A DNA stretch of 44,466 nt from Candidatus Poribacteria bacterium (GTDB lineage Bacteria > Poribacteria > WGA-4E > WGA-3G): the NCBI GenBank assembly GCA_012270795.1, contig JAAXHO010000107.1:1-44466 (forward strand), given 5' to 3'. Below are positions 1 through 44,466 of this stretch, piece by piece (the stretch's first letter is position 1; each line of letters begins with the position of its first letter). The notes beneath the pieces are model-generated. The model saw only the letters and a program-made list of their open reading frames with translations. It had not been told where the DNA came from and ran no database searches. Made by a program: the position numbers and the translations under genes.

Positions 1-80
1 CGACCCGGGGAATGCCATAAGGCATTCATAACCGTTGATTTCTTGGTCGCGACCAAAGGTCGCTCCTACCTTAAGAAACC
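1..80. repeat. Dispersed palindromic repeat, edge copy
   Basis: Positions 10-27 form a 7-bp hairpin (GAATGCC/GGCATTC). It is followed by the reverse complement of a CAAGAAATCAACGGT(T)ATGAATGCC unit that recurs near 13627 and 37881. A second module, GTCGCGACCAAAGGTCGCTCCTAC, near 47-70 resembles the centre of the element at 19595-19730. The copy runs into the window edge, so its left boundary is unknown. Confidence 0.7.
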
Positions 81-130
81 TATGTTAGATTATGCGCTAA
101 ATCGACAATTGAATGCCTCTGTGATCAACC

Positions 131-159
131 TTGAAATTTACGACAGTATCTGATATAAT
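131..159 (+). promoter_or_regulatory. Sigma-70-like promoter for the double-vWA gene
   Basis: TTGAAA at 131-136 and TATAAT at 154-159 are separated by exactly 17 bases. The predicted transcript starts about 60 bases before the ATG at 227, which has an AGGAG ribosome-binding site. Read from consensus only. Confidence 0.65.
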
Positions 160-226
160 CATAATAATTACATTTCAATGAGCAAAAAAATGCAGTCAAC
201 GGAATAGAACCCAATAGGAGTAAACC

Positions 227-2440
227 ATGATAAAAAAACAAACTAAACAACGTTCATTGAATGCTTGTCTGATTGCTGCGATAGTTCATGTCTGCATCGC
301 AATACTGCTGACATTTTTCTACTATACGCAACTGAGTTACAACATTGACGATGTTATCGGTGTAGAGATTTTTGATGTAAATAAACCTGATATTAATCGG
401 CGAAGTTTAAAACGCCCCATGCCAAAGAAAGCGATGACAGCAAAACGCACTGAAGCTCTTGCAGATTACCGTCCTCAACACGTAAAATTTACAGCAGCAT
501 CAAATCTAATCGATGAAACAGTGCGTCCATCAGACAAGGTCCTCATGCACAGTGCTACAGAAAAAGTTTCAGACACTTCAACAAACCTCCCAGATGTCAC
601 GACACAATCACAGCAGTTAATCAAACGAGAAGATTCAATTGCAAAATCTGTTCAAAGTCCTTATGAAATTACATCCGGTAAAGGAACAGAAAGTCTACGA
701 CAACGCGTCAAAGGTGATGGAAAAAGCGGTTTCAACAGACTTGAATCTACCGGAACTGCTGATATTGGAGACATAGGTCAAGGTTTTGCTGAAGGTGTTG
801 GCGGAAAAGGGGATGAATCGGGGGACAGTGATAAATCCAACCCTTTTGCAGAAGCACTTGAACGGATTGCAGATCACATCATCGGTACAAGAGAAGGCGA
901 TAAAGTCAATGTTGTTTTTGTTCTTGATACGAGTGCAAGTATGCGGGACAACATACAGCAAGTTGCAAAAAATCTATACAGTATGACAGATGCGTTTGAT
1001 CGTGTTAACATTGAATATTATTTGGGCATGTCAGAGTTTAGTGTCAGACGAGAGGGACAAGAAATCAAAACGCGGAACCTGATGCCAGATGTAGGTGTAC
1101 TTCGGCGGCGTATGAAAGAAGTACAACTCAGTGGTGACGAAAATGCTCTTGATGCCCTTGTTGACACATTGGATTTTATGGAGTTTCACGCGGATGCTAA
1201 TAAACACCTTATACTTGTGACTGATGAACCTGCATCTACCAGTTTCAAAGGAAAAGATTCAAAAACCAATATGCAGACAAAAGTTATACAAAAATCAAAA
1301 TTTGACAAAATTAGAGTCAACGTCCTTGGATTTCCAGAACCATTTCAACAAAAATTAGCTGAAGTGACCGGAGGCGTATGGGAAGTCATCCCCGGACATG
1401 CATATAACCCAACTTCTCTCCCAAGCAATCGTGCAGGAAACGCGAAACTTCTCAAAGCATTTCGTGATATAGCCACTGATATCCGCCAGAGTGCACACAA
1501 GTCCATGTTTAGTCTCAGTTTACAGTTTGAATTACCTATAACAGACAATAAAATCTCTTTACAAAACATTCAAAAGGAAATTGTAAAGAATGGGATTGAG
1601 TTAAATTCGGATCTTTCCCTTTCAGAAAACTTAAAGGTGTTGGAGAAAAAAGAAAGTGACTTGTGGGCACTCAGTGATCCTTCATCGCAAAAAATATGTG
1701 TACTTCAGAGAGTCGAAAATACGCTTCACGTTTACGCCGGTAGTTTTCCACAAAACTGCAATTTTGGACAAGATTCAATTGCTTATGTGCAACAACGTTC
1801 TGAAAGATGGGTACTAACTGAGCAACAAAACAATCAGATTTATACCTTCAGAAAAGATAATGATAAACTCATAGTCTATATAGGAGGACAGCCAGGGACC
1901 GCATCCAATTCTTATGCAAAACCGAATGTTGACATCGTTGTCATGTTAGATTATAGCAGAAGTATGAGTGGGAAATCACAAGCTGTCATGCTCGGATTAA
2001 GTACACTCATCGGTAGACTTTCAATTTTTCCGTTGAAATATCGTATCGGATTGATCCGTTTTGCTGAAGCAAAAGACGCTATAAAAACTATAGATGGTGT
2101 AGATATAAAACAGATGCCACTAAACGAAGTCAGAATTGAAAATCTTTTGAAAGACCCTTTTGGTGGTGATGAACATCTCATTGATGCCATCGTTGAAGGA
2201 CTGCCCCAAGTAAAATTCAGCCCATTTGCAAAACGTTATCTGTTGATATTGACCGATGAACCCACAACAGGGAAGTCCCCACCAGAACAAGCGATTCAGT
2301 TATGTAAATCGTTGGGTATCACTGCTTATGTGATTGGACATCCAAACCCAAATGATTTTCAGGTTACTCTTACACAAGAAACTTTAGGTAACTTCTTTAC
2401 GATGCCAAGACATTTGGACAAACCTTATCCCAATCAATAA
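227..2440 (+). CDS. Membrane-anchored protein with two von Willebrand A domains
   Basis: The 737-residue protein starts with a basic stretch and one hydrophobic segment (about residues 11-33), so it is probably anchored in the inner membrane with the rest in the periplasm. A low-complexity linker, then a Gly-rich stretch, leads to a first vWA domain at about 227-410, with the metal-binding motif DTSAS and a later TDEP loop. A second vWA domain starts near 567 with DYSRS and also carries a TDEP loop. Residues 410-560 match nothing I recognise. vWA domains with intact MIDAS motifs bind a divalent metal and usually a protein partner, but no partner is evident here. A good promoter and an AGGAG site precede the ATG. 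moaB follows 20 bases downstream, so the two may be co-transcribed, though no functional link is obvious. The domain call is strong and the role unknown. Confidence 0.85.
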
Positions 2441-2460
2441 ATAACAAGAAAGGAAATTTG

Positions 2461-2979
2461 ATGAACAAATCAACAAGCACACAACAGCATAGGGAAATTG
2501 CAGCTGAAGAAGGACCTGTATCAGTTGCGATTGTCACAGTGAGTGATTCTCGTACACCCGAAACAGACACAAACGCTGTCTTTTTGCGGGAACAACTAAG
2601 TGCAGAAGGGAACAAAGTAACTGCCTATCAAATTATCAAAGATGAACCTGATCAAGTATCTGAAGTTCTTGATAAAATGGCAGATACGGATGCACAAGTC
2701 ATTATTTTCAACGGCGGCACTGGAATCGCACCGCGTGACACTACTTTTGACGTGCTTAATCGCAAATTAGAAAAAACATTGCCAGGTTTTGGCGAACTTT
2801 TTCGTATGTTTAGTTACGACCAAGTCGGTGCGGCTGCAATGCTTTCCCGCGCGACGGCCGGTGTCTATCGTGGTAAGGTTGTTATCTCTACACCTGGTTC
2901 TAATGCTGCAGTACGTTTGGCATGGGAAAAACTCATCGGACCTGAGTTGCAACATCTGGCATGGGAAGTTGGACGATAG
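2461..2979 (+). CDS. moaB: Molybdenum cofactor biosynthesis protein MoaB
   Basis: This 172-residue protein belongs to the MoaB/MogA family, which binds molybdopterin and, in MogA, adenylates it before molybdenum insertion. Family signatures are VTVSDSR near the N-terminus, the FNGGTG-APRD substrate loop in the middle, and the conserved C-terminal STPGSNAAV segment. Length matches the single-domain family. The ATG at 2461 is preferred over the TTG just before it because AAGAAAGGA lies at suitable spacing. It follows the vWA gene by 20 bases. No other Moco gene is in the window. MoaB and MogA are hard to separate by eye; the short length and GGTGIAPRD motif favour MoaB. Confidence 0.88.
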
Positions 2980-2997
2980 CGGAATCATGGACTTTCT

Positions 2998-3861
2998 TTA
3001 CAATACTTCTCGTGTAAACGTATACAGTCCCCTTAACCATGAGGCATAATAGATTCCGTTTGCATAACAGAAATAGATTAACTTCAAACCGATAACGCTA
3101 ATCAAACATACTACAAGCATACCAAGCAGGCAATAATCCCAACTCCGCATCTGTGAACTTTGCAATGATGTTCTTTGAGTTGCATTCTCAGGTGAAAATC
3201 CGCGGCTTTCAACAGATTCGCCAAGGTTCGTTGCGTGCCGTATATTCCCTGCTAAAATCGGTCTGAAACTGCTGATAACTCCTTTTACAGTAGATATAAG
3301 ATTAATTTGCAGAAAACGAAATCCTCGCAATCTTTGTGAACGGATGACTGTTGATGCTTCACCTGCAATCACTGGTATGAAATGCAGGGCAGAAGTTACC
3401 ATGAAGGCAAGTGCCCCCGGAACACGTAGCTGCCCCAATGCAAGAAGAAGATCACGTGGTTGTGTCGTCCAAACTATGTAACAACCAATGACAAGTGTGG
3501 TGTTAAATCTAAGTGACTGGATAATTCCGTGAAACATACCCTCATGATATAATCGGATCCCACCTGTCCACTCCCCAATTAGTGGGAACTCAGCAGGGAC
3601 AAGTGTTATCAATACCGTGCGAGGATATGCATTGTAAAATATGCCTTGACTGTAGACCAATCCCCATGTTGTAAAAAACAGGAATATCAACAGTAATCGG
3701 ATCTGTCTGATCGATGGAAATGAAGATGTTACAAGAAGCAGACTTAACACAAAACATGCGAATAGCGAAGACGGACTGTCCAACAAAATGACAAGACATC
3801 CGCAGATCATCATGATGAGGATTTTGGTGCGTGTTTCAAGTTTGGGGGTGCGTCCAGTCAT
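2998..3861 (-). CDS. ecfT: ECF transporter transmembrane subunit EcfT (CbiQ family)
   Basis: This 287-residue integral membrane protein has about five hydrophobic segments. It resembles the T subunit of energy-coupling-factor vitamin and metal transporters, which joins the two ATPases to a substrate-binding S protein. The coupling-helix motif is visible as SQRLRGF near residue 175, corresponding to the family Ala-Arg-Gly type motif. It starts six bases after the stop of the broken protease gene and converges on moaB. The matching double ATPase lies about 3.9 kb upstream on the same strand, with two unrelated genes between. No S subunit is in the window, so the substrate (biotin, thiamine, cobalt, nickel or other) cannot be told. 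Confidence 0.85.
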   Translation of the reverse strand: MTGRTPKLETRTKILIMMICGCLVILLDSPSSLFACFVLSLLLVTSSFPSIRQIRLLLIFLFFTTWGLVYSQGIFYNAYPRTVLITLVPAEFPLIGEWTGGIRLYHEGMFHGIIQSLRFNTTLVIGCYIVWTTQPRDLLLALGQLRVPGALAFMVTSALHFIPVIAGEASTVIRSQRLRGFRFLQINLISTVKGVISSFRPILAGNIRHATNLGESVESRGFSPENATQRTSLQSSQMRSWDYCLLGMLVVCLISVIGLKLIYFCYANGIYYASWLRGLYTFTREVL

Positions 3862-3867
3862 TTGATA

Positions 3868-4752
3868 CTACTTCCGTATCAACATTTTTCGTGTTGATGT
3901 TGATGTGAAATCGCCGGCAGTGAGTGTATAATAATAGATTCCGCTTGCGACGCGTTCACCTTGTGCGTTTCTGCCATCCCAATATGCTGCACGGTTGCGA
4001 TGCTTATAAATCCCGGCAGGTTTGTGTCCCAATGCCAAAGTCCGAATCAATGTGCCGTTTACCGCATAGATACGTACCGTTACATCTGCAGACTTTGCTA
4101 AGCGATACGGTATCCACGTTTCTGGGTTGAAAGGATTTGGATAGTTCGCCAAAAGTGTTGTCTTTTGAGGCAACAAGGAGGCAAGTAGTTGTTCAAGTAC
4201 AGCAATTCCTTTCAGATATGTTTCATCTCTGTATGTGAGTTGCTTCGCTTCGTCAATCCATCTTTGCAAGTTTGCTGCTGTCAAAACAGCTGTAGGTGCT
4301 GCGGATGCCGTTTCTAATGCTGTCATGACCAATGCTAAATCATCATGATTGACGACACCATCACCATTTACGTCGGTGTTAGGTATTATCCCATCAGGCG
4401 GGGTTGTGCCTATAGTGGCAGCGACTAACACAAGGTCTTCTACATCTACGACACCATCGGCATTGACATCTTCTGAGACATGATTTTCAGGTAGGACAAC
4501 GCTTGCTGTGAAGGTAAGTTGATAGTTAATGCCTTCTGCAGTCGTATTAACAGTGATAGTGCCAAGTTTCCATCCAAGTTGTAGGAAGGTATGTGCTTTA
4601 CCTTCAGCGTCAGTGGTGGCAGTTTTATCAGTCAGTTTTCCCTCACCATCGGTTATAGAAAATGAAATTTTCACACCCTCTTTTGGCTTCCCATCAGCAT
4701 CACGATATTCCACAATAAAGGGTGAAGGCAGTGTCTTCCCCACGAGTTCTTC
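3868..4752 (-). pseudogene. C-terminal part of the interrupted secreted protease: Ig-like, dockerin and sorting domains
   Basis: This open frame continues the upstream protease gene in the same frame and is cut off only by the TAA at 4753-4755. The first possible restart is GTG at 4741-4743, with no ribosome-binding site. The sequence reads on as an Ig-like (Big) domain, two dockerin-type calcium loops (DVNADGVVDVEDL and DVNGDGVVNHDDL), a helical linker, then NYPNPFNPETWIPY and a FlgD/T9SS-like C-terminal beta domain ending in KMLIRK. Such tails serve in export or surface attachment in related bacteria. Because frame and domain order are intact, the whole was recently one protein of about 833 codons. 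Separate translation seems unlikely. The ecfT start lies six bases downstream. Confidence 0.8.
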
Positions 4753-6369
4753 TTATTTATCCCCAGATATTTTCAGGAATTCTGGGTGCGTGATGTTGTC
4801 AAACGTAACGACAATTCCTCCTGCTTGCATCACAGGTATATGCGTGTGAATGGATTCGTGGTTTAAGGGGTTGGCTTCAAGGCGAAGTCCTGTTTTATCC
4901 CGCTCTGTGCCTATCAAGTTTAACCCTACTAATGGTGATATATCGGAGATAGTTCCGTTCAATCGAAGGTCAAGGTAAATCAGTTGCTTAAGCGATGTTA
5001 GTGGGGTTAAATCTGATATAGAATTACCAAAAAGATTTAGGGATGTGAGTTTTGACAGTGGCTTCAGCGGTGAAATATCTGTAATGTTGTTACTGCTAAG
5101 ATCCAGCAAAATTAGGTTTGTCAACGTTGATAGTGCAGATATATCTGATATGTCGTTGTTGTTAAGACTCAACCAATTCAGGTTTGTCAATCCTGACAAC
5201 ACCGACACATCTGAAATGTTGTTGCCAGTAAGGGATAATTTTCTTAGATTGTGTGCATGTTCAAGGCCGGTTAGGTCTGTTATCTCACTGTTGGAAGCGT
5301 TGAGGTTATATAGGTTTAGTATAGAGTGCGTCGTGATATTTCCAATTTCTTTCTGCACTGCCGTTGCTAAATTTATATCTGGGATTGAGATAACCTTGGC
5401 GGGAGGTAGTAGGCTTGGGATATCAATAGGAAATGCCTTATCTGTTACTTGTCCATGCACATCAAAAACTCTAAGGATTACAGATTCATTTTTTGGTGTT
5501 AAGGCGTTTGTGTCAAATTCAACGGTGATAATTGTACGGTCGTTTAATGCTTTACAATCAATCAATGTAATCGGTGATGCTATTCTATCATACACCCGTG
5601 CATGGAGATGTGCCAGTTTGAGTCCATCCGAATCGGTTACGCTAAAGCGAAGGCGGATAGTATTTGGCGGGGAGACAAGACTTGGCGGCAGCATCTCTAT
5701 AATTGACAGTTCAGACCACTCATTGAGAGAATTTACGGTAGAATTGAAGTAGCGATGAACATCTAAAAATTCAGCGGCACATGAAGACAACTGTGATTGA
5801 CCAGGTCCGTAAGACATGATATAGCGACCATCTCGAAAATCGTGTAGTAATCCGAAGGCATGACCGATTTCGTGAGCAATGACCCACCACGACCATACGT
5901 AAATATGTGCCGCACCACTGAATCTATTTCCTCCACCATGACCACCCGCACCGAATGGTAGTTCCTCCTCGTCATGTGAATCTATCATATAGACAATGAT
6001 ACGCCATTTAGGAAATTTGAGCTGTTCTGAAGATTCTTGAGCCCAGGCAAAATCTTCTATCTCTATATAATGTGAATATGTGAACTTCCCAACTACATGA
6101 TGTACGATGGTGTTGCCGTGCGCGTCGCTTTCGATCTGAAAGGTTTTTCTGCCATACCCATGCCGTTCCATTTCATCGGCATATAAACGTTGGACATTCT
6201 TCATTAACGCGTCAATTTCCGTGTCTACGTTGGGACGGAGTGCCGTGTCGCTTGCGCGGAAGTAGACGAGATGGACCATCGGACGAGAATCTTGCGAATG
6301 TGCAAAATGCGGTATGAAAAAAGGTGCTATAAGACATGCAAGTCCAATTGAAAATAGTTTTCTATTCAT
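4753..6369 (-). CDS. Secreted metzincin-like metalloprotease with leucine-rich repeats, truncated by in-frame TAA
   Basis: The product begins with a signal peptide (about residues 1-25, cleavage near AHS-QD). The zinc-protease motif HEIGHAFGLLHD is at 166-177, and a Met-turn-like IMSYGPG about ten residues later supports a metzincin peptidase acting outside the cytoplasm. A beta-rich segment follows. From about 340 there are internalin-like leucine-rich repeats of about 22 residues (NNISDISAL type), which normally bind proteins. The frame stops after ISGDK, but translation in the same frame continues with EELVGKTLPSPF and three further domains. The TAA therefore stands where a sense codon is expected, probably CAA for Gln. 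As written, the protein lacks its sorting tail and might not be properly exported or anchored. It lies 19 bases downstream of the FGE-like gene. Confidence 0.85.
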   Translation of the reverse strand: MNRKLFSIGLACLIAPFFIPHFAHSQDSRPMVHLVYFRASDTALRPNVDTEIDALMKNVQRLYADEMERHGYGRKTFQIESDAHGNTIVHHVVGKFTYSHYIEIEDFAWAQESSEQLKFPKWRIIVYMIDSHDEEELPFGAGGHGGGNRFSGAAHIYVWSWWVIAHEIGHAFGLLHDFRDGRYIMSYGPGQSQLSSCAAEFLDVHRYFNSTVNSLNEWSELSIIEMLPPSLVSPPNTIRLRFSVTDSDGLKLAHLHARVYDRIASPITLIDCKALNDRTIITVEFDTNALTPKNESVILRVFDVHGQVTDKAFPIDIPSLLPPAKVISIPDINLATAVQKEIGNITTHSILNLYNLNASNSEITDLTGLEHAHNLRKLSLTGNNISDVSVLSGLTNLNWLSLNNNDISDISALSTLTNLILLDLSSNNITDISPLKPLSKLTSLNLFGNSISDLTPLTSLKQLIYLDLRLNGTISDISPLVGLNLIGTERDKTGLRLEANPLNHESIHTHIPVMQAGGIVVTFDNITHPEFLKISGDK

Positions 6370-6388
6370 GGATATCCTCCACGTAGTT

Positions 6389-7483
6389 TTACGGTAAATC
6401 CATTACACAACGGAACCCGACACTATAGTTCGTACTTTCTGGCATGAGCATGAAGCGGGTACTATTGCGTACATTCACTGAGGTAACAATCCAGGAACCG
6501 CCGCGTAACACCCGAATTGATTCAACATTTTCAAAACCTTTGCTTATCTCTTGAGGCGTGTTTGCACCTGAAATTGGGTTAACACCTTCAGAGACAGCGT
6601 AAAATCCTGCATCATATTCATCAAGGCACCACTCCCAAACGTTTCCAGCCATATCAAACAACCCGTAATTATTTTCTGGATAGTTACCGACAGGCGCGGT
6701 GAATGTGTAACCGTCATCTGCTTTCTGGTCTGCCCACCAATAGTGTGCGAGATTCTTATCAGCGAAATTACACTGTTTCCCATTTGGGGTTAGGTTTCCC
6801 CATGGATATGTTTTTGCTATCATACCGCCGCGGGCTGCCTTCTCCCATTCCGCTTCGGTGGGTAATCTTTTCCCTGCCCAAGTTGCAAAAGCCATTGCAT
6901 CATGCCAACTGACAAAAACAATTGGGTGTTCATCAGTTGGTGCATAGGGTACTATTTCTTCCCATTCAAGTTCGCGATGTCCCATTTCTTCAACAAACCG
7001 CTTGTATTCACCAACCGTCACTTCATGTGTGTCCATGAAGAAGGTATCTATAAAAACAGTGTGGACAGGTTTCTCGTCATCCGAAGCAGTATCTGAATTG
7101 CTACCCATTTGGAACTCACCTTCACGGACCATCACCATACCTTCTGGGGCGATTGTATATTCAAGGGTTTTGGTGTCGTCTGCCCAAGTTAGTTCTATGG
7201 AAATATCACCTAAAGGCAAAGGACCTGAAATCGTTATTACTCTATTTTGCATTTCACTTATAGTTCCTGGGGCAACAGTTAGATTTTCGGGAATTTCTGT
7301 AAACAACACTGAAATAGTATCATCTGGATGGAGTGTGCTGCCGTTTTTTGGAACAGAAGAAAAGAATTCTGTTGGTCCTGATATTACAGTATCATCATCC
7401 TCAGAATCTGAGCCACAACCAAGAGCTATCAAGAGAGCTATACATAAAAGTAAAACTGACAAACGGTAAATAACTATGTTCAT
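6389..7483 (-). CDS. Formylglycine-generating-enzyme-like lipoprotein (SUMF1 fold, catalytic cysteines absent)
   Basis: The 364-residue protein has a hydrophobic leader ending in ALGC, a near-lipobox, so it is probably a lipoprotein. Residues of about 35-110 look like an Ig-type domain. From about 118 there is a full FGE-sulfatase fold with MVMVREGEFQMGS, THEVTVGEY, RLPTEAEWEKAARGG, YPWG, GNVWEWC, RVLRGGSW and GFRC. In true formylglycine-generating enzymes two cysteines follow the RGGS motif. Here that region reads RGGSWIVTSVNVRNS, with no cysteine. It is therefore more likely a fold relative with a binding or other enzymatic role than a sulfatase activator. It is followed by the protease gene after 19 bases. 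The fold is sure; the function is open. Confidence 0.85.
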   Translation of the reverse strand: MNIVIYRLSVLLLCIALLIALGCGSDSEDDDTVISGPTEFFSSVPKNGSTLHPDDTISVLFTEIPENLTVAPGTISEMQNRVITISGPLPLGDISIELTWADDTKTLEYTIAPEGMVMVREGEFQMGSNSDTASDDEKPVHTVFIDTFFMDTHEVTVGEYKRFVEEMGHRELEWEEIVPYAPTDEHPIVFVSWHDAMAFATWAGKRLPTEAEWEKAARGGMIAKTYPWGNLTPNGKQCNFADKNLAHYWWADQKADDGYTFTAPVGNYPENNYGLFDMAGNVWEWCLDEYDAGFYAVSEGVNPISGANTPQEISKGFENVESIRVLRGGSWIVTSVNVRNSTRFMLMPESTNYSVGFRCVMDLP

Positions 7484-7734
7484 GTAATAGTGCCTTTTAA
7501 GTAGACTTTAGAATTAATTGGACATTATGTTCGGTTCGGTTAGGAAACCGAACCTACCGGGGGATGTTGTAGCACAACCTAACAGGTTGTGCTACAGAAA
7601 TGTCCAAGTAATTATATGCTTTACTATATATGCTTCTTCACGATAGAGGGTTAAATCATTGAGTATTTTACTTGCGTTGCAGGATTACACTTACATAATA
7701 TCTAAAAAATAGGAGTGAGTCAACTTTTTACTCC
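7484..7734. repeat. Intergenic palindromic element with two hairpins
   Basis: The gap between the FGE-like gene and the double ATPase holds nested inverted repeats. A 9-bp outer pair (TTGGACATT 7518-7526, AATGTCCAA 7599-7607) encloses two hairpins. One has 9-bp arms (7533-7541/7546-7554). The other has perfect 13-bp arms, TGTAGCACAACCT 7568-7580 and its complement 7584-7596, with a 3-base loop. It looks like a REP/MITE-type unit and could also stop or attenuate transcription between ecfA and the downstream genes. The rest of the gap is AT-rich with nothing recognisable. Confidence 0.7.
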
Positions 7735-9246
7735 TTATATTACTGATTGTAGCAAGCATTGATCAATAGGGATATTTGTTGGTAATCCATCATAGTACAC
7801 TTCACCATCGTTTAGTAACAACACACGGTTAGCGTATTTATGGGTGAGTTCTGTATTATGTGTTGCGAAAATTAGAGTCTTGTTTTCTTGGAGGACTTGC
7901 TCACAGAGCTGATCCATCATTTTGTGTAGGTGTTGTTCATCTTGACCAGTAGTCGGTTCGTCAAGCAGGAATACATCCGGATGCAAGGAAAACGTTGATG
8001 CGACTGCGACTCGTTGTCGCTGCCCGCACGAAAGTGAATAGGGTGAATCTTCTGTGAAATCTTCCAAATTGAATTGAGCGACTGTTTCATCAACGCGGTC
8101 TATTAGTGATTGGGATTTCATCTTAAGGTTCTTGGGACCAAATGCAATTTCATTCTTGACGGTTTTTGCTTGTAGCAACAGATCCGGATTTTGAAAGACG
8201 ATGCCAATTTTGCCTGCTAACTGATGAAGTTTCAGACGTTTCGCTGGTTTTCCATCTATTGTGACATCTCCAGAAGTAGGTTTCAGTAGACCTGCTATGA
8301 GATGAAGCAACGTTGTTTTCCCGGATCCATTTGCTCCCATTATAGAAATTATTTCTTCCCGCGTTATGTCGCATGTTATACCGTTTACTGCTAAATTATC
8401 GCTGTTTGGATATTGATATTTGAGATCTCGGACGGTAAGGAAAGAATCGGGGTTTGGCGTTTTTGTGGCATGTTTGGTTGCTGTGATAATCTGGGAATTA
8501 TTTTGTTCAGGAACTTGCACACCTAATCGGTGAAAGTGAGAGATGTCTCGGAACGCTTCTGCCTTTGGTAAGTCTAAGCAAATTTGACCTTTATGTATAA
8601 GCCAAACTCGGTTGCACAATGCCGCTACCTGTTTGACTTGATGTGTTGCTAAGACAACTGTTATACCGTGTTCGGCATTGAGTTTCTTGACAATGTTTAG
8701 GATGTCTCTTGTGGCGCGTGGATCGAGATGGCTGGTGGGTTCATCCAATAGCAATACTTGTGGTTGCATTGCACAAAGGGCAGCAAGTGCGATGCGTTGT
8801 TTTTCACCTCCTGAAAGCTCCGAAATGCGTCTACTCTCAAATCCGGGTAAACCTACTTGGTCTAACGCTAAAATAATTCGTTGTCTTATTTTATCTGAAG
8901 GAAAACCGATATTTTCAAGTCCATAAGCAATTTCATCTTCTACATGTGTGCAGAAAAGCTGATCATCTGGATTTTGGAAAAGTAGGGACACCTGTTGACA
9001 TGTGGTTGTGAGTGCTTGTGTTGAGATGGTTTTCCCGTTTAAGCGAACACTACCAGTCAATTTACCTGAGGAAGAATAGGGAATTAGCCCATTTATTGTG
9101 CGGAGTAATGTCGTTTTTCCGCATCCTGTGGGTCCTGTTAGCAGCAAAAAATCGCCAGGTAAAATGTCAGCATTGATGCCGTTAAGCGTGGGTGTTTCAC
9201 GACTCGGATAGGTAAAAAAAAGGTTCTCAATCTGAATTGGCACCAT
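7735..9246 (-). CDS. ecfA: ECF transporter double ATPase (EcfA1-EcfA2 fusion)
   Basis: Two ABC ATPase domains lie in one 503-residue chain. The first has Walker A GPTGCGKTT (about residue 37), signature LSGGEKQR and Walker B VLLLDEPTS. The second has Walker A GANGSGKTT (about 305), signature LSCGQRQR and Walker B VFLLDEPTT. In most bacteria the two energising ATPases of ECF transporters are separate proteins, though fused forms are known. All catalytic motifs are intact, so it should power uptake together with the EcfT encoded at 2998-3861. The radical SAM gene ends 18 bases upstream, suggesting one transcript. The natural partner ecfT has been separated by the FGE-like and protease genes. 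Substrate is unknown because no S protein is present. Confidence 0.9.
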   Translation of the reverse strand: MVPIQIENLFFTYPSRETPTLNGINADILPGDFLLLTGPTGCGKTTLLRTINGLIPYSSSGKLTGSVRLNGKTISTQALTTTCQQVSLLFQNPDDQLFCTHVEDEIAYGLENIGFPSDKIRQRIILALDQVGLPGFESRRISELSGGEKQRIALAALCAMQPQVLLLDEPTSHLDPRATRDILNIVKKLNAEHGITVVLATHQVKQVAALCNRVWLIHKGQICLDLPKAEAFRDISHFHRLGVQVPEQNNSQIITATKHATKTPNPDSFLTVRDLKYQYPNSDNLAVNGITCDITREEIISIMGANGSGKTTLLHLIAGLLKPTSGDVTIDGKPAKRLKLHQLAGKIGIVFQNPDLLLQAKTVKNEIAFGPKNLKMKSQSLIDRVDETVAQFNLEDFTEDSPYSLSCGQRQRVAVASTFSLHPDVFLLDEPTTGQDEQHLHKMMDQLCEQVLQENKTLIFATHNTELTHKYANRVLLLNDGEVYYDGLPTNIPIDQCLLQSVI

Positions 9247-9264
9247 AATAACACATGATGACCA

Positions 9265-11253
9265 TCAGTTTTGTTGCAGTTCCTCAAATGGCACTGGCAT
9301 TGAACCGAAGAGTTGCTCTATATGACGTTTAACTGACTCTTGAAAAGCGTCACAAGTATCCTGAACATAATGCGTGAAATCGTCGTGTAATTGTGCCTGT
9401 TGTTTGCGTACACGCGCAAAAAGACTACAAAGATATGCCTGTAACTCATTTAGACGTTCACTTTGGACTTTTGCAAAAGCACTGACTGCCTCTTTAAATG
9501 CTTTAAACTCTGCATCTAAATATGCTTTAAACATGGACTTTTGGAAATTCTCAAGCGCACTATGTGCAGCGTACTGAAAATCTTTATGGATGGCTTCGTA
9601 TTTCTTCTTAACTCGCCTGCTAATTTTCTGAGCGTAATTTTGAATTTCGTGCATGCGATCCTCTTGTATATGAGCAAATTGTGCGATCTTTTCTTGGAAT
9701 GTGTCCATTTCTCCGCCCAAAAAGGTTCTGAAATCTTCAACTGCGACAGTATGCCTTGTGATTTTTTCCAGATGATACCCCATCACTGCCAATCGCACGG
9801 CTTCGGGGAACATCCTACGGTCATGTTTTAGTACCTTCATTAGAAATTTGGTATACTCAAAACCCTGTTGAGAAAAGAGTTGTCGTTGAATTGAACGGAA
9901 AAACGCTTTCATTTCAGGTTTACGTATTTTTCTGACATTATGGGAGGTATAAGGCATATGTTTAAGCATTTTTAGACATCGTGCAAAATAGTTCTTCAAA
10001 GTCGGATCATATAGTGTAGATATTACGCGACGGTATTCTTCAATAAGTTTCTCACGTGGCATTTCTGGTACGAAATTCAGTGACATATCGGTATTGTTAC
10101 CGCTGGATTCAACGAGTAATCTATCTTCCATTTTCAGTCTATGCCATAGGTCTGTTTCCTTTAGTGCAGTAAGCAATCCAGCCATAGCCATAGGAATCCC
10201 TGCTTCCTGAATGAAATTGATATGTGAATCAAATTCTTTGTCACCATCAAGTCCGATAATGAATCCGCCTGTTACCTCCATGCCCTTATGCTGTATTTTC
10301 CTGATAGCATGTAAGAGGTAGCTGCCTGCTTCTTCTTCTTTACTTGTGTTCTGTCCCTTTGATGTACTGATCAGTGCCTCTTCATTGGGTGTTTCAATAC
10401 CGAGAAACACCATGTTAAATCCGGCAATACTCATTGCATCAAGCATGTCGGGGATTTCAACAAGGTTGACACTTGCTTCTGTATAAAGTGAGAACGGAAA
10501 TTCGCGTTGTTCTTGCCACTCTTTGACAGCAGGGAGCAGTCGCATTGCATCACGTTTGTTACCGATAAAGTTGTCATCAACCACAAACATTGATCCTGTC
10601 CAACCGAGTTTATATAACATTTCAAACTCATTAAGCATCTGTTCATTGGTTTTTGTGCGTGGCACGCGACCAAACAACTTGGTAATATCGCAAAATTCAC
10701 AGTTGAAAGGACATCCGCGAGAGAACTGGAGTGCCATTGACCCGTAAGCATTTATATCTATTAGGTCATAACGTGGGGGAGGCGTTTTTGTTATATCTGG
10801 TTTTCGTTTTTCACGATATATTTCTGTTGCAGCACCACTCTCAAAATCTGTTAGGAAGTCTTCAAAAATCTCTTCAACTTCACCGAATAGGAAATGATCT
10901 ACTGTGCCATCGCATTCCTCTTTGATGTTGTCATAGTAAGAGGTAGGGTGTGGTCCTCCAGCGACTATAGGGATGCCTCCGCGATTGCATCTTTGCACGA
11001 CATCGTATAGTGAATCCTTCTGTACAATCATCGTTGATGTTAACACCATGTCTGCCCACTCAAGATGTTCATCAGTCAGTGGTTCAACATTCATATCCAC
11101 GACTTTTAGGTTATAGTTTTTGGGAAACATCCCTGCAATTGTCAATAATCCGAGAGGTGGCATTGATGACTTTTTACCAAGAAAATCTAAGGCATATTTA
11201 AAACCCCAATATGATGGCGGGAATTTTGGATAAATAAATAGGGCATTTGGCAT
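9265..11253 (-). CDS. B12-binding-domain radical SAM protein with helical C-terminal repeats
   Basis: The 662-residue protein begins with a cobalamin-binding-like Rossmann domain (about 1-140). A radical SAM core follows with the iron-sulfur motif GCPFNCEFCD (CxxxCxxC) near residue 178, VVDDNFIGNK and LYTEASVNL. It belongs to the B12-dependent radical SAM group that includes HpnP-type C-methylases, and the substrate cannot be assigned. Residues from about 520 to the end are unusual: two similar, highly charged alpha-helical units of about 70 residues, each with phenylalanine-rich spacing (FRTFLGGEMDTF... and FKAFKEAVSAF...), looking like a tandem duplication able to form coiled-coil or amphipathic helices. 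A promoter-like sequence lies upstream at 11337-11365. ecfA follows by 18 bases. Confidence 0.85.
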   Translation of the reverse strand: MPNALFIYPKFPPSYWGFKYALDFLGKKSSMPPLGLLTIAGMFPKNYNLKVVDMNVEPLTDEHLEWADMVLTSTMIVQKDSLYDVVQRCNRGGIPIVAGGPHPTSYYDNIKEECDGTVDHFLFGEVEEIFEDFLTDFESGAATEIYREKRKPDITKTPPPRYDLIDINAYGSMALQFSRGCPFNCEFCDITKLFGRVPRTKTNEQMLNEFEMLYKLGWTGSMFVVDDNFIGNKRDAMRLLPAVKEWQEQREFPFSLYTEASVNLVEIPDMLDAMSIAGFNMVFLGIETPNEEALISTSKGQNTSKEEEAGSYLLHAIRKIQHKGMEVTGGFIIGLDGDKEFDSHINFIQEAGIPMAMAGLLTALKETDLWHRLKMEDRLLVESSGNNTDMSLNFVPEMPREKLIEEYRRVISTLYDPTLKNYFARCLKMLKHMPYTSHNVRKIRKPEMKAFFRSIQRQLFSQQGFEYTKFLMKVLKHDRRMFPEAVRLAVMGYHLEKITRHTVAVEDFRTFLGGEMDTFQEKIAQFAHIQEDRMHEIQNYAQKISRRVKKKYEAIHKDFQYAAHSALENFQKSMFKAYLDAEFKAFKEAVSAFAKVQSERLNELQAYLCSLFARVRKQQAQLHDDFTHYVQDTCDAFQESVKRHIEQLFGSMPVPFEELQQN

Positions 11254-11336
11254 GATTTATATTTTTACTCCTAAGGGGAGACCTGCTTCCCCATATTGCC
11301 AAAATTACGTGATAAGGATGTTAATTAACACTAAGT

Positions 11337-11365
11337 ATGATACCATATATACATTGAGAAGTCAA
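11337..11365 (-). promoter_or_regulatory. Sigma-70-like promoter for the radical SAM - ecfA operon
   Basis: On the minus strand TTGACT (11360-11365) and TATCAT (11337-11342) are spaced by 17 bases. The leader is about 75 bases and contains a short GGGGA/TCCCC hairpin around 11276-11293. No known riboswitch pattern was recognised. Confidence 0.55.
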
Positions 11366-11419
11366 ATTTATTATGGGTTCGGGTTGGGTTATTTTTGATT
11401 AAGAAATATGTTTGAAGAA

Positions 11420-12103
11420 TTACCGAGGAAAGAACTTTTTATGAATATCCAAAAGTCGTTGTAGTTCTTGTATCGGTTTTTCTGCATCGTCAACGCGGAG
11501 ATCAATATAGCGGTCATTAAAACCGCTATATCCACCGTTTTTACGGACAACAAGCAGTGCTGCGGATTGCTGGCCACGTTTGTCTCCGCCCTTTTCTTGT
11601 CCAGCTGCAAGGGCAGCCGTCAATTTGTCAGCCAATTCCCCCTTTGTGGCATCATAAGCTTTTCCCATTGCCTCAACGACTTCTTCTCCAGCAAGGATAT
11701 TTCCTTGAGCAGTATAGTGTTGTCCAGAAAAAGCCCCTGCCCAATCATTACATTTTTTTCCAGTATAGTTAGTGACTGTCCCGTTTGCGTCTACGATTCC
11801 AACCTGCCGAGATTCTCTGTCATCATCATCTCTGAGAAGATGGTCTAATGTTTGTTGTGCTGTAAGACCAATCTTTAGTAGTTCTAAACCTCTCGGGCCG
11901 TAGGTGGTATTTGCCCAAGCTTGCGTAGCGATTGCACCGACACCTGCTTCAGCCCAAGGGACAACAGCACCGACAGCAAAGAACTTGGATTGTACTGCTA
12001 CCCCAAAGTCGTTATTGTTTGGATCGTAACCAACGATGGAAAATGTGGATATAGGAACTGTTAGATTCGTAGAAAAATGTTTTGGTATCATAGTGGTAAT
12101 CAA
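11420..12103 (-). CDS. DUF1028 family protein (Ntn-hydrolase-like)
   Basis: The 227-residue protein shows the DUF1028 signature: an N-terminal STFSIVGYDP, then DFGVAVQSKFFAVG, WAEAGVGAIATQAWAN, GPRGLELL and the AQGNILAG motif in the middle. The family has an Ntn-hydrolase-type fold and its reaction is not settled. An acidic 'DDDDRE' loop and a Gly-rich segment (GQEKGGDKRGQQSAALL) are family-typical. It lies 13 bases after hisD on the same strand, so co-transcription is likely, but no functional link to histidine synthesis is known. No signal peptide is seen. The start at 12103 places MITTMIPKHF before the conserved core; a slightly later ATG is possible. Confidence 0.8.
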   Translation of the reverse strand: MITTMIPKHFSTNLTVPISTFSIVGYDPNNNDFGVAVQSKFFAVGAVVPWAEAGVGAIATQAWANTTYGPRGLELLKIGLTAQQTLDHLLRDDDDRESRQVGIVDANGTVTNYTGKKCNDWAGAFSGQHYTAQGNILAGEEVVEAMGKAYDATKGELADKLTAALAAGQEKGGDKRGQQSAALLVVRKNGGYSGFNDRYIDLRVDDAEKPIQELQRLLDIHKKFFPR

Positions 12104-12116
12104 GGTTTATGTGCTG

Positions 12117-13415
12117 CTATTCGTCTTCGAAACGGATTTTCATTGCTTCAGCATGTCCTTCTAAACCTTCCACCTCAGCGAGTTTTACGACATGAGGTGT
12201 AACTTTTGCTAAAGCTGTCTTGGTATAGGAGATGAGACTTGTCTTTTTCATGAAATCGTCAACACTTAACGGGGATGCATAACGAGCTGCTGTTCCTGTT
12301 GGTAGGATATGGTTTGGTCCCGCGATATAGTCCCCTACTGCTTCGGGAGAATAGGGTCCCACAAAGATTGCACCAGCGTTACGAATTTCTCCAATCCATT
12401 CAAGTGGGTTTTCGATGTGGAGTTCAACGTGTTCTGGTGCGATTTTGTTTGTAAACTCAACGGCTTCTGCTAAATCTTCAACTACAAATGCCCCACCGTA
12501 GTTTTCAAATGCTTTGACAAGTTCGTATTGTCGTGGGAGAGTTTGTGCTTGAAGTTCAATCGCAGCTTTGACCTGTTCAGCAAAACCGAGAGATGTAGTA
12601 ACAAGGATAGCAGAGCATTCTGGGCTGTGTTCGGCTTGTGAAATTAGGTCTGCCCCGACAAAATCAGGATCGGCAGTGCTGTCAGCAATCACAAGGATTT
12701 CGCTGGGTCCTGCTAATTTGTCAATGTCAACGTGTCCGTATACCTCTTTTTTTGCCATTTGGACATACAAGTTTCCTGGACCGACTATTTTATCAACTGC
12801 GGGGATTGTCTCTGTTCCGTAAGCTAGTGCTGCGACGGCTTGTGCACCACCGCACTTATATATTTCATCGATTCCACATTCGGCAGATGCAACCAACATG
12901 TATGGATTTATGCGTCTATTCCGCATAGGTGCCATACAAACAGCAATTTCTTCCACACCAGCAACGATAGCAGGAATTACACTCATGAGTAAAGAAGAAA
13001 CAAGGAGTTGACTTATAGATGGCACACAAGCACCAACACGTTTTAACGGACGAATGAGATGTCCTAACAAAACACCATCTTCCTCAGTTGATAACCAAGA
13101 AGTTCGCATCTGTAATTGATGGAATTTTTCAATGTTTTCCTTTGCGTGTACAATAGCCTCAACGTAATCAGAATCTACATCGGAGTAAGCCTGTTTGAAT
13201 TCGTTAGGGCGTACTCGTAGTCCCTTCGTAGAAAAACGTGGGGCATCAAGTTTTCGTGTGTATCGAGCGACTGCTTTATCGCCTTCATCTTGTACCTCGC
13301 TGATAGTACGTCGTACGGTCCTTAGGATGTTTTCATCCATGAGTTTTCCACGATCATTTAAATCGGTAATAAAGGAATCACATTCTGGCGTGTTTGTTTC
13401 AAAAATGCGTAGCAT
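12117..13415 (-). CDS. hisD: Histidinol dehydrogenase HisD
   Basis: The 432-residue protein catalyses the last two oxidations in histidine biosynthesis (histidinol to histidine, NAD-dependent, zinc enzyme). Conserved features include GPGNLYV, SEILVIAD, the zinc/substrate segment ISQAEHSPECS, the catalytic IAPEHVELH, the glycine-rich FVGPYSPEAVGDYIAGPNH and the C-terminal EGHAEAM with the last zinc histidine. Length is normal for the family. All expected catalytic residues are visible. It is followed by the DUF1028 gene. The histidine gene hisF lies 9.5 kb away on the other strand, so the pathway genes are scattered. Confidence 0.95.
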   Translation of the reverse strand: MLRIFETNTPECDSFITDLNDRGKLMDENILRTVRRTISEVQDEGDKAVARYTRKLDAPRFSTKGLRVRPNEFKQAYSDVDSDYVEAIVHAKENIEKFHQLQMRTSWLSTEEDGVLLGHLIRPLKRVGACVPSISQLLVSSLLMSVIPAIVAGVEEIAVCMAPMRNRRINPYMLVASAECGIDEIYKCGGAQAVAALAYGTETIPAVDKIVGPGNLYVQMAKKEVYGHVDIDKLAGPSEILVIADSTADPDFVGADLISQAEHSPECSAILVTTSLGFAEQVKAAIELQAQTLPRQYELVKAFENYGGAFVVEDLAEAVEFTNKIAPEHVELHIENPLEWIGEIRNAGAIFVGPYSPEAVGDYIAGPNHILPTGTAARYASPLSVDDFMKKTSLISYTKTALAKVTPHVVKLAEVEGLEGHAEAMKIRFEDE

Positions 13416-13727
13416 GAATTATTTCTATGGACTTAAAAAAATAGTCGCCCTTCCTAATATATGGCAAGTTTATTGACTCTGATAAAGACTAACTATGGTG
13501 AAATTTGAAAATAATTACACACTTCCATACCCCGGTAGGTGCGATTTACTATTCGCACCGGATTTACCCCAATCTGCCTCATTGAAGGTTTTCGCGTAGG
13601 TCCCTGTGCGATTAGGAAATCGCAAATCAAGAAATCAACGGTATGAATGCTCTATAGCATTCCCCGCCTACCGTTCTGGGGTATTATTGATAGTGTGTAA
13701 TTAATTCCATAATCTACCATAATAGGT
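13416..13727. repeat. Nested imperfect palindromic element between murA and hisD
   Basis: This gap of about 310 bases is mostly one repeat element. The outer pair AATTACACACT (13513-13523) and AGTGTGTAATT (13692-13702) is perfect. Inside, ATACCCCGGTAGG (13527-13539) pairs with 13667-13684 less perfectly. The interior carries the dispersed TCAAGAAATCAACGGTATGAATGC unit (from 13627). The tail TTAATTCCATAATCTACCATA at 13701-13721 resembles the end of the element at 19595-19730. It looks like a composite non-autonomous element. No coding sequence was seen. Confidence 0.7.
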
Positions 13728-14999
13728 TTAAACGCTTTCGTTGACTCTGACGATATCCGCACCGAGTGCCTTGAGTTTTTTCTCAATTGCTTCGTATCCT
13801 CTATCAATATGATAGATACGTGAGACCGTAGTTTCTCCGGCAGCTGCTATTCCGGCGATAACAAGCACAGCACCGGCGCGCAAATCGGAAGCCATCACAG
13901 GGGCACCACTAAGGGAAGAAACACCTGATATAATTGCTTTACGACCCTCAAGTCTTATATCAGCACCCATTCGGTTGAGTTCTGCTGCGTGTATGAAACG
14001 GTCAGTATGCACGTTTTCTGTGATATTGCTTGTTCCTGTGGCAAGGCTAAGCAATCCCATAAATTGTGCCTGCATATCCGTAGGAAATCCAGGAAAGGGT
14101 GCGGTTTCAACATCAATTGCATTTAGTTTGTCAGGCGTAGTGACTCGAACACCATTGTCATCCCAATCTAATTGCACACCTGATGCTACTAATTTTTTTG
14201 TTACAGCAGTAACTTGATGGGGTTTAATACCTTCAACATAGACATCGCCATTAGTGATTGCACTTGCAACCATAAATGTCCCTGCTTCAATATCATCGGA
14301 AATGACGTTGTGTTCCGTGCCTCTTAATTGTCTCACGCCTTCAATCTTCAATGTGGCGGTGCCGATTCCATCAATATTTGCTCCCATTGCATTTAGGAAA
14401 TTTGCGAGGTCACAGATATGCGGTTCACAAGCTGCACCGTTTATAACTGTTTCTCCATCCGCTAAAGTTGCTGCCATCATAACATTTGCGGTCGCGCCAA
14501 CGCTTGGTCCGTGCTGTCCAAGCAGGTCTATTTCAGTGCCTATCAAACGCTCCGCTTGTGCATAGATATACCCTCTTTTTACTTCAACCTGTGCTCCGAG
14601 TTTTTCTAAACCGCGGATGTGTAAATCAACTGGACGTGGACCGATAGCGCATCCACCAGGGAAAGAAACCTTTGCGCGTCCGAGTTTTGCAACAAGGGGT
14701 CCCAAGACATATATGGATGCGCGCATCTGCCGAACCAAATCATAAGGAGCTTCAAACTCCATTCGGTTGATCGGTTCAATATAAAGGGAACCGTTTTTCC
14801 GCGTTATAGATGCACCAAGTCCTTCAAGTACCGCACTGAGTGTCTTTACATCTGTTAGGTTGGGAACATTGTGGAGTACACTGATGTTATCTCCCAGAAT
14901 CGCTGCAGCAACAGCGATGGGTAAGACAGCATTTTTTGAGCCACTGATTTTAACATTTCCTTTCAGTTTTGTGCCACCATTGACGATGAATTTTTGCAT
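13728..14999 (-). CDS. murA: UDP-N-acetylglucosamine 1-carboxyvinyltransferase MurA
   Basis: The 423-residue enzyme transfers enolpyruvate from PEP to UDP-GlcNAc, the first committed step of peptidoglycan synthesis in the cytoplasm. The N-terminal KISGSKNAVLP holds the catalytic Lys-Asn. The active-site loop FPGGCAIGPRP has the PEP-reactive, fosfomycin-targeted cysteine at residue 117, so it should be a fosfomycin-sensitive type. The repeated EPSP-synthase-like halves and the C-terminal DLRAGAVLVIAG and DRGYE motifs are intact. Length is normal. It is preceded by an AT-rich leader and separated from hisD by a repeat element. murJ, acting later in the same pathway, lies at 21295. Confidence 0.96.
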   Translation of the reverse strand: MQKFIVNGGTKLKGNVKISGSKNAVLPIAVAAAILGDNISVLHNVPNLTDVKTLSAVLEGLGASITRKNGSLYIEPINRMEFEAPYDLVRQMRASIYVLGPLVAKLGRAKVSFPGGCAIGPRPVDLHIRGLEKLGAQVEVKRGYIYAQAERLIGTEIDLLGQHGPSVGATANVMMAATLADGETVINGAACEPHICDLANFLNAMGANIDGIGTATLKIEGVRQLRGTEHNVISDDIEAGTFMVASAITNGDVYVEGIKPHQVTAVTKKLVASGVQLDWDDNGVRVTTPDKLNAIDVETAPFPGFPTDMQAQFMGLLSLATGTSNITENVHTDRFIHAAELNRMGADIRLEGRKAIISGVSSLSGAPVMASDLRAGAVLVIAGIAAAGETTVSRIYHIDRGYEAIEKKLKALGADIVRVNESV

Positions 15000-15227
15000 T
15001 TTATTTTCCCCGCATATTACTTATCAATTTATACAAGATTGATACGTTATTGTATTTTTATTATATGTGCTTTCTTGCATAAACGATGCCAATATTATAT
15101 CTGTTACAAACATTGTTGTCCAGTGAAAATATATTGGAAGATTGTGTTAAATTAGACACATGAATTCTCTATGCCATAATTTGTAGTTGAAAATTCACTT
15201 GCAATGACTGCATCTATTTGATAAACT

Positions 15228-15255
15228 TTGACGTTAGAATCAACTTCTATATATA
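15228..15255 (+). promoter_or_regulatory. Possible promoter of the Gfo/Idh/MocA gene
   Basis: TTGACG (15228-15233) and TATATA (15250-15255) are spaced by 16 bases, directly ahead of GAGG at 15260-15263 and the ATG at 15271. The leader would be very short. The rest of the 15000-15270 gap is AT-rich; no hairpin or RNA was recognised. Confidence 0.35.
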
Positions 15256-15270
15256 AGATGAGGTATGAAG

Positions 15271-16323
15271 ATGGCAGAAAAAACATATCGGGTTGGCGTA
15301 ATCGGTTGCGGTGGTATGGGACGTGGACATGCGCGGAGTTGGAACAATAGCGGTCGCGCAAAGGTTGTCTCAGCATCAGATATTAGCGAAGAATCTGCAT
15401 CAAGATTTGCTGATGAGTTATCGTTACCGACATATTACACCGATTTTGAAGAGATGTGTGAAAAAGAGGAACTTGATATCGTTAGTATCACGACATGGCA
15501 AAGTGTTCGTGCAGAACCGACAATTGCTGCAGCGGAAAATGGGGCAATTGGGGTTATTACCGAAAAACCGATGGCTGCGTCTGTTGGTGATGCGCAGGAT
15601 ATGATTGATGTATGTGAAAAGCATGGCACAAAATTGGTTGTCGGACATCAGAGACGTTTCAGTGGTCAGAACTGTGAAGCAAGACGACTTATCCAAGAAG
15701 GTGCTATCGGGCAACCCCAAGCGATGTTACGTCGGGATGGACATGGTTTGCTAAATCGGGGTACTCATGAGATTGACGAAATGCGTTTTATCCTCGGTGA
15801 TCCTGAACCGCAATGGCTTATCGGCCAAGTATCACGGAAAACAGATCGTTGGGAACGTCGTGTTAGAACAGAGGACAAGTGCATGGCGGAAATCTGTTTT
15901 GAAGGTGGCATACGTGGTATCTATGAGAGTGACCTGCCCGGACCAGGTCTCCGTGGCGATGCTGTCTATGGTGATGATGGGATGCTACGTCGCGGACCTG
16001 ATGGGACAATTGAACTCTTGAATAGTAAAACCTCTGGTTGGCAATCCATCAAACCGCGTCAAGGTGAACCGAATCAATTCTCTGAAATGTTGGCTTGGAT
16101 TGAGGGAGATATTGACGAACACCGAAATGCTGGCAGACATGGACTTTGTACGATTGAAATCCTCATGGCATTCTATGAATCTGTGCGTATCCAAGATGTT
16201 GTTACCTTTCCGTTAACAACGCGTCCGAACCCACTTGACTTGTTGGTTGAAGGTGGTAAATTGCCAGTGTTTAAAGAGGGACGTTACGATATAAGAGCAC
16301 CGTTCCCTGAGCAAAAGAAATAA
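15271..16323 (+). CDS. Gfo/Idh/MocA family NAD(P)-dependent dehydrogenase
   Basis: The 350-residue protein has the N-terminal Rossmann motif GVIGCGGMGRGHARSW and the family EKP motif (TEKPMA, about residue 93), which carries the lysine used in hydride transfer. A C-terminal alpha/beta substrate domain follows, with HEIDEMRFILG (family H-x-x-D/E region). Members oxidise or reduce sugars and inositols; the substrate is not predictable here. ATG 15271 was chosen because GAGG sits seven bases upstream, whereas the ATG at 15265 is too close to it. It is monocistronic and converges on the phytanoyl-dioxygenase gene. Such genes are abundant in Poribacteria-like genomes. Confidence 0.88.
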   Translation: MAEKTYRVGVIGCGGMGRGHARSWNNSGRAKVVSASDISEESASRFADELSLPTYYTDFEEMCEKEELDIVSITTWQSVRAEPTIAAAENGAIGVITEKPMAASVGDAQDMIDVCEKHGTKLVVGHQRRFSGQNCEARRLIQEGAIGQPQAMLRRDGHGLLNRGTHEIDEMRFILGDPEPQWLIGQVSRKTDRWERRVRTEDKCMAEICFEGGIRGIYESDLPGPGLRGDAVYGDDGMLRRGPDGTIELLNSKTSGWQSIKPRQGEPNQFSEMLAWIEGDIDEHRNAGRHGLCTIEILMAFYESVRIQDVVTFPLTTRPNPLDLLVEGGKLPVFKEGRYDIRAPFPEQKK

Positions 16324-16330
16324 CGTATTA

Positions 16331-16362
16331 ACATTCTATACATTCTATACATTCTATACATT
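16331..16362. repeat. Short tandem repeat, 9-bp unit ACATTCTAT
   Basis: Three full copies of ACATTCTAT and a partial fourth follow the stop of the Gfo/Idh/MocA gene. This is a simple microsatellite-like stretch prone to slippage and has no coding role. Confidence 0.85.
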
Positions 16363-16386
16363 GAAATTTCATGATGAAATGCATAT

Positions 16387-16406
16387 AGGGCGGTAATATC
16401 CGCCCT
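16387..16406. terminator. Hairpin between convergent genes, possible bidirectional terminator
   Basis: AGGGCGG (16387-16393) and CCGCCCT (16400-16406) form a perfect 7-bp GC-rich stem with a TAATAT loop between two convergent genes. No clear T-tract follows on either strand, so termination is only inferred from position. It may equally be a small dispersed repeat. Confidence 0.4.
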
Positions 16407-16414
16407 TACACATA

Positions 16415-17278
16415 TTAACATTCAACATCTTTTCCATCACTTCCGTATACATCCATTCTTTCCTGAGTTGTGATGTCTACTGCACTTGCGGGTTTGTAAT
16501 GAAGCTGCAGTGCACGGCGACGTTGCGATGAATGATTTACTGGACTGCCATGGTGTAGCAACCCATGCCAAAATAGACAACCTCCCGGTGGTAGGAGCAC
16601 CATTGTATCGCGTGCAACTGGCACGTGTGTATCGCATATTTGCCAATCTCTACGTTTGAAGTGAATCATCGGTCCTTCGTTATGCGAACCAGGAATGATG
16701 TGCATGCATCCATTTTCAGGTGTAGCTGCGTCTAATGCAATCCACACACCAACGACCGTTGTTTCCTTTTTGACATTGAAATAAGCACAATCTTGATGCC
16801 ACGGTTTTTCAGTTCCGTGGTGTGGTGGCTTTACCAATGCCATGTTTTGATATAACTGAGGCTTATCGTCCATGATTTTTTCAAGTACACTCAACATTTC
16901 TGAATGAGTCGCCATATATTTCAAACGGGGTTCATATTCTATGTAACCGTGTATCTTTCTAATTGCATCTCGACGTTCATCTGGATTCATTTCATCTTTG
17001 TATTTAACAAGTTTGGGTTCGAATTGAATACCTCGGAATTCTGGATTTTTCCCATCCATTAGATATACCATTCCATCAATCGCATCCTGAATTTCCTTTT
17101 TTGAGAACGCATCTTGAATAACAAGGTATCCGTTCTGATGAAAATATTGGATTTCAGCATCGGTTACAGCAGAAAATCCACCAGAGATGTTTTCAGCGAC
17201 CGTATCATAGCGATAAAGGTAATCGGGATATAGAATCGGTGTGTAGTCTTGAGGGGTGCTTGTTTGTTGCTGTTCCAT
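16415..17278 (-). CDS. Phytanoyl-CoA dioxygenase family protein
   Basis: The 287-residue protein belongs to the PhyH group of Fe(II)/2-oxoglutarate-dependent oxygenases. The iron-binding HxD is in KPWHQDCAYF (about residue 160). The distal His lies in the HGLLHHGSPVNHS stretch, and a 2-oxoglutarate-binding Arg is in RRRALQLHY. Members hydroxylate diverse lipids or small molecules, and the substrate is unknown. The start at 17278 (MEQQQ) was chosen because AAGGAG lies just upstream. The longer frame from 17320 would overlap the HD gene, whose stop is at 17292. It is the last gene of a truA - HD - PhyH transcript. Confidence 0.88.
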   Translation of the reverse strand: MEQQQTSTPQDYTPILYPDYLYRYDTVAENISGGFSAVTDAEIQYFHQNGYLVIQDAFSKKEIQDAIDGMVYLMDGKNPEFRGIQFEPKLVKYKDEMNPDERRDAIRKIHGYIEYEPRLKYMATHSEMLSVLEKIMDDKPQLYQNMALVKPPHHGTEKPWHQDCAYFNVKKETTVVGVWIALDAATPENGCMHIIPGSHNEGPMIHFKRRDWQICDTHVPVARDTMVLLPPGGCLFWHGLLHHGSPVNHSSQRRRALQLHYKPASAVDITTQERMDVYGSDGKDVEC

Positions 17279-17291
17279 AGTTTTTAACTCC

Positions 17292-18305
17292 TTATATTTC
17301 ACCTCGTCCTTCGCGTTCAAGCAAGGTCAAGAAATCACTCACACGATTGATAGCAGCTTCGGCGCGTTGACGTGCAGATTCACTCTTTTCCTCTTCAGCT
17401 AACCATTGCTGTCGTTGTGGAAGCCATTCAGTCTGTAAATAATTGAGTTGATTTAGGAAATGTGGGTCTTCTGTTTCACCGACAAAATACTCAATAATGC
17501 CGAGTAACCCGTATTTACGATTGATTTCCATATCTTCTAACTCAGAAACCATTTGTGCAAAGAGTTGTTGGTTCCGATCCTGTCTGGCTTGTGCAACTTC
17601 ACGCGATGATTCAGTCAGCAATTTATCAACAAATTCCTGCTTGGAATTAATCCAACGTGGCAGGTTTCTCACATACTCCTCTAAATTAAAATTCCCACGT
17701 TGAAGTGCAAAATATGCATGGATATGTATATTGCGGAAAAAGCCTGTATAACCAACATTCGGGTCCATTGTGTCTGCATCGTAAAGGATCTGGTTTTCTA
17801 TGTTACCATACAACAACTTAAAGTCTTCAGCAGTTAGATTTGTTGGCTTCAAGTGTGCTAATACAACAGACGTTGCGGCTTCAACAAATGCAGTATCAAA
17901 ATCGTACATTGCCAATATGTTTTCAGTGATGACAGCACCAGATTCATGATGAACCTTTCCATGTAAATTATGCTTATCATAAAGTTCGGTAACAATGTTC
18001 TGTCCTGCTGGAGTGAGCATTTCGTTTAGCCAGAAGCCGTTGTGGTCAAGTATTCGCTTTCCGTTGTCATCGGTTAGTATAACACCGTCGTAACGTTTCG
18101 TGATGTCATGTAGCGTTCCAGCGACTTCCAGCAGTTTGACATCTCCTCCTTCGCGTCTACCCAGCTCCATGCTCATCGCTCTGACGCGCATCGTATGGTT
18201 CCAAGTATAGTGTCGCCATTGGAAACCGACTCGGTTGTGTTCCCAAAGACCAAAGGTTTCGTTGACAAGGGTTTCTAATTCATTCAAGACTTGATCGTAA
18301 TTCAT
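17292..18305 (-). CDS. HD-domain metal-dependent phosphohydrolase-like protein
   Basis: The 337-residue protein carries a recognisable HD-domain ligand set in its first half: His in WNHTMRVRA, the His-Asp pair in GTLHDITK, then HHESGA and a DADTMDPN segment. HD proteins hydrolyse phosphate esters or nucleotides, and the substrate is unknown. The C-terminal third (from about 225) is charged and helical (LLTESSREVAQARQDRNQQ, and AEEEKSESARQRAEAA near the end), probably coiled coil. It lies 14 bases after truA and 13 bases before the dioxygenase gene, so it is likely co-transcribed. HD proteins next to dioxygenases suggest a small catabolic step, but that is inference. Confidence 0.8.
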   Translation of the reverse strand: MNYDQVLNELETLVNETFGLWEHNRVGFQWRHYTWNHTMRVRAMSMELGRREGGDVKLLEVAGTLHDITKRYDGVILTDDNGKRILDHNGFWLNEMLTPAGQNIVTELYDKHNLHGKVHHESGAVITENILAMYDFDTAFVEAATSVVLAHLKPTNLTAEDFKLLYGNIENQILYDADTMDPNVGYTGFFRNIHIHAYFALQRGNFNLEEYVRNLPRWINSKQEFVDKLLTESSREVAQARQDRNQQLFAQMVSELEDMEINRKYGLLGIIEYFVGETEDPHFLNQLNYLQTEWLPQRQQWLAEEEKSESARQRAEAAINRVSDFLTLLEREGRGEI

Positions 18306-18319
18306 ATAAACCTCTTTTC

Positions 18320-19078
18320 TTATCTGGCATCGTATTTAACACGAATTAGTGACAGCCCGTGAGCAGGAGCAGATGGACCTGCCATTGATCTGTCCTTTTC
18401 TGACAATATTTTGTGGAATTGTGCACATGCGTTTTCCGCATTGCCTGAATCATGTCTGACACAATTTAGTATTGTCCCGACAATTGCACGAACCATCCCT
18501 CGCAAGAAAGAATCTGCTTCAATTTCAATATAGACATAATCATCGGTTTTCCAACAACGTGCTTCAAAAATCTCACATACAGGATTTTGCCTGTCACTCC
18601 CAGTTTTTTGGAAAGAGGAAAAATCCCTTTCTCCAACAAGACTATTGCATATTGCACCGACTGAATTCACGTCAATATGATTAGGATAGAAATATGCCGT
18701 ATGCCGCGTAAGAGCTGATGGGTAATCACGATTTAGTAGCGTATATCTATATCTACGACCTGTTGCACTGAAACGTGCATGAAAATCTGCCGACACCTCC
18801 GCAGCTGAAGAAACAACAATATCGTGTGGTAATAAGGTATTCAGTCCTTTTTGAAAAGCAATGACAGGAATTGTTACATCTGTGTGGAAATTTGCAACCT
18901 GTCCTTCAGCGTGAACACCCGTATCAGTTCTACCTGCCCCAATTATATGTATTGAAGTTCTGGTTAATTGTGTGAGTGCTTCCTCAACTGCTCCTTGAAT
19001 TGTTGGCATGTTGGGCTGCTTCTGCCATCCGTTGTAATTCGTCCCATCATATTCAAGTATAAGTTTGATGTTTCGCAT
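18320..19078 (-). CDS. truA: tRNA pseudouridine(38-40) synthase TruA
   Basis: The 252-residue enzyme isomerises uridines 38-40 in the anticodon stem of many tRNAs. The N-terminus KLILEYDGTNYNGWQKQ and the catalytic motif GAGRTDTGVHA, with the active Asp at residue 52, are clear. The C-terminal FLRGMVRAIVG segment is also typical. The start at 19078 (MRNIK) fits the family N-terminus; an upstream ATG at 19126 would add residues not seen in homologues and sits inside the predicted promoter. It leads the operon with the HD and dioxygenase genes. Confidence 0.95.
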   Translation of the reverse strand: MRNIKLILEYDGTNYNGWQKQPNMPTIQGAVEEALTQLTRTSIHIIGAGRTDTGVHAEGQVANFHTDVTIPVIAFQKGLNTLLPHDIVVSSAAEVSADFHARFSATGRRYRYTLLNRDYPSALTRHTAYFYPNHIDVNSVGAICNSLVGERDFSSFQKTGSDRQNPVCEIFEARCWKTDDYVYIEIEADSFLRGMVRAIVGTILNCVRHDSGNAENACAQFHKILSEKDRSMAGPSAPAHGLSLIRVKYDAR

Positions 19079-19118
19079 TATATCACACAAATTCATTAAA
19101 ACACATTGATAAATACAG

Positions 19119-19146
19119 ATTATCATATACTGTATTTAGGTGTCAA
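19119..19146 (-). promoter_or_regulatory. Promoter of the truA operon
   Basis: On the minus strand TTGACA (19141-19146) and GATAAT (19119-19124) are separated by 16 bases. The transcript would start about 35 bases before the truA ATG at 19078. Its presence supports the shorter truA start. Confidence 0.55.
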
Positions 19147-19157
19147 TGGAATTTTAG

Positions 19158-19594
19158 TTACTCTTTTTGGGTGTGTAAAGTTTTTGTACATTACATTTTT
19201 TGTTTATTTTTTTGTTGAATTAATGAGATTATACATACAATTTATTGATAACTAAAATTTTTCAAAACATACCACGTGGTATGTTTTGAAAATTGGCTTT
19301 CATCCCAGTTGTATCAAGGTCTGACAAAGGTTTTTTTCGAAAACGTAAAAAATTTTTCTGGTTTTTCATTTTTCAGGTTTTTGGAACAGTTTTTTCTCGG
19401 GAAATTTTCCTCATTTTAAGGTGTATTTTGAGTTGAGATATTGAGTTTTTATTTTTCATAGTAATATTATACATTATGTGGTGTTAGGCCCCTTTGTTTT
19501 ATTGTGTTTGTTTATTGGGATTTCCAATAAGATTAATGTGTATTTGGATTTTTGGCAGAATTTCTATACAAAAACTTTACACACCCTTACTCTT
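19158..19594. mobile_element. Non-autonomous element with perfect 20-bp terminal inverted repeats
   Basis: GGGTGTGTAAAGTTTTTGTA at 19169-19188 is repeated exactly, inverted, at 19567-19586, bounding 418 bases of very T-rich DNA without coding capacity. The direct repeat TTACTCTT (19158-19165 and 19587-19594) lies at both ends, though offset by three bases on the left, and may be a target duplication. The ends resemble IS256/Mutator-type termini (GGGTGT plus TTTACAC-like), and an 8-9 bp duplication is usual for that family. This suggests a MITE. A related single end is at 38080-38097. Family assignment is by memory of end sequences only. Confidence 0.6.
19259..19292. repeat. Perfect 34-bp palindrome
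   Basis: Two 17-base arms meet at 19275/19276 with no spacer (TTTTCAAAACATACCAC and its exact complement). It lies inside the 418-bp element. It can extrude as a cruciform or bind a dimeric protein. The core ACCACGTGGT is itself symmetric. Confidence 0.9.
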
Positions 19595-19730
19595 CAGGGT
19601 TATTTATGGTAGATTATGGAATTAATTCTACTTTATGAGTTGTAGGAACGACTTCCCGGTCGCGACCAGGAGGTCGCTCCTACAACTCATAATGTAGAAT
19701 TAATTGTATAATTTACCATAAATAACCCTG
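19595..19730. mobile_element. 136-bp palindromic MITE-like element
   Basis: The element begins CAGGGTTATTTATGGTA and ends with its complement TACCATAAATAACCCTG. The two halves pair over nearly their whole length with a few mismatches. The centre holds GGTCGCGACC-type sequence and GTAGGA/TCCTAC arms shared with the repeat at the window start. It directly abuts the 418-bp element. TTACTCTT lies on its left and TTACTTTT near its right, a possible imperfect target duplication. No coding capacity is present. Confidence 0.75.
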
Positions 19731-19748
19731 CTTACTTTTTTTGATTGC

Positions 19749-19778
19749 TTGACCAAAGTACATTAACAGTGGTATAAT
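19749..19778 (+). promoter_or_regulatory. Promoter of thiD
   Basis: TTGACC (19749-19754) and TATAAT (19773-19778) are spaced by 18 bases. The leader of about 70 bases shows no TPP-riboswitch-like conserved segments, so thiamine control at RNA level is not supported. Confidence 0.6.
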
Positions 19779-19855
19779 TTGAAGTCAGAGAAGTGGTTTA
19801 TAAATACAATAATTCTATACACAATTCTGCTTCAATAAAATAATAAGGGGAGAAT

Positions 19856-20641
19856 ATGAAACAGATACTAACAATTGCGGGTTCAGATTCAGGGGGAGGT
19901 GCGGGAATACAAGCGGATATTAAGGCAATATCCGCTAATGGTGGCTATGCATTGTCTGCGATTACTTCTGTAACCGCACAAAATACGGTAACAGTCACTG
20001 ATGCTTATGATTTGCCGATTCCGTTGATTGAAGCGCAGCTTGATGCAGTCTTTTCTGACCTTGACATAGTCAGTGTAAAAACCGGGATGTTGTCATCCTC
20101 ATCCATTGTGGAATTGGTTTCACGAAAACTACAGGAATACAAACCTGCATCAATCGTAGTAGACCCTGTCATGATATCTAAGAGTAAGTATCCACTTTTG
20201 AAAGCAGAAGCCATCAATAGTCTGATGCATGCGTTAATTCCTCTTGCGACGGTTATTACACCAAACATCCACGAGGCAGAACTCCTTTCAGAACAGGAAA
20301 TTGTATCAACTGACGATGCAAAACTTGCTGCAAAGTCTATAGCAAAACTGGGTTGTCATGCAGTTCTTGTAAAAGGGGGACATCTTGGTGATAACAGAGC
20401 AATCGATGTCTTATATTGTGAAGGTGGCTGGTCATTTTTTGAAGCGGAACGAATTTATACAAAAAATACACATGGAACAGGATGTACTTACTCAGCTGCG
20501 ATTGCAACACATTTGGGACAGGGAAAGGATTTAATTACTGCAATACATAAGGCAAAAGAATATATTACGAAAGCGATTGAACATGCGCTGAATATTGGAA
20601 AAGGACATGGACCGACCAATCACTTTTATTTTTTGAATTGA
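19856..20641 (+). CDS. thiD: Hydroxymethylpyrimidine (phosphate) kinase ThiD
   Basis: The 261-residue ribokinase-fold enzyme phosphorylates HMP and HMP-phosphate to HMP-PP for thiamine synthesis. The N-terminal AGSDSGGGAGIQADIK binds the pyrimidine and phosphate. KTGML, VVDPVMI and the anion-hole/catalytic HGTGCTYSAAIA are all present. Length is that of the stand-alone enzyme, with no fused ThiE. AAGGGGAG precedes the ATG at good spacing, and a promoter lies at 19749. No other thiamine gene is in the window. Confidence 0.95.
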   Translation: MKQILTIAGSDSGGGAGIQADIKAISANGGYALSAITSVTAQNTVTVTDAYDLPIPLIEAQLDAVFSDLDIVSVKTGMLSSSSIVELVSRKLQEYKPASIVVDPVMISKSKYPLLKAEAINSLMHALIPLATVITPNIHEAELLSEQEIVSTDDAKLAAKSIAKLGCHAVLVKGGHLGDNRAIDVLYCEGGWSFFEAERIYTKNTHGTGCTYSAAIATHLGQGKDLITAIHKAKEYITKAIEHALNIGKGHGPTNHFYFLN

Positions 20642-20741
20642 TTACAACTTATCTCATAAATGCGATTTTGTCCAAATTCACCGGATCATGTGTCGGGTAA
20701 ATCGGGGTTAGAAACCCCTCCTACCATGTATGAGATAGATT
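20642..20741. repeat. Inverted-repeat unit between convergent thiD and DUF2203 genes
   Basis: ATCTCAT near the left and ATGAGAT near the right bound a segment that contains CGGGGTTAGAAACCCCTCC (around 20702-20720), itself self-complementary (GGGGTT/AACCCC). A very similar unit is in the element at 44318-44386. It may act as a terminator for either gene and is probably another dispersed repeat. Confidence 0.6.
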
Positions 20742-21122
20742 CTACAAAGGTTTTCGTCCTGTAAATCCATCATGAATTTCATGCCAATAACGAATCTCCC
20801 TTTCTCCATAACGCCAGCAGAGATATACCTCCTTGCCATCTCGCAGATGTGGAAAATCAATTAGAGCAGGTTCAAGTCCTTTGAGGTAACATCCACGTTC
20901 TTGTATGCTTTCAACAATTCTTCTGAATTCTTCTCCAATTTGCATTAGTTTGAGTGCGTCTTTACTACCACCGTTCGTTGGAATTACTTCTAAAAAAGGT
21001 GTCAGTTTTGCATGTAGTTTTTCCAATTCCTCTTTCAGCTTAAGTAACAGTGTAATATCACTAATTAATTCAGGTATACATTCATTGGCTTCTTCAACCG
21101 AAAAGTATTTCTTTTCTTGCAT
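20742..21122 (-). CDS. DUF2203 family protein
   Basis: The 126-residue cytoplasmic protein matches DUF2203: KYFSVEEANECIPEL at the N-terminus, a helical middle (LLLKLKEELEKLHAKL), then the family's LKGLEPALIDFPHLRDGKEVYLCWRYGE and the terminal WHEIHDGFTGRKPL. The function of the family is unknown. AAGGAG precedes the start. The gene is divergent from murJ and converges with thiD. Confidence in the family is good because the C-terminal half is highly characteristic. Confidence 0.85.
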   Translation of the reverse strand: MQEKKYFSVEEANECIPELISDITLLLKLKEELEKLHAKLTPFLEVIPTNGGSKDALKLMQIGEEFRRIVESIQERGCYLKGLEPALIDFPHLRDGKEVYLCWRYGEREIRYWHEIHDGFTGRKPL

Positions 21123-21141
21123 TGTGAATCTCCTTTTGGTA

Positions 21142-21179
21142 TTGACTTAGAATTTATATGAATTCAAAACATAAGTCAA
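21142..21179 (-). promoter_or_regulatory. Promoter and symmetric site ahead of the DUF2203 gene
   Basis: TTGACT (21174-21179) and TAAATT (21151-21156) on the minus strand are 17 bases apart. The inverted pair TTGACTTA (from 21142) and TAAGTCAA (to 21179) overlaps them and could be an operator. Confidence 0.45.
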
Positions 21180-21294
21180 GCATCAAATCAATTATAGTAA
21201 GCAAAACTATATACGTTATTGAATACGTTATTGAATGAAATATTAGCTTTTTTAGATATGTCGTTACAAACTATAAAAATGACAGTAACATTAT

Positions 21295-22944
21295 ATGGAA
21301 GAGAATGAATCCAAATCTACTCAGGAACAGAATCAAGAGGTAACTCGTGCGGCTGGTATTGTCAGTCTCGCTGTGATGGGTTCACGCTTGTTAGGTCTGG
21401 CGCGCGAAATTGCGATATTCTATTATTTCCCTACAAAATTGGGGGCTGGTGCGTTTCATCTGGCATTCCGTATACCTAATTTCCTGCGGGATATGTTCGG
21501 TGAAGGCATATTGAGCAAGGCGTTCATTACGACATTCGTCGCTACCGAAGCTGAAGATGGAGAAGAAGCGGCATGGAATCTGACAAACCGCATCTTCAAT
21601 CTGACATGTATTATATTGTTGGGTATAATCTTATTGGGTATCTTTTTTGCACCGAATATTGTTGATCTCTTAGCACGCGATGATTTTGATGAGATATTAA
21701 ACAGCAGCGAACATTATGGATTTGACACTAAGGTTGAATTGACAATATACCTTACGCAACTGATGTTTCCCTACCTTCTATTTGTATCGCTCGCTGCAAT
21801 AGCAATGGGATTATTGAACAGTAAGGGAAGATTTGGGATTCCTGCCTGTGCCTCATCCTTTTTTAATCTGAGTTCACTCATAATTGGTGTGGGAGGATAC
21901 TATCTTTTTCGAAGGTACGGTATGCACCCGACGACGGGTATGGCAGCGGGTGTTCTTGTCGGTGGTATCGCCCAATTCCTGATTCAAGTGCCATCCATGT
22001 ATCGTGTTGGATTTCGTTATCAACCACTTCTGAGTTTCAGAGATCCGAGAGTGCTTGAGGTGCTTCGGTTGATTGGACCTGCGATTTTAGGTGTGGCAGC
22101 GGTACCGATAAATCAACTCACAAATACTTGGTTTATTACATCTGAAGATGAATGGTTGCCCTGGATGCAGGGTGCGTACCGAATCATGCATCTCCCGCTT
22201 GGTATTTTTGGTGTAGCAATTTCAACGGTCGCCCTACCACAACTGGCAAAATATGCTAACGCTGGTGAAACTGAACAATTTCGCAACGCACTCAGTTATG
22301 CGTTACGCTTGATGTTGACTGTGATTTTACCTGCATCAATTGGGTTGATGGTGTTGTCAGAACCGATCTGTCGGTTGCTCTATGAACGCGGTGCATTCTC
22401 AGAAGCAGACACCATTGAGACAGGTCGCGTTTTGTTTGTCTATGCATTCGGATTGTGCGGTTTTTCTGCATTAAAGATTGTTACAGATGGGTTTTATGCT
22501 CACAAAGACATACGCGCACCTGTGATCGTAAGTCTTTGTGGGGTTGCACTTAACATCTGTTTGAACTACTTTTTTATTTTTCGCGAATATTTTTTTGATC
22601 CGCGTGCTGTCGTGTTTTCTACTGTTTTCACAGGAACACTTAATGGCGGAATTTTGCTAATGTTGCTAAGACGAAATGTTGGACGATTAGGACTTTGGTC
22701 AATGGCACCTTTAACATTAAAAATACTCATTGCTTCAGCAATAATGGGCATTGTGTGCTGGTTAACACACGGCATAATTGAAAATGACTTACTTGGAAAT
22801 GTGGGGACTGGTCCGCGCATCGTCAATGTATTTGCACCGATTGGTTTTAGCCTTTTAACACTGGCAGTGATGTATAAACTCTTGAAGGTTACTGAATTCG
22901 ATGATATATTGAATATATTCAAACGAAAAATACACAAACAATAG
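21295..22944 (+). CDS. murJ: Lipid II flippase MurJ (MviN)
   Basis: The 549-residue polytopic membrane protein (about 14 hydrophobic helices, MOP exporter fold) moves lipid-linked peptidoglycan precursor across the inner membrane. The N-terminus shows the family motif SRLLGLAREIAIFYYF, followed by GAFHLAFRIPNFLRDMFGEGILSKAFI, which carries the conserved GEG. An acidic loop at about 135-150 is a plausible insertion between helices. The start has no good ribosome-binding site. A 12-bp direct repeat (ATACGTTATTGA, twice, about 21210-21235) lies upstream. hisF follows 22 bases downstream and may be co-transcribed. Confidence 0.94.
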   Translation: MEENESKSTQEQNQEVTRAAGIVSLAVMGSRLLGLAREIAIFYYFPTKLGAGAFHLAFRIPNFLRDMFGEGILSKAFITTFVATEAEDGEEAAWNLTNRIFNLTCIILLGIILLGIFFAPNIVDLLARDDFDEILNSSEHYGFDTKVELTIYLTQLMFPYLLFVSLAAIAMGLLNSKGRFGIPACASSFFNLSSLIIGVGGYYLFRRYGMHPTTGMAAGVLVGGIAQFLIQVPSMYRVGFRYQPLLSFRDPRVLEVLRLIGPAILGVAAVPINQLTNTWFITSEDEWLPWMQGAYRIMHLPLGIFGVAISTVALPQLAKYANAGETEQFRNALSYALRLMLTVILPASIGLMVLSEPICRLLYERGAFSEADTIETGRVLFVYAFGLCGFSALKIVTDGFYAHKDIRAPVIVSLCGVALNICLNYFFIFREYFFDPRAVVFSTVFTGTLNGGILLMLLRRNVGRLGLWSMAPLTLKILIASAIMGIVCWLTHGIIENDLLGNVGTGPRIVNVFAPIGFSLLTLAVMYKLLKVTEFDDILNIFKRKIHKQ

Positions 22945-22966
22945 TATTGAGATTTAGGTTGATTAT

Positions 22967-23746
22967 ATGCTAACAAAACGTATTATTCCATGTTTAGATG
23001 TTCGTGCTGGAAAGGTGACAAAAGGCATAGCATTCAAAGGAAATGTTGATGTGGGTGATCCTGTTGAGATGGCGCGATTTTATTATGAAGGTGGTGCTGA
23101 TGAACTTGTCTTTTACGACATTACTGCAAGCAATGAACGTAGAGATATTATGATAGATGTTGTTTCTGCTGTTACGTCAGAAATATTCATCCCATTTTCT
23201 GTTGGTGGTGGGTTGCGAACACTTGAAGATATGCGGCGAGTACTACTTGCGGGAGCAGAAAAGGTGAGTATAGATTCTGGGGCAGTACGAAACCCTGATA
23301 TAATTGCAGAAGGCGCGCGTGCATTTGGAAGTCAATGTGTTGTATTGAGCATGCAGGTTAAAAAAGTTCCCAAAAGCGATAAAATTCCAAGCGGCTATGA
23401 AATCTATATTGATGGTGGACGAACACCTGTCGGATGGGATGCATTAGAATGGTCAACAAGAGGTGTAGACTTAGGTGCTGGTGAAATTGTCGTAAACAGT
23501 ATAGATGCAGATGGAACTAAAGCAGGATATGAGTTAGACTTAACAGGAGCAATTGCTGACCTTGTTTCTGTACCTGTCATTGCTTCTGGTGGAGCAGGTA
23601 ATCCGCAACATTTGCGTGATGTTTTTGTCCAAAGCAATACTGATGCTGCAATTGTTGCTTCTATTACACACTATGGAGAATTCACGATTGACAGTATCAA
23701 AACCTATCTGGCAGAAGAAGGTGTTAGTGTACGTGATACATGGTAA
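22967..23746 (+). CDS. hisF: Imidazole glycerol phosphate synthase subunit HisF, Asp130 replaced by Gln
   Basis: The 259-residue (beta/alpha)8 barrel is collinear with well-known HisF proteins from residue 1 to at least 130. Asp11 in [17 protein letters not shown] at 51-55, the phosphate loop SVGGG at 78-82 and VIASGGAG near 205 are intact. HisF with HisH converts PRFAR and ammonia to IGP and AICAR in histidine synthesis. Residue 130, Asp in Thermotoga HisF and part of the general acid-base pair with Asp11, is Gln here (VVLSMQVKK). Nearby IYIDGGRT differs from that enzyme too, so this may be a natural subfamily. It sits 22 bases after murJ. Confidence 0.93.
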
Positions 23747-23830
23747 AGTTTTCAAATTTTTATTTTTCTCGTAAAAGATTCTCAAAATACATACATTAAG
23801 TTACATTACAATATTACAAAAAGCTAACGT

Positions 23831-23859
23831 TTGAAGTAATACCATTTTTACTTTATAAT
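23831..23859 (+). promoter_or_regulatory. Possible promoter ahead of the sensor phosphatase gene
   Basis: TTGAAG (23831-23836) and TATAAT (23854-23859) are 17 bases apart. They lie on the left flank of the long hairpin at 23867-23956, so any transcript would carry that hairpin in its leader. Confidence 0.4.
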
Positions 23860-23866
23860 ATACCAT

Positions 23867-23956
23867 TTCCGTAGGTCGGGTAGAGCTTGCGAAACCCGAC
23901 ATGTGTTGATTGTGGTTATCCTGTCGGGTTTCGCAAGCTCTACCCGACCTACGGAA
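23867..23956. repeat. Perfect 35-bp inverted repeat (long hairpin)
   Basis: The 35-base arms at 23867-23901 and 23922-23956 are exact complements around a 20-base loop. The arms contain GTAGGTCGGGTAGAGC, which recurs at 44265-44280. It lies between hisF and the phosphatase gene, with loosely inverted AT-rich flanks (GGTAT...ATACC), and is probably a dispersed MITE-like unit that also could terminate hisF transcription. Confidence 0.85.
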
Positions 23957-24010
23957 GAATGAAATAAAAATAATTAAAATTGGTATAAAATATTCCAGAA
24001 AATCCGAAAT

Positions 24011-26050
24011 ATGAAACACAAGTTTATTCTAATATTCCCTCTCGTTTTAGTGGTGTTCGGATTCATTGCCCAAGTAGTAGCACAAGACAGCGAAACTATT
24101 CCTGACAAACTTGTGCTGAAATTAAACGAAGCGAATTCTGACTTAGAATTATCAGTTTATCCTTGGAAGTATCATCCGGGTGACAATCCAGAATGGGCAA
24201 GTCCAACTTTTGATGATACCGAGTGGGCATCCGGTGGTACACTTGATACACTGGTGCTTCAAAATAAAAAATTCGAAAGCGAGTGGGAGGGAATAGGTTG
24301 GTTCAGACTACACGTGTCCGTTCCTGATAAACAGCTCTGGAATACCCCGTTGGCACTCCAAGTGGTATATCATGCGGGTGCTTCTGAAATCTATCTTGAT
24401 GGCGAGTTGATTTATGAATTTGGGACAGTAGGAACACAGAAAGAGGAAGAAGAACCTTATTGGGAGCGAAACCCACAGGTCATCACGTTTTCCGGTAAAT
24501 CTGACCATGTGATTGCAGTTCGGTATTCCAACTTCTCGTCTGCGCTTGGATTTTGGCTTGTAGTTGCACCATTGGATGAAAGCATTAAAGGGCGTGTCAG
24601 CATTATTCGCGGAGGCACTACCTTACAGATGGTATGGACAGCGATTACCGTTTTTCTCATGCTGCAGCATCTATTGCTGTTTTTCTTTTATCCCCGTGCA
24701 AGGGAAAACCTCTATTTCGCGATATCAACAGGGAGCATCGGGGCATTTATTTTTCTTACATTCCAATTTATTCTGTGGACGACAAGCAACACACAAATTC
24801 TGTTTTTGCTTCGGCTACTTATCTGCGTATATGTACTAATATTTGTGTCGGGAAAGTTATTCCTCTATACCCTCTTTTATCCAAAGCTGCCCAAACTCTC
24901 TTGGTTCTTTCTTATAGGGTGGGTTGTTACCCTTTGTGTCAATCTATTTAATATTGATAAATACACGTTTGATATTACGAGTTCTTATGTGTCTAATATC
25001 AACGCAGGATTAGGGGTTTTTCTCTTATTTCTATTTACGATTTTGTCGTTTTTAGAGATTGTCAGAGTCATCATTGTTGCAATCTTTAAGAAAAAAGATG
25101 GCGCGTGGATATTTGGACTTGGTTCACTCGTCCCTATAATCCTACCATTCATATTCGGTTTTATCGCGGCGCGAACAGGATTCAGAATTAACTGGGAATT
25201 AGGAGTAATCATTTTATTCCTTGCACCACTTTTTTCAATGTCGATTTATCTTGCTCGCAACTTTTCTCGAACGAGACGAAAACTTGAGACTGAGGAACTT
25301 GAACGCCAACTCTTGGAAGTCGAAAACACTCGCAAAACAGAGGAATTGGAAGAAGCACGCGAACTTCAAATGTCAATGCTACCAGATGCCCCACCTGAAC
25401 TTCCGAATCTTGATGTAGCTTTTGAAATGCGGCCGGCAACAGAGGTCGGTGGCGACTATTACGACTTTAATCTCACTGACGACGGTCAACTCACTATTGC
25501 AATCGGAGATGCCACAGGTCACGGTATGAACGCAGGTCTTGTGGTTTCCGCTGTCAAGAGTCTTTTCAAAACATCCGCACCAGGAGCAGGAAACCTTGCC
25601 ACACTCGAACGTATCTCACAAGGTATTAGGAGTATGAATCTGAAAAGGTTATACATGGCAATGACACTCGCTACTTTTGTGGACAATAGAATGACGCTGA
25701 CGGGTGCAGGGATGCCACCACCTCTCATCTATAGATCAGACGATAACATGGTGGAAGAGATACTTCTTGAAGGAATGCCGTTGGGCGGGGTTATTGGAAC
25801 CGAGCGAGAAGAAGCATCGTTTGAACTTCAGCCCGGTGATACTGTCCTGCTGATGAGTGATGGTTTACCGGAAATGTTGAATCCCGAAAATGAAATGTTA
25901 GACTACCCAAAAACGAAGGAACTTTTTACAGAAGTTGCAGATAAATCTCCAAAAGCAATTATCAGACACATGTTTGATGCAAGCAGTTCTTGGGCACAAG
26001 GAAAACCGCAGGAAGACGATATAACGCTTGTTGTCGTCAAAGTAAAGTAA
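24011..26050 (+). CDS. 7TM sensor with SpoIIE-type PP2C phosphatase domain
   Basis: The 679-residue protein has a signal peptide (1-24). An extracytoplasmic jelly-roll-like domain at about 35-195 (WYRFTFxVP-like GIGWFRLHVSVPD, YLDGELIYEFG) resembles 7TMR-DISM sensors. About seven membrane helices span 210-415, followed by a short coiled coil (ETEELERQLLEVENTRKTEELEEA). The C-terminal SpoIIE/RsbU phosphatase has ELQMSMLPDAPP, VGGDYYDF (about 478), DATGHGMNAG, MSDGLPEM and a final DDITLVVVK; the metal-binding aspartates are present. Such proteins dephosphorylate anti-sigma-factor antagonists in response to an external signal. No partner anti-sigma or STAS gene is nearby. It lies downstream of a long hairpin element. 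Confidence 0.88.
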   Translation: MKHKFILIFPLVLVVFGFIAQVVAQDSETIPDKLVLKLNEANSDLELSVYPWKYHPGDNPEWASPTFDDTEWASGGTLDTLVLQNKKFESEWEGIGWFRLHVSVPDKQLWNTPLALQVVYHAGASEIYLDGELIYEFGTVGTQKEEEEPYWERNPQVITFSGKSDHVIAVRYSNFSSALGFWLVVAPLDESIKGRVSIIRGGTTLQMVWTAITVFLMLQHLLLFFFYPRARENLYFAISTGSIGAFIFLTFQFILWTTSNTQILFLLRLLICVYVLIFVSGKLFLYTLFYPKLPKLSWFFLIGWVVTLCVNLFNIDKYTFDITSSYVSNINAGLGVFLLFLFTILSFLEIVRVIIVAIFKKKDGAWIFGLGSLVPIILPFIFGFIAARTGFRINWELGVIILFLAPLFSMSIYLARNFSRTRRKLETEELERQLLEVENTRKTEELEEARELQMSMLPDAPPELPNLDVAFEMRPATEVGGDYYDFNLTDDGQLTIAIGDATGHGMNAGLVVSAVKSLFKTSAPGAGNLATLERISQGIRSMNLKRLYMAMTLATFVDNRMTLTGAGMPPPLIYRSDDNMVEEILLEGMPLGGVIGTEREEASFELQPGDTVLLMSDGLPEMLNPENEMLDYPKTKELFTEVADKSPKAIIRHMFDASSSWAQGKPQEDDITLVVVKVK

Positions 26051-26105
26051 CCCAAAGGTTTCAATAATAGAAATAATATCGTTTTATATTTATGAGGATT
26101 AATTG

Positions 26106-26693
26106 ATGGAAATATCATCCAGTATTCGTGCGGCGTTGTTAGACGCGAAGGACTCACTCAGTCAGTTTATACAGAATTCTCACAACATCACAGTAATTGC
26201 AGAGACAGCAGCTCTGATGCGTGATATATTTGAGAACCGAGGTAGAATATTTACTTGCGGTAATGGTGGGAGTATGTGTGATGCTATCCACTTTGCAGAA
26301 GAATGCACTGGCAGGTTTCGAGACAACAGGAAACCCCTTCCTGTAATTGCCTTGAATGATTCTGCGCACATCACTTGTACCGCAAACGATTTCGGTTTTT
26401 CTGAGGTATTCGCGCGTCCATTATTGGCATTGGGTGATACAGATGATATGTTAGTTGTGTTATCTACGAGTGGGAATTCTGAGAATATAATTCGTGCGGC
26501 AGAGGCAGCAAAAACCAAAAAGATGTTTGTGTTCGGACTACTTGGGAGAGATGGAGGAAAACTCAAACATTACTGCAATAGTTATCTAATTGCCCCTGGA
26601 GCAACAGCAGACAGAATACAAGAAATACATATAAAAGTTCTGCATATCTTGATTGAGCATGTTGAACGTCTGATGTTTCCTGAGAACTATTGA
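26106..26693 (+). CDS. gmhA: Phosphoheptose isomerase GmhA
   Basis: The 195-residue SIS-domain enzyme converts sedoheptulose 7-phosphate to D-glycero-D-manno-heptose 7-phosphate for the LPS core heptose precursor. Key segments are FTCGNGGSMCDAIHFAEECTGRF, LNDSAHITCTANDFGF, the phosphate-binding LSTSGNSENIIRA and, near the C-terminus, IQEIHIKVLHILIEHVE with the conserved Glu-His pair. GAGG at eight bases before ATG 26106 fixes the start; the TTG directly upstream is not needed. It follows the phosphatase by about 55 bases. The presence of gmhA fits an organism with an LPS-type outer membrane. Confidence 0.92.
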   Translation: MEISSSIRAALLDAKDSLSQFIQNSHNITVIAETAALMRDIFENRGRIFTCGNGGSMCDAIHFAEECTGRFRDNRKPLPVIALNDSAHITCTANDFGFSEVFARPLLALGDTDDMLVVLSTSGNSENIIRAAEAAKTKKMFVFGLLGRDGGKLKHYCNSYLIAPGATADRIQEIHIKVLHILIEHVERLMFPENY

Positions 26694-26777
26694 CAAAATT
26701 ACACTATTCTAGTATTATTGAATTTTGATATTACATATTTTTTAGGAATAACCAACACCGCAGTGGAGGATAACTTT

Positions 26778-27062
26778 TTGACGACTCATGAGAAAAACCG
26801 CGCATATTGGCGGAAAAACCTGCAGTATCTTGCTATCCTACTTGGCATCTGGTTCGTCACATCCTATTTGTGTTCAATAGTTTTTGTTGAACAACTGGAC
26901 AAAATAACGTTCGGTGGATATAGACTTGGGTTTTATTTTGCACAACAAGCATCTATTTGGATTTTCGTTGAACTCATTTTTGTCTATGCATGGTTAATGA
27001 ACCGTTTAGATAAAAAGTATCGCGCAGATATAGGCGATGCGGAGGAAGGAGAAGAAGAATGA
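26778..27062 (+). CDS. Sodium:solute symporter small subunit (DUF4212)
   Basis: The 94-residue protein has two membrane helices and the family pattern AYWRKNLQYLAILLGIWF, then GGYRLGFYFAQQASIWIFVELIFVYAWLMNRLDKKY. The TTG at 26778 is preferred because GGAGG sits eight bases upstream and the N-terminus then matches the family. The frame extends upstream without support. It overlaps the next gene by four bases (ATGA), so the two products are translationally coupled and likely form one transporter, as is usual for this pair. Confidence 0.88.
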   Translation: MTTHEKNRAYWRKNLQYLAILLGIWFVTSYLCSIVFVEQLDKITFGGYRLGFYFAQQASIWIFVELIFVYAWLMNRLDKKYRADIGDAEEGEEE

Positions 27063-28750
27063 ACGTACAAGCCTGGACATTCGTAATGGTGGGTCTCTCC
27101 TTTGCGCTGTATATCGGAGTCGCTATCTGGTCAAAAGCGCGTTCCACAGGAGACTTCTACATTGCAGGAAGCAACGTGCATCCGATAGTCAATGGAATGG
27201 CAACAGCTGCGGACTGGATGAGTGCAGCCTCCTTCATTTCAATGGCGGGTATGATCGCATTTCTCGGACGCGATGGATCAGTCTACTTGTTGGGATGGAC
27301 AGGTGGTTACGTTTTGCTTGCTCTCCTAATTGCACCCTATCTGCGAAAATTTGGAAAATACACAGTTCCTGACTTTGTTGGAGATAGGTATTATTCGCAG
27401 TTAGCACGGATAGTCGCAGTTGTTTGTGCTATTTTTGTCTCCTTCACTTATGTCGCGGGACAGATGCGCGGCGTAGGGATTGTCTTTTCTCGGTTCCTTA
27501 ATGTCAATGTTACCATCGGTGTTGTTATTGGTATGGGGATTGTCTTTTTCTATGCCGTACTTGGAGGCATGAAGGGTATCACCTATACACAGGTTGCACA
27601 GTATTGTGTTCTGATTTTTGCATACCTGGTGCCTGCAATATTCATTTCGATTTTAGTAACCAACAATCCTATACCTCAGTTGGGTTTGGGGGCAGCAGAC
27701 GAATCAGGTGTTTACCTTTTAGATCGACTCAATGGACTGCATGAAGCACTGGGTTTTGACAAATACACTGATGGTACTAAGTCTACAATTGATGTCTTTT
27801 TCATCACTGCTGCTTTGATGTTAGGTACTGCAGGCCTCCCACATGTTATTATACGTTTTTATACTGTCCGTAAAGCATCAGAAGCACGTATTTCTGCGGG
27901 ATGGGCATTACTCTTCATTGCTATTCTCTACACAACAGCACCAGCCGTTGCCATTTATGCACGCACTAATCTCCTAACGACTGTAACTCAAGAACAAGAT
28001 GGGGAATTAGCAGGTGCAAATTATGAGGATATGCCAGAATGGTTCAAGAACTGGGAGAAAACGGATTTAATTCAATTTGATGACAAAAATAAAGATGGAG
28101 TGATACAGTATCGTGGCCCTAAATCTAAAATTGAGAATGAACTGAAAATTGATCCTGATATTATGGTATTGGCGAATCCAGAAATTGCTAATCTACCGAA
28201 TTGGATTGTAGGTTTAGTTGCTGCGGGTGGTTTGGCAGCCGCTTTGTCTACTGCTGCGGGTTTGCTGTTGGTTATATCAACTGCAATTGCACATGACCTA
28301 CTAAAGGGTTGTATCAAACCAGATTTATCTGAAAAAAACGAACTCCTTGCAGCGCGTATTGCAGCAGGTTTTGCAGTATGCATCGCTGGGTATCTGGGGA
28401 TAAATCCACCTGGATTTGTATCACAAGTTGTTGCTTTCGCTTTTGGACTCGCCGCAAGTTCGTTCTTCCCCGCAATCGTCTTGGGTATCTTTTCCAAACG
28501 GATGAACAAAGCTGGTGCAGTTGCAGGTATGATAGTTGGCATTACCTTCACTGCAGCATATATTATATTCTTCAATTATATCAATAAAGACCTAAACAAA
28601 CCGGAATATTGGCTATGGGGTATTTCCCCTGAAGGTATCGGTACTATCGGTATGATACTAAACTTTGTCGTCGCTATTGTCGTGTCTAAATTCACATCGC
28701 CACCACCAGAAGAGGTACAAACATTGGTGGAAGATATACGTGTCCCATAA
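27059..28750 (+). CDS. Sodium:solute symporter family transporter (VC_2705-like)
   Basis: The 563-residue protein has about 13 membrane helices and SSS-family signatures: FYIAGSNVHPIVNGMATAAD, the GGYVLLALLIAPYLRKFGKYTVPDFVGDR stretch, and a helix-rich C-terminus. A soluble loop at about 320-360 contains WFKNWEKTDLIQFDDKNKDGVIQYRG, with an EF-hand-like DKNKDG pattern, a feature I recall from the VC_2705 subgroup that always travels with a DUF4212 subunit. It probably imports a small organic acid such as acetate or lactate with sodium, but substrate is not fixed by sequence. Coupled to the DUF4212 gene by an ATGA overlap. Confidence 0.9.
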   Translation: MNVQAWTFVMVGLSFALYIGVAIWSKARSTGDFYIAGSNVHPIVNGMATAADWMSAASFISMAGMIAFLGRDGSVYLLGWTGGYVLLALLIAPYLRKFGKYTVPDFVGDRYYSQLARIVAVVCAIFVSFTYVAGQMRGVGIVFSRFLNVNVTIGVVIGMGIVFFYAVLGGMKGITYTQVAQYCVLIFAYLVPAIFISILVTNNPIPQLGLGAADESGVYLLDRLNGLHEALGFDKYTDGTKSTIDVFFITAALMLGTAGLPHVIIRFYTVRKASEARISAGWALLFIAILYTTAPAVAIYARTNLLTTVTQEQDGELAGANYEDMPEWFKNWEKTDLIQFDDKNKDGVIQYRGPKSKIENELKIDPDIMVLANPEIANLPNWIVGLVAAGGLAAALSTAAGLLLVISTAIAHDLLKGCIKPDLSEKNELLAARIAAGFAVCIAGYLGINPPGFVSQVVAFAFGLAASSFFPAIVLGIFSKRMNKAGAVAGMIVGITFTAAYIIFFNYINKDLNKPEYWLWGISPEGIGTIGMILNFVVAIVVSKFTSPPPEEVQTLVEDIRVP

Positions 28751-28765
28751 AATGGAGGCTTACTA

Positions 28766-30454
28766 ATGCAAACCAAAATCATTTTACAAAAACTTGAATC
28801 GTTATTATCACCCTACAAATACGTACTTACTTGTATCATTCTTGCGACACTCATTTTCAGTTTGCCTGTTACAGGTTATGCAGCCAAAGTAACTGACTTT
28901 ATACCAAAAGAAAGTATCATCTATGCTCAATTTAACAATTTAGATGAAATCGTTAGCGAGCTTAGTATGTCTGAGAATTGGGATAATCTAAAAAACCAAC
29001 TCGTAGATGAACAAGAAATGCAGGAAATGCAAGAAGGACTTCTGTTTATGGAAGGTATCATCGGTACAAATCTTTTCAGCGTCATAGACTCTGTGGGATA
29101 CCAAATTGGTATAGCCATGTGGCAACGGGCAATTGGCCAACCCCGTGGGGGTTTTGTTATACATTCAGGAGGTAACCTTGCTGAATTACAAAGATTAACC
29201 AATATCCTAACAGGATTTATTGGTATGTCTGGCGGCACATTAAACATTGATGCAGGGGAACATAGAAATGTAAAATATAGTATACTCGAAATGGATGCAG
29301 ATGCCGAAATAACTTATGGATTTGTAGGAGATTTCCTCGTTGTAGGTATAGGCACTAATAGTTTTCAAAAATTTATTGATACTTACCGAAAGAAATCTGA
29401 ATCTATCAAGGAAAAAGACTCTTTTGTTGAAGTCTTTGATAAAATCAAATTAGAACAAGTTAAGGTTTATTGTGAACTTCAAAGAATTCTTACTCTAATG
29501 GATGATATTGAACCTGAAATACGTGTACAATTTCAACCATTTTCAAAGATAGGTGCGGGTCTCAATCTATTAGAAGTCGGACCGTTACTTCAAGTTTATA
29601 CAAAATTTGATTCAAATTTTCCTGAAAGCATCCCTACACGTTTTCTAAAGACGGGTCAAGAGTTAAATACATTAAATAGTTTATCTGGTGATGAAGATTT
29701 ATTTGTAGCAGTTGCCCCCGGTATAATGGAAACCGGATGGGAGATGATTCAAGACGCATTAGCAAACGAGGACTCCGATGAAGTATATCAGTTTATAACC
29801 TATCTTGAAGGATTGCTGAATCTTAATTTTGAAGAAGATGTTATTGCCAGTTTAACGGGTGAAATAGCACTCTCTGTCAACGATTTGGCAATGTTTGAAC
29901 CGAATGCTTTGAATAGTCTTGATATTCAATTAGAAAACAACCTTTATATTGATGCAGCCAATGTTCATACCCCAGGCAGTCTCATTTTCTCTCCAAGCAA
30001 ACCACAAAAATGGGAACAATTGGGAAATAGTCTTTCCAACTTACAGAACACATCAATTTCAAAGTATCAATACAAAGAAACTGATGTGTCAGTGTTTGCT
30101 TCTAATATTCACTATGTTGAGAAGGATGGATTATCTTTTTTATGTTTTTCTGAAGAACAGATGCAATCAAACATTGACGGACTTGCAAAAAAGGAGAAAC
30201 CATCTTTCCTAAAGAAGGTACCGAAAGCACCACTTGCGGTCGCAACAATCAATCTGTTGAAATTGTTAGAGTTAACAGCTGGAGCAATACCGGTTGATGA
30301 ATTGAATAAACTTCCCGATGATTTATCTTCAATTGTAGCATGGGTAACAGTGAATAAAAATCAGGGAATGTTAGAAGTTTTGCTCTCTGACAAAAAATCA
30401 CCTATTCAGGTATTGACAGAACTTGCACCGTTTATAATTACACACATGAAATAA
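28766..30454 (+). CDS. Exported DUF3352-like protein
   Basis: The 562-residue protein has a signal peptide or anchor at about 20-42 (TCIILATLIFSLPVTGYA). The mature part opens with a pattern typical of DUF3352-type proteins: TDFIPKESIIYAQFNNLDE, later FVVGIGT-like beta strands, SLTGEIALSVNDLAMF near 375 and FLCFSEEQM near 460. It resembles proteins that test whether a quantity equals a threshold per subunit, but no function is known for the family. GGAGG at 28754-28758 gives a strong start. It follows the symporter gene by 15 bases. An inverted repeat downstream at 30481-30531 may end the operon. Confidence 0.6.
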   Translation: MQTKIILQKLESLLSPYKYVLTCIILATLIFSLPVTGYAAKVTDFIPKESIIYAQFNNLDEIVSELSMSENWDNLKNQLVDEQEMQEMQEGLLFMEGIIGTNLFSVIDSVGYQIGIAMWQRAIGQPRGGFVIHSGGNLAELQRLTNILTGFIGMSGGTLNIDAGEHRNVKYSILEMDADAEITYGFVGDFLVVGIGTNSFQKFIDTYRKKSESIKEKDSFVEVFDKIKLEQVKVYCELQRILTLMDDIEPEIRVQFQPFSKIGAGLNLLEVGPLLQVYTKFDSNFPESIPTRFLKTGQELNTLNSLSGDEDLFVAVAPGIMETGWEMIQDALANEDSDEVYQFITYLEGLLNLNFEEDVIASLTGEIALSVNDLAMFEPNALNSLDIQLENNLYIDAANVHTPGSLIFSPSKPQKWEQLGNSLSNLQNTSISKYQYKETDVSVFASNIHYVEKDGLSFLCFSEEQMQSNIDGLAKKEKPSFLKKVPKAPLAVATINLLKLLELTAGAIPVDELNKLPDDLSSIVAWVTVNKNQGMLEVLLSDKKSPIQVLTELAPFIITHMK

Positions 30455-30480
30455 ATGTTAAATCTGATAGTAATGAACCT

Positions 30481-30531
30481 AACCTTATGCTACCTTTCTT
30501 TCGTTAATTCTGCAAAGGTCAGCATAAGGTT
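30481..30531. terminator. Long hairpin after the DUF3352-like gene
   Basis: AACCTTATGCTACCTTT (30481-30497) pairs with 30514-30531 over 17 base pairs with one bulge and a 16-base loop. It sits between the DUF3352-like and nucleotidyltransferase genes. No U-tract follows, so it could be a terminator or a dispersed repeat. Confidence 0.45.
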
Positions 30532-30555
30532 TAATCATAATAGTATTGGGTTGAT

Positions 30556-31914
30556 ATGCAAAACGCAATCGTCTTAGCAGCAGGATTAGGTAGAAAAGTA
30601 TGGCCCTACGGTGAATTTCGACAGAAATGTACTATTCCAATTGCAAATAAGCCGATAATACGCCGAATTGTAGAGAACCTTATTGAAATAGGTATCACAA
30701 GAATTATAGTAGTGGTAGGACATTACGCTCAACAGGTAAGGGGTGCCGTTGCAGATTTGCAGAATGTCGAATTCGTCACACAGAAACAACCAGAAGGCAC
30801 AGCAGATGCTGTTCTAACTGCTCTAAAACACATAGAAGATGAAGATTATCTTGTCATTTATGGAGATATTGTAACCGATCCAAACAATATCCGTTATATA
30901 GTTAAAGAATTTTACAATCAAAATGCAGAAGTTGCAACATTAGTTCAACCCCTTGACGATGAGGATGCCAGTAATTGGCTCTGTGCAAATACCAAAAATG
31001 GGTGTTTAGTCGGAATTGAAGGACATCCACGTGGAGGTTCACATCGTCTATGCGGTATATTTGCATTTAAGACATCTGCAACACAATACCTATTAAGAAA
31101 TCCATGGATTGTCATAAACGTTCCTGTAGGAGGAATGCCACCACCAGAAGCAGAAATCGCACAATCTTTACAACTGATGATTGACGATGGGACAGATGTT
31201 TTGGCAATTGACACAAAAGGTTTTTTTATTGATGTAGATAAACCTTGGCATGTATTGGAAGCAAACCGACGTTATGTAGAGTTCCTGACAGCACAAGTTA
31301 ATGACAATCACATTACAAATACTGCTAAAATATCTGATTCAGCAGAAATTAACGGACATGTTGTTTTGGGAGAAAACACAGTCATTGGTCCACGCGTCGT
31401 TGTAGACGGCACACTGATTGCTGGAGCAAACAACAACATAACGAACGGTGCAATCATCAAGGGACATACATTTATTGGGGACAAGTGTCGAATACATGAT
31501 TATTGCCTGGTTCAAAGCAGTTCCATAGGTAATAGATGCATCATAGGACATGGTGCTGAGATGTCCGGTGTGCTGTTCAATAAGGTATATCTATATCACT
31601 ATTGTGAAATGTCTGGTGTGTTTGGAAGCGCAACAGATATAGGTGCTGCAACTGTCTGCGGTACATTGCGTTTTGACGACCGTGACACACAGATTGAAGT
31701 AGATGGACATCTTGAAATTCCAACTTATGGGGCAAACGAAACTTACATGGGTGATTATTGCCGAACTGGTGTCAATGCGATGATAATGCCCGGAAGACGC
31801 ATCGGTTCATATAGTGTTGTTGGTCCAGGAGTGATCCTCTATGACGACGTACCAAGTAAGACTATGGTAATGGCTAAACAGGAATTAATTACAAAGGAGT
31901 GGGGGCCCAAATAA
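30556..31914 (+). CDS. Sugar nucleotidyltransferase with left-handed beta-helix domain (GlmU-like)
   Basis: The 452-residue protein has an N-terminal nucleotidyltransferase domain with NAIVLAAGLGRKVWPYGEFRQK, IANKPIIRRIVENL, EGTADAVLTALKH and a metal-binding YGDIV, followed by a C-terminal hexapeptide left-handed beta-helix from about 260 (GHVVLGENTVIGPRVVV, NGAIIKGHTFIGDKC). The layout is that of GlmU and archaeal-type bifunctional sugar-1-phosphate nucleotidyl/acetyltransferases. The usual GxGxRM is replaced by GLGRKV, and the product sugar is not certain. If GlmU-like, it would supply UDP-GlcNAc for murA; that is inference. Starts after the hairpin at 30481-30531. Confidence 0.8.
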   Translation: MQNAIVLAAGLGRKVWPYGEFRQKCTIPIANKPIIRRIVENLIEIGITRIIVVVGHYAQQVRGAVADLQNVEFVTQKQPEGTADAVLTALKHIEDEDYLVIYGDIVTDPNNIRYIVKEFYNQNAEVATLVQPLDDEDASNWLCANTKNGCLVGIEGHPRGGSHRLCGIFAFKTSATQYLLRNPWIVINVPVGGMPPPEAEIAQSLQLMIDDGTDVLAIDTKGFFIDVDKPWHVLEANRRYVEFLTAQVNDNHITNTAKISDSAEINGHVVLGENTVIGPRVVVDGTLIAGANNNITNGAIIKGHTFIGDKCRIHDYCLVQSSSIGNRCIIGHGAEMSGVLFNKVYLYHYCEMSGVFGSATDIGAATVCGTLRFDDRDTQIEVDGHLEIPTYGANETYMGDYCRTGVNAMIMPGRRIGSYSVVGPGVILYDDVPSKTMVMAKQELITKEWGPK

Positions 31915-31964
31915 ATATGGTTGGTGAGATATCGGTGTTTGTATCGTAAACAAATATTGGCTTG

Positions 31965-32351
31965 TTAATCGGTAAGAAGTTCTTTTAGAAGTGAAGTAAG
32001 TTCTTCATTATCTGCGGCCAATTCAAAGACCCGTTTCTTTTTGCTTTCAAGTCCGTTTGCTTCATTTGGTGTAGTGTCTGGATCCCAAAGCACTTCAACA
32101 GTTTTAGGATTTAAACGATCATAAGTGATTTTGACAAGTGTGAACGGATAATCTTCAGGAATTAGCACGATCCAGTCAATCTTTTCGCCACGTTCTGTAT
32201 AGTTTCTATCAACTGTCAATTTTGCATCTTGATAAGGAACATTCTTCTTTATCCACTGTTTTCGACCGAGTGAGTCAACTTCAAAAACACCGACTTCAAG
32301 CCAATTCCGACCCGCTCCGTTAGGTTTTGTTGTAACTTCTATACGTGTCAT
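31965..32351 (-). CDS. Conserved-looking small hypothetical protein
   Basis: The 128-residue soluble protein has no signal or membrane segment. It is predicted to be mostly beta in its first 90 residues (TRIEVTTKPNGAGRNWLEVGVF, KIDWIVLIPEDYPFTLVKITYD), with an acidic and helical end (ELAADNEELTSLLKELL). I do not recognise a family. GGAG precedes the ATG and a strong promoter sits at 32415-32443, so it is likely a real gene despite its isolation. It converges on the nucleotidyltransferase gene and is divergent from the LarA-like gene. Confidence 0.6.
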   Translation of the reverse strand: MTRIEVTTKPNGAGRNWLEVGVFEVDSLGRKQWIKKNVPYQDAKLTVDRNYTERGEKIDWIVLIPEDYPFTLVKITYDRLNPKTVEVLWDPDTTPNEANGLESKKKRVFELAADNEELTSLLKELLTD

Positions 32352-32414
32352 ATTGATTCTCCGTTTCTAATATCTATTCTTACGGTTTTGCAATTAAAGT
32401 TCAGAAACATGCCA

Positions 32415-32443
32415 ATTTTAGCATACAGTAGAAAAGAATTCAA
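32415..32443 (-). promoter_or_regulatory. Promoter of the small hypothetical gene
   Basis: On the minus strand TTGAAT (32438-32443) and TAAAAT (32415-32420) are 17 bases apart. The transcript would begin about 55 bases before the ATG at 32351. Confidence 0.55.
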
Positions 32444-32492
32444 GGTAATATCTATTGAGTTAAAGTCTTTTTAATTGTAGGTTCGTAATTTG

Positions 32493-32521
32493 TTGACACC
32501 GATTTTTGTGAATGATATAAT
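32493..32521 (+). promoter_or_regulatory. Consensus promoter of the LarA-like gene
   Basis: TTGACA (32493-32498) and TATAAT (32516-32521) match the consensus exactly with a 17-base spacer. It is the strongest promoter seen in the window and is divergent from the one at 32415. Confidence 0.75.
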
Positions 32522-32584
32522 CGTAATTCGTTCAAATTCATATAGTCATACACACATTTTTTGCAAATATTGGAAAATACGCAC

Positions 32585-33868
32585 ATGCAAATTGATATGA
32601 GGTACGGTCATAGTACTGTTTCTATAGATATTCCAGATAAGAATTTAGCTGCTATACTGGAAACAAGAGAATGTACGCCGATAGCCGATGAAGGCAAAGC
32701 AGTCCGTGATGCTATTATGCAGCCAATTGCCTCGCAGCCACTATCAGAAATTTCCAAAGGGCGGGACTCTGCTTGCATTGTAATATCCGATATTACACGA
32801 CCGGTCCCTAATCAAGTAATTCTTCCACCGATATTGGATACACTTGAGAAAAATGGAATACCACGGGACAAAATTACAATCTTGATCGCAACAGGGATTC
32901 ACCGTCCAAATGAAGGTGATGAACTTGAGGAAATGGTAGGTCGGTCAATCAAAGATACTTACCGAATAGTCAACCACTTTTCTCAAAAACCTGAGACACA
33001 CACATATCTTGGTAAAACACATAAAGGTACGCCTGTTTATATTGATAAAACATACCTTGCAGCTGATTTAAAGATTGTAACTGGTTTGATTGAACCGCAC
33101 TTGATGGCAGGTTATTCTGGAGGCAGGAAAGCTATTTGCCCGGGTCTGGCTTCTGTTGAAACAATGAAGGTCATGCACGGTCCTGAATTGATGGAACATC
33201 CAAATTCTGCTGTCGGGATATTGGATGGGAATCCATTTCACGAGGAAGCAACTGAAATCGCTTTGATGGCAGGCGTGGACTTTAGCCTGAACGTAGCAAT
33301 AGATAAATGCAGAAAAATAATTGGAGTTTTCGCAGGAGATGTCGTTGAATCTCATCTCAGCGGGGCAAAATACGTCGAGGCACAAGCGAAAGTTACAATC
33401 CCCGAACCGGTTGATGCTGTCGTAGTTTCCAGTGCCGGTTACCCTTTGGATTCTACATTTTATCAGGCAATTAAAGGACTGCTGACTGCGTTTGAAATCG
33501 TCAAACAAGGGGGTAGTATTTTGCTCGTAGCTGCTTGTAGCGAGGGAATTGGAAGCAAACCCTTTACCGATCTACTCTTTAAGACAGATGACTTAACTGC
33601 GTTTGTTAATGGACTATACAATCCAGCAAACTTTGTAATAGATCAGTGGCAATTGGAAGAATTAGCAAAAGTTGCACGTAAAGCGGATATATATTTTTAT
33701 ACAGATGGTATCCCTTATCAATATAGATCAAAATTATTTGTGCATCCTTTAAATAATCCACAAGAAGGTATTGAAGAATTTCTAACACGATATGGAAAAG
33801 ATGTTAAAATTGCAGCGATACCCGAAGGCCCGTATGTTTTAGCTAAAGTGGACAGTGGAAAAAGATAA
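32585..33868 (+). CDS. larA: LarA-like nickel-pincer enzyme (lactate racemase family, DUF2088)
   Basis: The 427-residue protein has the LarA two-domain fold signatures: MRYGHSTVSIDIP, SDITRPVPN, IATGIHRP with the catalytic histidine, and IEPHLMAGYSGGRKAICPG, whose lysine is the site of the nickel-pincer cofactor in true LarA, then MHGP. LarA enzymes racemise or epimerise 2-hydroxyacids; substrates vary widely, so lactate is not assured. The cofactor is made by LarB, LarC and LarE, none of which is in the window. ATG 32585 is chosen over the TTG at 32561 because it starts the conserved RYG segment. A consensus promoter lies upstream. Family confidence is high and substrate low. Confidence 0.88.
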   Translation: MQIDMRYGHSTVSIDIPDKNLAAILETRECTPIADEGKAVRDAIMQPIASQPLSEISKGRDSACIVISDITRPVPNQVILPPILDTLEKNGIPRDKITILIATGIHRPNEGDELEEMVGRSIKDTYRIVNHFSQKPETHTYLGKTHKGTPVYIDKTYLAADLKIVTGLIEPHLMAGYSGGRKAICPGLASVETMKVMHGPELMEHPNSAVGILDGNPFHEEATEIALMAGVDFSLNVAIDKCRKIIGVFAGDVVESHLSGAKYVEAQAKVTIPEPVDAVVVSSAGYPLDSTFYQAIKGLLTAFEIVKQGGSILLVAACSEGIGSKPFTDLLFKTDDLTAFVNGLYNPANFVIDQWQLEELAKVARKADIYFYTDGIPYQYRSKLFVHPLNNPQEGIEEFLTRYGKDVKIAAIPEGPYVLAKVDSGKR

Positions 33869-33934
33869 TACACACCATGCTATTATCTTTATTATTTCAA
33901 ATCGGGTTTTGCTGTATATGAGAAAGAAGTGGGT

Positions 33935-34612
33935 ATGGAAATGGCAAATTCTATCGTTAAACTTAGAGGTTATAAAGACGGTCTACATCTTATTATTACA
34001 CCTAAATTTTCACTCACAGATGTAGAGGAAGCAATACAGGAACTGATGGATGGTATGAATCAACCATTAGCTGGTACTTCAGTTCATATAGATATGTCAC
34101 CATCGTTACTAACTGATGATGATCTAAAAGAATTAGAAACGCACCTTATACAAAAGCACGATCTTGTTGTAAGCGGTGTCAGTGTTGTTGACGAAAAATG
34201 TGAACCACCAATCTTGGCCGCCCCCGCAACCCATAACATTTCAACGAGTTTGCCAGCGGAGAATCTACCTGACTTTGGCAAAGCGCAAATTGTACGCCAA
34301 ACGATCCGGTCTGGACAGACGACCTCCTGTTTAAGTGGGAGTGTCATCATATATGGAGATGTTAATCCGGGGGGTGATGTCGTAGCAGCGGGAGATATAA
34401 TCGTCCTCGGTACTTTGCGCGGTAGTGCACATGCAGGTGTACACGGTAAACTTTCCGCTGTAATAATCGCTATGGAATTGGTACCATTACAATTGCAAAT
34501 CGGATCCTATGTGAATCGTCCACCGATTGGACAAAAACCACGCGGTTATCCTGAAATTGCACGGGTCGGAGCTGAAGATATAATCATCGTAGAGGAATTT
34601 ATCAAATTCTAA
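33935..34612 (+). CDS. minC: Septum site-determining protein MinC
   Basis: The 225-residue protein inhibits FtsZ polymerisation away from mid-cell. The N-terminal domain (VKLRGYKDGLHLIITP, about 1-85) is the FtsZ-acting part. The C-terminal beta-helix (QIVRQTIRSGQTTSCLSGSVII, then GDVNPGGDVVAAGDIIVLGTLRGSAHAG) dimerises and binds MinD. The linker around 90-110 is short. ATG 33935 is taken rather than the GTG six bases earlier or the ATG six later, none of which has a decisive ribosome-binding site. It heads minC-minD-minE. Confidence 0.93.
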   Translation: MEMANSIVKLRGYKDGLHLIITPKFSLTDVEEAIQELMDGMNQPLAGTSVHIDMSPSLLTDDDLKELETHLIQKHDLVVSGVSVVDEKCEPPILAAPATHNISTSLPAENLPDFGKAQIVRQTIRSGQTTSCLSGSVIIYGDVNPGGDVVAAGDIIVLGTLRGSAHAGVHGKLSAVIIAMELVPLQLQIGSYVNRPPIGQKPRGYPEIARVGAEDIIIVEEFIKF

Positions 34613-34630
34613 AATAAGGAAGGTTTGACT

Positions 34631-35425
34631 ATGGGTAAGGTTATCGTAATCACATCTGGTAAGGGAGGCGTGGGAAAAACCACGTCTACAGCAAACCTCG
34701 GTACTGCATTAGCGATGATCGGCAAAACAGTCGTTCTCGTTGATGCAGATATCGGTTTGCGCAACCTTGATGTCGTCATGGGCTTAGAGAGTCGAGTCGT
34801 TTTTACCTCTATGGATGTAATTGAAAAAAACTGTGATCTTGACAAAGCTCTTGTCAAAGATCGACGTGTTGAGCAATTAGTTTTGCTTGCTGCGTCACAA
34901 CGAAACAGGAAAGATGATATCAAACCTGAACAGATGCAAGACATTTGTGAAAGGCTAAAAGAAATATATGATTTTGTGTTTGTAGACTCCCCAGCCGGTA
35001 TTGAACAAGGTTTTCACAATGCTGCTGCTGGGGCTGAAGAAGCTATCATTATAACAACACCTGATGTCTCTGCTATCCGTGATGCTGACCGCATCATCGG
35101 GCTTTTGCAGAACCAAAACATTGAACCAATAAACTTAATAATAAACAGATTATCCCCAGCACTCGTCAAAAAGGGAAATATGATTAGTAAAAATGATGTA
35201 TTAGATATACTAAACATAGACCTTCTGGGTGTTATTCCTGAAGATACTGGTGTTATTGCCTCTACGAACCGCGGTATCCCCCTCGTTCACAATGACGGAT
35301 CCCCAGGGGCAGAAGCGTATATGCGTATTGCACGCAGAATGACAGGACAACGCATTCCAATCCCTGAAATGCGAGATGACAACTTCTTTTCTAAATTACT
35401 AACTTGGTTTTCAAGAAATCAATAG
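34631..35425 (+). CDS. minD: Septum site-determining ATPase MinD
   Basis: The 264-residue deviant-Walker ATPase recruits MinC to the membrane. SGKGGVGKTTST is the deviant Walker A loop, VLVDADIGLRNLD is the switch region, and VDSPAGIEQGF is also present. The C-terminal amphipathic helix (FFSKLLTWFSRN) is the membrane-targeting sequence. AAGGAAGG precedes the ATG at 34631, so the slightly earlier TTG is not used. It lies 18 bases after minC. Confidence 0.96.
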   Translation: MGKVIVITSGKGGVGKTTSTANLGTALAMIGKTVVLVDADIGLRNLDVVMGLESRVVFTSMDVIEKNCDLDKALVKDRRVEQLVLLAASQRNRKDDIKPEQMQDICERLKEIYDFVFVDSPAGIEQGFHNAAAGAEEAIIITTPDVSAIRDADRIIGLLQNQNIEPINLIINRLSPALVKKGNMISKNDVLDILNIDLLGVIPEDTGVIASTNRGIPLVHNDGSPGAEAYMRIARRMTGQRIPIPEMRDDNFFSKLLTWFSRNQ

Positions 35426-35433
35426 AGGTGACT

Positions 35434-35688
35434 ATGGATTTTAGAAAATTATTTACACGAAAAACAAAATCAAACAATATCGCAACACAACGTCTGCAAC
35501 TCATTCTCAAACAGGACCGTTTTGAAGTGGGTGAAGACTCAATGAAAAAACTTCAGTACGAACTTACGGAGGTGTTGTCAAAGTATTTTGAATTTACTAT
35601 GAATTCCGTTAATATGTCCTTAAAACAGGAAGGCAATTCCTATGTCCTAATAGCAGATTTTCCATTTTCTGAATCGAAGAACTTATAA
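35434..35688 (+). CDS. minE: Cell division topological specificity factor MinE
   Basis: The 84-residue protein stimulates MinD ATPase and drives pole-to-pole oscillation. The N-terminal segment MDFRKLFTRK resembles the membrane-contact helix, and RLQLILKQDR is the MinD-binding stretch. The C-terminal part (SMKKLQYELTEVLSKYF) is the topological-specificity domain. GAGGTG lies at 35425-35430, overlapping the minD stop, and sets the start at 35434. The operon ends here. Confidence 0.92.
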   Translation: MDFRKLFTRKTKSNNIATQRLQLILKQDRFEVGEDSMKKLQYELTEVLSKYFEFTMNSVNMSLKQEGNSYVLIADFPFSESKNL

Positions 35689-35863
35689 TGACAAAGCTGC
35701 TGATACCTATATGCCAAAAAAACTACAAATGGAATAAATTCTTTTGAATGCTCAATTGACTTTATGTACGAATTTCCATGTTGATTGAGCAGTATACCTA
35801 TTAATGAAATATACAATGTTTGAATCACTTATAAATAAAAACAGTCCTATCGTGCATATCAAT

Positions 35864-36889
35864 ATGAAGATCTATCATGTTCTGTTAATTTACATATTCC
35901 TGTTCATGTTATTTTCAATCACATTCAACGCAACAGCAGAAAATGAGATCGATCCTATACGAACCCTATTGCCCTATGATGCGATTCCAGCCATCACAAA
36001 GCCGCAATTTGTGTCTGCGACTGAAGCAAAATTAGATATAGATGCGCCCGTTATAGGAGTGACGTTTAACGGCGAAAGTCATGCTTACTCGCTTTACCTA
36101 CTGAACGGACATGAGATTGTCAATGATGTTGTCGGTGGAAAGAAAATTGCTACTACATGGTGACCCCTCTGCAAAACGGCTATCGTGTATAGTCGTGAAC
36201 TTGATGGTAAAACCTACACCTTTGGTGTAAGTGGAAAATTATGGCGTGATGCCTTGTTGATGTATGACCATCAAACGCGATCGCTATGGGCACACATCAC
36301 AGGAGAGGCAATACAGGGAAAACTGAAAGGTAAGAAATTGACACCGCTTATATCTATGCCGCAGATTGCATGGAAAACATGGATGGCAAATTACCCACAG
36401 ACAAAAGTGTTGTCCATAAAAAAACTTGAAAGTCGAGAGAATGATAATTATGCTGACTATCACAAGAGTCAACGTGCAGGAGTAAGCGGCACCCAATACA
36501 CAGACAAGAGATTACTCAATAAATCCCTTGTGATTGGCGTTCAATTTGAAGACAAAAACGGAAAGAAACATTATCGTGCCTATCCACTCATTCAATTTGC
36601 AGAAACAGCGATAATCCAAGACACAGTTAACGGTGTGCCTTTGCTAATCTTTCATAGCAAAGATTCTTTTGCAACTGCTGTCTACAAACGCACTGTAGAT
36701 GGAAAGGTTGAGAACTTTGAGATCAAAGATGATTACCTTAGCCAAGACAGTCAAGGTAGACAATGGAATCTCATTACAGGTAAGGCTAAGCAACAGGATG
36801 ATGTCTCTTTGGAGCGGTTAACCGCACTCAACATTTATTGGTTTGCTTGGGCACGCTTCTATCCTGAAACATCAATCTACAAACCGTAA
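35864..36889 (+). CDS. Exported DUF3179 protein with in-frame TGA at the CxxC cysteine: candidate selenoprotein
   Basis: Read through the TGA at 36161-36163, the gene encodes 341 residues with selenocysteine as residue 100. A signal peptide (MKIYHVLLIYIFLFMLFSI, cleavage near ATA-EN) points to a location outside the cytoplasm. The mature protein carries DUF3179 hallmarks: HEIVNDVVGGK, then TW-[TGA]-PLCKTAIVYSRELDGKTYTFGVSGKLWRDALLMYDHQTRSLW. In other family members this reads TW/TY-CPLC, so TGA replaces the first cysteine of CxxC, giving a Sec-x-x-Cys pair. Both sides of the TGA are in frame, well conserved and not decayed. A SECIS-like hairpin lies at 36176-36196. TGA is a true stop elsewhere in the window, so general reassignment is excluded. 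No Sec machinery genes (selA, selB, selC, selD) are in the window. Alternatives are a one-base error or a recent nonsense mutation. The start could also be ATG 35804. Confidence 0.75.
36176..36196 (+). promoter_or_regulatory. Candidate bacterial SECIS stem-loop
   Basis: ACGGCUAU (36176-36183) pairs with AUAGUCGU (36189-36196) over 8 bp (one G-U pair) around a five-base loop CGUGU. Exactly 20 bases separate the TGA from the loop, and G is the second loop base. This agrees with the bacterial SECIS pattern as I recall it: apical loop some 16-37 nt after UGA and G in the first two loop positions. Part of the stem encodes conserved residues (TAIVY), so chance cannot be ruled out from one sequence. 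Confidence 0.6.
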
Positions 36890-37651
36890 TCAATCGTCCA
36901 ATTCAACGACTTCTCCTGTCATATCCCTATGCATTGTGGGACGGATAACCAATTCCGGTATGTTGCTGCGTTTAGGCAGCGTCGCGATGAGAAGGATTGC
37001 ATCAGATGTCTCAGCAACATCAACCATCATCGTGCGCGCATCAGAATTCGGTGGAATTGGACGGTTGTCCAGAATCGGCGTTGCAACTTCACCTGGAATT
37101 ATCACACTTGCTCGGATACCAGTATTCCTTAAGTCATTGTTCAGGAATTCTGTAAAGTTGATGACACCTGCTTTTGCTGCACCATAAGCAAAACCACTAA
37201 ATGGGCCTGGTGTTACTGCTGCAAGCGATGAGATGTTGATAATCGTTCCCGATTTCGCTTTCAGCATAGTTGGTACAACCGCTTGCGTGCAAAAAAACGC
37301 ACCTATCAGGTTTGAGTCAACGACTGAGCGAACCTCCTCAGGTGTCGTATTGAGGATCCTGCGATTAAACGAACTGTGTCCCGCATTGTTCACAAGCACA
37401 TCAACCTGACCGAATCTCCCAATCACAACGTCAACCATCTTATGAGCAGCATCATAGTCAGCAACATCAAGAGAACAGCTCAAAGCTGTTCCGCCAGATG
37501 TGGTTATTTCAGCTTTGACAGCATCCAGTTTGGCTTCAGTTCTACCGACAATGACCACTTTAGCACCCTCTTGTGCCATTTTTATGGCGGCATCACGTCC
37601 GATTCCACTCCCGCCACCTGTAATGATACATACCTGTTCTTTTAATCTCAT
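36890..37651 (-). CDS. SDR-family oxidoreductase
   Basis: The 253-residue short-chain dehydrogenase has the cofactor-binding ITGGGSGIG (about 9-17), the structural NNAG, the catalytic serine in INISSLAA and the YGAAK active-site pair. The basic residues after the first strand (VGRTEAK) suggest NADP or NAD; this was not resolved further. Members reduce or oxidise sugars, steroids and fatty acyl chains; no specific substrate is seen. Its stop abuts that of the DUF3179 gene with no spacing. The AGGAG-like start region at 37651 is preceded by GGAGATG. Confidence 0.88.
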   Translation of the reverse strand: MRLKEQVCIITGGGSGIGRDAAIKMAQEGAKVVIVGRTEAKLDAVKAEITTSGGTALSCSLDVADYDAAHKMVDVVIGRFGQVDVLVNNAGHSSFNRRILNTTPEEVRSVVDSNLIGAFFCTQAVVPTMLKAKSGTIINISSLAAVTPGPFSGFAYGAAKAGVINFTEFLNNDLRNTGIRASVIIPGEVATPILDNRPIPPNSDARTMMVDVAETSDAILLIATLPKRSNIPELVIRPTMHRDMTGEVVELDD

Positions 37652-38250
37652 TCATCTCCTCCATTTGGTAAAAAAAGTGTCACTATAAATCAAAATGCAC
37701 TTCTCCTCATCGGTTAAAGTGCAAGAATAGTATACATTAACTTCTCCAAAGTTGCTGTTTGTGTTGGACAATAGGTTATCAAAATAAATCATAAATTGCA
37801 AGACGTGAATGATGAATACCCAGAGTCATTCAATTGTCGGTTTTTGCGGATTTAGGTTCGGAATCGCGGAATTCACCAAATCAAGAAATCAACGGTATGA
37901 ATGCCATTTAGGCATTCCCCGGAAGACACGGAAAAGATACCCACAATAAAACGGCTTGATAAGGATAATGTTTATTCTTAGCCAAAATCATGATGCAGCG
38001 GTCTTTTCTGCGTCCTCCGCGAAATCCGCGATTCTGTAGACAAGGAAATATGAAATTCCTAAATTGATACTTATAATGACAAAAACTTTGCACACCCTTT
38101 AAAATAAAAGACTTGACTTTTTCAATGTTTTGTGTAAAAATAGATATACACCTTCAAATTCTATTGACTCAAAACTATTATTTCTATTATATATAAACGA
38201 CTAAATGACGACAAGTTACGAGTATTACACCCACACATGAGGTGTTTCAA
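37652..38250. repeat. Gene-free region with dispersed repeats and a TIR-like end
   Basis: This stretch of about 600 bases has no credible gene. It contains a copy of the TCAAGAAATCAACGGTATGAATGCC repeat (from 37881) with a 7-bp hairpin (GAATGCC 37899-37905/GGCATTC 37911-37917). GGAAGACACGG- and TCCGCGAAATCCGCG-type sequence follows (about 37920-38035). A lone CAAAAACTTTGCACACCC at 38080-38097 matches, with one change, the inner side of the terminal repeat of the 418-bp element. A promoter for the LonN gene follows. Confidence 0.6.
38113..38140 (+). promoter_or_regulatory. Possible promoter of the LonN-domain gene
   Basis: TTGACT (38113-38118) and TAAAAA (38135-38140) are 16 bases apart. It lies directly after the TIR-like end at 38080-38097, so a transposon remnant may have contributed the upstream sequence. 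Confidence 0.35.
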
Positions 38251-38904
38251 ATGCAATCAGATAAGAATTACACAGAAGAACAAGAACTTCCTATTTTTCC
38301 ATTGAATATCGTGCTATTCCCAGGTGGATCATTGCCACTACATATTTTTGAACAACGGTACCGTGAAATGATGAAGTATTGTATCAGAAACGAATCCTCA
38401 TTTGGGGTTGTAATGATCAAAGAAGGTGATGAGGTAGAAGAAACTGCGGTCCCCTGCAATGTTGGGACTGCGGTTGACTTAATTGATGTTAATCGGTTCC
38501 CAGACGGTCGTATGAATATCATGACAACAGGGCACTCACGTTTTGAAATATTAGAACTTAATGACGAACAATCGTATTTAGTTGCTCGTGTACGAATGCT
38601 TGATTCGTTGGATGCTGAACCTGATCCAAGGCTGAAAGAAATTGCTATCGAAACGCGTGAACTTTATATTGAATATGAAACATTATCCAGTCACCTTATG
38701 TTTACATGGCAACCTCCGGACGAGAACCCAGAACATCCACAACACTTAGCATACCGCATCGGGACGCGATTGCGCATATCACTTGATGAAAAACAGGCAC
38801 TCTTAGAAATTACTTCATTTGATGAACTCCTTAGACGTGAGATTGAAATTTTGAAAAAACTAAATCAACAGATAGCTTTCCAATTAGCTGCACGAAACAA
38901 TTGA
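38251..38904 (+). CDS. Lon N-terminal (LonN) domain protein, no protease domain
   Basis: The 217-residue protein consists of a PUA-like Lon substrate-binding domain: LPIFPLNIVLFPGGSLPLHIFEQRYREMM at the N-terminus, then FGVVMIKEGDEVEE, GTAVDLID and TTGHSRFEI. A helical bundle (EKQALLEITSFDELLRREIEILKKL) follows. No ATPase or protease part is present, as in the stand-alone family. ATG 38251 with GAGGTG upstream is preferred over the GTG nine bases earlier. Its cellular role is not established; it may act in protein quality control by analogy with Lon. Confidence 0.9.
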   Translation: MQSDKNYTEEQELPIFPLNIVLFPGGSLPLHIFEQRYREMMKYCIRNESSFGVVMIKEGDEVEETAVPCNVGTAVDLIDVNRFPDGRMNIMTTGHSRFEILELNDEQSYLVARVRMLDSLDAEPDPRLKEIAIETRELYIEYETLSSHLMFTWQPPDENPEHPQHLAYRIGTRLRISLDEKQALLEITSFDELLRREIEILKKLNQQIAFQLAARNN

Positions 38905-39029
38905 ATTACAAAATACCAGGATTAAATCTATGCGGAGGATTTATCAACATCAAGTAATAACTTAGTATAATGTTATCCCAAAACTATTATATCCATCAGT
39001 ATTGGTTATGGTAACATTGTTTTCATGAC

Positions 39030-39680
39030 ATGGATTTGTCAAATAGGCTCATGGCACTTAAGGCATCTATTCACCAATTCACAGATACGCGGACGATCCA
39101 AATCTCCCCGAAAGATTTCTTATACATCAGTAATATGATCTCTATGTTTAGGTTGCTGATCGTACCTGTCCTTTTTTGGTTGATTTACCAAAAGAGCTAT
39201 AGTCTGGCAATTTTGGTAGGGACAATTGCTGTTATATCAGATCTATTAGACGGATTTTTTGCCCGTGTGCTAAATCAACATTCGGAGCTTGGTTATATTC
39301 TTGACCCTATGGCTGACAAATGTGCTATCGGTGCAGGCATCTTTGCACTTGTGCTATCTACCTCAGATTTTCCTATAGAAGCATTTGTGGTTGTCGTGCT
39401 TCGCGATGTTGCAATTGTGGTTGGGAATGTGTATCTCGCCTATAAAGCCAAGATGATTACAAGGTCTAATTTTTGGGGGAAATGCACCAGTTTCCTTTTA
39501 TCAATTACGGTGATCTTATATCTTTTTCGTTCAATGAAAGACTCACTTTTACTGGATAAAATTGCGTTTTATAGTTTGTGTATAGCGATAATTTTTGTCT
39601 TTATCTCCTTTTTCAGTTATTTTAGACACATGCTTCGTGTTCTCAAAACGGAATCTGTTCAAGCAAAATCAGTCCATTGA
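39030..39680 (+). CDS. CDP-alcohol phosphatidyltransferase (PgsA-like)
   Basis: The 216-residue membrane protein has about five to six helices and a perfect CDP-alcohol motif, Dx2DGx2ARx8Gx3Dx3D (DLLDGFFARVLNQHSELGYILDPMAD, residues about 69-94). It attaches a CDP-diacylglycerol to an alcohol; glycerol-3-phosphate (PgsA) is the best guess from the N-terminal SNMISMFRLLIVP, but myo-inositol or others are possible. The start at 39030 has no clear ribosome-binding site, and ATG 39051 (MALKAS) is an alternative. It stands alone between LonN and two unknown genes. Confidence 0.85.
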   Translation: MDLSNRLMALKASIHQFTDTRTIQISPKDFLYISNMISMFRLLIVPVLFWLIYQKSYSLAILVGTIAVISDLLDGFFARVLNQHSELGYILDPMADKCAIGAGIFALVLSTSDFPIEAFVVVVLRDVAIVVGNVYLAYKAKMITRSNFWGKCTSFLLSITVILYLFRSMKDSLLLDKIAFYSLCIAIIFVFISFFSYFRHMLRVLKTESVQAKSVH

Positions 39681-39736
39681 ACATTATAGAAACAACGTTG
39701 CTTGTTATGTAAAGTCAATAAGTTTAAGGATATATC

Positions 39737-40168
39737 ATGGAACTCTATATAAATCCTTCTGAAGTTTCCGAAATTATCGGTGTTGATGAAGATATAATAA
39801 AACAGGCTTTAGAACGAAAACAACCGGAAATTGAGCCATTTTTGCGTATTGCCGCTGCTCCTTCAGAAGATGAAGTGGAGAAAACAAAACCTATTCTTCA
39901 ACTAAGGATTGACGGTTTAGCACCATTGATTACACAGCTGAGTTTCAATATACCCACAAACGATATTATTGAGAATTTGATCTGTCAAATCATTCACATT
40001 GCATACCTTCGTGAAAACAATGAGAAATTGGAAGTAGAAATCGCTGCACTTAAGGACAAGATAAAAACACTGCAGGAAGAAAGAGCTGATTTGCGTGTGC
40101 AGGTCAACAACTTGCAAGAAGAGCAATCAAAAACATGGAGAGATCGTTTGTTCAAATTCGGTAAATGA
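39737..40168 (+). CDS. Hypothetical protein with C-terminal coiled coil
   Basis: The 143-residue protein has no signal or membrane segment. The first half is mixed alpha/beta and starts MELYINPSEVSEIIGVDEDIIKQAL, which resembles a helix-turn-helix-like or SMC-associated motif but is not decisive. The second half (about 90-135) is a strong heptad coiled coil (LEVEIAALKDKIKTLQEERADLRVQVNNLQEEQ). AAGGA precedes the ATG. I recognise no family. It is placed between a lipid synthase and a membrane protein and may be co-transcribed with them. Confidence 0.7.
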   Translation: MELYINPSEVSEIIGVDEDIIKQALERKQPEIEPFLRIAAAPSEDEVEKTKPILQLRIDGLAPLITQLSFNIPTNDIIENLICQIIHIAYLRENNEKLEVEIAALKDKIKTLQEERADLRVQVNNLQEEQSKTWRDRLFKFGK

Positions 40169-40251
40169 GCATTTTAGTAGTTATTTTTGATTCAGGTTGC
40201 TACTGCTGTCAAAACATAGGTATTGCTACTCAATAAACTGTAAAAGGAATT

Positions 40252-40878
40252 ATGGGAAAACGGAAACGAAATCAGGTATTATCCATCACTTTTATTATTG
40301 TTAGCATAGTCGTTCTTTATCTTAGCTTAGAAAAAATATTTGGAACGTCTCAGGTTGTCAAGCAGCTCAGTGTGCTACTAAAAAGTGTATCATTTGTGTT
40401 AATGAGTATCGGAGCGATCCTTGCAAGTGTTAGTTTTAATAACAACCAAAGAATCGCACTTATTTCTGGCATAGGATTGATAATAGGATTGGGTTTTCTG
40501 TATCTACCTGTCCCATCAGTCCTGAGTAGTTCTGCTTTTCACCTTTTGTTTGCGGGTGCAATTGCGTTTGGCATGACAACCCCAGCAACGCGGATGGCAA
40601 CGATTGTCTCTGCAGTTGGTGTTCTTATCGGTATCGTTTTTCTCTATCAATCCGTCGACCCATCTCTCAACGGTTCAACACTTCATCTGCTACTTCCCAG
40701 CATAATTGTTTTTTCAATTGTCAATTCCCAGAAGGTATTATGTGAACGGATATCCATCGGTTTAATAGCTCTCGGTTTGGTTTCTCTTTGCCAACCTTTT
40801 CTTATGTTATTTTATCAAACGGGATTTCAATTGCTGTTAACAGGATTGACTGGATTTATTGTTGTAGCACATCGATAA
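40252..40878 (+). CDS. Hypothetical polytopic membrane protein
   Basis: The 208-residue protein is almost entirely hydrophobic with about six to seven predicted helices after a basic N-terminus (MGKRKRNQ). Two similar internal segments appear, IALISGIGLIIGLGFLYLPVPSVLSSSAFHLLF and ATIVSAVGVLIGIVFLYQSVDPSLNGSTLHLLL, and a weaker third (ISIGLIALGLVSLCQPFL), suggesting an internal repeat of about 55 residues. No conserved family is recognised. AAGGA lies before the ATG. It is 83 bases after the coiled-coil gene. Confidence 0.65.
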   Translation: MGKRKRNQVLSITFIIVSIVVLYLSLEKIFGTSQVVKQLSVLLKSVSFVLMSIGAILASVSFNNNQRIALISGIGLIIGLGFLYLPVPSVLSSSAFHLLFAGAIAFGMTTPATRMATIVSAVGVLIGIVFLYQSVDPSLNGSTLHLLLPSIIVFSIVNSQKVLCERISIGLIALGLVSLCQPFLMLFYQTGFQLLLTGLTGFIVVAHR

Positions 40879-40960
40879 ATCCCCATTGTCATTGAGGATT
40901 TTGATATTTCTACCACACATATATACCCACATATCTTAAAATCTGAAGATTCTACTTTGT

Positions 40961-42085
40961 ATGGCATCAGCAAAAACCCCAAAAATAGTCATTATCGGTG
41001 CAGGTGTAATCGGTACTGTAATTGCTTATAACCTTTCACGAAGAAGTGGTAATTCAATCACTATCCTTGAACGTGATACGCCTGGCAGTGGCGCGTCGGG
41101 ACACTCCTTTGCCTGGGTAAATGCTTTTGGGAAAGACCCTCGCGATTATCACACGCTCAATCGGCGATCGTTAGATATGTGGTATCGGCTTGCACATCAA
41201 CTTAATAAAGATATTGGAATTCATTATGGTGGTGAGATGCGGTGGGAACATAAAAAAGAACGTGCATCGGAACTGCAACACCGCATTCAGAAACTTCAAA
41301 ACTGGGGATACCCTTGCAAACTTATCACATCTGATGAGATGCTGTCATTAGAACCGGAATTAAGTCCAGGTCATGTGGAAGCTGTCTCGTATTCAGAAGC
41401 GGATATTCACATAGAAATCGATAAATTTATCTCCGTTTGTTTAGATCGTGCAATAGAATTTGGAGTTTCCTTGCACACAGGACACAATGTTACAGACATT
41501 ATCATTGACAAAGATAGGATTGTTGCAGTAAAAACTACTGATGCAGAATTCTGGTGTGATATGGTTGTGTTAGCATGTGGTATTCAAACAACTGAACTTG
41601 CTGCCTTGGTTGGTGTTCACATACCACAACAACGCAGTCCTGGTATTGTAATTAAGACAAGTCCATGTGCTACAGTTTTGCACAATGTAGCTGTCATTCA
41701 CGCGCCGCCGTCGGATGCTAATCGTCAGCACCTACATCTTCGGCAATTAGCAGATGGCACACTCAGAATAGGACAAGGAACGCAAGAAGGAATTAACCTT
41801 GATGATTCACAAGAACATGCGGATTCGCTGCTTGCTCAAGCAAAAACATACCTACCTGCTATAGGAATTGCAGATGCAATTCCGACACCTGTTGGATATA
41901 GACCCATGCCACTTGACGGGTTTCCTATATTCGGATTTACGAAAGCTGTGCCTAATCTGTATATCGCTTTAATGCACAGTGGGGTTACGTTAGCTCCTTT
42001 GGTAGGTGAGATGGCAACATTGGAAATTCTTGATGGTGCTCGTGTAGATTGGTTTAATCCCTATCGGTTAGAACGGTTGCAATGA
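40961..42085 (+). CDS. FAD-dependent oxidoreductase (D-amino-acid oxidase / DadA family)
   Basis: The 374-residue protein opens with a GxGxxG FAD-binding fold (KIVIIGAGVIGTVIAYNL), followed by ITILERD with the ribose-binding acid, GSGASGHSFAWVN and a DAO-type C-terminal IPTPVGYRPMPLDGFPIFGF. The family oxidises amines and amino acids such as D-amino acids, glycine or sarcosine, and the true substrate is not given by sequence. No signal peptide is seen. It lies alone, convergent with the methyltransferase gene. Confidence 0.88.
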   Translation: MASAKTPKIVIIGAGVIGTVIAYNLSRRSGNSITILERDTPGSGASGHSFAWVNAFGKDPRDYHTLNRRSLDMWYRLAHQLNKDIGIHYGGEMRWEHKKERASELQHRIQKLQNWGYPCKLITSDEMLSLEPELSPGHVEAVSYSEADIHIEIDKFISVCLDRAIEFGVSLHTGHNVTDIIIDKDRIVAVKTTDAEFWCDMVVLACGIQTTELAALVGVHIPQQRSPGIVIKTSPCATVLHNVAVIHAPPSDANRQHLHLRQLADGTLRIGQGTQEGINLDDSQEHADSLLAQAKTYLPAIGIADAIPTPVGYRPMPLDGFPIFGFTKAVPNLYIALMHSGVTLAPLVGEMATLEILDGARVDWFNPYRLERLQ

Positions 42086-42118
42086 AGCATGCTATATACT
42101 TACAACAATTCGTAATTA

Positions 42119-42973
42119 TCACTCATAGAGGTCTTTATACGCCTTGACAAGGTCTGCTTTTCGAAAACCAGGAATTGCTGTAGCACATTCACGTGCTAAA
42201 CGTTCGTAATCGATGCGTTTTAAACGTTCTAAAACGAATGAATTTTTTGCTTTCAAGAGTATCCACTGCTTGCTGCGTTCACATTTTTTTTCATCAGTTT
42301 CTTTACGTGAATAATCTTGCCATCCTTGGCACGGTACAGCGAAATCAAATGTGTTATGAAAGATTTTTAGAGATGTCGGTGTGTTGTTATACTGCCATAT
42401 CTGAAAATCTTGATGAGAAATTGGTAAAGGTTTGTATTGTCGCATATCCTGATGTTTACTCAATAAGCGTGTCCATATTTGAAATTCTGTATTGACAGAG
42501 AATGGGTTTCCGTTATCAAGCAAGAATGCATCTCTCGGCAATATCATTTTGCTAATATATCGCATACTTGGTTCAAGGCACTTATGGACTGCATATTTTC
42601 TAAAAGTAAGAGGAACAATAAAAGCTACGATATCTGCAAAACGGGCAGCATGGTTAAAAAAAGTCATTGCTAATTTGCCTCGTTTACCAAATGGCGGATT
42701 ACCGATAATCACTGTATCTTTTGGGTGTTCGGGAAAACTAAACATATCAAAAAAATCTTTCGGTTTTACACCTTTACACTTCGGCACGATATCTATTCCA
42801 AACCTACGATTTGGAGGTAAGAGGTTATAAAACGCACCAGTACCTGCTGAAGGTTCAACAAAAAATAGGTCGTTGACATTTCTGTTGAGCGTAGAAAGCG
42901 TTTGAGTAAAATGATGCCAACATGATACAGCTATTTCTTGCTTAGTATAAAATTGATCTAACGATTCTTGCAT
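42119..42973 (-). CDS. Orphan N6-adenine-type DNA methyltransferase-like protein
   Basis: The 284-residue protein has the SAM-binding motif I in VEPSAGTGAFYNLL, FGIDIVPKC after it, and the catalytic motif IV IIGNPPFGKRGK. These identify a DNA N6-methyladenine methyltransferase-type fold. A QFYTKQEIA motif at the N-terminus is typical of N6 enzymes. No restriction or specificity subunit is next to it. The start at 42973 (MQESL) has GGAAAG upstream; the longer frame would overlap the binding-protein gene. Its stop converges with the flavoenzyme gene. A phage-like or housekeeping methylase are both possible. Confidence 0.82.
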   Translation of the reverse strand: MQESLDQFYTKQEIAVSCWHHFTQTLSTLNRNVNDLFFVEPSAGTGAFYNLLPPNRRFGIDIVPKCKGVKPKDFFDMFSFPEHPKDTVIIGNPPFGKRGKLAMTFFNHAARFADIVAFIVPLTFRKYAVHKCLEPSMRYISKMILPRDAFLLDNGNPFSVNTEFQIWTRLLSKHQDMRQYKPLPISHQDFQIWQYNNTPTSLKIFHNTFDFAVPCQGWQDYSRKETDEKKCERSKQWILLKAKNSFVLERLKRIDYERLARECATAIPGFRKADLVKAYKDLYE

Positions 42974-42989
42974 GATTACTTTCCAAGCT

Positions 42990-44180
42990 CTATTCAAACA
43001 GTACCAATTCTCCATTTTTGACAATCAAGATTTTCGGATCGTAAACAGCGTCTCCATTTTCATCGAAAGAGAACTTACCTAAGATGGTATCAAAATCACG
43101 GATATTCGCGAGTGCGTCACGAATATCTGCTGCATCAGTGGATACTGCGTTTTCAATTGCTTCTGCTAAAATATGAAGGGCTGCGTAGGCACGCGCAGCA
43201 TAGTTGTTCGGCTTCGGTCCAGGAGAACCAACTGCACACTCCTCATACGGCTGGCAATTTCCGAATTCTTTGATAAACGCTTGATTTCCTGGTGTATCTA
43301 TATTAGAGCCCCATCCTACAAATGTGATAACCCCTTCCGCTGCTTCACCTGCGGCTTCCACCTCCGCATCCGTTAATGTTCGTATAATAAATGGAGCAGT
43401 TATACCGAGTTCATGACCTTTGAGTAGTATTTCAGGTTTTTCTCCCGGTAAAGATGAAACGAAGATGGCATCAGGGTTTAATTCATTTATCCGCGTGAGT
43501 TGATCAGAAAAATCTGTATCGCTACCTCCCTGGAAGGTTTCCGATGTCAACACCTCAACATTAATTGCAGCAAGTTTTTCTTGCACAGCCTTCTCTCCAT
43601 CCTTGGAAAACTCATCGGTTTCATCATATAGTGTTGCAACCTTTTTATATCCAAGTATTGCATGCGTTTTTTCAATACCATTCGGCACTAAAACATCAGT
43701 GGTAAGTGCAATACGGAAAACAAAATCACCTATTGCACTGAGACCGCGTGCGGCGGATGTTGGACTAATCGCAAGAACCTGATTTTCTTGTGCAATCGGG
43801 AAGGTCTCTTTGGTTGCAGATGAAGTTGTCGGTCCAAGGATAATAGAAACGTTGTCTTCATGTATCAGTTTATTATAGGCATTAATTGCGCCTTCCACGG
43901 TGCTTTGATCATCTTCATAAATAAACTTCAGCTTAGTTCTTGTAAGTTTTGAGTCATTAACCTCTCTGAGGGCAATTTGAAGTGTGCGATGTATAGGATA
44001 TCCAAAAGATAATTCATGTCTACCTGACATAGGTAAAACAACACCAACTGTTATTTCTTCTTTCGGCATGTCCATTGTGGGGTCTATTATTTGTGGAATT
44101 TTTTCACAACCAGATAACCATATAGAAAAAGCAGAAATTGCTAATACCGTACAGAAAATTGAAATGTTTCTTTTTTGCAT
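42990..44180 (-). CDS. Liv-type periplasmic binding lipoprotein (branched-chain amino acid family)
   Basis: The 396-residue protein has a clear lipobox, WLSGC (Cys at about 25), so it is a lipoprotein. The mature part is a type I periplasmic binding fold: EITVGVVLPMSGRHELSF, IYEDDQSTVEGAINAYNKLI, ILGPTTSSATKETFPIA, DTDFSDQLTRINELNPDAIFVSSLP and a C-terminal LGKFSFDENGDAVYDPKILIVKNGELVLFE. It belongs to the LivJ/LivK group that feeds an ABC importer for branched-chain amino acids, amides or urea. No permease or ATPase gene is in the window, and the gene downstream is the methyltransferase. AAGGAG gives a strong start. Confidence 0.9.
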   Translation of the reverse strand: MQKRNISIFCTVLAISAFSIWLSGCEKIPQIIDPTMDMPKEEITVGVVLPMSGRHELSFGYPIHRTLQIALREVNDSKLTRTKLKFIYEDDQSTVEGAINAYNKLIHEDNVSIILGPTTSSATKETFPIAQENQVLAISPTSAARGLSAIGDFVFRIALTTDVLVPNGIEKTHAILGYKKVATLYDETDEFSKDGEKAVQEKLAAINVEVLTSETFQGGSDTDFSDQLTRINELNPDAIFVSSLPGEKPEILLKGHELGITAPFIIRTLTDAEVEAAGEAAEGVITFVGWGSNIDTPGNQAFIKEFGNCQPYEECAVGSPGPKPNNYAARAYAALHILAEAIENAVSTDAADIRDALANIRDFDTILGKFSFDENGDAVYDPKILIVKNGELVLFE

Positions 44181-44203
44181 AAGACTCCTTTATACAATAC
44201 CTT

Positions 44204-44466
44204 CGCTCAGGGTTATTTAGTTTTAAGAATTATCAGTAGATGAGTGTTACTATCTGTATATATCGTAGGTCGGGTAGAGCACATCAAAACCCATAAGCGT
44301 CAATTTAAGAAATGAAACTCTTGTTTCTAACCCCGATTTTATGCCGTTCCATTCTGCTATCGGGGTAGAAACCCCTCCAACAAGAGAAAAATGGGGTAGA
44401 GTAACCCCTAAATTGACACCTATGGGTTTCGCTGCGCTCTACCTATAAGTGTAAACTTAAGGAATA
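44204..44466. repeat. Nested inverted repeat at the right edge
   Basis: The outer pair GTAGGTCGGGTAGAGC...AAACCCATAAGCGTCAATTT (44265-44307) matches, inverted, 44409-44445. Inside it CTCTTGTTTCTAACCCCGAT (44317-44336) pairs with 44359-44386. Shared modules are the GTAGGTCGGGTAGAGC of 23867-23956 and the CGGGGTTAGAAACCCCTCC of 20702-20720. CAGGGTTATTTA at 44207 resembles the end of the element at 19595. It seems a composite of several dispersed repeat units. No coding capacity is seen. Confidence 0.7.

Follow-up and report, generated by a model that had tools for sequence, protein, structure and literature searches.

The gene at positions 35,864 to 36,889 of the window (the whole 44,466-nt stretch of DNA analysed) very probably encodes a genuine poribacterial selenoprotein of the DUF3179 family, in which a UGA codon is recoded as selenocysteine (Sec). 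The protein would be exported and would carry a Sec100/Cys103 redox centre, with the second of its two repeats degenerate. Sec insertion at this UGA is strongly supported, and the case is about as strong as sequence evidence allows. The earlier note had read the TGA as Sec. This has been borne out by the presence of the TGA across the phylum, by constraint and covariation in the SECIS hairpin, and by selB, tRNA-Sec and selD in the same genome. The features of the locus are as follows.

35864-36889, plus strand: DUF3179 selenoprotein gene, 341 residues, Sec at residue 100, ending in TAA
35864-35938, plus strand: putative signal peptide, MKIYHVLLIYIFLFMLFSITFNATA, read from the sequence
36038-36418, plus strand: first repeat, residues 59-185, carrying the Sec site (hhalign)
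36161-36163, plus strand: predicted Sec codon UGA, first position of [U/C]-P-L-C, residue 100 in ATTW-U-PLC
36170-36172, plus strand: codon of Cys103, the second Cys position of UPLC, Ala in three Sec homologues
36176-36196, plus strand: predicted SECIS hairpin of 8 bp, ACGGCTAT-CGTGT-ATAGTCGT as DNA, with a 5-nt loop at 36184-36188
36515-36886, plus strand: second repeat, residues 218-341, without Cys or Sec at the equivalent site (hhalign)

The reading frame is uninterrupted except for the one TGA, and the standard code (table 11) breaks it into two open frames. Against PF11376 (DUF3179), the read-through protein aligns with positions 2-292 of the 292-position profile (E 3.4e-74, 250 bits against a cut-off of 27), in agreement with the earlier description of a lone TGA at the first Cys of the DUF3179 CxxC motif. 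No NCBIfam profile scored above its cut-off with the protein. There is an alternative in-frame ATG at 35804, 5′ of the preferred start; the start at 35864 is favoured because the signal peptide is then N-terminal. A lipobox takes the place of the signal peptide in 11 of 68 orthologues by pattern match. Given the signal-peptide-like N-terminus, and the lipobox in a minority of orthologues, the selenoprotein is likely to be exported. An exported redox protein, as proposed earlier, is likely, although we infer both the export and the redox role.

The AlphaFold2 model of the protein is confident, with a pLDDT of 91.7 and a pTM of 0.87, and mostly beta. The two halves of the family alignment are homologous by hhalign (probability 99.8%, E 1e-29; 0.1% for the reversed control), and the family is therefore regarded as an internal duplication. 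The first repeat modelled alone reached a pLDDT of only 39 and was of no use. A glycine-rich, collagen-like insert of GADGQxG repeats is found in the second half of DUF3179 in some orthologues (L080, L082, L083 and L086). A sequence search of the PDB with the family alignment found no relatives, and a Foldseek fold search of the PDB with the AlphaFold2 model gave nothing below E 0.001. Spindlin, at the top of the fold search, was rejected (TM about 0.1, rmsd 16-18). Rieske ferredoxin domains alone give matches that make geometric sense (probability 0.94-1.00, E 0.04-0.3), with an rmsd of about 3-5.5 and, for single-domain targets, a TM of target of 0.46-0.59. A separate fold match is an uncharacterised protein of the giant virus Indivirus ILV1 (BFVD A0A1V0SD44; E 2.8e-9, TM of target 0.69).

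A Rieske-like fold is a possible lead from the Rieske matches, on weak evidence. The likeness to Rieske-type ferredoxin domains such as NirD and naphthalene dioxygenase ferredoxin would extend over 85-118 columns. DUF3179 differs from these in having two tandem repeats and no CxH/CxxH, and the E-value is not significant. It is conceivable, though doubtful, that DUF3179 consists of tandem Rieske-like beta folds in which the cluster-binding loop was turned into a Sec/Cys catalytic site. This would make the protein an exported selenol/thiol oxidoreductase of non-thioredoxin fold, kept as a selenoprotein in one old lineage that spans about eight bacterial phyla and in nearly all Poribacteria.

The catalytic role put forward is that of an exported selenol/thiol oxidoreductase. 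Sec100 and Cys103 on the first repeat would form the redox centre, in which a selenenylsulfide is formed and then reduced, with Cys103 as the likely resolving residue. The second repeat would be a degenerate copy, probably with a structural or substrate-binding part. An alternative that accepts the selenoprotein, and appears rather unlikely, is that the Sec100/Cys103 pair serves as a ligand for a metal or cofactor, the protein being a metal handler or electron carrier and not a thiol-type oxidoreductase. The Rieske matches would fit such a role, as would the residues E84, N87 and D88, which are invariant and lie near the Sec site in sequence. Against it stand the high Foldseek E-values and the absence of the Rieske ligand pattern CxH...CxxH, the family alignment showing only H83-E-x-x-N-D and [U/C]PLC. 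In addition, three Sec proteins have UPLA (L142, L166 and L184), with Ala in place of the second Cys, and could not hold a cluster through both positions. These variants bear on the oxidoreductase reading as well: they show that the second Cys can be dispensed with, and a simple dithiol-like mechanism for UxxC may not apply to all members. A Scalindua protein (L143) has CPLA, with a lone Cys at the site.

DUF3179 is present in 75 of 85 Poribacteria genomes, and 69 of these 75 have TGA at the aligned codon. The remaining six carry only Cys copies or fragments. By locus, the codon is TGA in 69 cases and TGC or TGT in 16, the latter paralogues or homologues. The alignment of homologues proposed in the earlier note found TGA at the same Cys codon in 69 phylum members, and the genes of the relatives are not the decayed ones considered there. 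Compared with its nearest relative, at 93% identity, the gene has a dN/dS of 0.046 on the 5′ side of the TGA and 0.070 on the 3′ side. The 3′ part is therefore selected much like the 5′ part, and purifying selection, as judged from these ratios, carries on beyond the TGA.

The hairpin downstream of the codon reads ACGGCUAU-CGUGU-AUAGUCGU as RNA, with G at loop position 2 and 20 nt from UGA to loop. RNA folding returns the identical 8-bp helix (-11.1 kcal/mol for 55 nt, -8.0 for the hairpin stretch), as the earlier note had described it. Bacterial SECIS elements are expected to have a loop of 3-9 nt, a stem of 4-16 bp, G in the first two loop positions, a distance of 16-37 nt from the UGA and an MFE of -7.5 kcal/mol or below (PMC13188914). 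The hairpin falls within all of these numerical limits. Rfam gave nothing at the gene but a snoRNA match of chance level. The folding energy is unremarkable by itself (z -1.5 against dinucleotide shuffles), and the case for a SECIS element therefore rests on comparison.

When the gene is randomly recoded with synonymous codons, all eight pairs form in 0.23% of cases. The peak of synonymous constraint in the gene coincides with the SECIS. Among 65 TGA orthologues, codons 104-110 have a mean codon entropy of 0.08 of expectation, against 0.77 elsewhere, and are the lowest of 225 windows across the gene for synonymous variation. T105, I107, V108 and Y109 use one codon only wherever the residue is retained in these orthologues. 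The rarity of the helix among recodings and the minimum in synonymous variability together argue that the hairpin did not arise by chance.

The comparison was extended outside the phylum by scanning a single genome for each species and taking the best 80 loci. The helix is retained through compensatory changes in Sec homologues of about seven other phyla. In 20 distinct TGA sequences from outside Poribacteria, among these best 80 loci, a mean of 6.65 of 7 helix positions are paired, against 4.47 expected from synonymous recoding (SD 0.21, maximum 5.2 in 2000 trials). RNAalifold finds the same helix without constraint. Across phyla 95% of cells are paired, and compensatory changes occur at four of the seven pairs (28 cells against a shuffled mean of 8.9). 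The covariation score is 0.471; the shuffled mean is 0.141 and none of 500 shuffles, which ignore relatedness, reach 0.471, while slid versions, which do not ignore it, stay at or below 0.144. Cys homologues serve as a third control and lack the SECIS helix, with 1-5 of 7 positions paired. Loop position 2 is G in 75 of 75 distinct TGA sequences. SelB bound at the hairpin would bring Sec-tRNA(Sec) to the UGA, and by this delivery the ribosome would read the codon as Sec.

That the gene is a pseudogene or the product of a sequencing error, with the TGA a true stop or a misread TGC or TGT and the downstream frame a relic, is highly improbable. Such a reading agrees with the two open frames given by table 11, but is refuted by the identical TGA in orthologues from 69 independent genomes, and is opposed by the low downstream dN/dS and the conserved SECIS.

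The genome of the recoded gene also encodes selB (353 bits against a cut-off of 242). The tRNA-Sec gene (78.5 bits) adjoins selB, just downstream on the same strand, and ARAGORN reports it as SeC with anticodon TCA. The selD gene of the same genome (G000 contig C161; L112 1399-2445, minus strand) has one in-frame TGA, at residue 17 in KCAGUASK, and SelD is predicted to be a selenoprotein itself. The earlier note had listed selA, selB, selC and selD as genes to look for, and the absence of selB or selC as grounds for rejecting its reading; selB, selC and selD were found and selA was not found in this draft genome (298 contigs, 95% complete). Sister species have selA, and a DNA search of this genome with the locus from one of them found only short or low-identity stretches over selA. 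Among 85 genomes of the phylum, selA scored above cut-off in 72, selB in 76 and tRNA-Sec in 72. An assembly gap is likelier than loss, given the 298 contigs, the 95% completeness and the selA of the sister species, and since the gaps in the phylum are scattered over draft assemblies, the likeliest reason is that a contig is missing.

Genome-wide reassignment of TGA to Trp, Gly or Cys would also account for an in-frame TGA that is read, but it has next to no probability and is refuted, as the earlier note held, by the ordinary use of TGA as the stop of 10 of 38 likely genes in the window, with DUF3179 orthologues having TGA only at the Sec codon (within the matched region) and the genome holding a dedicated tRNA-Sec and SelB.

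Among the best 80 loci outside the phylum, TGA members were found in Chloroflexota, Nitrospinota, Planctomycetota (Anammoxibacter), Fidelibacterota (Marinimicrobia), Eiseniibacteriota, Acidobacteriota (Sulfidibacter) and a metagenome record labelled Bacillota. A tree built from 100 proteins has one group (support 95/88) that unites 35 Sec with 3 Cys proteins and covers about eight phyla. The Cys proteins inside it belong to a Dehalococcoidia, an Acidobacteria and Scalindua, and look like Sec-to-Cys changes. The motif UHLC marks a second Sec lineage, which lies on a long branch among Cys proteins and consists of distant phylum members. Its loci, assigned by tree placement, are:

L093, 4061-5032, minus strand: UHLC Sec locus
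L094, 4004-4891, minus strand: UHLC Sec locus
L095, 3146-4033, minus strand: UHLC Sec locus

At least five Sec/Cys changes are needed on the tree. Their direction and order are tentative, as the tree has no root and its sampling is biased towards proteins close to the query.

An SDR-family gene (36890-37651, minus strand) lies just downstream of DUF3179 in convergent orientation, as it does at most Poribacteria loci. In the relatives, DUF3179 was not seen next to the min genes that lie upstream of it here, and no shared neighbour was seen at DUF3179 loci outside the phylum. The gene neighbourhood gives no clue to function.

The earlier note had presented the gene as a new, undescribed DUF3179 selenoprotein, and this claim does not stand. 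Two reviews (PMC9312934, PMC13188914) already include DUF3179 (pfam11376), with the motif UxxC/T, in their tables of selenoprotein families. In their entries for the family, both refer to work on the Olavius algarvensis symbiont (Zhang & Gladyshev 2007). The poribacterial gene adds to a known selenoprotein family and does not open a new one. Among the papers searched, none pairs ‘selenoprotein’ with ‘Poribacteria’. What is new is the near-universal Sec DUF3179 in Poribacteria, the UPLA variants without the second Cys, and the internal duplication with the Sec/Cys site kept in the first repeat only. Also new are a single Sec clade that spans about eight phyla and a second, deep Sec lineage, both as placed by the tree. 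The possible Rieske-like fold, for which the evidence is weak, would be a further addition. The work corrects a gene that appears as two under the standard code, and the genomes point to a functional selenocysteine system and a selenoprotein that is near-universal across the phylum Poribacteria. With its well-conserved SECIS family and duplicated domain architecture, DUF3179 is now more accessible to functional tests.

Cys-type DUF3179 proteins (CPLC/CPEC), found in archaea, Chloroflexota and others, have the same domain with Cys aligned to Sec, but are without the SECIS hairpin and fall mostly outside the main Sec clade. The tabulated DUF3179 selenoprotein, compared here by its table entry, shares with the poribacterial protein the Pfam family and Sec at the first Cys of CxxC. 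It differs in being given as UxxC/T, whereas the protein described here is near-universal in Poribacteria and has homologues with UPLA and UHLC.
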